44,436 nt of DNA from Balneolales bacterium (lineage in GTDB: Bacteria; Bacteroidota; Rhodothermia; Balneolales; Natronogracilivirgulaceae), in contig SLOL01000018.1 in NCBI GenBank assembly GCA_007132495.1, forward strand, positions 1 through 44,436. Reading direction: 5' to 3'. The position numbers and the translations under genes were made by a program. The notes under the pieces are model-generated. The model was not told the DNA's origin, did not search any database, and worked only from the letters and a program-made list of their open reading frames with translations. Shown in pieces: positions 1 through 44,436 of this stretch. The stretch's first letter is position 1. The number at the start of each line of letters is the position of its first letter.

Positions 1-93
1 ACGGTAGGTTTCGGTAAAGAAACCCCGGTTGTCCTCAAACACCATGGGTCTGACAACAATGACATCTTCCAGTTCGGTTGGTATGAATTCCAT
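1..93 (-). CDS. rmlC: dTDP-4-dehydrorhamnose 3,5-epimerase, N-terminal part (cut by window edge)
   Basis: Only the first 31 codons lie in the window. Translating the minus strand from the ATG at 93-91 gives a start MEFIPTELEDVIVV followed by RPMVFEDNRGFFTETYR. That is the usual beginning of RmlC: a short first strand, then the 'P..F.D.RGFF.E' block that carries substrate-contacting residues in this cupin family. The family converts dTDP-4-keto-6-deoxyglucose to the 3,5-epimer, the third step of dTDP-L-rhamnose synthesis. It lies 63 bp downstream of rmlD on the same strand, as expected for an rml operon. The assignment rests on this short N-terminus and its neighbours; the catalytic His/Asp region is outside the window. 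Confidence 0.85.
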   Translation of the reverse strand, partial: MEFIPTELEDVIVVRPMVFEDNRGFFTETYR

Positions 94-156
94 GTGTGAT
101 ACAGGTTCGGTGAATCTGACGGATTGTGTAATCTATCGGATATACAACATCAGGGT

Positions 157-1044
157 TTATGCCGGGAGCCTGGACAGCAACTTGCCGAGCTCTTCCCGCC
201 AGGGTAAAATACGTGTTCCCGGAATATCAGCCAATTTTCGGATATCCAGTTTCGACCATGCCGGACGCCCGGCACGTGTGGGAAACTCCTCTGTCGTAAC
301 CGGTTCGATATCCACACCGATTTGCTTGATTTCAAGCACGGCACGGGCAAAATCATACCAGGTGATTTCACCTTGCGATGTCAAATGGAAGGTTCCGTAT
401 GCCTGCCGGCTGATCAGTGCCCGTGTATTGAATACCGTTGGGGCCGTAAATGAAGGGCATCCCCACTGGTCGTTGACTACCTTCAGTTGATCTTTTTCAC
501 CGGCAAGCCGGAGCATGGTTTTTACAAAATTATTACCATAGGCACCGCACAACCAGGATACCCTGAGGATGAGATGTGTACCTCCTGCAGCACGCACCTT
601 CTCCTCTCCAAGCCATTTAGTCCGGCCATACCAGTTCACCGGTTCGGCCGGAAACATTTCGGGGTATCCGTCGGGAAATTGCTTGCGATCAGCCAGTCGA
701 CCGGGAAAGATGTAATCGGTGGAATAGTGAATCAGCTGCGTATCCATTTCGGTGCATATTCCGGCCAGCTGACCGGGCGCATCGGAGTTGATTGCTTCCG
801 CTCGCTTACGTTCATCCTCCGCTCTGTCAACAGCGGTATAAGCTGCGGCATTGATCACAATATCCGGGCGATACTCGTCCAGGATTCTTCTCACTTGTCC
901 GGAGTCGGTGATATCCAGCCGGTCGCGTGCCGGTGCCAGGTAATCACAACCGTCCCGTTCCAGCTGTTTACTCCACTCTCTGCCGAGCTGTCCGCCGGCT
1001 CCGAGAATCAGCCATTTTTTCCGTCCAGGCACATTATTTCCCAT
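157..1044 (-). CDS. rmlD: dTDP-4-dehydrorhamnose reductase
   Basis: 295 residues, the normal length for RmlD. The N-terminus has the Rossmann nucleotide-binding motif GAGGQLG (about residues 16-22), followed by an LDITD segment and INAAAYTAVD. The catalytic YxxxK of extended short-chain dehydrogenases is seen as YGRTK (about residue 139), and RVSWLCG follows. Known role of the family: NAD(P)H-dependent reduction of dTDP-4-keto-L-rhamnose to dTDP-L-rhamnose in the cytoplasm, supplying rhamnose for surface polysaccharides. Its start overlaps the 3' end of rmlA by 11 bp, so translational coupling is likely; rmlC follows 63 bp downstream. No truncation or missing motif seen. Confidence 0.95.
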   Translation of the reverse strand: MGNNVPGRKKWLILGAGGQLGREWSKQLERDGCDYLAPARDRLDITDSGQVRRILDEYRPDIVINAAAYTAVDRAEDERKRAEAINSDAPGQLAGICTEMDTQLIHYSTDYIFPGRLADRKQFPDGYPEMFPAEPVNWYGRTKWLGEEKVRAAGGTHLILRVSWLCGAYGNNFVKTMLRLAGEKDQLKVVNDQWGCPSFTAPTVFNTRALISRQAYGTFHLTSQGEITWYDFARAVLEIKQIGVDIEPVTTEEFPTRAGRPAWSKLDIRKLADIPGTRILPWREELGKLLSRLPA

Positions 1045-1759
1045 CTTTCCGTTCTTCTGCCTTGTGCATCAGTTCATTAGCCCGTCTCAGCGACTCCGGT
1101 GTCCCCGCATCAGTCCACCACCCTTTCATAATACTGTAATGCATTCGGCCCTCCTTGATGTAGTGGTTATTGACATCCGTGATCTCCAGTTCGCCCCGAT
1201 GCGACGGTTTCAGTGTTTTAATATATCTGAAAACGTTGGCATCATAAATGTATATACCGGTCACGCACAGATCCGACTTCGGCTTATTTGGTTTCTCTTC
1301 GATGCCGACAATGCGGTCTCCCTCCAGTTCCGCCACCCCGTACCGGGTCGGATCCGCCACTGCCTTGAGCATGATGGCAGCCCCTTGACCCGGATAGGCG
1401 GAAATGATCCTGTCAAGATCGTCCTCAAAGATATTGTCGCCCAGTATCACCGTCATAGGATCCCCTCCCGCAAAGTTTTCGGCAAGTCCGAGTGCCTGGG
1501 CAATACCGCCGGCCTCATCCTGCACCTTATAGGTGAACCGGCATCCGAAATCCTTTCCGGAACCGAGGAGACTAACCACATCGCCCATGTGTTCGGTACC
1601 GGTTACAATGAGGATTTCCCGGATTCCCACTCCGGTCAGCTTCTCGATGGGATAGTAGATCATCGGTTTGGAGCCGACCGGTAGCAGATGCTTATTGGTG
1701 ACTTTGGTCAGTGGAAAAAGCCGGGAACCGGTTCCTCCGGCAAGTATAATACCTTTCAT
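1034..1759 (-). CDS. rmlA: Glucose-1-phosphate thymidylyltransferase (short form)
   Basis: 241 residues. The N-terminus carries the nucleotidyltransferase signature GGTGSRLFPLT with K after it (LPVGSKPMIYYP), then ILGDNIFEDD and GIEEKPNKPKS, all typical of RmlA/RfbA. It makes dTDP-glucose from dTTP and glucose-1-phosphate, the first step of dTDP-rhamnose synthesis. The protein is about 50 residues shorter than the classical ~290-residue RmlA: it ends after the WWTDAGTPESLRRAN block and lacks the usual C-terminal helical extension that forms the allosteric site, so feedback control may differ (inference). First gene of rmlA-rmlD-rmlC. Its start codon lies exactly at the edge of a structured repeat unit (1760-1879), described separately. 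Confidence 0.93.
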   Translation of the reverse strand: MKGIILAGGTGSRLFPLTKVTNKHLLPVGSKPMIYYPIEKLTGVGIREILIVTGTEHMGDVVSLLGSGKDFGCRFTYKVQDEAGGIAQALGLAENFAGGDPMTVILGDNIFEDDLDRIISAYPGQGAAIMLKAVADPTRYGVAELEGDRIVGIEEKPNKPKSDLCVTGIYIYDANVFRYIKTLKPSHRGELEITDVNNHYIKEGRMHYSIMKGWWTDAGTPESLRRANELMHKAEERKDGK

Positions 1760-1879
1760 GTGTTTAAATGTTTGGATTTATTTCGTCAGATGAACCGAAG
1801 GTCACGAAGTGAAATGACATGACCGTATTTAATCATACGCCTGTGTGACCGGGCGGATGCCCGGTCATGTGCATTTCAT
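1760..1879 (-). repeat. Structured leader repeat, unit R1 (before rmlA)
   Basis: A 120-bp unit lying between the rmlA start codon and position 1879, both bounded by TTTCATnTGTTTAA on the plus strand. Inside, plus-strand AATGACATGACCG (1813-1825) can pair with CGGTCATGTGCATT (1862-1875), leaving one bulged G. A proximal hairpin ACCGGGC-GGAT-GCCCGGT shares the same 3' arm. The loop has TTTAATCATACG and TGTGTG, the core found in all copies. Like unit R2 it has an extra ~20-bp segment (GAACCGAAGGTCACGAAGTG) missing from the tandem units at 21981-22276. On the minus strand the unit opens with ATGAAATGCACATGA, a 4-codon mini-ORF. Confidence 0.85.
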
Positions 1880-1927
1880 ATGTTTAAGAATTTATGATAC
1901 TTAACACGTAGTCATGTTCACTGCAGC

Positions 1928-1969
1928 AAAAAACTCCTGTCAGGATAATAGGGTATTCGCAGGAATACC
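1928..1969 (-). terminator. Possible terminator after the methyltransferase gene
   Basis: Just past the minus-strand stop codon there is a perfect 7-bp hairpin (GGTATTC-CTGC-GAATACC on the minus strand, 1952-1969). Some 20 nt further on the minus strand is T6. The gap between hairpin and T-run is longer than in a classical intrinsic terminator, so this is only a plausible site. It would separate the methyltransferase transcript from rmlA. Confidence 0.35.
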
Positions 1970-3501
1970 TAAAGTGCGGAACCGCTTTTAATATCGGATA
2001 TGATAATCACACAGGCTCCGCTGTGATCCATGGTTGCGATCAAATGTGCATCCTCCCCCATAGTACAATCCAGCTTCCGGTATAACTGATTGACTGTTAC
2101 CGGAAAGCCTCTTTGATGGATATGCACCTTCCGGATACCATTCCCGTGAAGATAACGGCGCATTTTTTTCGGTTTATAGGGATGAATCCGGCGTATCTGA
2201 TAGCGGTGTCCGGGAAAGCCGGGCAGATCGCGGGGACCTGTCAGATACCCGATTCCGGGATTGATTCTCCGAAGGCCGAAATGGCCCGCCACGACATCTA
2301 CAAGATCCGCTTTAAACAGGGCCGGATCCGGGTCAAAAAGATAATTTTCAGCAGAAAGACCTTCTGATGCATCTATAGCTTGTGTTTCAGGTTCCACCTT
2401 GATAAAATCAGGCTCTTCAAACCGGACATACCCGGTCTGATACTTCCCTGTTGATGCCGCCTCAAAAACCACCTCTCCCGAACGGTTCAAAAGCACCGCT
2501 CTTCGCAACACCCGACCGGCATCTGCGGTTTCATTTACCGGAAACACTTCATGGGGTTTTTCTGCGCTTATCGCCCCCCTTTCGTACTTGTCGTCCGAAG
2601 ACCGCTCGGTCCGGCAGTCCGCCAATAGCTCTTTCACTTCCCTTCCAGCCGAAACTACGGTAATTTCATGGCAATCCGTCAGCTGCTTTTCCAGTCTCGT
2701 GATATCAATCATGGGTGAGAGCTTGATCAGGTATCTGCTTGTCGCTGCCCGGATCAACGGCAGTATTTCGGGTATTGAGGGTTCACTCTCTTCAAGGAAG
2801 ATAACCCTCTTATCCCTTACCCGGCGGGAAGGATCCAGATATAGCAGATCCGGTTCCGGTTCTGTTCCCGATGCACAGGCCTGCAGCCATTGAGCCGCAT
2901 CACCTCTGAAATAGGTGATCCGGTCATCGATTTTCAATAAGTGGTGGTTGTGCCGTGCGACATCCACCAGTACCCCGTCCTTTTCTCCGCAGATCACCCG
3001 GGCACCTCCCAGGGCCCATCCCGCCGTGTCGATGCCAAGACCTCCGGTCAAATCGGCTACCAGCGGAGTACCGGTTTCTGCTCCGGCGAGGTGCTCTCCC
3101 GGAGTATCGGTCGCACTCACTGATCTGAATCCGGTTTGTTTTACGGTTTCATCCGCTGATCGGTCATTAAGCGATTCCCCGGCAAGCCGACTCAGCCATC
3201 TCCGGGCGCGAAAGACCGCTGTGGCATATCCTGAAGCCTGCTCCAGTGCTTCTTTTCGATAGATCATACCGGGACGGTGCATGGGCCCCAGCTTGACACC
3301 GGCCCGGGGATAACATCGAATCTGCTCCGCGATCTCTTTGACCGGCAGCCCGGTCTCCTTACCGCCATCCATCATACTCCCCTCCTTTTTGCCGCCATAG
3401 CGCAACGCAAACACTGCAGGATCCTGGTCCTGGTACTTTCGGACCAGTTCCAGCCAGTCAGACCGTAAAGTAAGCGGATGTGTGTCTTTTCGGAAGTTCA
3501 T
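1969..3501 (-). CDS. Class I SAM-dependent methyltransferase with THUMP-like domain
   Basis: 510 residues. The centre has the SAM-binding motif DLTGGLGID (about residues 150-158), then an acidic motif II (GEKD) and YLDPSRR (about residues 221-227), the hallmark of a Bacteroidota family annotated as class I methyltransferase with a C-terminal THUMP-like domain. The last ~90 residues (HPYKPKKMRRYLHGNGIRKVHI onward) match that THUMP-like part, which suggests an RNA substrate; the true substrate is unknown. The protein is about 100 residues longer than usual: Ser/Thr/Glu-rich stretches at about residues 108-146 and 298-320 look like lineage-specific insertions. It stands alone, with a 428-bp gap upstream. 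Confidence 0.75.
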   Translation of the reverse strand: MNFRKDTHPLTLRSDWLELVRKYQDQDPAVFALRYGGKKEGSMMDGGKETGLPVKEIAEQIRCYPRAGVKLGPMHRPGMIYRKEALEQASGYATAVFRARRWLSRLAGESLNDRSADETVKQTGFRSVSATDTPGEHLAGAETGTPLVADLTGGLGIDTAGWALGGARVICGEKDGVLVDVARHNHHLLKIDDRITYFRGDAAQWLQACASGTEPEPDLLYLDPSRRVRDKRVIFLEESEPSIPEILPLIRAATSRYLIKLSPMIDITRLEKQLTDCHEITVVSAGREVKELLADCRTERSSDDKYERGAISAEKPHEVFPVNETADAGRVLRRAVLLNRSGEVVFEAASTGKYQTGYVRFEEPDFIKVEPETQAIDASEGLSAENYLFDPDPALFKADLVDVVAGHFGLRRINPGIGYLTGPRDLPGFPGHRYQIRRIHPYKPKKMRRYLHGNGIRKVHIHQRGFPVTVNQLYRKLDCTMGEDAHLIATMDHSGACVIIISDIKSGSAL

Positions 3502-3929
3502 ATGATCGGGAAATATGCCGGACTGTCAACCGAATTCATCAAGCAGGAGAAACAAGACCGATAATATTGACAGCCAATATATCTCAGAAATAATGATTTT
3601 CTGCAGATAATATTTTCCGCAATCATAAGTTCTTTAAAGTGTAAGAGTGTAAGAAAGTTGCATCAGGCTTTTCATCATCCAAACATTATCGATCGGGGTA
3701 TCCGTCACAGAAACAATACTTTAGTTTGATCTTTCACAATTTCGATTGGGCACTGGTGAAAATATTTCGTATTTTGTGTGCAAGTGGGGTATCCGCTTAT
3801 TACTTATTACTATTTGTTATCGGGTGCCTGAGACAGCCTGTCACATCGGCCGGGCCAATATTTGCCGTTGCCAATTTATAATTGGGTTATTATTGCAAGA
3901 TAACTTTTCCAAAAGATAACTTTTCCAAA
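3502..3929. other. Intergenic region between divergent genes 1969-3501 and 3930-5735
   Basis: About 430 bp of AT-rich DNA that should hold both divergent promoters. A weak Bacteroidota-like promoter for the plus-strand gene can be drawn (TTG at 3746-3748, about 21 nt, then TATTTTG at 3770-3776), but it is one base short of the TAnnTTTG consensus. No coding frame, RNA gene or strong hairpin was seen. A 16-bp tandem duplication fills the last 32 bp (separate entry). Confidence 0.5.
3898..3929 (+). repeat. 16-bp tandem duplication abutting a start codon
   Basis: AGATAACTTTTCCAAA occurs twice without any mismatch at 3898-3913 and 3914-3929, and the second copy runs straight into the ATG at 3930. 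The duplicated piece is therefore the ribosome-docking stretch of the gene. Its end (CCAAAATG) is A-rich, as is usual at starts in the Bacteroidota, and has no Shine-Dalgarno motif. This supports 3930 as the true start rather than the in-frame ATG at 3882. Confidence 0.9.
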
Positions 3930-5735
3930 ATGACACTTGTTCACAGTTTTCACATTCCGGTCATGGGCACCGGACATTCCGTTGACACCCCTGCGAGGGT
4001 AGCTCCTTTCGGCATCGATTCGGTCATTTCCATTGTAGACGATCTTCTGGTTGAAAAAATACGAAAGTACTATGCCGAGGAATACGACCTGCCTTTCACA
4101 AGCATACCACGCAATGCCGGGGACGGCCGGGCCCGGCGTATTACCGCCTATCTGGACACGATCGATGAGGTGGTACGTCAAAAATTTGAAAATATCCGGA
4201 ATGAACCGTTCTTTACAGACAACGACAAGGCGAAGTTTTTCGAGATGCTTCCGGATACCTCCGGCTTGAAAAAGACCTGGAAACAGTTGTGTGACATGGC
4301 TCCCTCCTTCGAGCGGGAGGATCTTGAAAAAAAATTGACGGCAATGATGCAGCCCGGGTCGATTGACGTTAATATCATGACCAAAGTGGATCGGTTGCTC
4401 AACGACCAGGAAGGACAGCCGCTGAGCAGTGAGTTCAGCGACGCCAGTGCTGCATTGAGAGGCTTTGCCCAAAGCAAATTGCATTCATCGGTAGTCCTTT
4501 CGGCCGGTTTCAATCCCCGTCTGTATAACTACATCTCCGAATTTCGCGATTTTTACCGTGATGCAACCGGCGAATTGAAGAAGAAAGTTGTTCTTAAGGT
4601 CAGCGATTTCCGTTCAGCTTTGATCCAGGGCAAGTTTCTGGCCAAAAAAGGAATTGAAATTTCCGAGTTTCGGATAGAATCGGGGCTGAATTGCGGCGGG
4701 CACGCCTTTGCTTCCGACGGTCAGCTCCTTCCCGTCATACTGCGGGAATTTCGTGACAAGAAGAGTCAGTTGCAGGAGACTTTCCAGCCACTTATACAGT
4801 CGTTTTATGATAATATGGGATGGGAGTATCCCTCTTCGGCGCTTGAAGAGGAGCCGTTGGTAACAGTACAGGGCGGCATTGGAAACAACGGTGAAAACCG
4901 AAGGATGCTGGAAGGGTATCAAATGGATAAAACCGGATGGGCTACGCCGTTTCTGCTGGTCCCGGAAGCAACACCTGTAGATGAACCGACATTAAAGCTG
5001 TTGAAAAATGCCGGTGAGAAGGATTTGTACCTGAGTGGCTCCTCTCCGCTCGGCATACCGTTCAATAATATCCGGCGTTCGGGATCGGAAGTGTGGACCG
5101 AGAAGCGCTCCACCACCGATAAACCCGGCTCACCCTGCCCTAAAGGATTTTTACAATTCAACACCGAGTTCACCGAAAATCCGATCTGTACAGCATCAAC
5201 CCAGTATCAGTTGCTGAAGATCGATGAGATCAACCGTTCCGATGTGGACAAGGCGGAGAAAAGCAAACAGCGTGACAAAGTAATTGAGAAAACCTGTCTT
5301 TGTGATCATCTTGGCAATGGGGCGCTCATTGCCCTTGGCCTTTTGAAAGAGAATCGCGGTCCGCAGGCCATCTGCCCGGGACCGAACCTTGCCTGGTTCA
5401 ACCGTATTTATAGTCTTCGCGAAATGGTTGATCACATCTACGGGCGTGGAAAGTCACTGGTTCCGGCAAAACGCCCTCACATGTTCGCCAAAGAGATGGC
5501 CATGTATGTGGACTATATTGCGCAACAGCTGGAGTTGCTGGACTATTCCGATGTAAAAGCTGTCAAGCGGGTTAAAACACTGCGAAACAACTTGCAGGAA
5601 AGCATCGATTACTGCAGGGAGATTGCGTCGGGCAAAGTCTTCGGCGATGAAAATCTCGCTTCGCTCACCGAAGCATCCGACCGCGAAGAAGAGCGGTTAA
5701 ACCAATTGTTTGAGAAGGACACGGTATCAGCCTGA
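3930..5735 (+). CDS. Large conserved-looking protein of unknown function with Cys cluster
   Basis: 601 residues from the ATG at 3930 (an in-frame ATG at 3882 would add 16 residues). I do not recognise a named family. The N-terminus MTLVHSFHIPVMGTGHS followed by VDTPARVAPFGIDSVISIVDD looks like the first strand and loop of a TIM-barrel-like fold. A central stretch (KVVLKVSDFRSALIQGKFLA, then RIESGLNCGGHAF) and GGIGNNGENRRML / GWATPFLLVPEATPVDEPTL also resemble barrel strands with Gly-rich loops, as in FMN or amide-lyase barrels (inference). The C-terminal third has Cys in SPCPKG, NPICTAS, CLCDHLGNG and AICPGPNLAWFN (about residues 403, 420, 456, 458, 482), a possible metal or Fe-S site. No signal peptide or membrane segment. 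Single gene followed by a terminator. Confidence 0.85.
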   Translation: MTLVHSFHIPVMGTGHSVDTPARVAPFGIDSVISIVDDLLVEKIRKYYAEEYDLPFTSIPRNAGDGRARRITAYLDTIDEVVRQKFENIRNEPFFTDNDKAKFFEMLPDTSGLKKTWKQLCDMAPSFEREDLEKKLTAMMQPGSIDVNIMTKVDRLLNDQEGQPLSSEFSDASAALRGFAQSKLHSSVVLSAGFNPRLYNYISEFRDFYRDATGELKKKVVLKVSDFRSALIQGKFLAKKGIEISEFRIESGLNCGGHAFASDGQLLPVILREFRDKKSQLQETFQPLIQSFYDNMGWEYPSSALEEEPLVTVQGGIGNNGENRRMLEGYQMDKTGWATPFLLVPEATPVDEPTLKLLKNAGEKDLYLSGSSPLGIPFNNIRRSGSEVWTEKRSTTDKPGSPCPKGFLQFNTEFTENPICTASTQYQLLKIDEINRSDVDKAEKSKQRDKVIEKTCLCDHLGNGALIALGLLKENRGPQAICPGPNLAWFNRIYSLREMVDHIYGRGKSLVPAKRPHMFAKEMAMYVDYIAQQLELLDYSDVKAVKRVKTLRNNLQESIDYCREIASGKVFGDENLASLTEASDREEERLNQLFEKDTVSA

Positions 5736-5736
5736 G

Positions 5737-5775
5737 ACAGCAAAAGCAACGGGATTAACCCGCTGTTTTTGCTGT
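5737..5775 (+). terminator. Intrinsic terminator, probably bidirectional
   Basis: Immediately after the stop of the 3930-5735 gene, ACAGCAAAA and TTTTGCTGT pair across a second stem (ACGGG / CCCG-T region), with a T-run inside the 3' arm on the plus strand and a matching run on the minus strand. The zinc-ribbon gene ends 12 bp away on the other strand, so the hairpin can serve both converging genes. Confidence 0.7.
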
Positions 5776-5786
5776 ATTATTGTCTG

Positions 5787-6014
5787 CTATATCCCGCACA
5801 TGCCGCCGGGGCAGCAACCACCCGTTGGCGGTGGCGGAGTACCGGAACCACCCGATCCCTGAGTCAATGCAATACCTCCGAAAACCTGGGTGAAGTCCGA
5901 TGCTCCACAGTTTTCACATTTCAGCGTTTCGGCCATTTCCCCCTTCTTATCCATCGATGTTCGAAATTCGACCACATGGTCACATTGCTTGCATCGGTAT
6001 TCGTATAGTGGCAT
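5787..6014 (-). CDS. FmdB-family zinc-ribbon protein
   Basis: 75 residues from the ATG at 6014. The start MPLYEYRCKQCDHVVEF followed by LKCENCGASDFTQVF is the FmdB/CxxC-CxxC regulatory zinc-ribbon pattern: two CxxC pairs (residues 8/11 and about 34/37) that should bind one zinc ion. A frame continues upstream to 6065, but family proteins begin with MP-Y-EY-C, so I chose the inner start. The tail is Gly/Pro-rich and ends in GGCCPGGMCGI, an extra Cys-rich end that could bind metal. Function in this family is poorly known (named for a regulator near formamidase/formylmethanofuran genes). It lies 277 bp downstream of the aminotransferase. Confidence 0.85.
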   Translation of the reverse strand: MPLYEYRCKQCDHVVEFRTSMDKKGEMAETLKCENCGASDFTQVFGGIALTQGSGGSGTPPPPTGGCCPGGMCGI

Positions 6015-6291
6015 AATAGTATCGTTGAAATTTTGATGTTGACAGTTACTGGTAATATCGACCACTTCGGTCTGCCGGCCTCACAAAAAGTTGAAATCCG
6101 GACACTTGTTATATAATTATATATATAAGATAATTATTATTTCTGGTTGCGTCAAGAGGACCGCTGATTTAATAAAGTTCAATTCCGGACATGCTGCCGG
6201 TTACCCGCCCGGGTCATCGATAAGTCAACCCTGCCAGCCGATCCGACTGTGAACCATGTTTTTCCCGGCCTGGCCGGTCGTGGTGTATATA

Positions 6292-7494
6292 TTATCCCGA
6301 ACTGATGCTTTCGCGGATAGCGCGATGGATCTGGCGTGTGGCCTGCCGAATGCGATGGGTATTTTCGACCAGACTCATCCTGACATAGCCCTCGCCGGCT
6401 TCACCAAATCCGGTTCCGGGAGTGACGAGTACTTCGGCATTATCCAGCAGCCACTCGGCAAAACGATAAGATCCCATATCCCGAAACGGCTCCGGAATAG
6501 GCGCCCAGACGAACATGGCACCGCGGGTAACCGGTACATGCCAGTCAGCCCGCGAAAGACCTTCAATAAGTGCATCACGACGGGATTCATATTTTTTGGC
6601 GAGGGCGCGCACTTCTGAGTGGTCTTTACGCAGTGACACAATAGCAGCCACCTGAATGGGGGTGAACATGCCGTAGTCGAAGAAGGCTTTGATACGGGAA
6701 AGCATGGCAATGATTTCGGGGTTGCCGACACAGAAGCCGACGCGCCAGCCGGCCATATTGTACGACTTGCTCATGGTGAAAAATTCCACGGCAATATCCC
6801 TGGCCCCCGGAACCTGCATCACACTGGGCGCTACATATCCGTCAAAGGTAATATCCTTATAGGCAAAATCATGAATCAGAATGACTGACTCCCGGTAACA
6901 CCATGGCACGATTTTCTCAAAAAAGGAGAGATCCACAGTTGTTCCGGTGGGATTGTGAGGGTAATTGAGATACAGCGCCTTGGGTCGTTCTTCCAAAGCT
7001 TCCAGCTGCCCGATCAGCTCATCGGCGTCATCGGTCACCGGGACATTTATGACTTTGGCGCCTGCAATAACGGCACTCCACATATGTACCGGGAAATAGG
7101 GTTCCGGAACCACACAGGCATCTCCCGATCCCAGTAAAGCCAGAGAGAGATGCGAAAGGCCCTCTTTACTGCCGATGGTACTGATGATTTCCGTTTCCGG
7201 ATCCAGTTCCGTGTCGTAAATATTCCGGTAGTGATCGGCCACGGCCCGCAGAAGATGCGGAATGCCGGCCGCCCGGGAGTACCTGTGCGATTTGTCATCC
7301 TCAAGTACTTCCGTGATTTTCTCCACAGCATCACGGGAGGCGGGCATGTCGGGGTTCCCCATTCCGAAATCGATGATATCCACCCCTTCGGAACGTCGCC
7401 TCTGTTTCTCGGCATTAAGACGACCGAAGACATATTCCGGCAGTTCTTCCATGCGTTTAGCCGGTGTGATTACTGGTTTTTTATCGGTTATCAT
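6292..7494 (-). CDS. PLP-dependent class I/II aminotransferase; candidate DapC
   Basis: 400 residues. Fold-type I signatures: GMGNPDMP near residue 44, NYPHNPTG (177-184, carboxylate/PLP contacts), HDFAYKD (about 209-214), and the Schiff-base lysine in SKSYNMAGWRVGF (K243). It most resembles the AlaC/DapL-like branch (alanine or diaminopimelate aminotransferases). It lies 81 bp downstream of dapD on the same strand as dapB-dapA-dapD. Because DapD commits the pathway to succinylated intermediates, the needed next enzyme is N-succinyl-L,L-DAP aminotransferase (DapC). That this gene supplies it is inference from context; sequence alone cannot exclude an alanine transaminase. Confidence 0.85.
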   Translation of the reverse strand: MITDKKPVITPAKRMEELPEYVFGRLNAEKQRRRSEGVDIIDFGMGNPDMPASRDAVEKITEVLEDDKSHRYSRAAGIPHLLRAVADHYRNIYDTELDPETEIISTIGSKEGLSHLSLALLGSGDACVVPEPYFPVHMWSAVIAGAKVINVPVTDDADELIGQLEALEERPKALYLNYPHNPTGTTVDLSFFEKIVPWCYRESVILIHDFAYKDITFDGYVAPSVMQVPGARDIAVEFFTMSKSYNMAGWRVGFCVGNPEIIAMLSRIKAFFDYGMFTPIQVAAIVSLRKDHSEVRALAKKYESRRDALIEGLSRADWHVPVTRGAMFVWAPIPEPFRDMGSYRFAEWLLDNAEVLVTPGTGFGEAGEGYVRMSLVENTHRIRQATRQIHRAIRESISSG

Positions 7495-7575
7495 GGACCT
7501 GTACGGAAATAAAGATAAAGTTTAAATTAGTTACGTATGACTATCTACAATGTTATAAAGGATCTGGCCGGATGC

Positions 7576-8319
7576 TTACCGGAGGGTATCTTCCAAAGCC
7601 AGAGACGCATCACTTTTCTCATCGCGATATTTGATGATAAGTGCACAGCTCATCTGGAAACCGGACTCGTTCGCCCATGTCAGGCGTTTGGATACCGGAC
7701 GGGTTCCTGAAACGACAACCGCCCGCTCGGGAACAGGCTCTCCCCGATCCAGTACCCGCTCATGGACACAATCGTACACAGGTACACCTTGTGAAAGCAC
7801 CACACCCGGAGCAATTACCGCCCCCCGGAGTATCTGAACTCCCTCCACCAGAACGGTTCCCGCACCAATGAATGCTTCATCTTCAATTATCACCGGTGAC
7901 TGGTTTACCGGCTCCAGCACTCCCCCTATTTGTACACCGGCTGAAAGATGTACCCGCTTGCCAACCTGTGCGCAGGATCCGACAAGCACATGAGAGTCGA
8001 TCATGGTCCCCTCATCCACATAGGCGCCGACATTGACATAAGACGGCGGCATAACAATTACACCCGGAGCGATATATGAGCCGGAACGAACCGAAGTTCC
8101 TCCGGGGACGAGTCTTACATTACGGTCGAGCGTAAATTTCTGAGGCATGAGATTGTGTTTATCTACAAAATCCTCATGCTCTACCATTTCACCCGCCTTG
8201 AATGCTGCCAGAATGGCCTTTTTTACATCGGCGTTTGCTTTCCAGGTCCCGTCAACTTTAGAAGCACTTCTTATTTTACCGCTCTCCAGATCCCGGAGAA
8301 CCGATTTCCAATCACTCAT
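7576..8319 (-). CDS. dapD: 2,3,4,5-tetrahydropyridine-2,6-dicarboxylate N-succinyltransferase
   Basis: 247 residues. The middle is a left-handed beta-helix of hexapeptide repeats (for example VRSGSYIAPGVIVMPPSYVN, then VGAYVDEGTMIDSHVLVGSC and VGKRVHLSAGVQIGGVLEP), the signature of DapD. It transfers succinyl from succinyl-CoA to tetrahydrodipicolinate in the lysine/meso-DAP pathway. It is about 25 residues shorter than the E. coli enzyme, mainly at the N-terminus, but all helix coils including DEGTMIDSH are present. Third gene of the dapB-dapA-dapD-aminotransferase cluster, 128 bp after dapA. Confidence 0.95.
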   Translation of the reverse strand: MSDWKSVLRDLESGKIRSASKVDGTWKANADVKKAILAAFKAGEMVEHEDFVDKHNLMPQKFTLDRNVRLVPGGTSVRSGSYIAPGVIVMPPSYVNVGAYVDEGTMIDSHVLVGSCAQVGKRVHLSAGVQIGGVLEPVNQSPVIIEDEAFIGAGTVLVEGVQILRGAVIAPGVVLSQGVPVYDCVHERVLDRGEPVPERAVVVSGTRPVSKRLTWANESGFQMSCALIIKYRDEKSDASLALEDTLR

Positions 8320-8447
8320 ATACCTATTTATTATTTGTGTTTAAAATGGTTTCGTACTCCGTTCACCGGATACATGCCGTAAAAATACATACCGCCAAAC
8401 GGATCCGGTAAAAATACGCACATTACAGTTTATAAGGAACCGGCAAT

Positions 8448-9365
8448 CTAGCTCAACGAAACACCGGCATGACTGCGCTTCCGGTACCATTCGGCTACCT
8501 TTCTGGAAATTTCACAAACCTGATCAAGAGAGGTCATATCGTCTCGATGCAGCGGAAGCTTCACTTCCGGGGTGCGGATGCGACTTTCAGAGCAAAGGAC
8601 AGCTTTGGCCGGAACAGGATTGGAAGCGATAAACATGGATTTGCTTGCCTTTTCCCAGAATGCGCGATCTTCCTCATTCAGTTCTCCATTGAGAGCCATC
8701 TCGGCGTAGCGGTGTGTTGCCTTCGGCCAGACATTCCCGGCCACTGAAACAACACCGGAGGCGCCGTGGGGCACAAACCGGGGCAGCATGAGATCGTCGC
8801 CGCTGAAGAGTCGCACATCCCCGCAGACCGATCCATATTCACAAAAGTCATCCACCGAACCGCTGGCTTCCTTGATGGCCCAGAAGTTTCGATGATCCCG
8901 CAGGCGGCGTACCGCGTCAAGGTGCAGGGCGGCCCCGGTCCGGCCGGGAATATTATAAAGCATAACCGGACGGGTAACCATATCCATCAATGTCTTGAAC
9001 CAGTGATACTGTCCCTCCGGTCCGGGCTTGGAATAGAGAGGGGTGACCATCAGGTAGGCATCGATGTTTTTCGTCTCCAGGAAATAGAGCCAGGATGTGA
9101 TACCAGGCAAGTCATGTCCACCGACACCCACCATCACCGGAATATTCAGATTGAGAGAAAGTGTAAACTCAACAATGAGCCTGCGTTCCTCGTCACTCAG
9201 ATTAAGTGCTTCTCCGGTACTGCCAAGTATCAAAACTCCGTTTCCCGCCTCTTCCTGTTCACGAAGGAGCTGCTCCATGCTCTCCATATCCGGATTACCC
9301 GCATCTGTCAAAGGGGTCACCAGGGCAGTCCATAAGGGGATATTCAAACTATTCAAGGTAATCAT
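8448..9365 (-). CDS. dapA: 4-hydroxy-tetrahydrodipicolinate synthase
   Basis: 305 residues from the ATG at 9365. The frame extends to 9416, but that would overlap dapB and add a stretch unlike the family; from 9365 the protein begins MITLNSLNIPLWTALVTPL as DapA proteins do. Motifs: GSTGE (48-52), YNIPGRTG with catalytic Tyr137, and the Schiff-base lysine in AIKEASG (K165). It condenses pyruvate with aspartate semialdehyde, the committed step of lysine and DAP synthesis; a TIM barrel, usually tetrameric. It starts 11 bp after the dapB stop, so the two are almost certainly co-translated from one mRNA. Confidence 0.95.
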   Translation of the reverse strand: MITLNSLNIPLWTALVTPLTDAGNPDMESMEQLLREQEEAGNGVLILGSTGEALNLSDEERRLIVEFTLSLNLNIPVMVGVGGHDLPGITSWLYFLETKNIDAYLMVTPLYSKPGPEGQYHWFKTLMDMVTRPVMLYNIPGRTGAALHLDAVRRLRDHRNFWAIKEASGSVDDFCEYGSVCGDVRLFSGDDLMLPRFVPHGASGVVSVAGNVWPKATHRYAEMALNGELNEEDRAFWEKASKSMFIASNPVPAKAVLCSESRIRTPEVKLPLHRDDMTSLDQVCEISRKVAEWYRKRSHAGVSLS

Positions 9366-9376
9366 TCGTTTGGCTG

Positions 9377-10099
9377 TTAAGTGTTGGGGTGTGCCGGGTT
9401 CGGCCGGCTGCCCCACAATTTTTTAAGTGCAATCTGTTGTATGTCATACAATCCCGGCTCCATGGTATCCAGTTCGTTCGATACCTGTCTGGCGGTCCAA
9501 AGCGCACCGGATGCGAATATTTTCCGGTCACGTGCCGAATGTGTGACCGTGATATTTTCAAAAGGGGTGTTCAGAGTCAGGGTATGCTCACCGATGACAT
9601 CCCCGGTACGTTCCGAAGTAATGGTAGCGGGCTGATCCAGCCATTCTTTCCAGACAAGAGCGGTACCACTCGGAGCATCCTTTTTATGGGTGTGGTGCAC
9701 TTCATGAATGGAAAAGGAGAGATCATTATACAATGTACCGGCTTTGCCGAGAATATTGATCATCTCGTGCATAATATTCATACCCAGACTGAAATTATTG
9801 GCATGAACCCATACCCGTCCAAGTTCTTTGAGTTTCCGGGAGAACGCCTCCCTCCCTCCGGGCCATTCGAAACCTGTGGATCCGGCTACCACCGGCATAT
9901 CCACGGCCAGGAGCTCCGGTATATATTCAAGAAAAGGTTCACCGGGAAGAAAGCTGATAGCTATGTCGTGTCCGGTCAAGCCGGACCTATCCGGTGGATT
10001 ATAAATATCAAATGGTGTAATGGATACTCCGGAGTCCTCACCGGCGAGTTGCAGAACTTCGCCACCGGTTTTTCCTGTTCCAAGTAGTGCAATTTTCAT
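9377..10099 (-). CDS. dapB: 4-hydroxy-tetrahydrodipicolinate reductase
   Basis: 240 residues, in the shorter range for DapB. The Rossmann motif is GTGKTGGEV at residues 7-15. The active-site block EVHHTHKKDAPSGTA (about 133-147) holds the catalytic His and Lys residues. It reduces hydroxy-tetrahydrodipicolinate with NAD(P)H. First gene of the lysine/DAP cluster (dapB-dapA-dapD-aminotransferase). Its ATG is at the boundary of structured repeat unit R2, so the whole proximal leader of this operon is repeat DNA. This makes it a good candidate to test whether the element controls expression. Confidence 0.95.
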   Translation of the reverse strand: MKIALLGTGKTGGEVLQLAGEDSGVSITPFDIYNPPDRSGLTGHDIAISFLPGEPFLEYIPELLAVDMPVVAGSTGFEWPGGREAFSRKLKELGRVWVHANNFSLGMNIMHEMINILGKAGTLYNDLSFSIHEVHHTHKKDAPSGTALVWKEWLDQPATITSERTGDVIGEHTLTLNTPFENITVTHSARDRKIFASGALWTARQVSNELDTMEPGLYDIQQIALKKLWGSRPNPAHPNT

Positions 10100-10257
10100 G
10101 TGTTTAAATTATATGTATCACAATGTCACATGAACCGAAGGTCACGAAGTGAAATGACATGACCGTATTTAATCATACGCCTGTGTGTCCGGGCGCATGC
10201 CCGGTCATGTGCATTTCATCTGTTTAAAAATTTACGACCATAAGGTCACATGTAATA
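10100..10257 (-). repeat. Structured leader repeat, unit R2 plus truncated second unit (before dapB)
   Basis: A full 120-bp unit (10100-10219) runs from the dapB ATG to the next TTTCAT boundary. It is nearly the same as R1, including the extra segment GAACCGAAGGTCACGAAGTG. Outer stem AATGACATGACCG / CGGTCATGTGCATT; inner CCGGGC-GCAT-GCCCGG, where the loop has a base change from R1. From 10220 the sequence goes on as the start of a further unit (CTGTTTAAAAATTTACGACC, then ATAAGGTCACATGTAAT) and then decays at about 10257, so a second unit was once there or was copied in part. Confidence 0.85.
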
Positions 10258-10899
10258 ACATAATACCGGTATCCTTAAAAAATGTAACATGATTGTATCA
10301 CTATTTCGTATACAACGTAAATGAAATACCTTACAGGATTCTTTCCAACAGGATCCACCGGTAAAATATTTTTGCTCATTACAAGTTTTCAATACACCTG
10401 CAGAGCAGCATGTCACACACCGACAACTGACAGCGATCCTGTGAAGGGCGGTGAAGAAGTCGAATCGCTGTAGCCTGAAAAGCAAGATTCGCTCCTAAAG
10501 CACTCCACGATCAGCTCGTATGCAAGCTGCGTGACAGTTCCAGGGATTCACCCCATGGACCCAACATTCCCGGGAGGCCGTTCTCCCGCAATGCTTCGGC
10601 AAACGCCCCCTGGCCATCGGTCATCAGCTTTCCTTGCGTGGAAACAGGCACCTCGCGATGATTACCTGACGTTTGCACCTCTTCAGGTTTCGTGAAACTT
10701 AGGGATAAAATCAGCTAACTTCAACATAAAAACTCAGTAGCTTGACCGGGAACAGAATCCTTTGTTATCCGCTTAATTATTTTTCTAATCCGGGAAACTC
10801 CCGGATTGCCTTCATAGCAAACTGTGTAACCGTAAACCACCGGTAGCATATTGTCACTATATTTCAGATAATTAATTTCCATCCATAACACCATTATCC
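10258..10899. other. Long intergenic region upstream of dapB and of the CPBP gene
   Basis: About 640 bp with no convincing gene. Apart from the possible remnant at 10511-10717 (separate entry), I see only short spurious frames. A segment at 10480-10500 (minus strand AGTGCTTTAGGAGCGAATC) shares AGTGCTTTAGG with the 28-bp repeat near glnS; this may be chance. Promoters of the divergent dap operon and CPBP gene should lie here, but no clear TTG/TAnnTTTG pair was found. Confidence 0.4.
10511..10717 (-). pseudogene. Possible coding remnant without a good start
   Basis: The minus strand has about 66 open codons, ending at a TGA (10513-10511), with protein-like composition: FTKPEEVQTSGNHREVPV followed by TQGKLMTDGQGAFAEAL and ENGLPGMLGPWGESLELS. 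It has no well-placed start (internal ATG only) and is richer in G+C than the flanks. I do not recognise the family. It could be a decayed gene end, part of a mobile element, or a structured non-coding stretch that happens to be open. Confidence 0.25.
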
Positions 10900-11148
10900 A
10901 TGCAACAAATTACTATCGGGTTTGCAGAACATAAGCTTCAGCTCATATCTATAGAATTTACGGAGTTGAAGTTTTTTTGTTATGAGTTTGAAGAACATAA
11001 GCTTCAGCTTATATCTGATATCACCGGAGAGGTCAACCTGGATAACGACACATTTGACTACTGCACACAGGAGGAGCATCCATGTGGAAAGCGTAATCGG
11101 ACAGAGCTCTATCCATATTCCGGAAAATGCATAACCGGAAACGTATGA
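10900..11148 (+). CDS. Small hypothetical ORF with three 11-residue repeats
   Basis: 82 codons, ATG at 10900, TGA at 11146-11148, two bases before the likely ATG (11151) of the CPBP gene; this spacing would allow translational coupling. Residues 7-39 are three 11-residue units (GFAEHKLQLIS, IEFTELKFFCY, EFEEHKLQLIS) encoded by 33-bp units at 10918-10950, 10951-10983 and 10984-11016; units 1 and 3 are almost identical, unit 2 has diverged. The repeat can be read open on the other strand too, so coding is not proven. No family recognised. It may be an upstream coding leader for the protease gene or just repeat DNA with an open frame. Confidence 0.35.
   Translation: MQQITIGFAEHKLQLISIEFTELKFFCYEFEEHKLQLISDITGEVNLDNDTFDYCTQEEHPCGKRNRTELYPYSGKCITGNV
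10918..11016 (+). repeat. 33-bp triple repeat upstream of the CPBP gene
   Basis: Units at 10918-10950 and 10984-11016 share 25 consecutive positions with one change (AGAACATAAGCTTCAGCT, then C/T, then ATATCT). The middle unit 10951-10983 keeps the phase and the coding pattern but has diverged. Each unit contains the imperfect palindrome AAGCT-TC-AGCT. Confidence 0.8.
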
Positions 11149-11150
11149 CC

Positions 11151-11777
11151 ATGTCTGAAGAAAATCAGGAACTGTCCAATTTAAAAATAATCACTTCCGG
11201 ATCCGGATTATTCCTGCTGTCGCTGGTTTCGATGGGCATATATACTGCCTTAACCCTGATCATACTGCATCTATTTCATGAAGCCTCGATAACATCGCTG
11301 TTCCGGCACGGGCTCGGTGTTCCTTTGCAGCTTCTGACCGGTACGCTGTTTGGTCTGATGGCCGCAATTTCCGTATCCTGGATGATGTTTCGTACTGTTA
11401 TTGCCGGTATTTTGAAGGATTACACCATTGTAAGACTGCTTTCCGATATACACCTTTCGCGTTTTGACCGTATCCAGATTTCGCTTTTTGCCGGTGTGGG
11501 AGAAGAGCTGCTCTTTCGCGGCGCCCTTCAGCCCCTGATCGGAATCTGGCTAACCTCACTGCTGTTTGTGGGACTGCATGGTTATTTCAAGTTCAAATCG
11601 CTCAAGCACATCGCATTCGGACTCTCCATGTTTGCCCTGAGTGTAGGTCTCGGACTGCTTTACGAGTGGGCCGGGTTGCTTGCTGCCATAACCGCACATG
11701 CCGTCTATGACCTTGTCATGCTGCAAATCGGTCAAAGATTCGGTTTCGGTACGATTAAAACAGCACAACATACGTGA
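11151..11777 (+). CDS. CPBP-family intramembrane metalloprotease
   Basis: 208 residues from the ATG at 11151 (MSEENQELS...); ATGs at 11127 and 11145 are in frame but less likely. Several hydrophobic segments span most of the protein. Motif EELLFRGAL (GVGEELLFRG) has the paired glutamates and Arg of the CPBP/Abi (CAAX protease and bacteriocin-processing) family. The later FVGLHG and ITAHAVYDL carry the further metal-binding His residues. Family members are membrane proteases whose substrates are mostly unknown. It lies convergent to the ABC permease with a heptamer repeat between them, and behind a small repeat ORF that ends two bases before it. Confidence 0.9.
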   Translation: MSEENQELSNLKIITSGSGLFLLSLVSMGIYTALTLIILHLFHEASITSLFRHGLGVPLQLLTGTLFGLMAAISVSWMMFRTVIAGILKDYTIVRLLSDIHLSRFDRIQISLFAGVGEELLFRGALQPLIGIWLTSLLFVGLHGYFKFKSLKHIAFGLSMFALSVGLGLLYEWAGLLAAITAHAVYDLVMLQIGQRFGFGTIKTAQHT

Positions 11778-11813
11778 ATAGACGCATACCATATGAGGAC
11801 TGATGTCTCAGGT

Positions 11814-11911
11814 CAGAACTCAGAACTCAGAACTCTGAATTCTGAATTCAGAGTTCTGTATTCTGTATTCTGTATTCTGTATTCTGTTTTCTGTATTCTG
11901 TATTCTGTCGC
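11814..11911. repeat. Array of in-phase heptamer repeats
   Basis: Starting at 11814 the sequence reads as consecutive 7-mers: CAGAACT x3, CTGAATT x2, CAGAGTT, CTGTATT x4, CTGTTTT, CTGTATT x2, then a degenerate last unit. The CAGAACT and CTGTATT/CTGAATT halves are close to each other's complement, so the array can fold back (around GAATTCTGAATTC). It fills the convergent gap between the CPBP and permease genes and ends three bases before the permease stop codon. Heptamer arrays of this kind arise and vary by slippage. Confidence 0.9.
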
Positions 11912-11914
11912 TAG

Positions 11915-14500
11915 CTACTCGGCATTCAACCGCAATATTTCCAGCGGACTTTTGTGCAGGATGTTGCGCATGTTGAGAAATCCAACAGCCAGCGTCAAAG
12001 CGATCACTATGAGCGATGCAACAACCAGTGCCGGTACATCGGGAACAAAAACCAGGTCAAAATAGAAATAGGCCAGGAGCCATCCGGCAATAAGCGAAAG
12101 CAGTACTCCGGTAAGACATGCCAGGGTTCCAAGCCACAGATACTCCACAACCTGGATGCCGCGGATCTGTCTGCGTGACGCTCCAATGGTTCGCAGCAAC
12201 ACCGATTCCCGGATCCGCTGAAAGCGGCTGATGGCAATGGCACTGGCCAGGACGATGAGGCCGGTCAGAATACTGAACAGGGCCATGAACTGCACTGCCA
12301 TAGCCACCTTATCCAGAAAGGTCTGAACGCTTTCGAGCACCAGGCCGATATCGATTGCCGACACATTCGGATGCGCCTGCACCACTTCCTGCTGCAGCTG
12401 AGCGGTGGTCAATTCATCCGGACTGCGCATGGTCACGGCGAAAAACTGCGGGGCCTGTTCCAACACCCCTGAAGGAAACAGCAGAAAGAAATTGGGCTGC
12501 GGTCGTTGAAAATCTACCTCTCTGATGGAAGCAACATAGGTCTCTACCGGCACTCCCTGGACATCGAACGTCAGCCGGTCATTCAGCTCCACATTCAGGT
12601 CATCTGCCAGACGATGATCCAGCGATACGGGAACCGTGACCCCGGAGCCAATCCCCTCCGATCGACCGATCCACTCCCCTTCACGAATCGTTTCAGCTTC
12701 ATTCAACTCATCGCGATAGCTTACTCTGTACTCCCGGGTCAGTGCCCAGTTACCGGCCTGTCGTGTGGTATCCTCCCGAATTTCCCGAACCGGTCGATCG
12801 TTGAGACGGGAGAGCCGCATGGAGACGATAGGCACCTGTTCCAGGATCTGTGTGTCGTGGGATTCTGCTATCTCAATGATGTCCTCTCGCTGATCTGTTT
12901 GTATGTCATAAAAGACCAGATTGGGTTGATTTCCACCGGTTTGCAGGTCAATCCGCTGCAGGATCATCTCCTGTGACAGGTACATCGAGCCGATAAGCAG
13001 CATACCCATTCCGAGGGTGGTTACCAGAACGGCCGTCTGATTGTTCGGCCGGAACATGTTGGCAATACCCTGGCGCCAGATATAGGAAAATGATCGCAAT
13101 CGCATGGACCGGGCCAGACGAATAAGCAGAACCGATGTACCCATGAGAATCAGGATGGAAGCGATCAGTCCTCCAACAAACAGAACGGCGACTGCAATAC
13201 TCTCCAGAAGGAGTGCAAGTATAGCTATAAGAAGCAAAATAACACCGACACCAACGGTGGCTTTTATCCGTTTCGGTACATGTGCAAGAGGAGAGAAATC
13301 GGTGGAACGGATGGTCAACAGCGGTGAAATATTATTGATACTGAGCAGTGGAAGTACGGCGAAAGCGAAACTGACGGCAACTCCGGTCAGAAATCCAAGC
13401 ATCAGCGCAGGCACAGAGACCTGCTGAACCAGTTCAAACGGGAGAAAATCGGTAAAAAGCAGAGGCAGAAAGCGCTGGATGATCAACCCGAGCAGTGAAC
13501 CTGCCAGGGCCCCGGCAAATCCGAGACCGGCTATCTGCAAACCGAAAATATGGAGGGTCTGCCGGGATGACGCACCCAGACACCGCAAGGTGGCGACGGT
13601 GATACTTTTCCGCTTGATATAGACATAGACGGCGCTGGCCACTCCGAGTGCCCCGAGCATCAGTGCAATAAAACCGACCATTCCCAGAAATTTGGTAAGA
13701 TTGTCGACAATCCGGGAAAAATCGTCCATACGCGATGCTACGGTAGTTACACCGAGCCGGCGATCGGAAACCCGTTCCCGTGCTTCGGATGCAAGTTCCT
13801 CTACTGCTTCATCGCTTTGAAGCTCCGGACGATCCGGTCCGAACCGGAACCACGTTTTGTACTGTACCCTGCTGCCGCGATCCAGAAGTCCGGTACCGGA
13901 AGCCACCTCCTCCGGAATGATGATCCGGGGGCCGATCAGGGAGAAGGCTGCCGATTCACCGGGCACTTCAAGGATCATTCCCGCTATTTCAAGCCATTCA
14001 GTACCAACGCGTATGGAGTCTCCGACCTGCAAACCAAGTTGATTCATAATCGGCCGGTCGACCAACGCGGTTCGCTCCTCCTGGTAGTTCATTGCCGCAC
14101 CGGAAGGCTCGGTCTTTATCTCGCCATAAAAAGGAAACGCTCCATCAATGGCCCGGATCTGGGACAATCGTGTGGCATCGTCATCACTGTTACTGCTTCG
14201 GTAGAGCACCATCGAAGAGAACTCAATGGACCGGGCCTGCTCCCCTCCCACCGAATCAACCCATGCTGTCAGCGAATCTCCATAGGGCTCATTGAGACTG
14301 ATCTCCAGATCCGCTCCCAACAGCTCCCTGGCCTGGTCGTTAACGGTCAGCATCACATCGCTGCGAAATGAAAGTATGGCGACCAATGCAGCCACTCCGG
14401 CAACAATCCCTCCGCTATAGAGCAGCAGACTGCGGAATTGCGTACGGGCGTCACGCCAGGCGGTTTTAAAGCTGAACAGGTCGGGAATCAGTGGCATCAT
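11915..14500 (-). CDS. FtsX/MacB-like ABC transporter permease (YbbP type)
   Basis: 861 residues. An N-terminal membrane helix (LLLYSGGIVAGVAALVAIL) is followed by a large periplasmic region, then blocks of 3-4 helices (around residues 270-390, 420-500), another periplasmic domain and a last FtsX unit (about 735-850) with GASRRQIRGIQ. This double-FtsX layout is that of YbbP. It forms a complex with the ATPase encoded just upstream (4-bp ATGA overlap at 14497-14500). In E. coli the ybbA-ybbP pair is adjacent to and divergent from tesA, and the same arrangement is kept here. Export of lipid or hydrophobic substrates is suspected for the family; substrate not known. Confidence 0.9.
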   Translation of the reverse strand: MMPLIPDLFSFKTAWRDARTQFRSLLLYSGGIVAGVAALVAILSFRSDVMLTVNDQARELLGADLEISLNEPYGDSLTAWVDSVGGEQARSIEFSSMVLYRSSNSDDDATRLSQIRAIDGAFPFYGEIKTEPSGAAMNYQEERTALVDRPIMNQLGLQVGDSIRVGTEWLEIAGMILEVPGESAAFSLIGPRIIIPEEVASGTGLLDRGSRVQYKTWFRFGPDRPELQSDEAVEELASEARERVSDRRLGVTTVASRMDDFSRIVDNLTKFLGMVGFIALMLGALGVASAVYVYIKRKSITVATLRCLGASSRQTLHIFGLQIAGLGFAGALAGSLLGLIIQRFLPLLFTDFLPFELVQQVSVPALMLGFLTGVAVSFAFAVLPLLSINNISPLLTIRSTDFSPLAHVPKRIKATVGVGVILLLIAILALLLESIAVAVLFVGGLIASILILMGTSVLLIRLARSMRLRSFSYIWRQGIANMFRPNNQTAVLVTTLGMGMLLIGSMYLSQEMILQRIDLQTGGNQPNLVFYDIQTDQREDIIEIAESHDTQILEQVPIVSMRLSRLNDRPVREIREDTTRQAGNWALTREYRVSYRDELNEAETIREGEWIGRSEGIGSGVTVPVSLDHRLADDLNVELNDRLTFDVQGVPVETYVASIREVDFQRPQPNFFLLFPSGVLEQAPQFFAVTMRSPDELTTAQLQQEVVQAHPNVSAIDIGLVLESVQTFLDKVAMAVQFMALFSILTGLIVLASAIAISRFQRIRESVLLRTIGASRRQIRGIQVVEYLWLGTLACLTGVLLSLIAGWLLAYFYFDLVFVPDVPALVVASLIVIALTLAVGFLNMRNILHKSPLEILRLNAE

Positions 14501-15243
14501 GAATCAACCATTTTCTTTGCACTCCGGGAATTCCGGTTAAATCCGGCGGGGGCCGCTGATCCGGCAGCAGGACCTGAATCCGTTGCCACACGCCCCCCTT
14601 TAAGGCGGATAATCCGGTCACACTGTGCGGCCAGTTCGGGGTCATGGGTCACAATAACCAGCGTGGTTCCCTCCTTTTGATTGAGGTCAAAAAGGATCTC
14701 TTCAATCTGTGAGCCCGTCTCTTCATCAAGGTTTCCGGTCGGTTCGTCAGCAAACAGGATATCCGGTTCATGGATGAAAGCGCGCGCCATGCCTACCCGC
14801 TGCTGTTCGCCTCCGGACAGCTGGGTGGGATAATGATGGATCCTGCCGGCAAGCCCCACCTCTACAAGCAGGCGTTCCGCACGGGCGGAAACCTCCTCAT
14901 ATCCGGCGCCACGCAGTTCCATCGGCACCATTACATTTTCCAATGCCGTCAAAGTCGGTATCAGTTGAAAAGATTGAAAGACAAAGCCGATATGGCGATT
15001 CCGGATAACCGCCAGGGCGTCTTCATCCAGTATCCGCAGCGAATGATCCTTCAGATAGACGTCACCGGAAGTAGCACGATCCAGTCCGGCACACAGTCCG
15101 AGCAGTGTCGTCTTGCCGCTCCCTGACGGACCCACAATGGCACAGGATGTCCCCGGTTCAATTTCAAAAGTAACCCTGTCCAGTACGGTCAGTGGACGAT
15201 CACCGCTTTGATAGGTTTTTGTAAGATCTTCTACACGAAGCAT
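14497..15243 (-). CDS. ABC transporter ATP-binding protein (YbbA/LolD type)
   Basis: 248 residues. Walker [10 protein letters not shown] (about 38-46), Q-loop in [10 protein letters not shown], signature [15 protein letters not shown] (about 140-154), Walker [13 protein letters not shown], and switch His in VIVTHD. The 'MxxEP/ETG' and Q-rich signature belong to the MacB/LolD/FtsE subgroup that works with FtsX-like permeases. It is cotranslated with the permease through a 4-bp overlap. The last ~35 residues ([19 protein letters not shown]...) are an unusual Ala/Gly-rich tail with no known role. Confidence 0.93.
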
Positions 15244-15440
15244 TGGAAACTGTTTGGTGTATTGTTGTTTTCACGATAAACTTATTTTCCGGAAAAATCG
15301 TTGATATACTTTCAAATAAATTCGTTATTCGGTTGAATTTTTTACATCATCCGGGCAATCATTGGGACATTTGCCACGATATCCGGGTATATCCGGCAAA
15401 AATCGTGATCCGTTCCGACTATATCACGCGGTCATCATCA

Positions 15441-16073
15441 ATGAAACACCGACTTCTTACTATACTCTTTGTAACGGTATTATGTTGCGTTCCATCGTCA
15501 CATGCCCGTTCGGGAGCGGTCCCGGGCACTACAATCCTGTTTTTCGGTGACAGTATTACGGCCGGATACGGACTCGACCTCGAACAGGCATTTCCGGCCA
15601 TCATTGAGGATATCGCCGATGCGGATGGCTATAATGTCGAGGCGGTGAATGCCGGGGTAAGCGGAGAGACTTCCGCGGGAGGGGTACGGCGTATTGACTG
15701 GGTATTGCAACGCCCTTTTGACATTTTTGTACTGGAGCTTGGGGGTAATGACGCGTTGCGGGGAGTAGAACCGGAAAATACAAAAGAGAATTTACAGCGC
15801 ATCATAGACAAGGTTTCGGAAAACCGGCCTGAGTCGGTTATAGTGTTAGCAGGAATGGAGGCGCCGCCGAATATGGGGGAAGACTACATTCTTGAATTCC
15901 GCCAGGTGTTCCGGGATCTTGCCGAAAACAATGAAGTGATCTTTATCCCCTTTATTCTGGAAGGCGTTGCCGGTGAACCCGATCTTAATCAGGCCGACGG
16001 AGTTCATCCCACTGCCGAGGGACACCGCATTATCGCATCCCATGTATGGCCTTATCTGGAGCCCTTGCTATAA
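15441..16073 (+). CDS. tesA: Arylesterase / SGNH hydrolase, TesA-like, secreted
   Basis: 210 residues from the ATG at 15441. Upstream codons to 15243 are open but unlike the family. Residues 1-23 form a signal peptide (MKHRLLTILFVTVLCCVPSSHA). SGNH blocks: GDSITAGYG with nucleophile Ser38, NAGVSGET, GGNDALRG, and the catalytic Asp-His pair in DGVHPTAEGH. This family includes E. coli TesA, a periplasmic thioesterase/lysophospholipase/arylesterase. Divergent from the ybbA/ybbP-like genes, a linkage also found in E. coli, which strengthens the assignment and suggests work on the same lipid-like substrates. Confidence 0.9.
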   Translation: MKHRLLTILFVTVLCCVPSSHARSGAVPGTTILFFGDSITAGYGLDLEQAFPAIIEDIADADGYNVEAVNAGVSGETSAGGVRRIDWVLQRPFDIFVLELGGNDALRGVEPENTKENLQRIIDKVSENRPESVIVLAGMEAPPNMGEDYILEFRQVFRDLAENNEVIFIPFILEGVAGEPDLNQADGVHPTAEGHRIIASHVWPYLEPLL

Positions 16074-16307
16074 AATTCTGTGGGATACGGGTCATTACCT
16101 TCACCGGCCGCAGTCATCGCTTAATTGTCACGAATGTTGAAACTTGCCTCCGTTGGCTGTGATCGTGACTCAACAGCAATCTTCGCTTCATTGTAAAACC
16201 CGTTCATTGCCGAATTGCATAATCACTGGTATATTGACAGGAGAAACGTCGATGAAGCTGTAACTGTATAATCGCCGTATAACCAACGCTTCTAAACACA
16301 TACCTCT

Positions 16308-16520
16308 ATGATACGCTGGATTATTCTCATGGCTGTTATTTTCATCATGCTCAGAATACTCCTGCAACTTTTTCCCGGTCTCCTGAATCTGATCGGGCGT
16401 CTTCCGGGTGATTCGGAGTTCAAGTCGGGTGAAAAAAAAGTTCAAGTACCGATCACCACCATGATCATTCTCAGCCTGATCATTACCATTATTCTAAATT
16501 TTCTGCAGCGCATATTATAG
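16308..16520 (+). CDS. DUF2905 small membrane protein
   Basis: 70 residues with two hydrophobic helices (about 3-28 and 48-68) joined by NLIGRLPGDSEFKSGEKK and VQVPITTMIILS. The central LPGD and the 'PITT' start of the second helix are the DUF2905 pattern. The function of this widespread inner-membrane family is unknown. It lies 234 bp after tesA and 260 bp before the Smr gene, both on the same strand. Confidence 0.85.
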   Translation: MIRWIILMAVIFIMLRILLQLFPGLLNLIGRLPGDSEFKSGEKKVQVPITTMIILSLIITIILNFLQRIL

Positions 16521-16780
16521 CCCGGACTTCGGTTCATGACTTCCGGTGCCAAATTCAATGCCAACCGCTATCATGAATTCAGCAAAGAGGCGATACAATG
16601 CTCTTCAGCGATTTGCACCCGAACGCCGGTTCATTGGTTGTTCGCCCCGGGTATCTCTTCGAAGAAAACTGTTTCTGGCAGCTGAGTTCATCCTGATCTT
16701 TACGATCGGATTCAACCACCACTTTCTGAACTCGGTGGTACTGGACCTGAATATTTTCTTCCGTTAAAACGCACACACCT

Positions 16781-17035
16781 ATGGCCAAGCTGAAACTCGA
16801 CCTGCACGACATATACAACAAGGGCGATCAGATCGACCGGGAACTGGAGCGTGTCATTGATGAGGCGGTCGAAAATAAGATCAAGACCATAGAGATCATC
16901 CCCGGCAAGGGCAGCGGTCAGCTCAAAAAACGGGTGCTTCGTTTCCTGGACCGGCCGGAAATCAAAAATCGTTACGATCGCATCAAAAAGGACAGCAAGA
17001 ACTTCGGCCGGATCTTCATCTATTTTAAAAAGTGA
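16781..17035 (+). CDS. Small Smr-domain protein
   Basis: 84 residues that are essentially a lone Smr domain: LDLHDIYNKGDQIDRELERV at the start (LDLH motif) and IEIIPGKGSGQLKKRVLRFL in the middle (the (H/P)GKG-G loop). Smr domains bind branched nucleic acid or cut RNA/DNA in MutS2 and SmrA/B. In the classical motif the loop reads HGxGxG; here His is replaced by Pro (PGKGSG), so nuclease activity is uncertain. Ends in a Lys-rich tail. Convergent with trpB2 106 bp away. Confidence 0.85.
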   Translation: MAKLKLDLHDIYNKGDQIDRELERVIDEAVENKIKTIEIIPGKGSGQLKKRVLRFLDRPEIKNRYDRIKKDSKNFGRIFIYFKK

Positions 17036-17140
17036 AAGATCAGGCTTGTACAGAAATATGATGCGTTATTTTTGGTAGCCGATACCGGTTCCGGCTCACT
17101 GGTCTGTTTCCGGGCTGTACCTGGACTTTCCCCGGCCTGT

Positions 17141-18502
17141 TCAGGGCTGCAGATCCCGGATCTCCTTCAGACCGTCTTTGAGCTCATGGTTGACAAAGGT
17201 ATGGTCGGAAAGTGTACCAGCGAAGTAGTCTTCATACGCTTTCATATCGACAAACCCGTGGCCGCACATGTTGAAGAGAATCGTCTTTTCCCTGCCCTCC
17301 TTCTTGGCCTGTTCGGCTTCACGGATGACCTGTGCAACGGCGTGTGTCGCTTCCGGAGCGGCAATGATTCCTTCTGAGCGGGCAAAAGTGATGCCGGCTT
17401 CAAAGCATTCCAGCTGCTGGAGAGCCACAGCTTCGATGAGGTTGTCCTTCAGAAGCTGGCTGCATAGGACGCTGGCACCGTGGTAACGGAGTCCGCCTGC
17501 GTGGATGGCGGCCGGCCGGAAATTGTGCCCAAGCGTATACATCGGTAGCAGCGGGGTGTATCCGGCGGTATCACCGTGGTCATAGAGGAACTCCCCCTGG
17601 GTGAGTTTCGGGCAGGAGGCCGGTTCCACGGCAATGCAGCGGGTTTTTTTGTCATCCGTAATGTTTTTACCGATAAACGGAAATGAAATGCCGGCGAAGT
17701 TGGATCCGCCGCCCAGCGGGGCTATGATGATATCGGGATAATCCCCGGCGATTTCCATCTGCTTTTCCGCCTCCTGACCGATGACCGTCTGATGCAGCAG
17801 GACATGGTTGAGCACCGAGCCAAGCGCATATTTGTTGGTTTCATCCTGAACCGCCATTTCAATGGCCTCAGAAATCGCAATCCCGAGGCTTCCGGGCGAA
17901 TCGGGATCTTCAGCCAGGATATTGCGGCCGGCCTGGGTGCGGTCACTCGGTGACGGATAGACATCCGCTCCGAACGTATTCATCATGATTTTACGATACG
18001 GCTTCTGGTCGTAGCTGATCCGGACCATATACACCTCGCACTCCATCCCGAGTTGTGCACAGGCAAACGAGAGAGCCGTTCCCCACTGTCCGGCACCGGT
18101 TTCGGTGATGATCTTCTTGACCCCTTCCTGCTTGTTGTAATAGGCCTGTGCGACGGCGGTATTGGGTTTGTGCGAACCACTGGGACTTACCCCCTCATAT
18201 TTGTAGTAAATTTTTACCGGTGCATCAAGTGCTTTTTCCAGTCCGCGGGCACGATAAAGTGGTGAGGGACGCCAGATATTGTAGATATCCTGAACCTGAT
18301 CGGGAATTTCGATATACTTCTCAGCGGAGACTTCCTGCTGAATCAGCCCCATAGGAAAAATCGGAGACAGATCATCCGGTCCGGCCGGCTGTTTTGTCTT
18401 GGGATTAAGCGGTGGCAACGGTTTATTGGGCATATCGGCCACAATATTATACCAGTGAGTCGGCTTCTCCGATTCATTTAAAAATATTTTTCTTTGGCTC
18501 AT
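17141..18502 (-). CDS. Tryptophan synthase beta chain, TrpB2 type
   Basis: 453 residues, the length of the TrpB2 (TrpB-like) branch rather than the ~395 of TrpB1. PLP lysine K112 in GSHKPNTA, preceded by IYYKYEGVSPS; phosphate loop LGGGSNF; RPSPLYRARGLE. TrpB2 enzymes condense L-serine with indole and often act without TrpA. No trpA or other trp genes are in the window, which fits a stand-alone TrpB2 with indole-salvage or backup role (inference). Its N-terminal extension (NIVADMPNKPLPPLNPKT) is typical of the group. Confidence 0.93.
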   Translation of the reverse strand: MSQRKIFLNESEKPTHWYNIVADMPNKPLPPLNPKTKQPAGPDDLSPIFPMGLIQQEVSAEKYIEIPDQVQDIYNIWRPSPLYRARGLEKALDAPVKIYYKYEGVSPSGSHKPNTAVAQAYYNKQEGVKKIITETGAGQWGTALSFACAQLGMECEVYMVRISYDQKPYRKIMMNTFGADVYPSPSDRTQAGRNILAEDPDSPGSLGIAISEAIEMAVQDETNKYALGSVLNHVLLHQTVIGQEAEKQMEIAGDYPDIIIAPLGGGSNFAGISFPFIGKNITDDKKTRCIAVEPASCPKLTQGEFLYDHGDTAGYTPLLPMYTLGHNFRPAAIHAGGLRYHGASVLCSQLLKDNLIEAVALQQLECFEAGITFARSEGIIAAPEATHAVAQVIREAEQAKKEGREKTILFNMCGHGFVDMKAYEDYFAGTLSDHTFVNHELKDGLKEIRDLQP

Positions 18503-18898
18503 ACTATGATATCCGTTTGTTTAGATTCTGGTTCCCGGCAGGCCTGTACCGGCATCGTCAGACACTGCACCATGCGGAATAATCGGTTGGTCCGGGAAGA
18601 CGAATAGAGCAGGCATATCACGTATTGGTTAACGGGACTGCCTGCACTTACTCCATCCCGGGCAAGTCAGAATAAGATATAATTCAATAAATTTCCTGAT
18701 AAAATTATGCCAAAAATTATTCACTGCAACCCCGGTCTCTAAATGGTTACTGAATCATCCGATAATTTTTTTTATTTAACAGACTAAATACCCAAGACCG
18801 GACATGTGCCCGGTACTGGACATTTCATCTGCCCCTGTTTTATCACTATCATTCATACGTACGAACAACCAGCAATAATTCAAACCTCAGACTTTGCC
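18503..18898. other. Intergenic region between divergent trpB2 and ytoQ
   Basis: About 395 bp. It is AT-rich near 18670-18790 and should carry both promoters; no consensus promoter pair is convincing. It holds a degenerate copy of the leader repeat (18773-18828). The plus-strand frame open from 18806 runs into ytoQ but begins inside that repeat and is not family-like. Confidence 0.4.
18773..18828 (-). repeat. Degenerate copy of the structured leader repeat (R5)
   Basis: CCGGACATGTGCCCGGTACT followed by GGACATTTCATCTG (18798-18831 region) aligns without gaps to the 3' half of the other units (CCGGGCGGATGCCCGGTCAT followed by GTGCATTTCATCTG) with about eight differences in some 35 positions, and TATTTAA lies at the matching distance upstream. 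The left outer arm and the TGTGTG core are not kept. It lies 270 bp upstream of trpB2 on the minus strand, not against a start codon. Confidence 0.5.
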
Positions 18899-19351
18899 AT
18901 GAACTGGACCATTTACCTTGCAGGAGAGATTCATTCCGGTTGGAGAACCGATATCATTGAAACGATCAACCAGCGAAATATGCCTATTCTGTGTACCGGG
19001 CCGGTGATGGATCATGAGGCCAGCGACCGCTGTGGTGTGGCTATTCTGGGGGATGAAGAGTCACCGTTCTGGGTTGACCGCAAAGGGGCCGGCGTCAATT
19101 CCATCCGGACACGCAGGCTTATCAAACAGGCGGATGTGGTGGTTGTAAAATTCGGAGGCTCCTATAAACAGTGGAATTCCGCCTTTGATGCGGGTTATGC
19201 CGCAGCGCTGGGCAAATCCCTGATTACCGTCCACCCGGAAGAGTTTGACCATGCATTGAAAGAGGTCGACGAAGCTGCAAATGCGGTGGCGAGGGAACCT
19301 GAACAGGTAGTAAATATTCTGGAATACGTTATTTCCGGGAAGCTTCCATGA
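18899..19351 (+). CDS. ytoQ: YtoQ family protein
   Basis: 150 residues from the ATG at 18899: MNWTIYLAGEIHSGWRTDII followed by CTGPVMDHEASDRCG, FWVDRKGAGVNSIRTR and LIKQADVVVVKFGGSYKQWN. These match the YtoQ family, which resembles nucleoside 2-deoxyribosyltransferase-like folds (YLAGE / ADVVV... / DAGYAAALGK) but has no established activity. Start chosen because family members begin with this 'W.IYLAGEIH' strand. It converges with the YceI gene. Confidence 0.88.
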   Translation: MNWTIYLAGEIHSGWRTDIIETINQRNMPILCTGPVMDHEASDRCGVAILGDEESPFWVDRKGAGVNSIRTRRLIKQADVVVVKFGGSYKQWNSAFDAGYAAALGKSLITVHPEEFDHALKEVDEAANAVAREPEQVVNILEYVISGKLP

Positions 19352-19476
19352 ACCTGCTTGCAAATATCATGAACACGTCTTCGCATCCCCGGAGATGGTA
19401 AATAGTTTCAATGTATTACCGGTTCCAGCAATCCGGCCGGATTAACCGGACTTCAGGTCTGGCACGCAATCAATCA

Positions 19477-20109
19477 CTACTGCTCGACCAATGTAAAACT
19501 GTACTCGACCTGCATTTCGTTATCCGTAGTAAGGGCACCACGCATGAATGTTGGGGGCTCAATGTTAAATTGGGTAAATCTGAGATCCATGCTTCCCGAA
19601 ACATGATACGTACCATCATCTTGCAGTGTCACGTCCACATCATGCATAAAACGGTGGTCATTGCCGGCTGCAGTGGCCACGCCATACACACGAAACGTAA
19701 GATTACCTGAATCAACAGACCCGGTCACCCTGTCTACACGTCCCAACCGATATCGGAGCTCGGGGTGCTCATCGGTTTCAAGGTTATCATGCATAGCCGA
19801 ATTCATAGCGGAAATCCCGGAATCGAGAGACTCGTTGGCTATCCGAAGTGAAATTTCTTCAAACCACTGGTCCGGATCATCACCGCCTCCAAAAAAAGCC
19901 GGGCCGAAAACAACGGTTCCAGTCATTTCATCGGATTCAATTTCCCAATCTCTCACATTCGAAGTACCGATGATTGTAAAAGAGACCTCCGTTATTTCAA
20001 AAGATTGCTTCTTATCCGCTGTATTGAGTCCCAATCCCGGCTGAACATGGACGAGAGAAATCACCAAAATGGCGGAAAGCAATGCGTAAGCTGTTTTTTT
20101 ATTATACAC
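19477..20109 (-). CDS. YceI-like periplasmic protein
   Basis: 210 residues. Residues 1-27 are a signal peptide (MYNKKTAYALLSAILVISLV...). The rest is a YceI-type lipocalin-like barrel: SFTIIGTSNVRDWEIESDEM, MNSAMHDNLETDEHPELRYR, and the end FTQFNIEPPTFMRGALTT. The 'F...F..S...D..K....G' architecture and 'P.F' ending suggest binding of an isoprenoid or amphiphile in the periplasm, as in other YceI proteins. It has its own terminator-flanked position between ytoQ (convergent) and the Gfo/Idh gene. Confidence 0.85.
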   Translation of the reverse strand: MYNKKTAYALLSAILVISLVHVQPGLGLNTADKKQSFEITEVSFTIIGTSNVRDWEIESDEMTGTVVFGPAFFGGGDDPDQWFEEISLRIANESLDSGISAMNSAMHDNLETDEHPELRYRLGRVDRVTGSVDSGNLTFRVYGVATAAGNDHRFMHDVDVTLQDDGTYHVSGSMDLRFTQFNIEPPTFMRGALTTDNEMQVEYSFTLVEQ

Positions 20110-20154
20110 GATGTATCAGATTTGGTTAATGGAAACAGAGCCTATATACGAAAC

Positions 20155-20192
20155 AAAACAGCATCACCGGGTCGTTCCGGTGATGCTGTTTT
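20155..20192. terminator. Strong bidirectional terminator
   Basis: Perfect 16-bp inverted repeat AAAACAGCATCACCGG-GTCGTT-CCGGTGATGCTGTTTT with A-run on the left and T-run on the right, so it works on either strand. It lies 46 bp past the stop of the Gfo/Idh gene (minus strand) and just upstream of the YceI gene, so it ends the oxidoreductase transcript. Confidence 0.9.
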
Positions 20193-20237
20193 CGTGATAT
20201 TATCTATTGCTTTCAGGCATGTTCAGAAAGCATCTGA

Positions 20238-21734
20238 TCAGGCCGGCATATCGGGCAGATCCCATCCGCGGCGATATTCGGTTCTGACGAGCCCTTCGGC
20301 GAACTGCCGTGCATTGATCGGATCGGTCATATCCCGTTCAAAGATGGGGTGTCCACCTTCAATACGGAAGCCGTCTCTTTCAATGATACGGATCTCTTCG
20401 TTATCTCCGATATTGGTGAACCGCATGTTCTGTCCATCCCACTCAAGCTCTTTTTGCAGCTCTTGCAGGCGAACGGCCAGTACACCCATAACGACCATTT
20501 CGTTGAACGGTCCGGCGACGTCGAAAGAGGACTTGCACTCGGTACGTGTTTCCGGGCTCTCCTTGCAGGCACGGACCCAATCCATATAGTGATCGGTTTC
20601 CACCCGCCGTTCGGTCTGCGGCACAGAAGGCTCGTTACCGGAAAGCAACCAGGGATCAGCACCATAGCAACCGGCAACCAGGGTATCTTTAGTGCCATAG
20701 AAAAGAATGGCGCCACCCCTGTGATTCATATCACGGCCGGGAGGCCATCCTTCGGGCTTGAGCGGCTCAATACCACCATCATACCAGTCAACTTTGACTT
20801 CAGGGAGGTTACCCAGTCTTTCGCTGTAACGCTCCGGATAGGTCAGCTGAACTTTCTGAGCGGTTGGAGCCGAGTCCTTCAGCAACATGGTTGAACTGCC
20901 CTGTACCTTGGTCGGATATCCGAGATCGAGCCCTTTGAATACCGGATCCAGAATATGGCAGGCCATATCGCCCAGTGCGCCGGTGCCGAAATCCCACCAT
21001 CCACGGAAATTCCATGGAGTGTAAATTTCATTATATGGACGCATCGGAGCCGGACCAATAAACAGATCCCAGTCCATCGTTTCAGGAACCGCTTGCACCT
21101 CTTGCGGTGTGTTGAGTCCCTGAGGCCAGATCGGTCGATCCGTAAACGATTCCACATGGGTGACTTCCCCAATAACATCGTTGGCGATCCATTCCATCAT
21201 CAGATTGGTTCCTTCATCGGAAGCACCCTGATTTCCCATCTGGGTAGCCACCTGATACCGCTCGGCCAGTTTTGTCAACAACCGGGATTCATATACGGTA
21301 TGCGTCAGGGGTTTCTCCACATAGACATGTTTGCCCATGGTGATGGCATGAGCAGCCACAGCGGCGTGTGTATGGTCGGAAGTCGCGACCACAACGGCAT
21401 CGATATCATCCCCCATTTCATCATACATTTTCCGCCAATCCCAATACCTTTTGGCATTCGAAAAGTGCTCAAAACAATCTCTGGAATAGCGCCAGTCCAC
21501 ATCACACAACGCTACGATGTTCTCGCTCTCCATGGCCCGGAGAACCGGAAAACCGCGACCGCCAACACCGACGCCGGCTATGTTCAGCCGGTCACTGGGA
21601 GCCCGATGGCCGAGGCCACTGACGACATAACTGGGCAGTATGGTAAAACCTGCGGCCGCAAAAGCGCTTTTCCCAAGAAAATCCCGTCGGGAGATTCCGT
21701 TATTTTGTTCTTTTTGATCCATATTATTCTTCAT
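20238..21734 (-). CDS. Gfo/Idh/MocA-family oxidoreductase with Tat signal
   Basis: 498 residues. The N-terminus has a twin-arginine export motif SRRDFLGKSAFAAAGFTIL (about residues 14-32), so the protein is likely folded in the cytoplasm and exported to the periplasm. Then a Rossmann NAD(P) domain: IAGVGVGGRGFPVLRAM, ALCDVDW, VVVATSDHTHAAVA and the EKPLTHT motif (EKP, catalytic Lys) of Gfo/Idh/MocA proteins. The C-terminal half (PWNFRGWWDFGTGALGDMACH with ILDPVF) is typical of a large Bacteroidota/Planctomycetota subgroup linked to sugar or glycoside oxidation; substrate unknown. Stands alone, followed by a strong terminator. Confidence 0.92.
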   Translation of the reverse strand: MKNNMDQKEQNNGISRRDFLGKSAFAAAGFTILPSYVVSGLGHRAPSDRLNIAGVGVGGRGFPVLRAMESENIVALCDVDWRYSRDCFEHFSNAKRYWDWRKMYDEMGDDIDAVVVATSDHTHAAVAAHAITMGKHVYVEKPLTHTVYESRLLTKLAERYQVATQMGNQGASDEGTNLMMEWIANDVIGEVTHVESFTDRPIWPQGLNTPQEVQAVPETMDWDLFIGPAPMRPYNEIYTPWNFRGWWDFGTGALGDMACHILDPVFKGLDLGYPTKVQGSSTMLLKDSAPTAQKVQLTYPERYSERLGNLPEVKVDWYDGGIEPLKPEGWPPGRDMNHRGGAILFYGTKDTLVAGCYGADPWLLSGNEPSVPQTERRVETDHYMDWVRACKESPETRTECKSSFDVAGPFNEMVVMGVLAVRLQELQKELEWDGQNMRFTNIGDNEEIRIIERDGFRIEGGHPIFERDMTDPINARQFAEGLVRTEYRRGWDLPDMPA

Positions 21735-21980
21735 TTAATCCGAAGTTTAAGTGACTGATTCTACAATAGTAACAATATTAATTAATAAACTTTTGGTATT
21801 ACATAACCGTTCATCTTTGGGAATCTAACGATAAAAAAAGCCGTTTGCAATGAATGTCACGGTTTCTGCGATGTTTACAGGGTTATTTTACAATTTATAA
21901 CCTGTCGTCCGGTTGTTCAGACAGGTACCATGCCTCCCAAATTTCATTCTTTTTTTTCCTGTATTCAGCGTTACTTTCAT
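21735..21980. other. AT-rich upstream region of the Gfo/Idh gene
   Basis: About 245 bp between the Gfo/Idh start and the triple repeat array. No coding frame. TACTATTG on the minus strand (near 21766) is a poor match to TAnnTTTG. With the array and 22277-22381 it makes up a divergent promoter region of about 650 bp shared with kbl. Confidence 0.4.
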
Positions 21981-22276
21981 ATGTTTATAATTTTAGAACC
22001 TGTCGTCATATGTAATGCCCATGTCGATTATAATCATGCTTCTGTGTGGCGGATAGCCGCCATGGGCATTTCATGTGTTTAAATTATATGTATCACAATG
22101 TCACATGTAATGACATGACCGTATTTAATCATACGAATGTGTGTCCGGGCGGATGCCCGGTCATGTGCATTTCATCTGTTTATAAATTTACGACCATAAG
22201 GTCACATGTAATGCCATGACCGTATTTAATCATACGCATGTGTGTCGAGGCGTCGGCCCGGTCATGGGCATTTCAT
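21981..22276 (-). repeat. Tandem array of three structured leader repeats (R3a-R3c)
   Basis: Units end at successive TTTCAT boundaries: 21981-22074 (94 bp), 22075-22175 (101 bp), 22176-22276 (101 bp). All have (T)AATCATrC...TGTGTG. R3a has outer stem AATGCCCATG / CATGGGCATT and inner GGCGG-ATAG-CCGCC. R3b has AATGACATGACCG / CGGTCATGTGCATT and CCGGGC-GGAT-GCCCGG. R3c has AATGCCATGACCG / CGGTCATGGGCATT with a weakened inner stem. Arms change together between units. Between units lie CGACCATAAGGTC (a small hairpin) or a ATGTATCACAATGTCAC spacer. The array is 240-540 bp upstream of the Gfo/Idh start in the orientation used by the other copies, and 105 bp upstream of kbl in the opposite orientation. 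Confidence 0.9.
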
Positions 22277-22381
22277 AACGGTTTTTTTATTTTACGGTTT
22301 CACAGTACATTTTCCAGGAGTACCATCGCTTCAAACATATTCATCGACGTATCCAAACTCGCCACATAACTCCTTCAGCTT

Positions 22382-23569
22382 ATGTACCGGAATCTGAAAG
22401 AAGATCTTCAAACCGAACTCTCATCCATCAGAGATGACGGTCTCTATAAATCTGAACGAATTATTACTTCGCCGCAGGGTGCCGTTATTGGCACCGACGA
22501 CGGTAAAAAGGTTATCAATTTTTGTGCCAACAACTACCTCGGTCTTTCGTCGCATCCCCGGATCATGGAAGCGGCCAAACGAACTATGAACCGTTACGGG
22601 TACGGCATGTCATCGGTTCGGTTCATATGCGGAACACAGACCATCCACCGTGAACTTGAAGAGAAAATCGCTGAATTTGTAGGGACGGATGATGCCATCC
22701 TCTATGCGGCCGCATTTGATGCCAACGGCGGTGTTTTTGAACCGCTGTTCGGTCCCGAAGATGCCATAATTTCCGACCAGCTCAATCATGCTTCCATCAT
22801 AGACGGGGTCCGGCTCACCAAATCGCGCCGCATGGTCTACAAACATAACGATATGGCCGACCTGGAGGAGAAACTCAAGGAGGCTTCCGACGCCCGCCAC
22901 CGGATCATTGCCACCGACGGGGTCTTTTCCATGGACGGAACCATTGCGCAACTTGATGCCATTTGCGATCTCGCCGACCGTTACGACGCTTTGGTGATGT
23001 CCGATGAATGCCATGCAACCGGTTTTGTCGGGAAATCGGGACGCGGCGTACATGAATACCGCGAAGTGATGGACCGGGTTGACATTATAACCGGTACCTT
23101 TGGAAAAGCACTGGGTGGCGCCTCAGGCGGATTCACGGCCGCACACCAGGAGATCGTTGATCTGCTTCGCCAACGATCCCGCCCCTATCTCTTTTCCAAC
23201 TCCCTGGCCCCCGCTATCGCCGGAGCATCCATCGAGGCCCTGGAGTTAATCGCAACGGACAGCGAACTCCGGAATCGTCTGGAAAAGAATACACGGTACT
23301 TCCGTTCCGAGATGACCGAAGCGGGATTTGATATCAAGTCAGGTGAACACCCCATCGTTCCCATTATGCTGTACGACGCCAATGTAGCCCAGCAGTTTGC
23401 TTCCGACCTGCTTGATGAAGGAATTTATGTTACCGGCTTTTACTATCCGGTAGTACCCAAAGGTCAGGCGCGCATACGAGTGCAGCTTTCCGCCGTCCAT
23501 GAACAAGAGCATCTGGACCAAGCCATAAACGCATTCCGGAAGATTGGAAAAAGGGTTGGAATAATGTAA
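22382..23569 (+). CDS. kbl: Glycine C-acetyltransferase (2-amino-3-ketobutyrate CoA ligase)
   Basis: 395 residues, the family length. Alpha-oxoamine synthase signatures: [15 protein letters not shown] near residue 41, [12 protein letters not shown], the PLP-binding [15 protein letters not shown] and the Schiff-base lysine in [13 protein letters not shown] (about K241). It cleaves 2-amino-3-ketobutyrate with CoA to glycine and acetyl-CoA. A threonine dehydrogenase gene follows 85 bp downstream, so the pair forms the two-step threonine-to-glycine route; this context favours KBL over the related serine palmitoyl- or 7-keto-8-aminopelargonate synthases. No Shine-Dalgarno motif at the start. Confidence 0.94.
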
Positions 23570-23654
23570 CATGGAACGATCAACAAGTTACAAACGGATT
23601 CAAACATATTTCATATGTCCATACAAAAAATAAACATATGATATCGGAGCATTA

Positions 23655-24638
23655 ATGAGAACGGGAACCGGTATAAATACAGAACAGAAAAACATCCTGG
23701 TTACGGGTGCATCAGGTCAACTTGGGTATGAACTCACGAGCCGGTTGCGGCAACGCCATGGAGGGGATCATGTCATTGCCACCGATATCCGGGAAAATCA
23801 CTCACTGGCTGATTCGGGTCCGTTTGAGTATCTGGACGTTCTTGACCGGAAACAGCTCGAAGATATCATAGAAAAACATGACATCGGGGAGATTTATCAT
23901 TTGGCAGCCATCCTGTCGGCGAGAGGCGAAAGGGAGATTGAGGCAACATGGAAGCTGAATACTGATGGACTGTTGAATGTGCTCAACCAGGCACGGATAA
24001 AAGAGATAAAACGGATCTTCTGGCCCAGCTCCATCGCGGTGTTCGGACCGGATGCTCCGCGCGAACAGACTCCGCAAAACACACCGCTTAACCCGAATAC
24101 CGTCTATGGCATCAGCAAAGTTGCCGGCGAGCAGTGGTGCGCCTACTACCACCGGCGCTTTGGCGTGGATGTCCGCAGTGTCCGTTATCCCGGTCTGATC
24201 GGGTATAAATCCGAACCCGGTGGCGGAACTACCGACTATGCCGTTGACATGTTACGTACCGCAATAAATGGCCAAACATTTGTATGTCCGGTCGGCCGCA
24301 ATACCCGGCTTCCCATGATGTACATGGAGGATGCTGTGAAGGCTTCCATCGCCATCATGGAGGCCGATCCGAATCACATTCGCATACGCACCAGCTACAA
24401 CCTTGCGAGCATAAGCTTTGCGCCGCATGAACTGGCCCGGGTAATTCAGCAGTATACCGGATTCCGAAACGTGGACTATGCCCCTGACGAGCGCGACGCT
24501 ATTGCTGCAAGCTGGCCTGACAGTATCGATGATCATGAGGCACAAAGAGATTGGGGTTGGAATCCCGACTATGATATCAAGGAGATGGTTCAGACTATTC
24601 ACCAGGCGGTCACTGCCGCCGATGTGCCGGATAAGTAG
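23655..24638 (+). CDS. L-threonine 3-dehydrogenase, SDR type
   Basis: 327 residues. Extended short-chain dehydrogenase: NAD motif TGASGQLGYEL near the N-terminus, AAILSARGE, catalytic YGISK (YxxxK), RYPGLIGYKSEPGGGTTDYA and RTSYNLASISFAP near the C-terminus. The GGGTTDYA, LPMMYMEDA and SWPDSIDD blocks are typical of the SDR-type threonine dehydrogenases, not of UDP-galactose epimerases. Oxidises L-threonine to 2-amino-3-ketobutyrate, the substrate of the kbl product encoded just upstream. A GGAG 6 nt before the ATG may act as a ribosome-binding site. Confidence 0.93.
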   Translation: MRTGTGINTEQKNILVTGASGQLGYELTSRLRQRHGGDHVIATDIRENHSLADSGPFEYLDVLDRKQLEDIIEKHDIGEIYHLAAILSARGEREIEATWKLNTDGLLNVLNQARIKEIKRIFWPSSIAVFGPDAPREQTPQNTPLNPNTVYGISKVAGEQWCAYYHRRFGVDVRSVRYPGLIGYKSEPGGGTTDYAVDMLRTAINGQTFVCPVGRNTRLPMMYMEDAVKASIAIMEADPNHIRIRTSYNLASISFAPHELARVIQQYTGFRNVDYAPDERDAIAASWPDSIDDHEAQRDWGWNPDYDIKEMVQTIHQAVTAADVPDK

Positions 24639-24641
24639 GCT

Positions 24642-24664
24642 GATGAAATTTCGCTTTTTCATCA
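24642..24664 (+). terminator. Weak hairpin after the threonine dehydrogenase gene
   Basis: GATGAAA-TTTCGCTT-TTTCATC, a 7-bp stem starting just past the stop codon of tdh. No T-run of note follows, so termination is doubtful; it may stabilise the 3' end. Confidence 0.3.
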
Positions 24665-24813
24665 TGATAAATTGGTTACATTACGTGAAGGAGGATTGTA
24701 CAAATTGCATAGATGGGTTGTGTACATTGAGTTTGTGCTCTATCCGTATTTAAAGCAGTGGGGTCAGTGAAATTCGGGTTATACACTCAGGCCGGGGTCC
24801 TGTCAAAAGAAAG

Positions 24814-25815
24814 ATGACCATGAACGTTTCCCGTATATCAGGTGTGGGGCACTACCTGCCCGAACGTGAGGTTTCGAATCAGGAACTGGAAAAGAAGCTG
24901 GATGTCAGCAGTGACTGGATTGTCAAACTCACCGGTGTACAAACACGCCGCTGGGTCAGGAAAGGCGAAACGCTGAACCAAATGGCTGTCGGGGCCAGCA
25001 AAAAAGCGCTTGATCAAGCCGGCATATCGGCCAATGAAATCGATATGATCATTTATTCGACACTTGGCTCGGATCATCAATTCCCGGGCAGCGGCTGTTA
25101 TCTACAGAAGGAGCTGGATATTCCCGGTATTCCGGCATTGGATATCCGCAATGTCTGCAGCGGGTTTATCTACGGTTTGTCCATCGCCGACCAATATATC
25201 AAGACCGGCATGTGCAGACATGTTCTATTGGTTGGCGCCGAACTGCAAAGCACTTCTCTTGATCTGACTCCCCGGGGCCGGAACGTGTCGGTACTGTTCG
25301 GTGACGGTGCCGGTGCCGCTGTCATCAGCCAGTCAAATGAAAAAGAGCGGCGAATCCTGAATACCCAGATCTATTCCGATGGCCACTATGCCGACAAGCT
25401 TTGGGCGGATGCTCCCTCTCCGAATGACCATCCCCGCCTGACCAAAGCGTTACTCGACACCGATCGGATCTATCCCTATATGGACGGGCGTGCCGTATTC
25501 AAGCATGCGGTTCACCGCTTCCCCGAGGTTATCGAAGAAGCCGTCAGGAAAGCGGGGATGGAGATCAGCAATCTGGATCTGATCATTCCCCATCAGGCCA
25601 ATCTCAGAATTACCGAGATGATCGTCCGTAAACTCGGCATCGACAGCGATAAGGTTTACAGCAATATTGAGCATTACGGCAACACCACATCCGCTTCGAT
25701 ACCGGTCGCACTCAGCGAAGCTGTACAGAAGGGAGTCATCGCCGACCATGCTCTAATCTGCCTTGCCGCATTCGGCGCCGGATTTTCATGGGGATCGGCG
25801 TTGATCCGGTGGTAA
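24814..25815 (+). CDS. 3-oxoacyl-ACP synthase III (FabH-like)
   Basis: 333 residues. Thiolase-fold KAS III with the catalytic triad visible: Cys115 in IRNVCSGFIYG, His260 in IIPHQANLRI and Asn290 in EHYGNTTSASIP. GDGAGAAV and the end GAGFSWGSALIRW are also family marks. KAS III starts fatty-acid chains by condensing acyl-CoA with malonyl-ACP; many Bacteroidota have several paralogues, some for branched or special acyl chains, so this may not be the housekeeping FabH. It lies 175 bp after tdh and is convergent with the RND gene at 26012. Confidence 0.9.
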   Translation: MTMNVSRISGVGHYLPEREVSNQELEKKLDVSSDWIVKLTGVQTRRWVRKGETLNQMAVGASKKALDQAGISANEIDMIIYSTLGSDHQFPGSGCYLQKELDIPGIPALDIRNVCSGFIYGLSIADQYIKTGMCRHVLLVGAELQSTSLDLTPRGRNVSVLFGDGAGAAVISQSNEKERRILNTQIYSDGHYADKLWADAPSPNDHPRLTKALLDTDRIYPYMDGRAVFKHAVHRFPEVIEEAVRKAGMEISNLDLIIPHQANLRITEMIVRKLGIDSDKVYSNIEHYGNTTSASIPVALSEAVQKGVIADHALICLAAFGAGFSWGSALIRW

Positions 25816-26011
25816 CGATCTTTTCCGGATGCATCAAACCGATTTCCCTGATGTGCCTGGAGAGTGAATGCGATCTGTGCCGTGGCCACCGGGATTGCGA
25901 TCCGTGGCATCGCTACCGGCAGACACATGCCGTAACGGACCTTCGCTGATTATCACGCATTCGATCACCGCTTATGCTTCTGTATCATTGCACGAACACA
26001 TAAAAACGGAC

Positions 26012-29000
26012 CTAACGTTGTTTGCCGACGGGCATCGTAAACTCCAGCCCTTTCTCAAACAGCTCCCGGCGATGCCGTGATATGCCAATCACGATCACCG
26101 GCACAACAAACAGGGTGAGTAGTGTGGCGAATGCCAGTCCCCCGATCACCGATTTGGCCAGCGGACTCCATGTTTCCGAACCGACACCGAGCTCCATGGC
26201 AAGCGGAATCATGGAGAATATGGTGGTCATCGCCGTAAGAAGTATGGGGCGCATGCGGCGTTTACACGCCTGCAGAAAAGCAATGAGATATACACGTTCC
26301 GGTATCCGTTTGCCGGTCTGCAGATGCGATTCCTCCTCTTCACTATCCGAACCGGAGACTTCGTCTGTAAAGGATTTTTCACGACCCGAGGCCGGCACGT
26401 TCCGGCTGCCACCTGTTTGCTGATGGATGTAATCAACCAATACGATCCCGTTGTTAACCACAATGCCCACCAGGATCACAATACCGATATAAGCCGGTAC
26501 ACTCAGAGGTGTTCCGGTGATAAAAAGAAACAGAAGCGAACCGAAAAAGGCCATCGGTACGATAAACATAATTATGAAGGGATCCCGGAAATTTTCAAAC
26601 AGTGAAGCCATAACCATATAGGTCAGCAACAGAGCAAACAGAAAAGCAAACCCCATTTGGCGGGCGCTGTCGTCCTGAAAGCGGGTCCTTCCACTGAAAT
26701 CATAACGATACCCGTCCGGTAGCACAATATCGCTGGTGATAATATCATCGATAACACGCCTGTACTGATCCGGTTCGGCCTGAGTCATGATACTCATATC
26801 CAGTACCAGTTCCCGGTCCCGCCGTGACAAACGCTGCAAGCTTTCATGCAGCTCAAAGGAGCCCAACGCCGTAATCGGCACTCTGGATTCATCCAGCTGA
26901 AGCAGTTCCAGATGGAACATATCTTCCCGGTTTTGGAACCGGTCGCGTTCATTGCGCACTTCAATAGGTATTTCGCGTCCCTCTTCCCGATAGTAACCGG
27001 CCCTGCTGCCGCGGGCCTGGGTGCCAAACGCATTGGCCACTTGCATGGTGGGAACGTCCAGCCTTGCAATTCGTTCTCGATCGGGATGAAACTCAAACTC
27101 CGGACCTGGCCGTGTCCGCGGATTGGAAACCGACATCACTTCAGGCTCCTGCAGCAGTCGTTCTTCGATGCGATAGGAGATATCACGCAACGTTTCCATA
27201 TCGGATCCATATAATGTTAGCTGGATACCACGGGGGCCCCATCGTCCTCCCCGCATACCTCCCGGACCGGAGCCGGCCACCGATATATCAAGTTCCACAT
27301 CCGCATCATCAAACCGCTCCTCGACCTCCATTATGACGTCATCCGTTGATTTTCTGCGTTCCCGCTGATCTACCAAAAGCACATTCATTTCTCCGAGATT
27401 GCTTTGCGACGACCAACGCTGCCGGCCGATACTGGTAATAACAGTGCGTATTTCGGGCATATCAAGCAGTTCATCGGTATAGCCACGCAGCCGATCCGCA
27501 GTGGTGCTAAGCTGGGTTCCGGCCGGTAAATCAACACGCATCCTGAATTCGCCGGTATCGCTTTCCGGGAAAAATTCCCCCGGAATGGTCCTGAACAGGA
27601 AAAAGGAGCCTCCTATAACTCCAATGACAAACAGTATTACCACATACTTGCGGCGCAAAATCCAGAACAGAATTTTTCCGTAGTTATTTTCCACCAGGCT
27701 GATCAGCCGGAACATCCGTGTCTGCTTTTCAAACTGATCTTTTTTCAGAATCAGCGAGGCCAGAACGGGAATGAGTATAATGGAGGCGAGAAAAGAACTT
27801 GTGATAGCGATGGAAATGGTCAGTGCCAGATCGCGGGTAACCGTTCCGGTTATGCCGGTAACCCCCAGAATGGGGATGAATACGGCCAGGGTCGTCAGTG
27901 TGGAACCCAGAAGCGCCCCTGCCACTTCGTTGGTACCATCAAGCGCTGCCCGAAACCGGTCCTCTCCCCTGGCCAGCCTGTTGGCAATGCTTTCAGTGAC
28001 CACAATGGAGTTGTCCACCAACAACCCGATCGCCAGTGCCAAACCGGTGATGGAGATAATATTCAGGGTGATATCGGCAAAATACATCGCTGCAAACGTG
28101 GCGGTAATCGATACGGGAATACTCATGGCCACCACAAAAGCGATACGCCACCCCCCCATGAACAGCAGCAGAATCAGCACAACCACGGTTAAAGCGATCA
28201 ATGCCGACTGAGCCAGATTATTGATGGAATCCTGGATAAAGTCCCCCTCATTACTCAGGACCTGCATCGTGATACTGGAAGGAAGCAGATCCCCCATGCC
28301 CTGCATTTCACTGATGACATCATGGGCGACATCCAGCGTATTGGCATCAGACTGCTTCTGAATCTCAACGGTCACGCTGTTATTACCATTCACTTCCTCG
28401 ATGGAGTTGATATCCGCGTAGGTGTTTTCAACATTGGCTACATGAGCTACCCGTATGGGAGTGCCGTCCTCGCCGGTTCTGACCACCGTCTGTTCGATTT
28501 CAGACAGGGACCGGTACACGGACTGGGCACGCACACTGTAACTTATACGATCGGTAACCAGATTTCCGATAGGCTGGTTGACATTATTTTGCTGTATCGC
28601 CGATACCACTTCGGAGGGGACTACCCGGTGTCTGCTCATGGCCGCCGGATCCAGGCTGACGTAAAAGTTACGCCGAAGTCCGCCCTGGGTTTCGGCTGAA
28701 GCAACACCGTGCAGCCGTTCAAATCGTGGTTCAATAAGATCTTCAGATAGCTGACGCAGCTCATCAAGACCAAGCACCGAAGACTCGATACTGATCTGCA
28801 TAATGGGTGCACGATCCGGGTCAAACTGAAAGATCACCGGATCATTGGCATCGGTCGGAAGCTGTGGGCGTATCCGGTCGAGTGCCTCGCGCATTTTCAT
28901 CTCGGTATACTGCACTTCGGCACCGGGCTGAAGTTGCATAATAATAAAAGCGCCACCTCTTCTAACGTTGGATTCCACCTGATCCACACCTTCCACACCC

Positions 29001-29224
29001 ATGATGGCGCCTTCGATGGGCTCGACGACCAGCCGTGACATGTCATCCGGCGCCACATTGGAGTAGTTAACCGAGACGGCAAGAACCGGGATGTTGAATT
29101 CCGGCATCAAGGTTATTTTCAGGTTGGCCAATGAAAACAGGCCGAAGCCGACCACAAGCAGCGACATCATGAAAACCGTAACCGGCCGCTTCAGAATCCG
29201 CTCTGTTATGGTGATCTTTTTCAT
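26012..29224 (-). CDS. RND efflux transporter, inner-membrane pump (HAE1 family)
   Basis: 1070 residues, full length for an AcrB-like pump. The first helix (VTVFMMSLLVVGFGLFSLANL) and the TM4 motif LAIGLLVDNSIVVTESIANR contain the proton-relay Asp (a VDN variant common in this group). Two large periplasmic loops have the usual VNYSNVAPDDMSRLVVEP and FSGRTRFQDDSARQ segments. The last helix set contains VVNNGIVLVDYIHQ. Works as a trimer with the adaptor encoded at 32674-34116. It follows a second RND gene (29335-32670), and its start codon lies at the edge of repeat unit R4, which fills the gap between the two. No outer-membrane channel gene is in the window. Confidence 0.95.
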   Translation of the reverse strand: MKKITITERILKRPVTVFMMSLLVVGFGLFSLANLKITLMPEFNIPVLAVSVNYSNVAPDDMSRLVVEPIEGAIMGVEGVDQVESNVRRGGAFIIMQLQPGAEVQYTEMKMREALDRIRPQLPTDANDPVIFQFDPDRAPIMQISIESSVLGLDELRQLSEDLIEPRFERLHGVASAETQGGLRRNFYVSLDPAAMSRHRVVPSEVVSAIQQNNVNQPIGNLVTDRISYSVRAQSVYRSLSEIEQTVVRTGEDGTPIRVAHVANVENTYADINSIEEVNGNNSVTVEIQKQSDANTLDVAHDVISEMQGMGDLLPSSITMQVLSNEGDFIQDSINNLAQSALIALTVVVLILLLFMGGWRIAFVVAMSIPVSITATFAAMYFADITLNIISITGLALAIGLLVDNSIVVTESIANRLARGEDRFRAALDGTNEVAGALLGSTLTTLAVFIPILGVTGITGTVTRDLALTISIAITSSFLASIILIPVLASLILKKDQFEKQTRMFRLISLVENNYGKILFWILRRKYVVILFVIGVIGGSFFLFRTIPGEFFPESDTGEFRMRVDLPAGTQLSTTADRLRGYTDELLDMPEIRTVITSIGRQRWSSQSNLGEMNVLLVDQRERRKSTDDVIMEVEERFDDADVELDISVAGSGPGGMRGGRWGPRGIQLTLYGSDMETLRDISYRIEERLLQEPEVMSVSNPRTRPGPEFEFHPDRERIARLDVPTMQVANAFGTQARGSRAGYYREEGREIPIEVRNERDRFQNREDMFHLELLQLDESRVPITALGSFELHESLQRLSRRDRELVLDMSIMTQAEPDQYRRVIDDIITSDIVLPDGYRYDFSGRTRFQDDSARQMGFAFLFALLLTYMVMASLFENFRDPFIIMFIVPMAFFGSLLFLFITGTPLSVPAYIGIVILVGIVVNNGIVLVDYIHQQTGGSRNVPASGREKSFTDEVSGSDSEEEESHLQTGKRIPERVYLIAFLQACKRRMRPILLTAMTTIFSMIPLAMELGVGSETWSPLAKSVIGGLAFATLLTLFVVPVIVIGISRHRRELFEKGLEFTMPVGKQR

Positions 29225-29317
29225 GTGTTGATATTTTTTTATTTAAGGACACATGTAATGTCCATTACTAATATAATCATGCTCTTGTGTGACGGTTTGC
29301 CGTCATGGCCATTTCAT
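29225..29317 (-). repeat. Structured leader repeat, unit R4 (between the two RND genes)
   Basis: 93-bp unit from the RND start codon (ATG 29224-29222) to the next TTTCAT boundary. Outer stem AATGTCCAT / ATGGCCATT with a single mismatch; inner stem TGACGG-TTTG-CCGTCA, unlike R1 or R3a in sequence but pairing in the same place. The core ATAATCAT...TGTGTG is kept. The tail CTGTTTAAAATTTA (29318-29331) repeats the context before the RND start. Thus the element is inside an operon, between two cistrons. Confidence 0.85.
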
Positions 29318-29334
29318 CTGTTTAAAATTTATGG

Positions 29335-32300
29335 TCAGCTATTTGCTTGAAGAGGATCTTCTTTTGACACCGTCTCAAATCCGGCTTTTTCCACCAGCCG
29401 GGTCAACAGATTATACATAGAGGGTACGGCAAAAAGCATAAGTAAAGTAGACATGGTGAGTCCGCCTATAACGGTTCGCGCCATGGGACTCCAGGTCTCT
29501 GCACCTGCCCCGAGTTGCAGGGCGAGTGGCGTCATCGCCAGGATGGTGGTCAGGGCGGTCATCAGGATCGGGCGAAGCCTTCTCGTGGCGCCGTTGACAA
29601 TCGCGTCGTGAAGCGACTGGCCTCTGGCACGGAGAATCTTGATATAGTCGATCATGACGATCCCGTTATTAACCACAATACCGGTAAGCAGGACCAGACC
29701 CACCATGGCCGTTACACTTACAGCGGTTCCGGTTGCCCAGAGCATCAGAAGAACACCACTGAGCGCCAGTGGAATGGTGACGATGATGATCAGGGGTTCG
29801 AGCAAACTTTCAAACTGAGAAGCCATCACCATATAGGTCAAAATGCCGGCCACCATGAAGGCGATCATCAGATAGAAAAAAGAGGTCTGTTGATCTTCGG
29901 CGGCACCGCCCACTTCATACCGGTAACCGTCGGGCCAATTCATCTGATCAAGCGACCGGCGCGTCAATTCGGTTGCCGTCCGGAGGTCCAGTCCCCCGAG
30001 GTCGGCGTTGATCTCGACCATCCGCTCCTGATTAATACGATGGATGCTGGAGGGACCGGTCATCCGTTCGATGCGAGCCAGATTTTTCAGCGGCATCCAG
30101 TCGCCTTCGGGGGTGCGCAGCTGTATCTCCTCAAGCAGTCCCGAGTGGGCACGGTCGAACGGGTCAAGCTGCACCTGAACTTCAAATTCTATACCCTGAT
30201 CCACATATGTGGTAGCCACATCACCACGCACCGCATCGCTTACCGCGCTGGTCACCTGGGAAGTGGTCATGCCGACCCGTGCGATACGTTCCCGATCCAT
30301 ATTAATACGCAATTCCGGCCGCCCCTGATCCGCCGAGCTGAACAGTCCGGCGATGCCTTCAATACCCCGCATCTGCTGCATGGCGGCGTACGCCAGGTCC
30401 TGTCGTATTTCCGGGTCATATCCATATATCTGGACAATCAGACCGGTTTCTCCATCCGGACTCAAAGGATCTTCGCGCAACTCCCTGATATTGGCAGCCG
30501 GCACCTCCTGCAGTGCTTCCAGCAGAATTGCGGTGATTTCCTGCTGACTGCGTGAGCGCTCCTGAACGGGCACCAGCTCAATACGCATCACACCCTGATT
30601 TCCACCCGGGTTGTCGGCTCCCTCAATCCCGATTTTATCGCCGTAATCGGCCACTACCAGCCGGGTTTCCGGTACCTCCCGGGCAATAACATCTTCAACC
30701 TGGAGGATGGTGCGTTCCAGCTCAAAAAGGTTGACACCGGGTTCGCGCTGCACTTCAAGAACGATATTGTTTTCATCCACCGTGGGGAAAAATTCACCAC
30801 CGAGTTGATAAAAAATCGGAAGTGATGCAAACAACAGAACGAATGCAAGCAGCACTGTTATACCGCTGCGAGGCAATACGACGTCAATAGCACGACGATA
30901 TCCATTCTCCAGCTTCTGGAACATGCGCCCCAAAGGAGGAGCGACCTTTTGGCTGAAAAAACGGCTGATTTTATGGATGAGGCCGGAAGACAACAGATAG
31001 AACGGATACAGCGGAAGAAATACCAGAAAAACCGGGATACTGAGAATACGCTTTAAAACAGACTCCCGACGCCAGGCGATCAGGCGCCGAAGCGGAGTAT
31101 CGGGTTTAACCCCGGCCGGGCTATTACCTGACCGGGATGTATCCGGTGGATTGCCGGTGGTTTTTGTTCCGGAGTCTCTTTGCAAACGCTGCTCCCAGCT
31201 GAAAAAACGGGATGCCATCAGCGGAATCAGTGTCAGGGCCACCAGTACCGAGACGATGAGCGCAAAAGATACGGTCAGGGCAAGATCCCGGAAGAGCAGA
31301 CCGGCGATGCCCGGCACAAAAAGAACGGGCAGAAATACCACGAGGGTGGTCAGAGTGGACATGACTACCGGTCCGGATACTTCCTGTGCCCCTTTAACCG
31401 CTGAAACAGCCCCTTCTTCGCCATCCTCCTTGAAGCGGAAAATATTCTCGAGCACAACGACGGCGTTATCGACCACAAGTCCAACCGCCAGGGTGAGTCC
31501 CGAGAGCGAAATAATGTTCATACTCACATCCGCCCAGTGCATAATGCTGAAGGTGGCAATGATTGAGACGGGAATGGAGATAGCGACAATAAGCGAAGAG
31601 CGGCCGCTGCGCAGGAAAAGCAGCAGCATAAGCATGACCAGAAACACCGCCTGAAGACCGGTAAGAATCAGGTTCCGGATGGACATTTCAATGAATTCGG
31701 CCTGGTTGGTAAGCACATCGAGTTGTACACCGGCCGGCAGAATGGTTCGGAGATCATCAAGTGCCGACATAACGCCACCGGCTGACATGACCACATTGCT
31801 GTCGCTCTGGCGGTAGACATTGATAATGACTCCGTCGTTTCCTTCCACCCGGACATTTCCGATCGGCTGGGCGATACCGTCTTCCACCCGGGCCACATCC
31901 CGCAAGTACACCGGATTACCCTCATTGGATGCTACGATGGTCTGACGAATCTGTTCGATATTCCGGAAATCTCCGACGGTACGCAGCGAATAGGTGGTCT
32001 CTCCCTCCTCCAGCTGTCCGGCCGGCACCTGAATATTTTCCTGCGACAAAGTATTCGATATGTCCGATATGGCGAGGTTGTAAGCACGCATATCGGCATT
32101 CCGCAGCCGGATATTAATTTGGCGGTCATACCCGCCGGCGGTTGCCGCGGATGCCACACCCCGGATGCGTTCAATGCGCTGCTCAAGCTGCTGGGTGGCG
32201 ATCGTCCGCAGTTCACGCGGACTCCGGTTTTCCGAAGTCAATGTCAGAACCACTACCGGTTCGTCATTGGGATCATAGGAGAAGACGATCGGCTGCTCAG

Positions 32301-32670
32301 CCTCACGAGGCAGAGAACGGCGAATCATATCAAGCTGTTTACGCACCTCCGTTTCGGCCTGGAAAAGATCCGTTCCCCAGCTGAAATTGAGGCGCACGAC
32401 CGAGGCGCCCTGACTGGACTGGGACCGGACTCTTTCAATGCCGGAGACGCTTCCGACACTCTGCTCAATCGGGCGGGTGATGAGCGTCTCCATATCTTCC
32501 GGCGCCACCCCTTCATAGGTAGTGTAAATCGTCACGGTCGGAAACGACACATCCGGATAGAGGTTGAGCCGGAGATTCATCAAGCCGAAGATCCCGAATC
32601 CGATAAGTATAAGGCTCGTCATAAGAAAGGTGACGGGCCTTTTTACGGCAAGTTTGGACAGATTCTTCAT
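29335..32670 (-). CDS. RND efflux transporter, second inner-membrane pump
   Basis: 1111 residues. N-terminal helix VTFLMTSLILIGFGIFGLMN, periplasmic GVAPEDMETLITRPIEQSVG, TM4 motif LTLAVGLVVDNAVVVLENIF, and a final VVNNGIVMIDYIKILRAR place it in the HAE1 family. It has an extra ~85-residue stretch between the two halves (about residues 495-580, starting DSGTKTTGNPPDTSRSG and including hydrophobic SIPVFLVFLPLYPFYLL), which is longer than in AcrB and may be an added membrane helix. It begins 4 bp after the adaptor's stop codon and precedes the other RND gene, so two different pump subunits share one adaptor, as in MdtABC-like systems. Confidence 0.95.
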   Translation of the reverse strand: MKNLSKLAVKRPVTFLMTSLILIGFGIFGLMNLRLNLYPDVSFPTVTIYTTYEGVAPEDMETLITRPIEQSVGSVSGIERVRSQSSQGASVVRLNFSWGTDLFQAETEVRKQLDMIRRSLPREAEQPIVFSYDPNDEPVVVLTLTSENRSPRELRTIATQQLEQRIERIRGVASAATAGGYDRQINIRLRNADMRAYNLAISDISNTLSQENIQVPAGQLEEGETTYSLRTVGDFRNIEQIRQTIVASNEGNPVYLRDVARVEDGIAQPIGNVRVEGNDGVIINVYRQSDSNVVMSAGGVMSALDDLRTILPAGVQLDVLTNQAEFIEMSIRNLILTGLQAVFLVMLMLLLFLRSGRSSLIVAISIPVSIIATFSIMHWADVSMNIISLSGLTLAVGLVVDNAVVVLENIFRFKEDGEEGAVSAVKGAQEVSGPVVMSTLTTLVVFLPVLFVPGIAGLLFRDLALTVSFALIVSVLVALTLIPLMASRFFSWEQRLQRDSGTKTTGNPPDTSRSGNSPAGVKPDTPLRRLIAWRRESVLKRILSIPVFLVFLPLYPFYLLSSGLIHKISRFFSQKVAPPLGRMFQKLENGYRRAIDVVLPRSGITVLLAFVLLFASLPIFYQLGGEFFPTVDENNIVLEVQREPGVNLFELERTILQVEDVIAREVPETRLVVADYGDKIGIEGADNPGGNQGVMRIELVPVQERSRSQQEITAILLEALQEVPAANIRELREDPLSPDGETGLIVQIYGYDPEIRQDLAYAAMQQMRGIEGIAGLFSSADQGRPELRINMDRERIARVGMTTSQVTSAVSDAVRGDVATTYVDQGIEFEVQVQLDPFDRAHSGLLEEIQLRTPEGDWMPLKNLARIERMTGPSSIHRINQERMVEINADLGGLDLRTATELTRRSLDQMNWPDGYRYEVGGAAEDQQTSFFYLMIAFMVAGILTYMVMASQFESLLEPLIIIVTIPLALSGVLLMLWATGTAVSVTAMVGLVLLTGIVVNNGIVMIDYIKILRARGQSLHDAIVNGATRRLRPILMTALTTILAMTPLALQLGAGAETWSPMARTVIGGLTMSTLLMLFAVPSMYNLLTRLVEKAGFETVSKEDPLQANS

Positions 32671-32673
32671 AGT

Positions 32674-34116
32674 TTACCGGTTACCACCTGTTGATTGTCC
32701 CTGGCCACGTCCCTGGCCTTGCCCTTCTCCGCTTCCCGAGCCGTCTCCACGTCCGGAGCCATCGCCGGGAGCCGAGTCATCCCCGCTTGCTGAGGCTTCA
32801 TCCCTGTTAGGTTCTGCGTCTTCACTATCGGCATGCTGCATACCGTTTTGATCGTTTTCGTCTTCGGAAGATTCGTCATACGGTCCGGCGGGTTGCCCAT
32901 TTGCCGGCGGGCCGTCTTCAAGACGCTGTTCGCCGGTTGCATCAGGCCGCCTTTGAGCCGGAACACGAATCCGGGAGCCGTCACTGAGGTTACGCTGCCC
33001 TGTCACGATGAGCTCCTCACCCTCTTGCAGGCCTGCGATCACTTCAACACGTTCGCCCTGCTCCAGGCCGAGTTCCAATTCACGCTGCTCGGCGGTGGTA
33101 TCTCCGACTGCCACAAAGGCGTTATAAGACCTTTGAATTTCCACGGTATTGGTTTCCGGTTCAATGTACGTATCGATCTGTTCGATCATCGCCGAACGCG
33201 GAATTACAATGGTATTTTCATGTGTATACAATGTGATGTTCGCCTCTACAAGAACCCCCTGGCGAATAGATGGAGTGACATCGACCAGGCTCACCACCAC
33301 TTCACCCAGCCCGCTATTAGGGTTAAGCTGCGGACTGATGCGCGATATGGTTCCTTCGGCTGCCACACCTTCGCGGTTGGAGAGGCTCATGGTTACCGGA
33401 AGACCGATACTCACCGTTTCCCAGTCCTGCATGGGCAGGAAAAGCCTGGTTTCATATCCAACAAGATTGGCCACTTCGAAAGCCGGTTCACCGGTTCGTG
33501 CCAGATCCCCTTCGGCGATCATGCGATTGAGGACAACGCCTTCGACCGGAGAGCGTATTTCTGTGTTTTGAAGGTTTTCGCGACTTTGGGTAAGTGCCGC
33601 CCGGGCGGATTCAAGCTGGGCACGACTGCTTTCATATGTCGAGCGGGCATCGTCGTATTCGCTTTGGCTGCTGGCACCCCTCTCAAAGAGCTGCTGCTGG
33701 CGCACATACGTCGTACTGTCCCGTTCAAACGCCGAACGGCTTTGCCTTAGCTGCGCCCGGGCCTGTTCCAGGGCATCACGAAACGGGACATCGTATATTC
33801 TGGCCATCACCTCTCCCTGCCGGACGGTATCGCCGAGATCGGCGTGAATTTCCGTAATCCGGTTGCTGACCTGGGGGATAATGGACACTACGTCCTGTGC
33901 CCTTATAGAACCGAAAGAACGAACACGGGCGGATATGGACGAAGATGTGACGGTTTCGGTTTCTACACTGGTGGCAGTTCCGGACCCCTGGCCCCACCCA
34001 CCGGGGCCACCGGCTCTGCCGGACCCGCCGGGACCGCCGTTTCCATTATCTCCACAGGAAACAAGCATACCTGTCATCAGAAGAGTCGCAATGAGTGAAA
34101 AGCTTTGTAAATTCAA
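32674..34116 (-). CDS. RND efflux adaptor (membrane fusion) lipoprotein
   Basis: 480 residues. Signal with lipobox LLMTGMLVSC (Cys about residue 21), then a Gly-rich linker, so it is probably a lipid-anchored periplasmic adaptor. The lipoyl/barrel-sandwich half-motif VSNRITEIHADLGDTVRQGE, an alpha-hairpin coiled coil (ALEQARAQLRQSRSAFERDS...) and ENLQNTEIRSPVEGVVLNR are the HlyD/AcrA layout. After residue ~395 there is a 75-residue Asp/Glu/Gly/Ser-rich tail (SGDDSAPGDGSGRGDGSG...) not usual in AcrA. First gene of the adaptor-RND-RND operon; the next gene starts 4 bp after its stop. Confidence 0.93.
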   Translation of the reverse strand: MNLQSFSLIATLLMTGMLVSCGDNGNGGPGGSGRAGGPGGWGQGSGTATSVETETVTSSSISARVRSFGSIRAQDVVSIIPQVSNRITEIHADLGDTVRQGEVMARIYDVPFRDALEQARAQLRQSRSAFERDSTTYVRQQQLFERGASSQSEYDDARSTYESSRAQLESARAALTQSRENLQNTEIRSPVEGVVLNRMIAEGDLARTGEPAFEVANLVGYETRLFLPMQDWETVSIGLPVTMSLSNREGVAAEGTISRISPQLNPNSGLGEVVVSLVDVTPSIRQGVLVEANITLYTHENTIVIPRSAMIEQIDTYIEPETNTVEIQRSYNAFVAVGDTTAEQRELELGLEQGERVEVIAGLQEGEELIVTGQRNLSDGSRIRVPAQRRPDATGEQRLEDGPPANGQPAGPYDESSEDENDQNGMQHADSEDAEPNRDEASASGDDSAPGDGSGRGDGSGSGEGQGQGRGQGQSTGGNR

Positions 34117-34645
34117 TAGTTCAAAAAATTAATGATCAAAAGATTGATTATACCGTACTGGTGGTCCAATGATATGGGTTTTTCAATGACATCCGGTTTG
34201 GTGACCTCTGTTTATCATGTTAACGCCACCCCCTTATCACGTTAATGCACCCCAGCCGGCACATCCTTTCCGAAGCAGCATCAACATCGACATAGAAAGT
34301 CATCATCATTTACATAAAAAAGAAAGGCCCGAATTGTAAAATCAGGCCTTGATATAACTGATTACATCAATTTATACGATTGAACTTTCATAAAGTTGGA
34401 GATTGATTATATAATGCTGCGAGGATATACCACCACAACCTTTACCGGACACTTTTAAACAGGTTATTCAGGGACGGGGCGAAGCCGGAAAGGCATGCCT
34501 GCAACCGGCATCCCCTCCCTCACGATTCAGGTCAGGTACCCCCTGCAACCTGTCCGGATCATAACAATACCCGGACAGGTTAATTCCGGCTCAGAGCCGC
34601 TGTATCGCCGGCAACAGACAAAGGGTCATACAAAACCCGGACAGG
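34117..34645. other. Intergenic region between the adaptor operon and pruA
   Basis: About 530 bp upstream of the adaptor gene. It contains a likely terminator for pruA (34311-34352) and an inverted repeat (34547-34581), listed separately. No coding frame longer than about 65 codons looks real, and no regulator gene for the efflux operon is present nearby. Confidence 0.5.
34311..34352 (-). terminator. Intrinsic terminator on the minus strand
   Basis: Minus strand reads AAGGCC, a 15-nt loop, GGCCTT, then TTCTTTTTT. The six-base stem plus T-rich end makes a good candidate terminator for transcripts coming from pruA. Confidence 0.65.
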
Positions 34646-34648
34646 TTA
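34547..34648. repeat. Repeats of the pruA stop-codon motif
   Basis: CCCGGACAGGTTA occurs at 34570-34582 and again at 34636-34648, where it ends with the pruA stop codon (TAA on the minus strand). A reverse copy AACCTGTCCGG (34547-34557) pairs with the first to make a perfect 11-bp stem with a 13-nt loop. No T-run follows on either strand, so it need not be a terminator. Confidence 0.75.
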
Positions 34649-36271
34649 CTCCATGTAAGGATAGGTCCAGTCCTTTGGTGGGTCGAACGTTTCTTTGATA
34701 GCACGAGTCGAGAGCCAGCGCAGCATGTTCTGCTTGCTGCCGGCCTTGTCATTAGTACCGGATCGCCGGGCGCCACCGAAAGGCTGTTGATTGACGACGG
34801 CGGCGGTTGGTTTGTCGTTGATATAGAAGTTGCCGGCGGCATCTCTGAGTATGTCCGACATTTTCTGGATGACATACCGGTTTTTAGCAAAAATGGCACC
34901 GGTCAGGCCGTATGGTGAAGTTTCGTTACAGAGTTTGAGCGTCTCCTCGAACTCATCATCCTTGTAAACATAGATGGTGAGTACCGGTCCGAAGATCTCC
35001 TCTTCCATGGTCTTAAACTTCGGATTGGAAGTAAGTATCACCGTAGGTTCCACAAAATAGCCCACAGAATCATCATAACCACCGCCGGCGATGATTTCAG
35101 CGTCGTCGGCTTCTTTTGCATAGTCAATATATCCGGTGATACTTTGAAAGGCTTTTTTGTCAATGACCGCGCCCATGAAGCAAGAGAAATCCTCCACATT
35201 TCCGGTTTTGATCTTCGCCACTTCTCCAGGTAGATGATCCCTGAATTCGGGCCAAATGGAATCCGGAACATACATCCGGGACGCTGCCGAACATTTTTGC
35301 CCCTGATACTCGAATGCGCCACGTATGGTAGCTGTGGTCAGCTCTTCAATATCAGCCGAGTTGTGTGCAAAAATAAAATCCTTGCCTCCGGTTTCACCCA
35401 CTATTCTCGGATACGAGTCATAATGTTCAACATTTTCGGAGATGGCCTTCCAGAGGTGATTAAAAGTCGCCTCTGATCCGGTGAACTGAAGTCCGGCAAA
35501 ATGGCGATTCTTCAGGACGGGACCGCTCACTGTGGGACCAGAACCCGGGAGGAAATTAATGACGCCATCAGGAAGTCCGGCTTCCTGAAGCAGCCGCATC
35601 ATATAATAGTTGGAAAAAATGGAACTGGTGGCCGGTTTCCAGAGCACGACATTGCCGCACATAGCCATGGACGTCGGAAGATTAACACCGATGGCGGTAA
35701 AATTAAACGGTGTTATGGCCAGGAGGAAGCCCTCCAGCGGCCGATACTCCACCCGGTTCCACATGCCGTCCGGTGAATATGGCTGGTCGGACATCACTCC
35801 GGTCAGATAATGTGCATTAAACCGGAAAAAATCAGCCAATTCTCCCACGGCTTCGATTTCGGCCTGATGGGGTGTTTTGGACTGGCCGAGCATGGTGGCC
35901 GCATTTATCGTATAGCGCCATGAATCCGTCAGCAGATCTGCCGCTTTCAGGAATACGGCAACCCGGTCCTCCCACGGAGTCGCCGCCCACTGGGAACGGG
36001 CATCCATGGCGGCCTCCATGGCCATTTCAACCTCCTTCTCCCCGGCCATATGCAATGTTCCGAGTTTATGCTCATGCTGATGGGGCAGGACTACAGGCCG
36101 GGTATCATCGGTCCGGACATCCTGTCCGCCAATGACCAGCGGAATGTCAATTTCCTGGGAGAGCATTCTTTTTATGGCGGCCTTGAGTCCTTCCCTTTCC
36201 GGCGTGCCGGGAGCATAAGAGTTATATGGTTCATTCTTCGGGATGGGTACGTTAAAATTCGCCTGGGTCAT
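34646..36271 (-). CDS. pruA: L-glutamate gamma-semialdehyde (P5C) dehydrogenase
   Basis: 541 residues. Aldehyde dehydrogenase signatures: ITPFNFTAIGVNLP (Rossmann/NAD), WKPATSS, GETGGKDFIF with the catalytic Glu, and FEYQGQKCSAASR with the nucleophilic Cys (about residue 325). The end (NQQPFGGARRSGTNDKAGSK) matches the P5CDH/RocA branch. It oxidises P5C to glutamate, the second step of proline catabolism. No proline dehydrogenase gene is in the window. Its stop codon belongs to a short motif repeated just downstream. Confidence 0.94.
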   Translation of the reverse strand: MTQANFNVPIPKNEPYNSYAPGTPEREGLKAAIKRMLSQEIDIPLVIGGQDVRTDDTRPVVLPHQHEHKLGTLHMAGEKEVEMAMEAAMDARSQWAATPWEDRVAVFLKAADLLTDSWRYTINAATMLGQSKTPHQAEIEAVGELADFFRFNAHYLTGVMSDQPYSPDGMWNRVEYRPLEGFLLAITPFNFTAIGVNLPTSMAMCGNVVLWKPATSSIFSNYYMMRLLQEAGLPDGVINFLPGSGPTVSGPVLKNRHFAGLQFTGSEATFNHLWKAISENVEHYDSYPRIVGETGGKDFIFAHNSADIEELTTATIRGAFEYQGQKCSAASRMYVPDSIWPEFRDHLPGEVAKIKTGNVEDFSCFMGAVIDKKAFQSITGYIDYAKEADDAEIIAGGGYDDSVGYFVEPTVILTSNPKFKTMEEEIFGPVLTIYVYKDDEFEETLKLCNETSPYGLTGAIFAKNRYVIQKMSDILRDAAGNFYINDKPTAAVVNQQPFGGARRSGTNDKAGSKQNMLRWLSTRAIKETFDPPKDWTYPYME

Positions 36272-36520
36272 TCCTTCTCCTGTTATTTTTAAATTTCAAT
36301 TAGACACGTTGAAAGCAATACATCGGCATTTGCAATGGTGAAAGTGTCATTACAATTATTCCATCGCAATTTAACAAAAATTTTCGCCTGGGCTACCTAT
36401 CCACTCAACAATAACCGAATACAGTGCATTCCCGCACTTAAGCGCAACCGTACATGATCGATCACCGGATACAACGAGTGACGAAGTTGCCTCCCGGAAG
36501 CAACGGATGTCGGAGTGCTA

Positions 36521-36617
36521 GCCGGACATTACGGATGTATAAACCCTTGCCGGATGCAACGGATGTATAAACCCTTGCCGGATGCAACGGATGTATGAAC
36601 GCTTGCCGGATGCAAAA
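36521..36617. repeat. 28-bp tandem repeat, about 3.4 units
   Basis: Units GCCGGATGCAACGGATGTAT plus AAACCCTT at 36521-36548, 36549-36576 and 36577-36604, then a partial unit to about 36617. Unit 1 has a few changes (GCCGGACATTACGG), unit 3 has GAACGCTT. The repeat is GC-rich in contrast to the AT-rich DNA after it. Minus-strand reading is open, but this is probably not coding. Confidence 0.85.
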
Positions 36618-37126
36618 TGGCCGAGTGATCGTACAAGCAGGTGGAAGTCCCCTCTTTCCATGCACTGATTTCAATTTTTCATACCATATTTTCACAATCA
36701 TACCTATTATCCTATTGAGATTTTTATATATCATTTATTTTGTTATTACTAAATACACAATAAAAAGCCCTTCCATCTTTGCTTCCAATAATTTTTTTGT
36801 AAAAATTTTTCTGAAAGCGATTTCCCCATTTTTTAAATCTCAGAAAAGCGCTTTTAGAACAATTTTATGGTATATCATGAATATTCGCCCCCTCTCTTTT
36901 ATCATCAAAAAAGCCCTTTCACATAATTCCTGATTTCTGCCCTGAGATACAATATGAAGCGATTTGAACGTTTATTTCGGAAAAATGGTTATATTGGCAA
37001 CGAAAGAGAGAAGAACAGAAAAAGGACAAATATGAATGATCTTCTTTCATAAAATAATTATCCGATTAATAAGGAAATAATTTTAAATAAAGATCAAGTA
37101 AGAACAATAAAACAAGGAGTAACAAA
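36618..37126. other. AT-rich intergenic stretch upstream of the small protein gene
   Basis: About 500 bp, much richer in A+T than the neighbours, with many T- and A-runs. AAAAAGCCCTT occurs twice (about 36763-36773 and 36908-36918). A frame open on the plus strand (36595-36933, 112 codons) starts inside the 28-bp repeat and is hydrophobic only because of A/T-rich codons; I do not call it. TTTG ... TATATTGG (about 36963-36999) resembles a Bacteroidota promoter for the gene at 37127. Confidence 0.4.
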
Positions 37127-37561
37127 ATGAGAAATCCTATCAATAACAGACCGGCAATAATATTTACCGCTTTGCTACCTTTGGCAATCGGAATTGCCAT
37201 ATTCTTGAATACAGATAACACAACCCCCACCCGTGATGCCGTAAGCAATTACGATCAGTGGACCGTACAGATTGACGATGTAACCTTCGCATCCGATTCT
37301 CTCGGTATGCTGACAGAGCAACTCTATGAAGAGGCTCACGGAGAGCGAAATGCCGAGGAGCTGGTATCCATCATCCGGAAGATCAATCGGGAGCTGGAGA
37401 ACGTAAATAATCCTTCAACACACTTGCTCACCGATCTGCTCCGTGATCTTTCTCTGGAGCATTCCGACAACCAGGTCCGACGCTACGCGTACCATGTCAT
37501 GATGACCGCTCTTGAATCCGAGCGCGAACCGTTCGATGCCGGCGACATCGCCGCGCATTGA
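37127..37561 (+). CDS. Small membrane-anchored or secreted protein of unknown function
   Basis: 144 residues. One hydrophobic segment near the N-terminus (RPAIIFTALLPLAIGIAIFL, about residues 8-27) acts as signal or anchor; the rest is acidic and probably helical (LTEQLYEEAHGERNAEELVS, HLLTDLLRDLSLEHSDN). I do not recognise a family. Unusually for this region it has a Shine-Dalgarno-like AGGAG 7 nt before the ATG, which supports the start. The SDR gene follows 61 bp downstream on the same strand, but there is no clear functional link. Confidence 0.7.
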   Translation: MRNPINNRPAIIFTALLPLAIGIAIFLNTDNTTPTRDAVSNYDQWTVQIDDVTFASDSLGMLTEQLYEEAHGERNAEELVSIIRKINRELENVNNPSTHLLTDLLRDLSLEHSDNQVRRYAYHVMMTALESEREPFDAGDIAAH

Positions 37562-37622
37562 TCGGATTTAAAAGAGAGACTCTTCGGCACGATTGCTATA
37601 TTGGGGTAAATGTGAGGTGTCT

Positions 37623-38369
37623 ATGGATTTCAGAAACAGATCCGTCATCGTCACAGGGTCGGCAAACGGCATCGGCCGCTGTGTGGCAGAAAAATTCGCA
37701 CATGAACAGGCGCGTGTTATCATTGCCGACATTGACCGTGACCATGGAGAGCAGACAGCCTCCAACATCCGGAGTCGAGGTGGCGATGCCCATTTCCTTC
37801 ATGCCGACATGGCCGATCCCGATTCAGTGAACACATTGATCAGCGGCACGGCAGAGCGCTGCGGTACGATTGACATCCTGATCAACAATGCCGGCATATC
37901 GGCGTTCACCCCCATTGATGAGTTAACTGTTGAACAGTGGGATCACATCCTGAATACCAATCTGCGGGGATATTTTCTTTGCGCACGTGCATCGGCCGGC
38001 ATCATGCGCAAAAACGGAGGCGGATCGATCATCAACATTGCCTCCACCCGTGCGTTGATGTCAGAGCCGGACTCCGAGGCCTATGCGGCGTCAAAAGGCG
38101 GTGTTCTCGCCCTGACCCATGCCATGTCGGCTTCCCTGGCTGAAGACCGGATCCGGGTCAACTGCATCAGTCCGGGCTGGATCCAGACCGGCGACTACGA
38201 TAAGCTGCGCGACATCGACCATGAGCAGCATCCCTCCCGCCGGGTCGGAAAGCCGGATGATATCGCCCGGGCCTGCCTTTTTCTCGCTGACCCGGAGAAT
38301 GACTTCATCACCGGGGAAAATCTGGTCATCGACGGCGGCATGACCCGCAAGATGATCTATGCGCATTAA
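37623..38369 (+). CDS. SDR family oxidoreductase
   Basis: 248 residues from the ATG at 37623 (MDFRNRSVIVTGSANGIGRC); an upstream in-frame ATG at 37593 is less likely. Classical short-chain dehydrogenase: TGSANGIG (cofactor), NNAGISAFT, catalytic Ser in NIASTRA, YAASKGG (YxxxK) and SPGWIQTG. The end GENLVIDGGM is usual. Substrate cannot be told from sequence; the family includes many 3-oxoacyl or sugar dehydrogenases. Convergent with the TonB receptor. Confidence 0.92.
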   Translation: MDFRNRSVIVTGSANGIGRCVAEKFAHEQARVIIADIDRDHGEQTASNIRSRGGDAHFLHADMADPDSVNTLISGTAERCGTIDILINNAGISAFTPIDELTVEQWDHILNTNLRGYFLCARASAGIMRKNGGGSIINIASTRALMSEPDSEAYAASKGGVLALTHAMSASLAEDRIRVNCISPGWIQTGDYDKLRDIDHEQHPSRRVGKPDDIARACLFLADPENDFITGENLVIDGGMTRKMIYAH

Positions 38370-38405
38370 AAGCGGGCTCTTCACTGCGGCAAGTATGCAG
38401 CGAAG

Positions 38406-38530
38406 CCGGCATCACAAATTCACTTCCGGCCAATCAGGCCAGCGGAATTTACATCCGGTATCGCGGACCATACGGGGTGCCGTCACGCTCGACCAGTATG
38501 AAACAAATCCGGCATCACAAATTTACTTCC
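38406..38530. repeat. Direct repeat carrying a copy of the receptor gene's 3' end
   Basis: A 22-bp sequence (CCGGCATCACAAATT, then C or T, then ACTTCC) occurs at 38406-38427 and at 38509-38530. The second copy covers the last codons and stop of the TonB receptor (EVNL*); the first copy, 103 bp downstream on the minus strand, still encodes EVNL and a stop. One mismatch only. Confidence 0.8.
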
Positions 38531-40701
38531 AGTCCGGCGCGGACCCAGCGTCCCGGCTGAGGGACATTGGCGATGTCAAAATAGCGGGTATCCAGGGCGT
38601 TGGAAGCCTCCCCGAATAGCCGCACCACGCCGATTTCATAAAATAGAGTGAGGTTCACCATCCAGAACGGTTCAAAAGGTCTTGTATCCGTAAATTCACC
38701 ATCCTCAAAAAGCATATAACTTCCGGCGCGATCCTGCCATGATGCCGATGTGCGGATCCCTGCCCGCTCGGTAACCCGGAGGGAGAGGATCAAATCCAGT
38801 TTGTGATTAAGATGATCCAGGGCGTAGTTGGAGATAAAATCACCGCTTTGTTTATTTGCATGCAGATAAGTGTACTGTATGGAGAAGGTGCTTGCGGGCG
38901 ATTTAAATCCGGGGCTAGCGCCTGAGTCTGAACCTGTTCCTGAGTCTGAGTCTGTTCCTGAGCCTGAGCCTGTTCCTGAGTCTGAGCCTGTTCCTGAGTC
39001 TGAACCTGTTCCCGAGCCCGAACTTGATCCGGAATTCGTCTCCATACCCGGTGCTGCCCCCCGAATGCCGGTTAAGCTCCCCAACGGAATGGTAATTCCT
39101 GTCTCGACACCGCTGGTGGTAACCTCGGTGAGGTTTTCGCTCCGCCAGAGGTCATCGCCCGGACTGCGAATCCAGTCGATCATGTTGCTTCCCCATCGCC
39201 GGAAAACGGCCACATCGAACTGCACTCCCCGCCGACTGCCTTTCACCCCGGTCTCCACCGATACGGCTTCTTCGGGCAGGAGGTCGGGATTGCCCAGGTT
39301 ACCCGGACCGCTGTAATAGAGATCGGTAAAAGTCGGAAGCCTGAGGGTTCTATTGGCCGTGGCATACCATCGCAACTGTTCATGAAACTGCCATCCGAGA
39401 TCGACACCGGGAAAAAGTACAGGCCGGTCGAGATCGGTATTGGTGTATATCAATGTACCGGCCGAAAGCGAAAAAGGGCCGTGGGCAATCGATTGTTCAA
39501 GCATCAGGCTCAAGCCGCTCCGGTCATAGGCATGGGTGAACCAGGCATCGTCATAGCCGGAGACCCTCCGGGGCCCGGACATGGGTTCTCCAAGTACATT
39601 ACTGTATATATGCTCATAGCGATAGTCAAGGCCCACGGAGCTGGTTCCCAGACGGTTGATATGCGCCCAGTTCAGAGAGGCGCCGACGATATCGGTCCGG
39701 TGGTAATTGTGCCCCTGATACCAGTCGGGGGCTTCATGGCGAAACAGTTCGAAGCGGTCGTGATGCCGCCGCCAGTAGACCGTCGGAGTCAAATGAGGCG
39801 AGCCCTCCGGAAGCCATCGAAGCGAAGCAAAACCCGAGCGGGTATGTTCAAATTGATCGGGAAACCTCGGTGTGTAGAAGCTGTTGGCTCCGAATGCTTT
39901 TTCATTATATCCGGCCTGGAGGTCGAGTCGACCGGAATCCAGGCCGAGCTTTGAGCGATAAAAGAGGTTGCCGGTAGTAAAATCAGTATTGTCGGTAAAC
40001 CCGTCGCTGGTCATACCGTTAACGGAGAGGTGGTGGGTCAGCGGTCCGGTGCCGAAACCGGTTGCGATTCCGGCCGATCCGAAACCGTGCTGGCCGCCGG
40101 TGATTGAAGCGCTTAACCGGGGATCGCCCGGCTCTTTGGTGATGATATTAACAGCGCCGTTGAAAGCGTTGGGACCAAAAATCCGTGCACCGGGTCCGTG
40201 GAGCACCTCGATACGCTCAATACTTTGCAGGTCGACCGGCACATTGAGGTTATGATGGCCGGTCTGGGGATCGGTCACATTCACACCGTTAAGGAGGATC
40301 AGCGTCTGGTCAAATGTGCCACCCCGCACACTAACATCCGACTGCATCCCGTAGGTACCCCGGTGCCGGATATCGAGGCTTCGGATCTGTGAAAGCAGTC
40401 CGGCCAGATCATGCGAGGCTGATTCGCTGATAAACTGCCTGTCGAGTACCCGGATGGACCGGCGAAGATCCGAATGACGCACCGGGACGCGCTGTGCACT
40501 GATGACCACCTCTTCCAGATCGCGGGTCAGTACCGTATCGGGCGAGACTACGATGCGGGGCTGATCGGCCTCCGGTTTCATGTACGCATTTTCTGAAACC
40601 GATCCAAAGTATGAAATCTCTTTGGCCATCACTCCGCTGTCCGGCGATAAAAACAGCAGCATAGCCATGCCCCAAAAAAAAGGAATCTTTATAAAGCGCA
40701 T
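38515..40701 (-). CDS. TonB-dependent outer-membrane receptor (BtuB-like)
   Basis: 728 residues from the ATG at 40701; the open frame reaches 40761 but the inner start begins a signal peptide (MRFIKIPFFWGMAMLLFLSP). A plug domain follows: LEEVVISAQRVPVRHSDLRR, DVSVRGGTFDQTLILLNGVN and IERIEVLHGPGARIFGPNAFNG, then IITKEPG, the marks of this family. The rest is a beta-barrel of about 22 strands. Similar proteins take up cobalamin, siderophores or other large ligands; the ligand here is unknown. An 18-bp repeat encodes a Gly/Ser/Thr/Asp tract in one barrel loop. It lies 139 bp downstream of glnS, and a copy of its 3' end is duplicated downstream. Confidence 0.92.
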   Translation of the reverse strand: MRFIKIPFFWGMAMLLFLSPDSGVMAKEISYFGSVSENAYMKPEADQPRIVVSPDTVLTRDLEEVVISAQRVPVRHSDLRRSIRVLDRQFISESASHDLAGLLSQIRSLDIRHRGTYGMQSDVSVRGGTFDQTLILLNGVNVTDPQTGHHNLNVPVDLQSIERIEVLHGPGARIFGPNAFNGAVNIITKEPGDPRLSASITGGQHGFGSAGIATGFGTGPLTHHLSVNGMTSDGFTDNTDFTTGNLFYRSKLGLDSGRLDLQAGYNEKAFGANSFYTPRFPDQFEHTRSGFASLRWLPEGSPHLTPTVYWRRHHDRFELFRHEAPDWYQGHNYHRTDIVGASLNWAHINRLGTSSVGLDYRYEHIYSNVLGEPMSGPRRVSGYDDAWFTHAYDRSGLSLMLEQSIAHGPFSLSAGTLIYTNTDLDRPVLFPGVDLGWQFHEQLRWYATANRTLRLPTFTDLYYSGPGNLGNPDLLPEEAVSVETGVKGSRRGVQFDVAVFRRWGSNMIDWIRSPGDDLWRSENLTEVTTSGVETGITIPLGSLTGIRGAAPGMETNSGSSSGSGTGSDSGTGSDSGTGSGSGTDSDSGTGSDSGASPGFKSPASTFSIQYTYLHANKQSGDFISNYALDHLNHKLDLILSLRVTERAGIRTSASWQDRAGSYMLFEDGEFTDTRPFEPFWMVNLTLFYEIGVVRLFGEASNALDTRYFDIANVPQPGRWVRAGLEVNL
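38921..39028 (-). repeat. 18-bp coding repeat in the TonB receptor
   Basis: Six successive 18-bp units (plus strand CCTGAGTCTGAACCTGTT and close variants) at 38921-38938, 38939-38956, 38957-38974, 38975-38992, 38993-39010 and 39011-39028. On the coding strand they give GTGSDS-type hexapeptides. The changes are mostly silent or Asp/Gly swaps, so the reading frame and charge are kept. Confidence 0.9.
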
Positions 40702-40819
40702 AACAGCACGCCTCTTATTTATAAACGGTCCTTTGTCACCATCTGGAAGTTGCGTATCCATATGTCCAATATCTACAGTCCATTTGCATTACCTGTTCAG
40801 TACTGTAAGATAATCATAC

Positions 40820-40852
40820 GAAGAAGAAATACGCACCCGTTATTTCTTCTTC
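40820..40852 (-). terminator. Hairpin overlapping the glnS stop codon
   Basis: Minus strand GAAGAAGAAATA and TATTTCTTCTTC form a perfect 12-bp stem with a 9-nt loop. The upstream arm is the last Lys codons plus stop of glnS (ATG AAG AAG AAA TAA), so the terminator is built from coding sequence. The stem is mostly A/T, so it is of moderate strength. Confidence 0.6.
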
Positions 40853-42552
40853 ATTTTGGCCCAGGTATCACGGAGGGTGACGGTCCGGTTGAAAACCGGC
40901 TTCTCGCGGGTGGAATACTTGTCCGGATAGTAGTACCCCTTGCGCATGAACTGGAAATACGGCAGGTTGTCGCCCGACTTCTCCGTTGAGGCAAAATCAT
41001 CCGCCAATGCGGGTTCAGCGCAGGCGGCCGGAGCGATATTCAGGCTATCGGGGTTCACATAATCAGTGAATACTCCCTCCTGCTTTGCGGCCTCCTCGAC
41101 CGGTTTCTCCACATTGAAAAGCCGGTCATATTCGCGGACTTCGATGTGGTGTACATGCGGAATGCTGACCCAGTGCAGCGTCCCTTTGGCCTTGATTCCG
41201 GAGTTGTCGCTGCCGCTGCGGCTTTCGGGGTGATACCGGCAATGGACTTCGGTCACATTCCCGCCGTTGTCCTTGACAAAATCATCACAAGTGATGATAA
41301 AGGCGCTTTTCAGCCGTACGTTGCGTCCGACAGCCAGACGGAAAAACTTTTTGGGCGGATCCTCCATGAAGTCGGCCCGTTCGATGTAGAGTTCGCGGCC
41401 GAACGGAATCATCCGGCTGCCGGCGGTTTCATCCTCGGGGTTATTCTCGCTTTCCAGCTCTTCGAATTTGTCTTCGGGCCAGTTGGTGATCACCAGTTTG
41501 ATGGGATCAAACACCACCATCCGCCGCAACGATATTTTGTTGAGGTGCTCCCGGGCGCAGAACTCCAGCAGTGACACATCGATCAGGTTATCCCGTTTGG
41601 CAACGCCGATACGGGTGCAAAAATCACGAATGGCTTCCGGAGTAAAGCCGCGGCGACGTAATCCGGAGATTGTCGGCATGCGGGGATCATCCCAGCCGTC
41701 CACGTACTTCTTTTCCACCAATTCCCGCAACCGCCTTTTGCTCATGATAGTATACGACATATTAAGCCGGGCGAACTCATACTGTTTCGATGGAAAGAGC
41801 TCCAGTTTGTCAATAAACCAGTCATAGAGCTCTCTGTGCGACATAAACTCAAGTGTACAGAGTGAGTGGGTGATTTTTTCGATGGCGTCGCTTTGTCCGT
41901 GAGCCATATCGTAGGTCGGATAGATGCACCATTCATCACCGGTGCGATGATGGGAAGCGAACTTGATGCGATAGATGACCGGATCCCGCATCAGCATATT
42001 AGGCGAGGCCATATCGATTTTAGCGCGGAGGGTGCGGGTCTCCTCCTCAAACTCACCGGCACGCATCCGCCGGAAAAGATCCTCGCTCTCCTCCGGGTCG
42101 CGATCGCGATACTGGCTGTCGGTACCCGGCCGGGTCGGGGTTCCCTTGCCGGCGGCGATCTCCTCCGAAGTAGAGTCATCGACATAGGCAAAACCCTTGC
42201 GGATAAGCCGGATGGCAAACTCGAAAAGCTGTTCAAAATAGTCACTGGCGTACAGCTCCTTCGCCCATTCATAACCGAGCCAATTGACATCATGCTTGAT
42301 GCTCTCAACATACTCGATCGTTTCGGTGACGGGATTAGTGTCGTCAAAACGCAGGTTGGTTTCGCCGCCGTATTTATCGGCCAGACCGAAATTGACCGAT
42401 ATGGACTTGGCGTGTCCGATATGCAGATAGCCATTCGGTTCCGGCGGGAAGCGTGTGAGAACCGATGAGTGCCTGCCCTCCTTCAGGTCACGTTCAATAA
42501 TTTCTTCCAGAAAATTTTTGGAGTTTCGTTCCTCTGCGGTGTTATCGGACAT
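40840..42552 (-). CDS. glnS: Glutaminyl-tRNA synthetase
   Basis: 570 residues. Class I signature HIGHAKS (H44-H47, in PNGYLHIGHAKS), the second class I motif as MSKRR in IMSKRRL (about residue 270), LRFDDTNP, and an anticodon-binding beta-barrel C-terminal half ending near NRTVTLRDTWAKM. It matches bacterial GlnRS (E. coli-like length 550) and not GluRS. Charges tRNA-Gln directly. Upstream, five copies of a 28-bp repeat stand between the start and a candidate promoter; the terminator overlaps its 3' end. Confidence 0.96.
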   Translation of the reverse strand: MSDNTAEERNSKNFLEEIIERDLKEGRHSSVLTRFPPEPNGYLHIGHAKSISVNFGLADKYGGETNLRFDDTNPVTETIEYVESIKHDVNWLGYEWAKELYASDYFEQLFEFAIRLIRKGFAYVDDSTSEEIAAGKGTPTRPGTDSQYRDRDPEESEDLFRRMRAGEFEEETRTLRAKIDMASPNMLMRDPVIYRIKFASHHRTGDEWCIYPTYDMAHGQSDAIEKITHSLCTLEFMSHRELYDWFIDKLELFPSKQYEFARLNMSYTIMSKRRLRELVEKKYVDGWDDPRMPTISGLRRRGFTPEAIRDFCTRIGVAKRDNLIDVSLLEFCAREHLNKISLRRMVVFDPIKLVITNWPEDKFEELESENNPEDETAGSRMIPFGRELYIERADFMEDPPKKFFRLAVGRNVRLKSAFIITCDDFVKDNGGNVTEVHCRYHPESRSGSDNSGIKAKGTLHWVSIPHVHHIEVREYDRLFNVEKPVEEAAKQEGVFTDYVNPDSLNIAPAACAEPALADDFASTEKSGDNLPYFQFMRKGYYYPDKYSTREKPVFNRTVTLRDTWAKMKKK

Positions 42553-42555
42553 GAA

Positions 42556-42695
42556 AAAGTGCTTTAGGTTAGAAAGTTGATTCGAAGTGCTTTAGGTTAG
42601 AAAATTGATTCGAAGTGCTTTAGGCTAGAAAGTTCATTCGAAGTGCTTTAGGTTAGAAAATTGATTCGAAGTGCTTTAGGCTAGAAAGTTCATTC
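42556..42695 (-). repeat. Five tandem 28-bp repeats in the glnS leader
   Basis: Units at 42556-42583, 42584-42611, 42612-42639, 42640-42667 and 42668-42695. Consensus on the plus strand is GAAGTGCTTTAGGyTAGAAA followed by rTTsATTC. Units 3 and 5 (GGCTAG, GTTCATTC) are identical, as are 2 and 4 (GGTTAG, ATTGATTC); unit 1 is like 2 with one change. Unit 1 ends at the glnS ATG with only three bases between. So most of the leader is repeat. Confidence 0.95.
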
Positions 42696-43125
42696 GGGGT
42701 TACTGATTTGCGAATGTTATTGATTCGCGGATTTTGAATTTCGGGAGTGCTACTCTCCAAGTGCATTAAATATTCCAAAGATAGCCATTAAAAAGGAGAA
42801 CACCATTCATGCAAGCGTGAAAACCGCAGCGACGATGTGATTCCATTAACCCGGGTATCTGACTCAGTTAAAGCCAAGCGGTGCGATGAATATGGCGTAT
42901 TTCCAAAACACTTGCCTAAAAATATGTAATACATTATTCTATGATAAAGATACAAAAAGGGAAAAATGGGTATAAGAAGAGCACACACGGGCGGAAACAG
43001 TAAGAAGGGAGTTGAATAATAGTATCGTTGAGAAGCAAGTAATTCGTCCGTGATATGCCTGTGTTCTGACTGTGACTCACAAGGCGGAGCTATAACCTAA
43101 GGGTGGGAAAACCGGCTTTTATGAG
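42696..43125. other. Intergenic region between glnS and the integron integrase
   Basis: About 430 bp. It contains the candidate glnS promoter (separate entry) and a small inverted repeat GCGAAT-GTTATTG-ATTCGC near 42711-42735. No tRNA, attC-like or coding structure was found, and nothing identifiable lies just downstream of the integrase. Confidence 0.45.
42776..42783 (-). promoter_or_regulatory. Candidate -7 box of the glnS promoter
   Basis: TATCTTTG on the minus strand fits the Bacteroidota -7 consensus TAnnTTTG exactly. A matching -33 TTG at the usual 17-23 nt is not evident (nearest TTG is about 28 nt upstream). If used, the transcript would start near 42770 and carry all five 28-bp repeats in its 5' leader. 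Confidence 0.35.
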
Positions 43126-44109
43126 CTAAATTCGACTATCAAGTGGGCTTCGCACTGCATTACCGGCTGTTTTAAGAACATGCGTATATATCATGGTCGT
43201 TGCGACGTCATTATGGCCGAGAAGCTCCTGAACGGTCCGTATATCATAACCGGCCTCAAGAAGATGGGTTGCAAATGAGTGCCGGAGAGTGTGGGTAGAT
43301 ATTTTTTTGGTAATTCCGGCAATTCTTGCAGCCTGGTGCAATTCACGATGCAACGTTTCACGCGAGATATGGAATCTGGAGCGCAATCCGGTACGGGGAT
43401 CACGGCCGATCTTCCTAGACGGAAAAAGGAACTGCCAACGGAGGTCTTTAGCTGCAGCGGGATACTTTCTGGAAAGCGCATGAGGAAGCTGCACTTCGCC
43501 CAGGCCATGAGCGAGATCATGATCGTGCAATTTTTCCACGAGTCTGATTTGATGAATAATAGGATCAATCAACGAGGTGGGCAAAACGGTAGTACGGTCT
43601 TTTCGGCCCTTTCCGTCATGAACCGTAATCTGCTTGTATTCAAGATCGATATCCAGGATTCGAAGTTTGATACATTCCGAAAGTCTGAGACCGGTGCCAT
43701 ACATAAGCTTAACCGGAAGTGCCGCTTTTCCCTGAAGGGCATCCAGCAGTTTCCGAACCTCATCGGTGCTCAACACAACCGGCAGGCGCCTGCTCTTTTT
43801 TGACCATACGATCTCCGAAACATAAAAATCCTTAAAGTTAAGAACAGAGCGATACAGAAACAGTAGTGCACATAAAGCCTGGTTCTGGGTTGCAGGTGCG
43901 ATATGACGTTTGTTAACCAGATACGTCAAAAAATCCCGGACCTTATCCTCCCCCAGCTCCTTTGGATGTGTATGACCATGAAAAAGCACATACTCCTTAA
44001 CCCATTTCACATACGTTTTTTCCGTACTATAGCTATACCCTTTCAATCGTATTCGGTTTCTCAGAGCTGACAGGAGACTGGACTTACGCGGTTTTTGATA
44101 CATTGGCAC
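43126..44109 (-). CDS. intI: Integron integrase (IntI-type tyrosine recombinase)
   Basis: 327 residues. N-terminal SAM-like core-binding domain (LRNRIRLKGYSYSTEKTYVK...), then the catalytic domain with all key residues: Arg142 (TGLRLSECIKLR), Lys in DGKGRKDR, His273 and Arg276 (THTLRHSFATHLL), His299 (LLGHNDVATTMIYTHVL) and Tyr308. The stretch from HALSRKYPAAAKDLRW to QFLFPSRKIGRDPRTG (about 210-241) is the extra IntI patch that separates integron integrases from other tyrosine recombinases. It recombines attI and folded single-stranded attC sites. The gene is intact. Its attI and cassettes should lie beyond 44109, mostly outside the window. Confidence 0.92.
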   Translation of the reverse strand: MPMYQKPRKSSLLSALRNRIRLKGYSYSTEKTYVKWVKEYVLFHGHTHPKELGEDKVRDFLTYLVNKRHIAPATQNQALCALLFLYRSVLNFKDFYVSEIVWSKKSRRLPVVLSTDEVRKLLDALQGKAALPVKLMYGTGLRLSECIKLRILDIDLEYKQITVHDGKGRKDRTTVLPTSLIDPIIHQIRLVEKLHDHDLAHGLGEVQLPHALSRKYPAAAKDLRWQFLFPSRKIGRDPRTGLRSRFHISRETLHRELHQAARIAGITKKISTHTLRHSFATHLLEAGYDIRTVQELLGHNDVATTMIYTHVLKTAGNAVRSPLDSRI

Positions 44110-44436
44110 ATAGAATAATCCGATATGGTAATCTGTTTAACATAAGATCTCCATACCCCATCATTCCTTACACAACTTATGTTATTTTTCTCTCTCCCTT
44201 ATGTGACATGTTTATTCAGAAGAACAATGAAGCCCATTCGATCACATACTGATGTTGCAATATTAGCCCCAAAACAACATATTGCCTTATCGATATTTTT
44301 GCAGGTTAATAAAGAGTTATAGTGCGCCAGTTGGCTCTTCACACAAGGAAGTACCTGTGTTGCTTTTTCAACGTATGAGGTGGAACCAGTTATAAAAGCT
44401 CATGCCGCTAATCGCTTCTGCCATGGCTGCAGCACG
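44110..44436. other. Region upstream of the integron integrase, to the window end
   Basis: About 327 bp where attI and the integrase promoter would be expected. A core-site-like GTTAAAC is on the minus strand at 44135-44141, but no GTTRRRY core in the outward (plus) direction and no paired attC arms were found. A 31-codon frame (44227-44322) is too short to call. So attI is not identified. Confidence 0.4.

Follow-up and report, generated by a model that had tools for sequence, protein, structure and literature searches.

A dispersed repeat in the genomes of Balneolales is a new, non-autonomous mobile repeat that targets start codons. An array of three of its units lies in the stretch of DNA analysed here (44,436 nucleotides, contig SLOL01000018.1, hereafter the window). 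We consider it very likely that the repeat is a mobile DNA of about 101 nt which inserts 3' of the sequence TTTCAT and regenerates its target, and whose units nest. A literature search retrieved no description of such a repeat, and this dispersed repeat of the Balneolales is undescribed.

The array in the window

The three units of the window array lie head to tail on the minus strand. Unit 1 (21981..22074, 94 nt) is gene-proximal and belongs to the short-stem subtype GCGGCTATCCGC; it is followed by unit 2 (22075..22175, 101 nt) and by the distal unit 3 (22176..22276, 101 nt). The boundaries proposed in the initial annotation proved exact, and a covariance model of the family matched all three units at E = 1e-8 to 2e-22 (1.1e-8, 1.9e-22 and 5.2e-15 for units 1, 2 and 3, respectively). 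The target-side flank of the array is the proximal junction ATGAAA at 21975..21980 on the minus strand, which reads TTTCAT on the plus strand. Both flanking genes were also confirmed: a Gfo/Idh-like gene (20238-21734, minus strand) on one side and, on the other, a plus-strand gene (22382-23569) whose product has a class I/II aminotransferase fold and fits kbl. The units had been read on the plus strand, where they start with NTGTTTA and finish with CATTTCAT; the coordinates of that reading hold, but the minus strand is the better reading of their orientation. Most of the other copies form the leader of a minus-strand gene.

Units 2 and 3 are 80% identical and unit 1 is more distant, in agreement with the earlier statement that the stems differ between units. 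The change described for the unit labelled R3c, from ACATG/CATGT to CCATG/CATGG on both arms, was also correct. A copy on a different contig, C173, matches unit 2 at 99% identity, and the closest relative of unit 3 lies elsewhere in the genome. The ORF that begins at the ATG at 21980 is only 30 aa long. The window array is thus an atypical copy that sits at an ATGAAA without a sizeable ORF, and for this reason it is probably without consequence at its site.

Other copies in the window are fused to genes. A single minus-strand unit carrying a 20-nt CGAAG module (1760..1879) is fused to the start codon of an NTP transferase gene (rfbA-like, 1034-1759), and a second single unit with the module (10100..10219, minus strand) to that of dapB (9377-10099), with a truncated unit upstream of it. 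A single unit of the short subtype (29225..29317, minus strand) is fused to the start codon of an AcrB-type transporter gene (26012-29224). A weak unit-like match at 18753-18828 on the minus strand (E 0.013) is probably a decayed unit.

Upstream of dapB a lysine riboswitch (10490-10691) and the unit at 10100-10219 are placed in series on the minus strand, the unit being wedged between the riboswitch aptamer and the start codon. In some units one arm contains the inserted 20-nt module, AACCGAAGGTCACGAAGTGA, made up of two CGAAG mini-hairpins. The module lies at 1792-1811 and 10132-10151 in the window and at 27 sites in genome G000 and 28 in G003; a variant in G007, ATCGAAGATCACGAAGTG, has both sides of the first mini-hairpin changed. 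Three further tandem repeats were observed in the window: about five copies of a 28-bp sequence, AAGTGCTTTAGGTTAGAAAGTTGATTCG, at 42557-42724, directly upstream of the start of a minus-strand gene (40840-42552); about three copies of a second 28-bp sequence, CCGGATGCAACGGATGTATAAACCCTTG, at 36494-36605; and six copies of an 18-bp sequence at 38903-39046, inside a long minus-strand ORF (38515-40761).

Sequence and distribution of the repeat

Read on the minus strand, the unit starts with ATGAAATG and ends with AAACASATGAAA, and the alignment gives the layout ATGAAATGNCCATGACCGGGC....GCCCGGACACACAGGNGYATGATTA..CGGTCATGGNCATTACATNTGAC...TTTAAACAN'ATGAAA. The left end, which is fixed, reads TTTCAT, ATGAAA in reverse complement. 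When two units served as queries in a plain DNA search, the genome of the window gave 39 matches and nine further genomes from the home family gave 3-45; the covariance model found at least 87-95 copies per genome in six genomes. Copy number ranges from dozens to at least 90 per genome in this family of soda-lake-type bacteria. The genomes sampled were mostly draft MAGs; the repeat was present in 26 of 245 genomes of the class and in 17 of the 20 genomes of the home family, with low counts scattered over three further families. Genome G106, from a different family of the order, carries at least 12 copies, which suggests horizontal transfer or patchy loss. Among named public contigs, the closest that carries the repeat is SKNL01000233.1, from a Balneolales MAG, and a search of plasmids, phages and viral contigs gave no match.

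Fusion of units to start codons

The 147 distinct arrays, from 17 genomes and drawn from regions chosen around repeat matches, contained one unit in 87 cases, two in 38, three in 17 and four in 5. A recognisable ATG was found at the end of 129 of these arrays, and at 95 of the 129 ends this ATG was the start codon of an ORF 60 aa or longer, compared with about 6% expected by chance. ATGAAA was read at 111 of the 129 ends, against a baseline of 10.9% (74 of 680) for long ORFs from the same sequence. About a quarter of the arrays, including that of the window, were not at an ORF start. The assignment of start codons relied on open frames, supplemented for purQ and rfbA by ortholog alignment. The genes fused to units share no theme: those named by sequence are rfbA-like, dapB and the AcrB transporter, and others, to judge from their N-termini, are presumably purQ, aroQ, plsX, topA, mnmG, ftsK and the genes of ribosomal proteins L31 and L34.

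Empty and filled sites

In the family comparison the gene upstream of purQ was joined to it by a short spacer in nine genomes, and six genomes carried one to three units precisely at the start codon of purQ; among the 15 genomes whose upstream region was readable, 6 had a filled site, with units of differing subfamilies. Both states were found within a single genus, the site being empty in G012 and G008, filled in G011 and occupied by two units in G022 and three in G027. The empty site of G012 reads ...CTGACCCCATACACCTATC|ATGAAATTCGGAG and the filled site of G011 reads ...CTGATCCCATACATCTGGT|ATGAACCGAACATGG...AAACAC|ATGAACTTCGGAG; the insertion, of 100 nt, lies exactly at the ATG and the upstream flank is intact. 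The rfbA orthologs showed the same empty and filled pattern. At the phytoene desaturase gene a single unit is present in G025; in G024 the ortholog of that unit occupies the distal position and a second unit lies between it and the gene. Units at orthologous genes belong to different subfamilies. Copy number thus differs at orthologous genes, and empty and filled sites occur in the same genus.

Insertion is precise, with the upstream flank intact and ATGAAA left on both sides. The proximal junction read ATGAAA in 89 of 102 cases. In the 13 arrays with a second codon other than AAA, the variant codon was never found at the distal junction (0 of 13), and no target duplication is therefore detectable at the insertions. 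The distal ATGAAA behaves as part of the element and the proximal ATGAAA as the target. The exception is purQ in G011, where ATGAAC stands at both junctions and might be interpreted as a duplicated target.

Growth of arrays

The median identity of adjacent units was 0.63-0.80, depending on the genome, and that of random pairs 0.65-0.77; the closest relative lay elsewhere for 87 of 97 array units. Neighbours resemble each other no more than random pairs do, and most array units have their closest relatives elsewhere; arrays accordingly grow mainly through independent insertions, one after another, and only rarely by local duplication. Only four adjacent pairs were more than 95% identical, and at rfbA in G011 two units are identical. 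Each insertion restores the target, so that the gene keeps its start codon, the same site can be struck again and unrelated units pile up. The view that the window units are not simple recent duplicates was borne out by the copy of unit 2 on another contig. An origin by slippage, which had been named as one of the results that would speak against the initial reading, was seen in few arrays only, such as the rfbA pair of G011.

Folding of the units

Single units folded on both strands (z -1.7 to -3.3). The start-codon stem showed exchange between G-C and C-G. The N/N' pair beside the start codon covaried in part: it was Watson-Crick in 95 of 132 units (GC 50, CG 43, AT 2), and mismatches included GG in 23 and CC in 9. 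A ACACACAGG..ATGATTA loop was conserved in the units, and the small inner hairpin (GTAT..ATAC) showed no consistent pairing across them. Selection on an RNA should favour G-U over A-C. In the P1 and P2 stems of the 132 units, read on the mRNA strand, departures from Watson-Crick pairing comprised 57 G-T (G-U) and 54 A-C, a comparison that rests on the alignment and whose outcome remains compatible with effects on translation. As G-U was not in excess over A-C, an RNA function is without support from these data. The stem differences between the window units, which had been called compensatory, are real, and turnover of palindromic DNA subfamilies fits them as well as compensatory RNA evolution does. 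The stem changes also fit palindromic DNA decaying after insertion.

A search of the units against Rfam gave no family at gathering score. The potC RNA motif (RF01751), which has a hairpin similar in size to one on unit 1, matched that unit at 20.9 bits against a cut-off of 44 and on both strands, and was rejected as a chance hairpin; matches of units to miRNAs were rejected likewise.

Candidate helper enzymes

Y1_Tnp (PF01797) was absent from 14 of the 17 repeat-bearing genomes of the family and present in all three repeat-free ones. A Y1/IS200/IS605 transposase or RAYT was rejected as helper because its distribution runs opposite to that of the repeat, and the TnpA locus of G003 (L060) was rejected as a source, being without unit-like ends. 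A reverse transcriptase was rejected since RVT_1 was absent from 15 of 20 family genomes, G000 and G011 included. An IS110 helper was also rejected: a single copy was found within a unit, in G003, and judged a hitchhiker, and homologs occurred in only 4 of 20 genomes. For IS91-type Y2_Tnp there was no match, a weak result since the control set was empty too. The search for an autonomous form, as split unit halves around a gene, returned the IS110 case alone in about 1.5 Mb.

In that case the IS110-family transposase gene (10183-11424) lies inside a unit at 10094-11632 of locus L140, with the unit ends flanking it. Related IS110 copies were seen in G002 and a fragment in G024. The IS110 of G003 may target these repeats.

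Alternative explanations

If one ancestral unit had been multiplied by replication slippage and its copies had then diverged, the constant 101-nt period and the few near-identical neighbours would be accounted for, but this is a very unlikely origin, since neighbours are as dissimilar as random pairs, and for the window array it is contradicted by the relationship of unit 2. A cis-regulatory leader RNA of riboswitch-like or protein-binding type, governing a regulon and arranged in tandem for steeper regulation, would agree with the location of units in 5' leaders, start codon included, with a fold at z of about -2 whose stem covers the AUG, and with the conserved loop. Its presence, however, is patchy at orthologous genes in a single genus, where subfamilies differ; the associated genes are functionally unrelated, some copies lie at no ORF, and there is neither a G-U excess on the mRNA strand nor an Rfam match, so that we regard this explanation as unlikely. 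Of the two possibilities originally offered for the tandem set, repeated insertion is therefore upheld by the empty and filled sites, the copy-number differences and the unit relationships, and a tandem-acting RNA or protein-binding site is not.

Among mobile elements, REP/BIME/REPIN sequences are, like the present repeat, small, palindromic and extragenic, reach about a hundred copies per genome and are sometimes clustered (PMC3116915, PMC8266576). Movement of a REP/REPIN-type element by RAYT, a domesticated Y1, or by a since-lost IS200/IS605 TnpA would also explain insertion 3' of a fixed short target with no detectable duplication, as for IS608 (PMC5934647). We consider this doubtful, though not negligible: Y1_Tnp is lacking from most hosts, among them a 98%-complete genome in 20 contigs with at least 39 copies, recent near-identical copies occur in genomes without it, and the TnpA locus of G003 has no unit-like ends. 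The repeat also differs from REP/REPIN in the absence of a RAYT from most of its hosts, in lacking the GTAG motif (alignment A1), in its length of about 101 nt, in its head-to-tail copies, direct and not inverted doublets, and in its fusion to start codons. Classical DDE MITEs are likewise short, non-coding, multi-copy and palindromic, but the unit ends, TGNCC.../...AAACAS, are not inverted repeats and no target-site duplication is detectable. A retro-element, in which the leader RNA is copied by target-primed reverse transcription from a TTTCAT primer, would agree with truncated copies keeping the gene-side end more often than the reverse (about 13 to 4). This bias is explained by selection for a retained start codon, and with RVT_1 missing from most family genomes such an origin is highly improbable.

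Proposed mechanism

In the reading that we consider very likely, the repeat inserts directly 3' of a template-strand TTTCAT, the reverse complement of an ATGAAA start codon. Each insertion hands the gene a new start codon, and head-to-tail nesting follows. Movement may take place as folded single-stranded DNA. A single internal segment, CANATGTAATG on the plus strand, could pair with both TTTCAT ends and is a possible guide, the candidate guide segment being ATGTAATG; such guide pairing is plausible, the basis for proposing it being this complementarity, and the GG and CC mismatches at the N/N' pair count against it. In the mRNA, the predicted stem CAUNUG/CAN'AUG could sequester the start codon.

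IS608 and ISDra2 have the targets TTAC and TTGAT, respectively, and insert 3' of this fixed short sequence, which is kept in the left flank (PMC5934647). The repeat resembles these IS200/IS605 elements and the PATE-type MITEs in inserting directly 3' of a short target of fixed sequence, in the lack of detectable target duplication, in the folded ends and in the possible guide pairing with both end sites. It differs from them in that most genomes bearing it have no Y1 transposase, in its target, the TTTCAT complement of a start codon, in the single internal segment that could pair with both ends, and in the nesting of arrays at genes. By this analogy the repeat would work like an IS200/IS605-derived element, a likeness of insertion logic that does not imply family membership.

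Significance

Insertions near a start codon normally damage the gene. Insertion exactly at ATGAAA with regeneration of the target goes together here with about 100 copies in a compact genome and little visible gene disruption. The absence of the known helper transposases points to an enzyme still to be identified. It is possible, though we think it rather improbable, that the repeat represents an unrecognised class of element which targets the translation start via an internal DNA guide, is moved by an enzyme outside Y1, Y2, DDE, RT and IS110, hides the start codon in a hairpin, rewires the translation of many genes and nests. Through unit insertion, unrelated genes gain a common 5' leader, and the predicted stem over the start codon suggests that insertions probably alter the expression of host genes. 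The presence and absence differences within a single genus make both the mobility of the repeat and its effect on expression directly testable.
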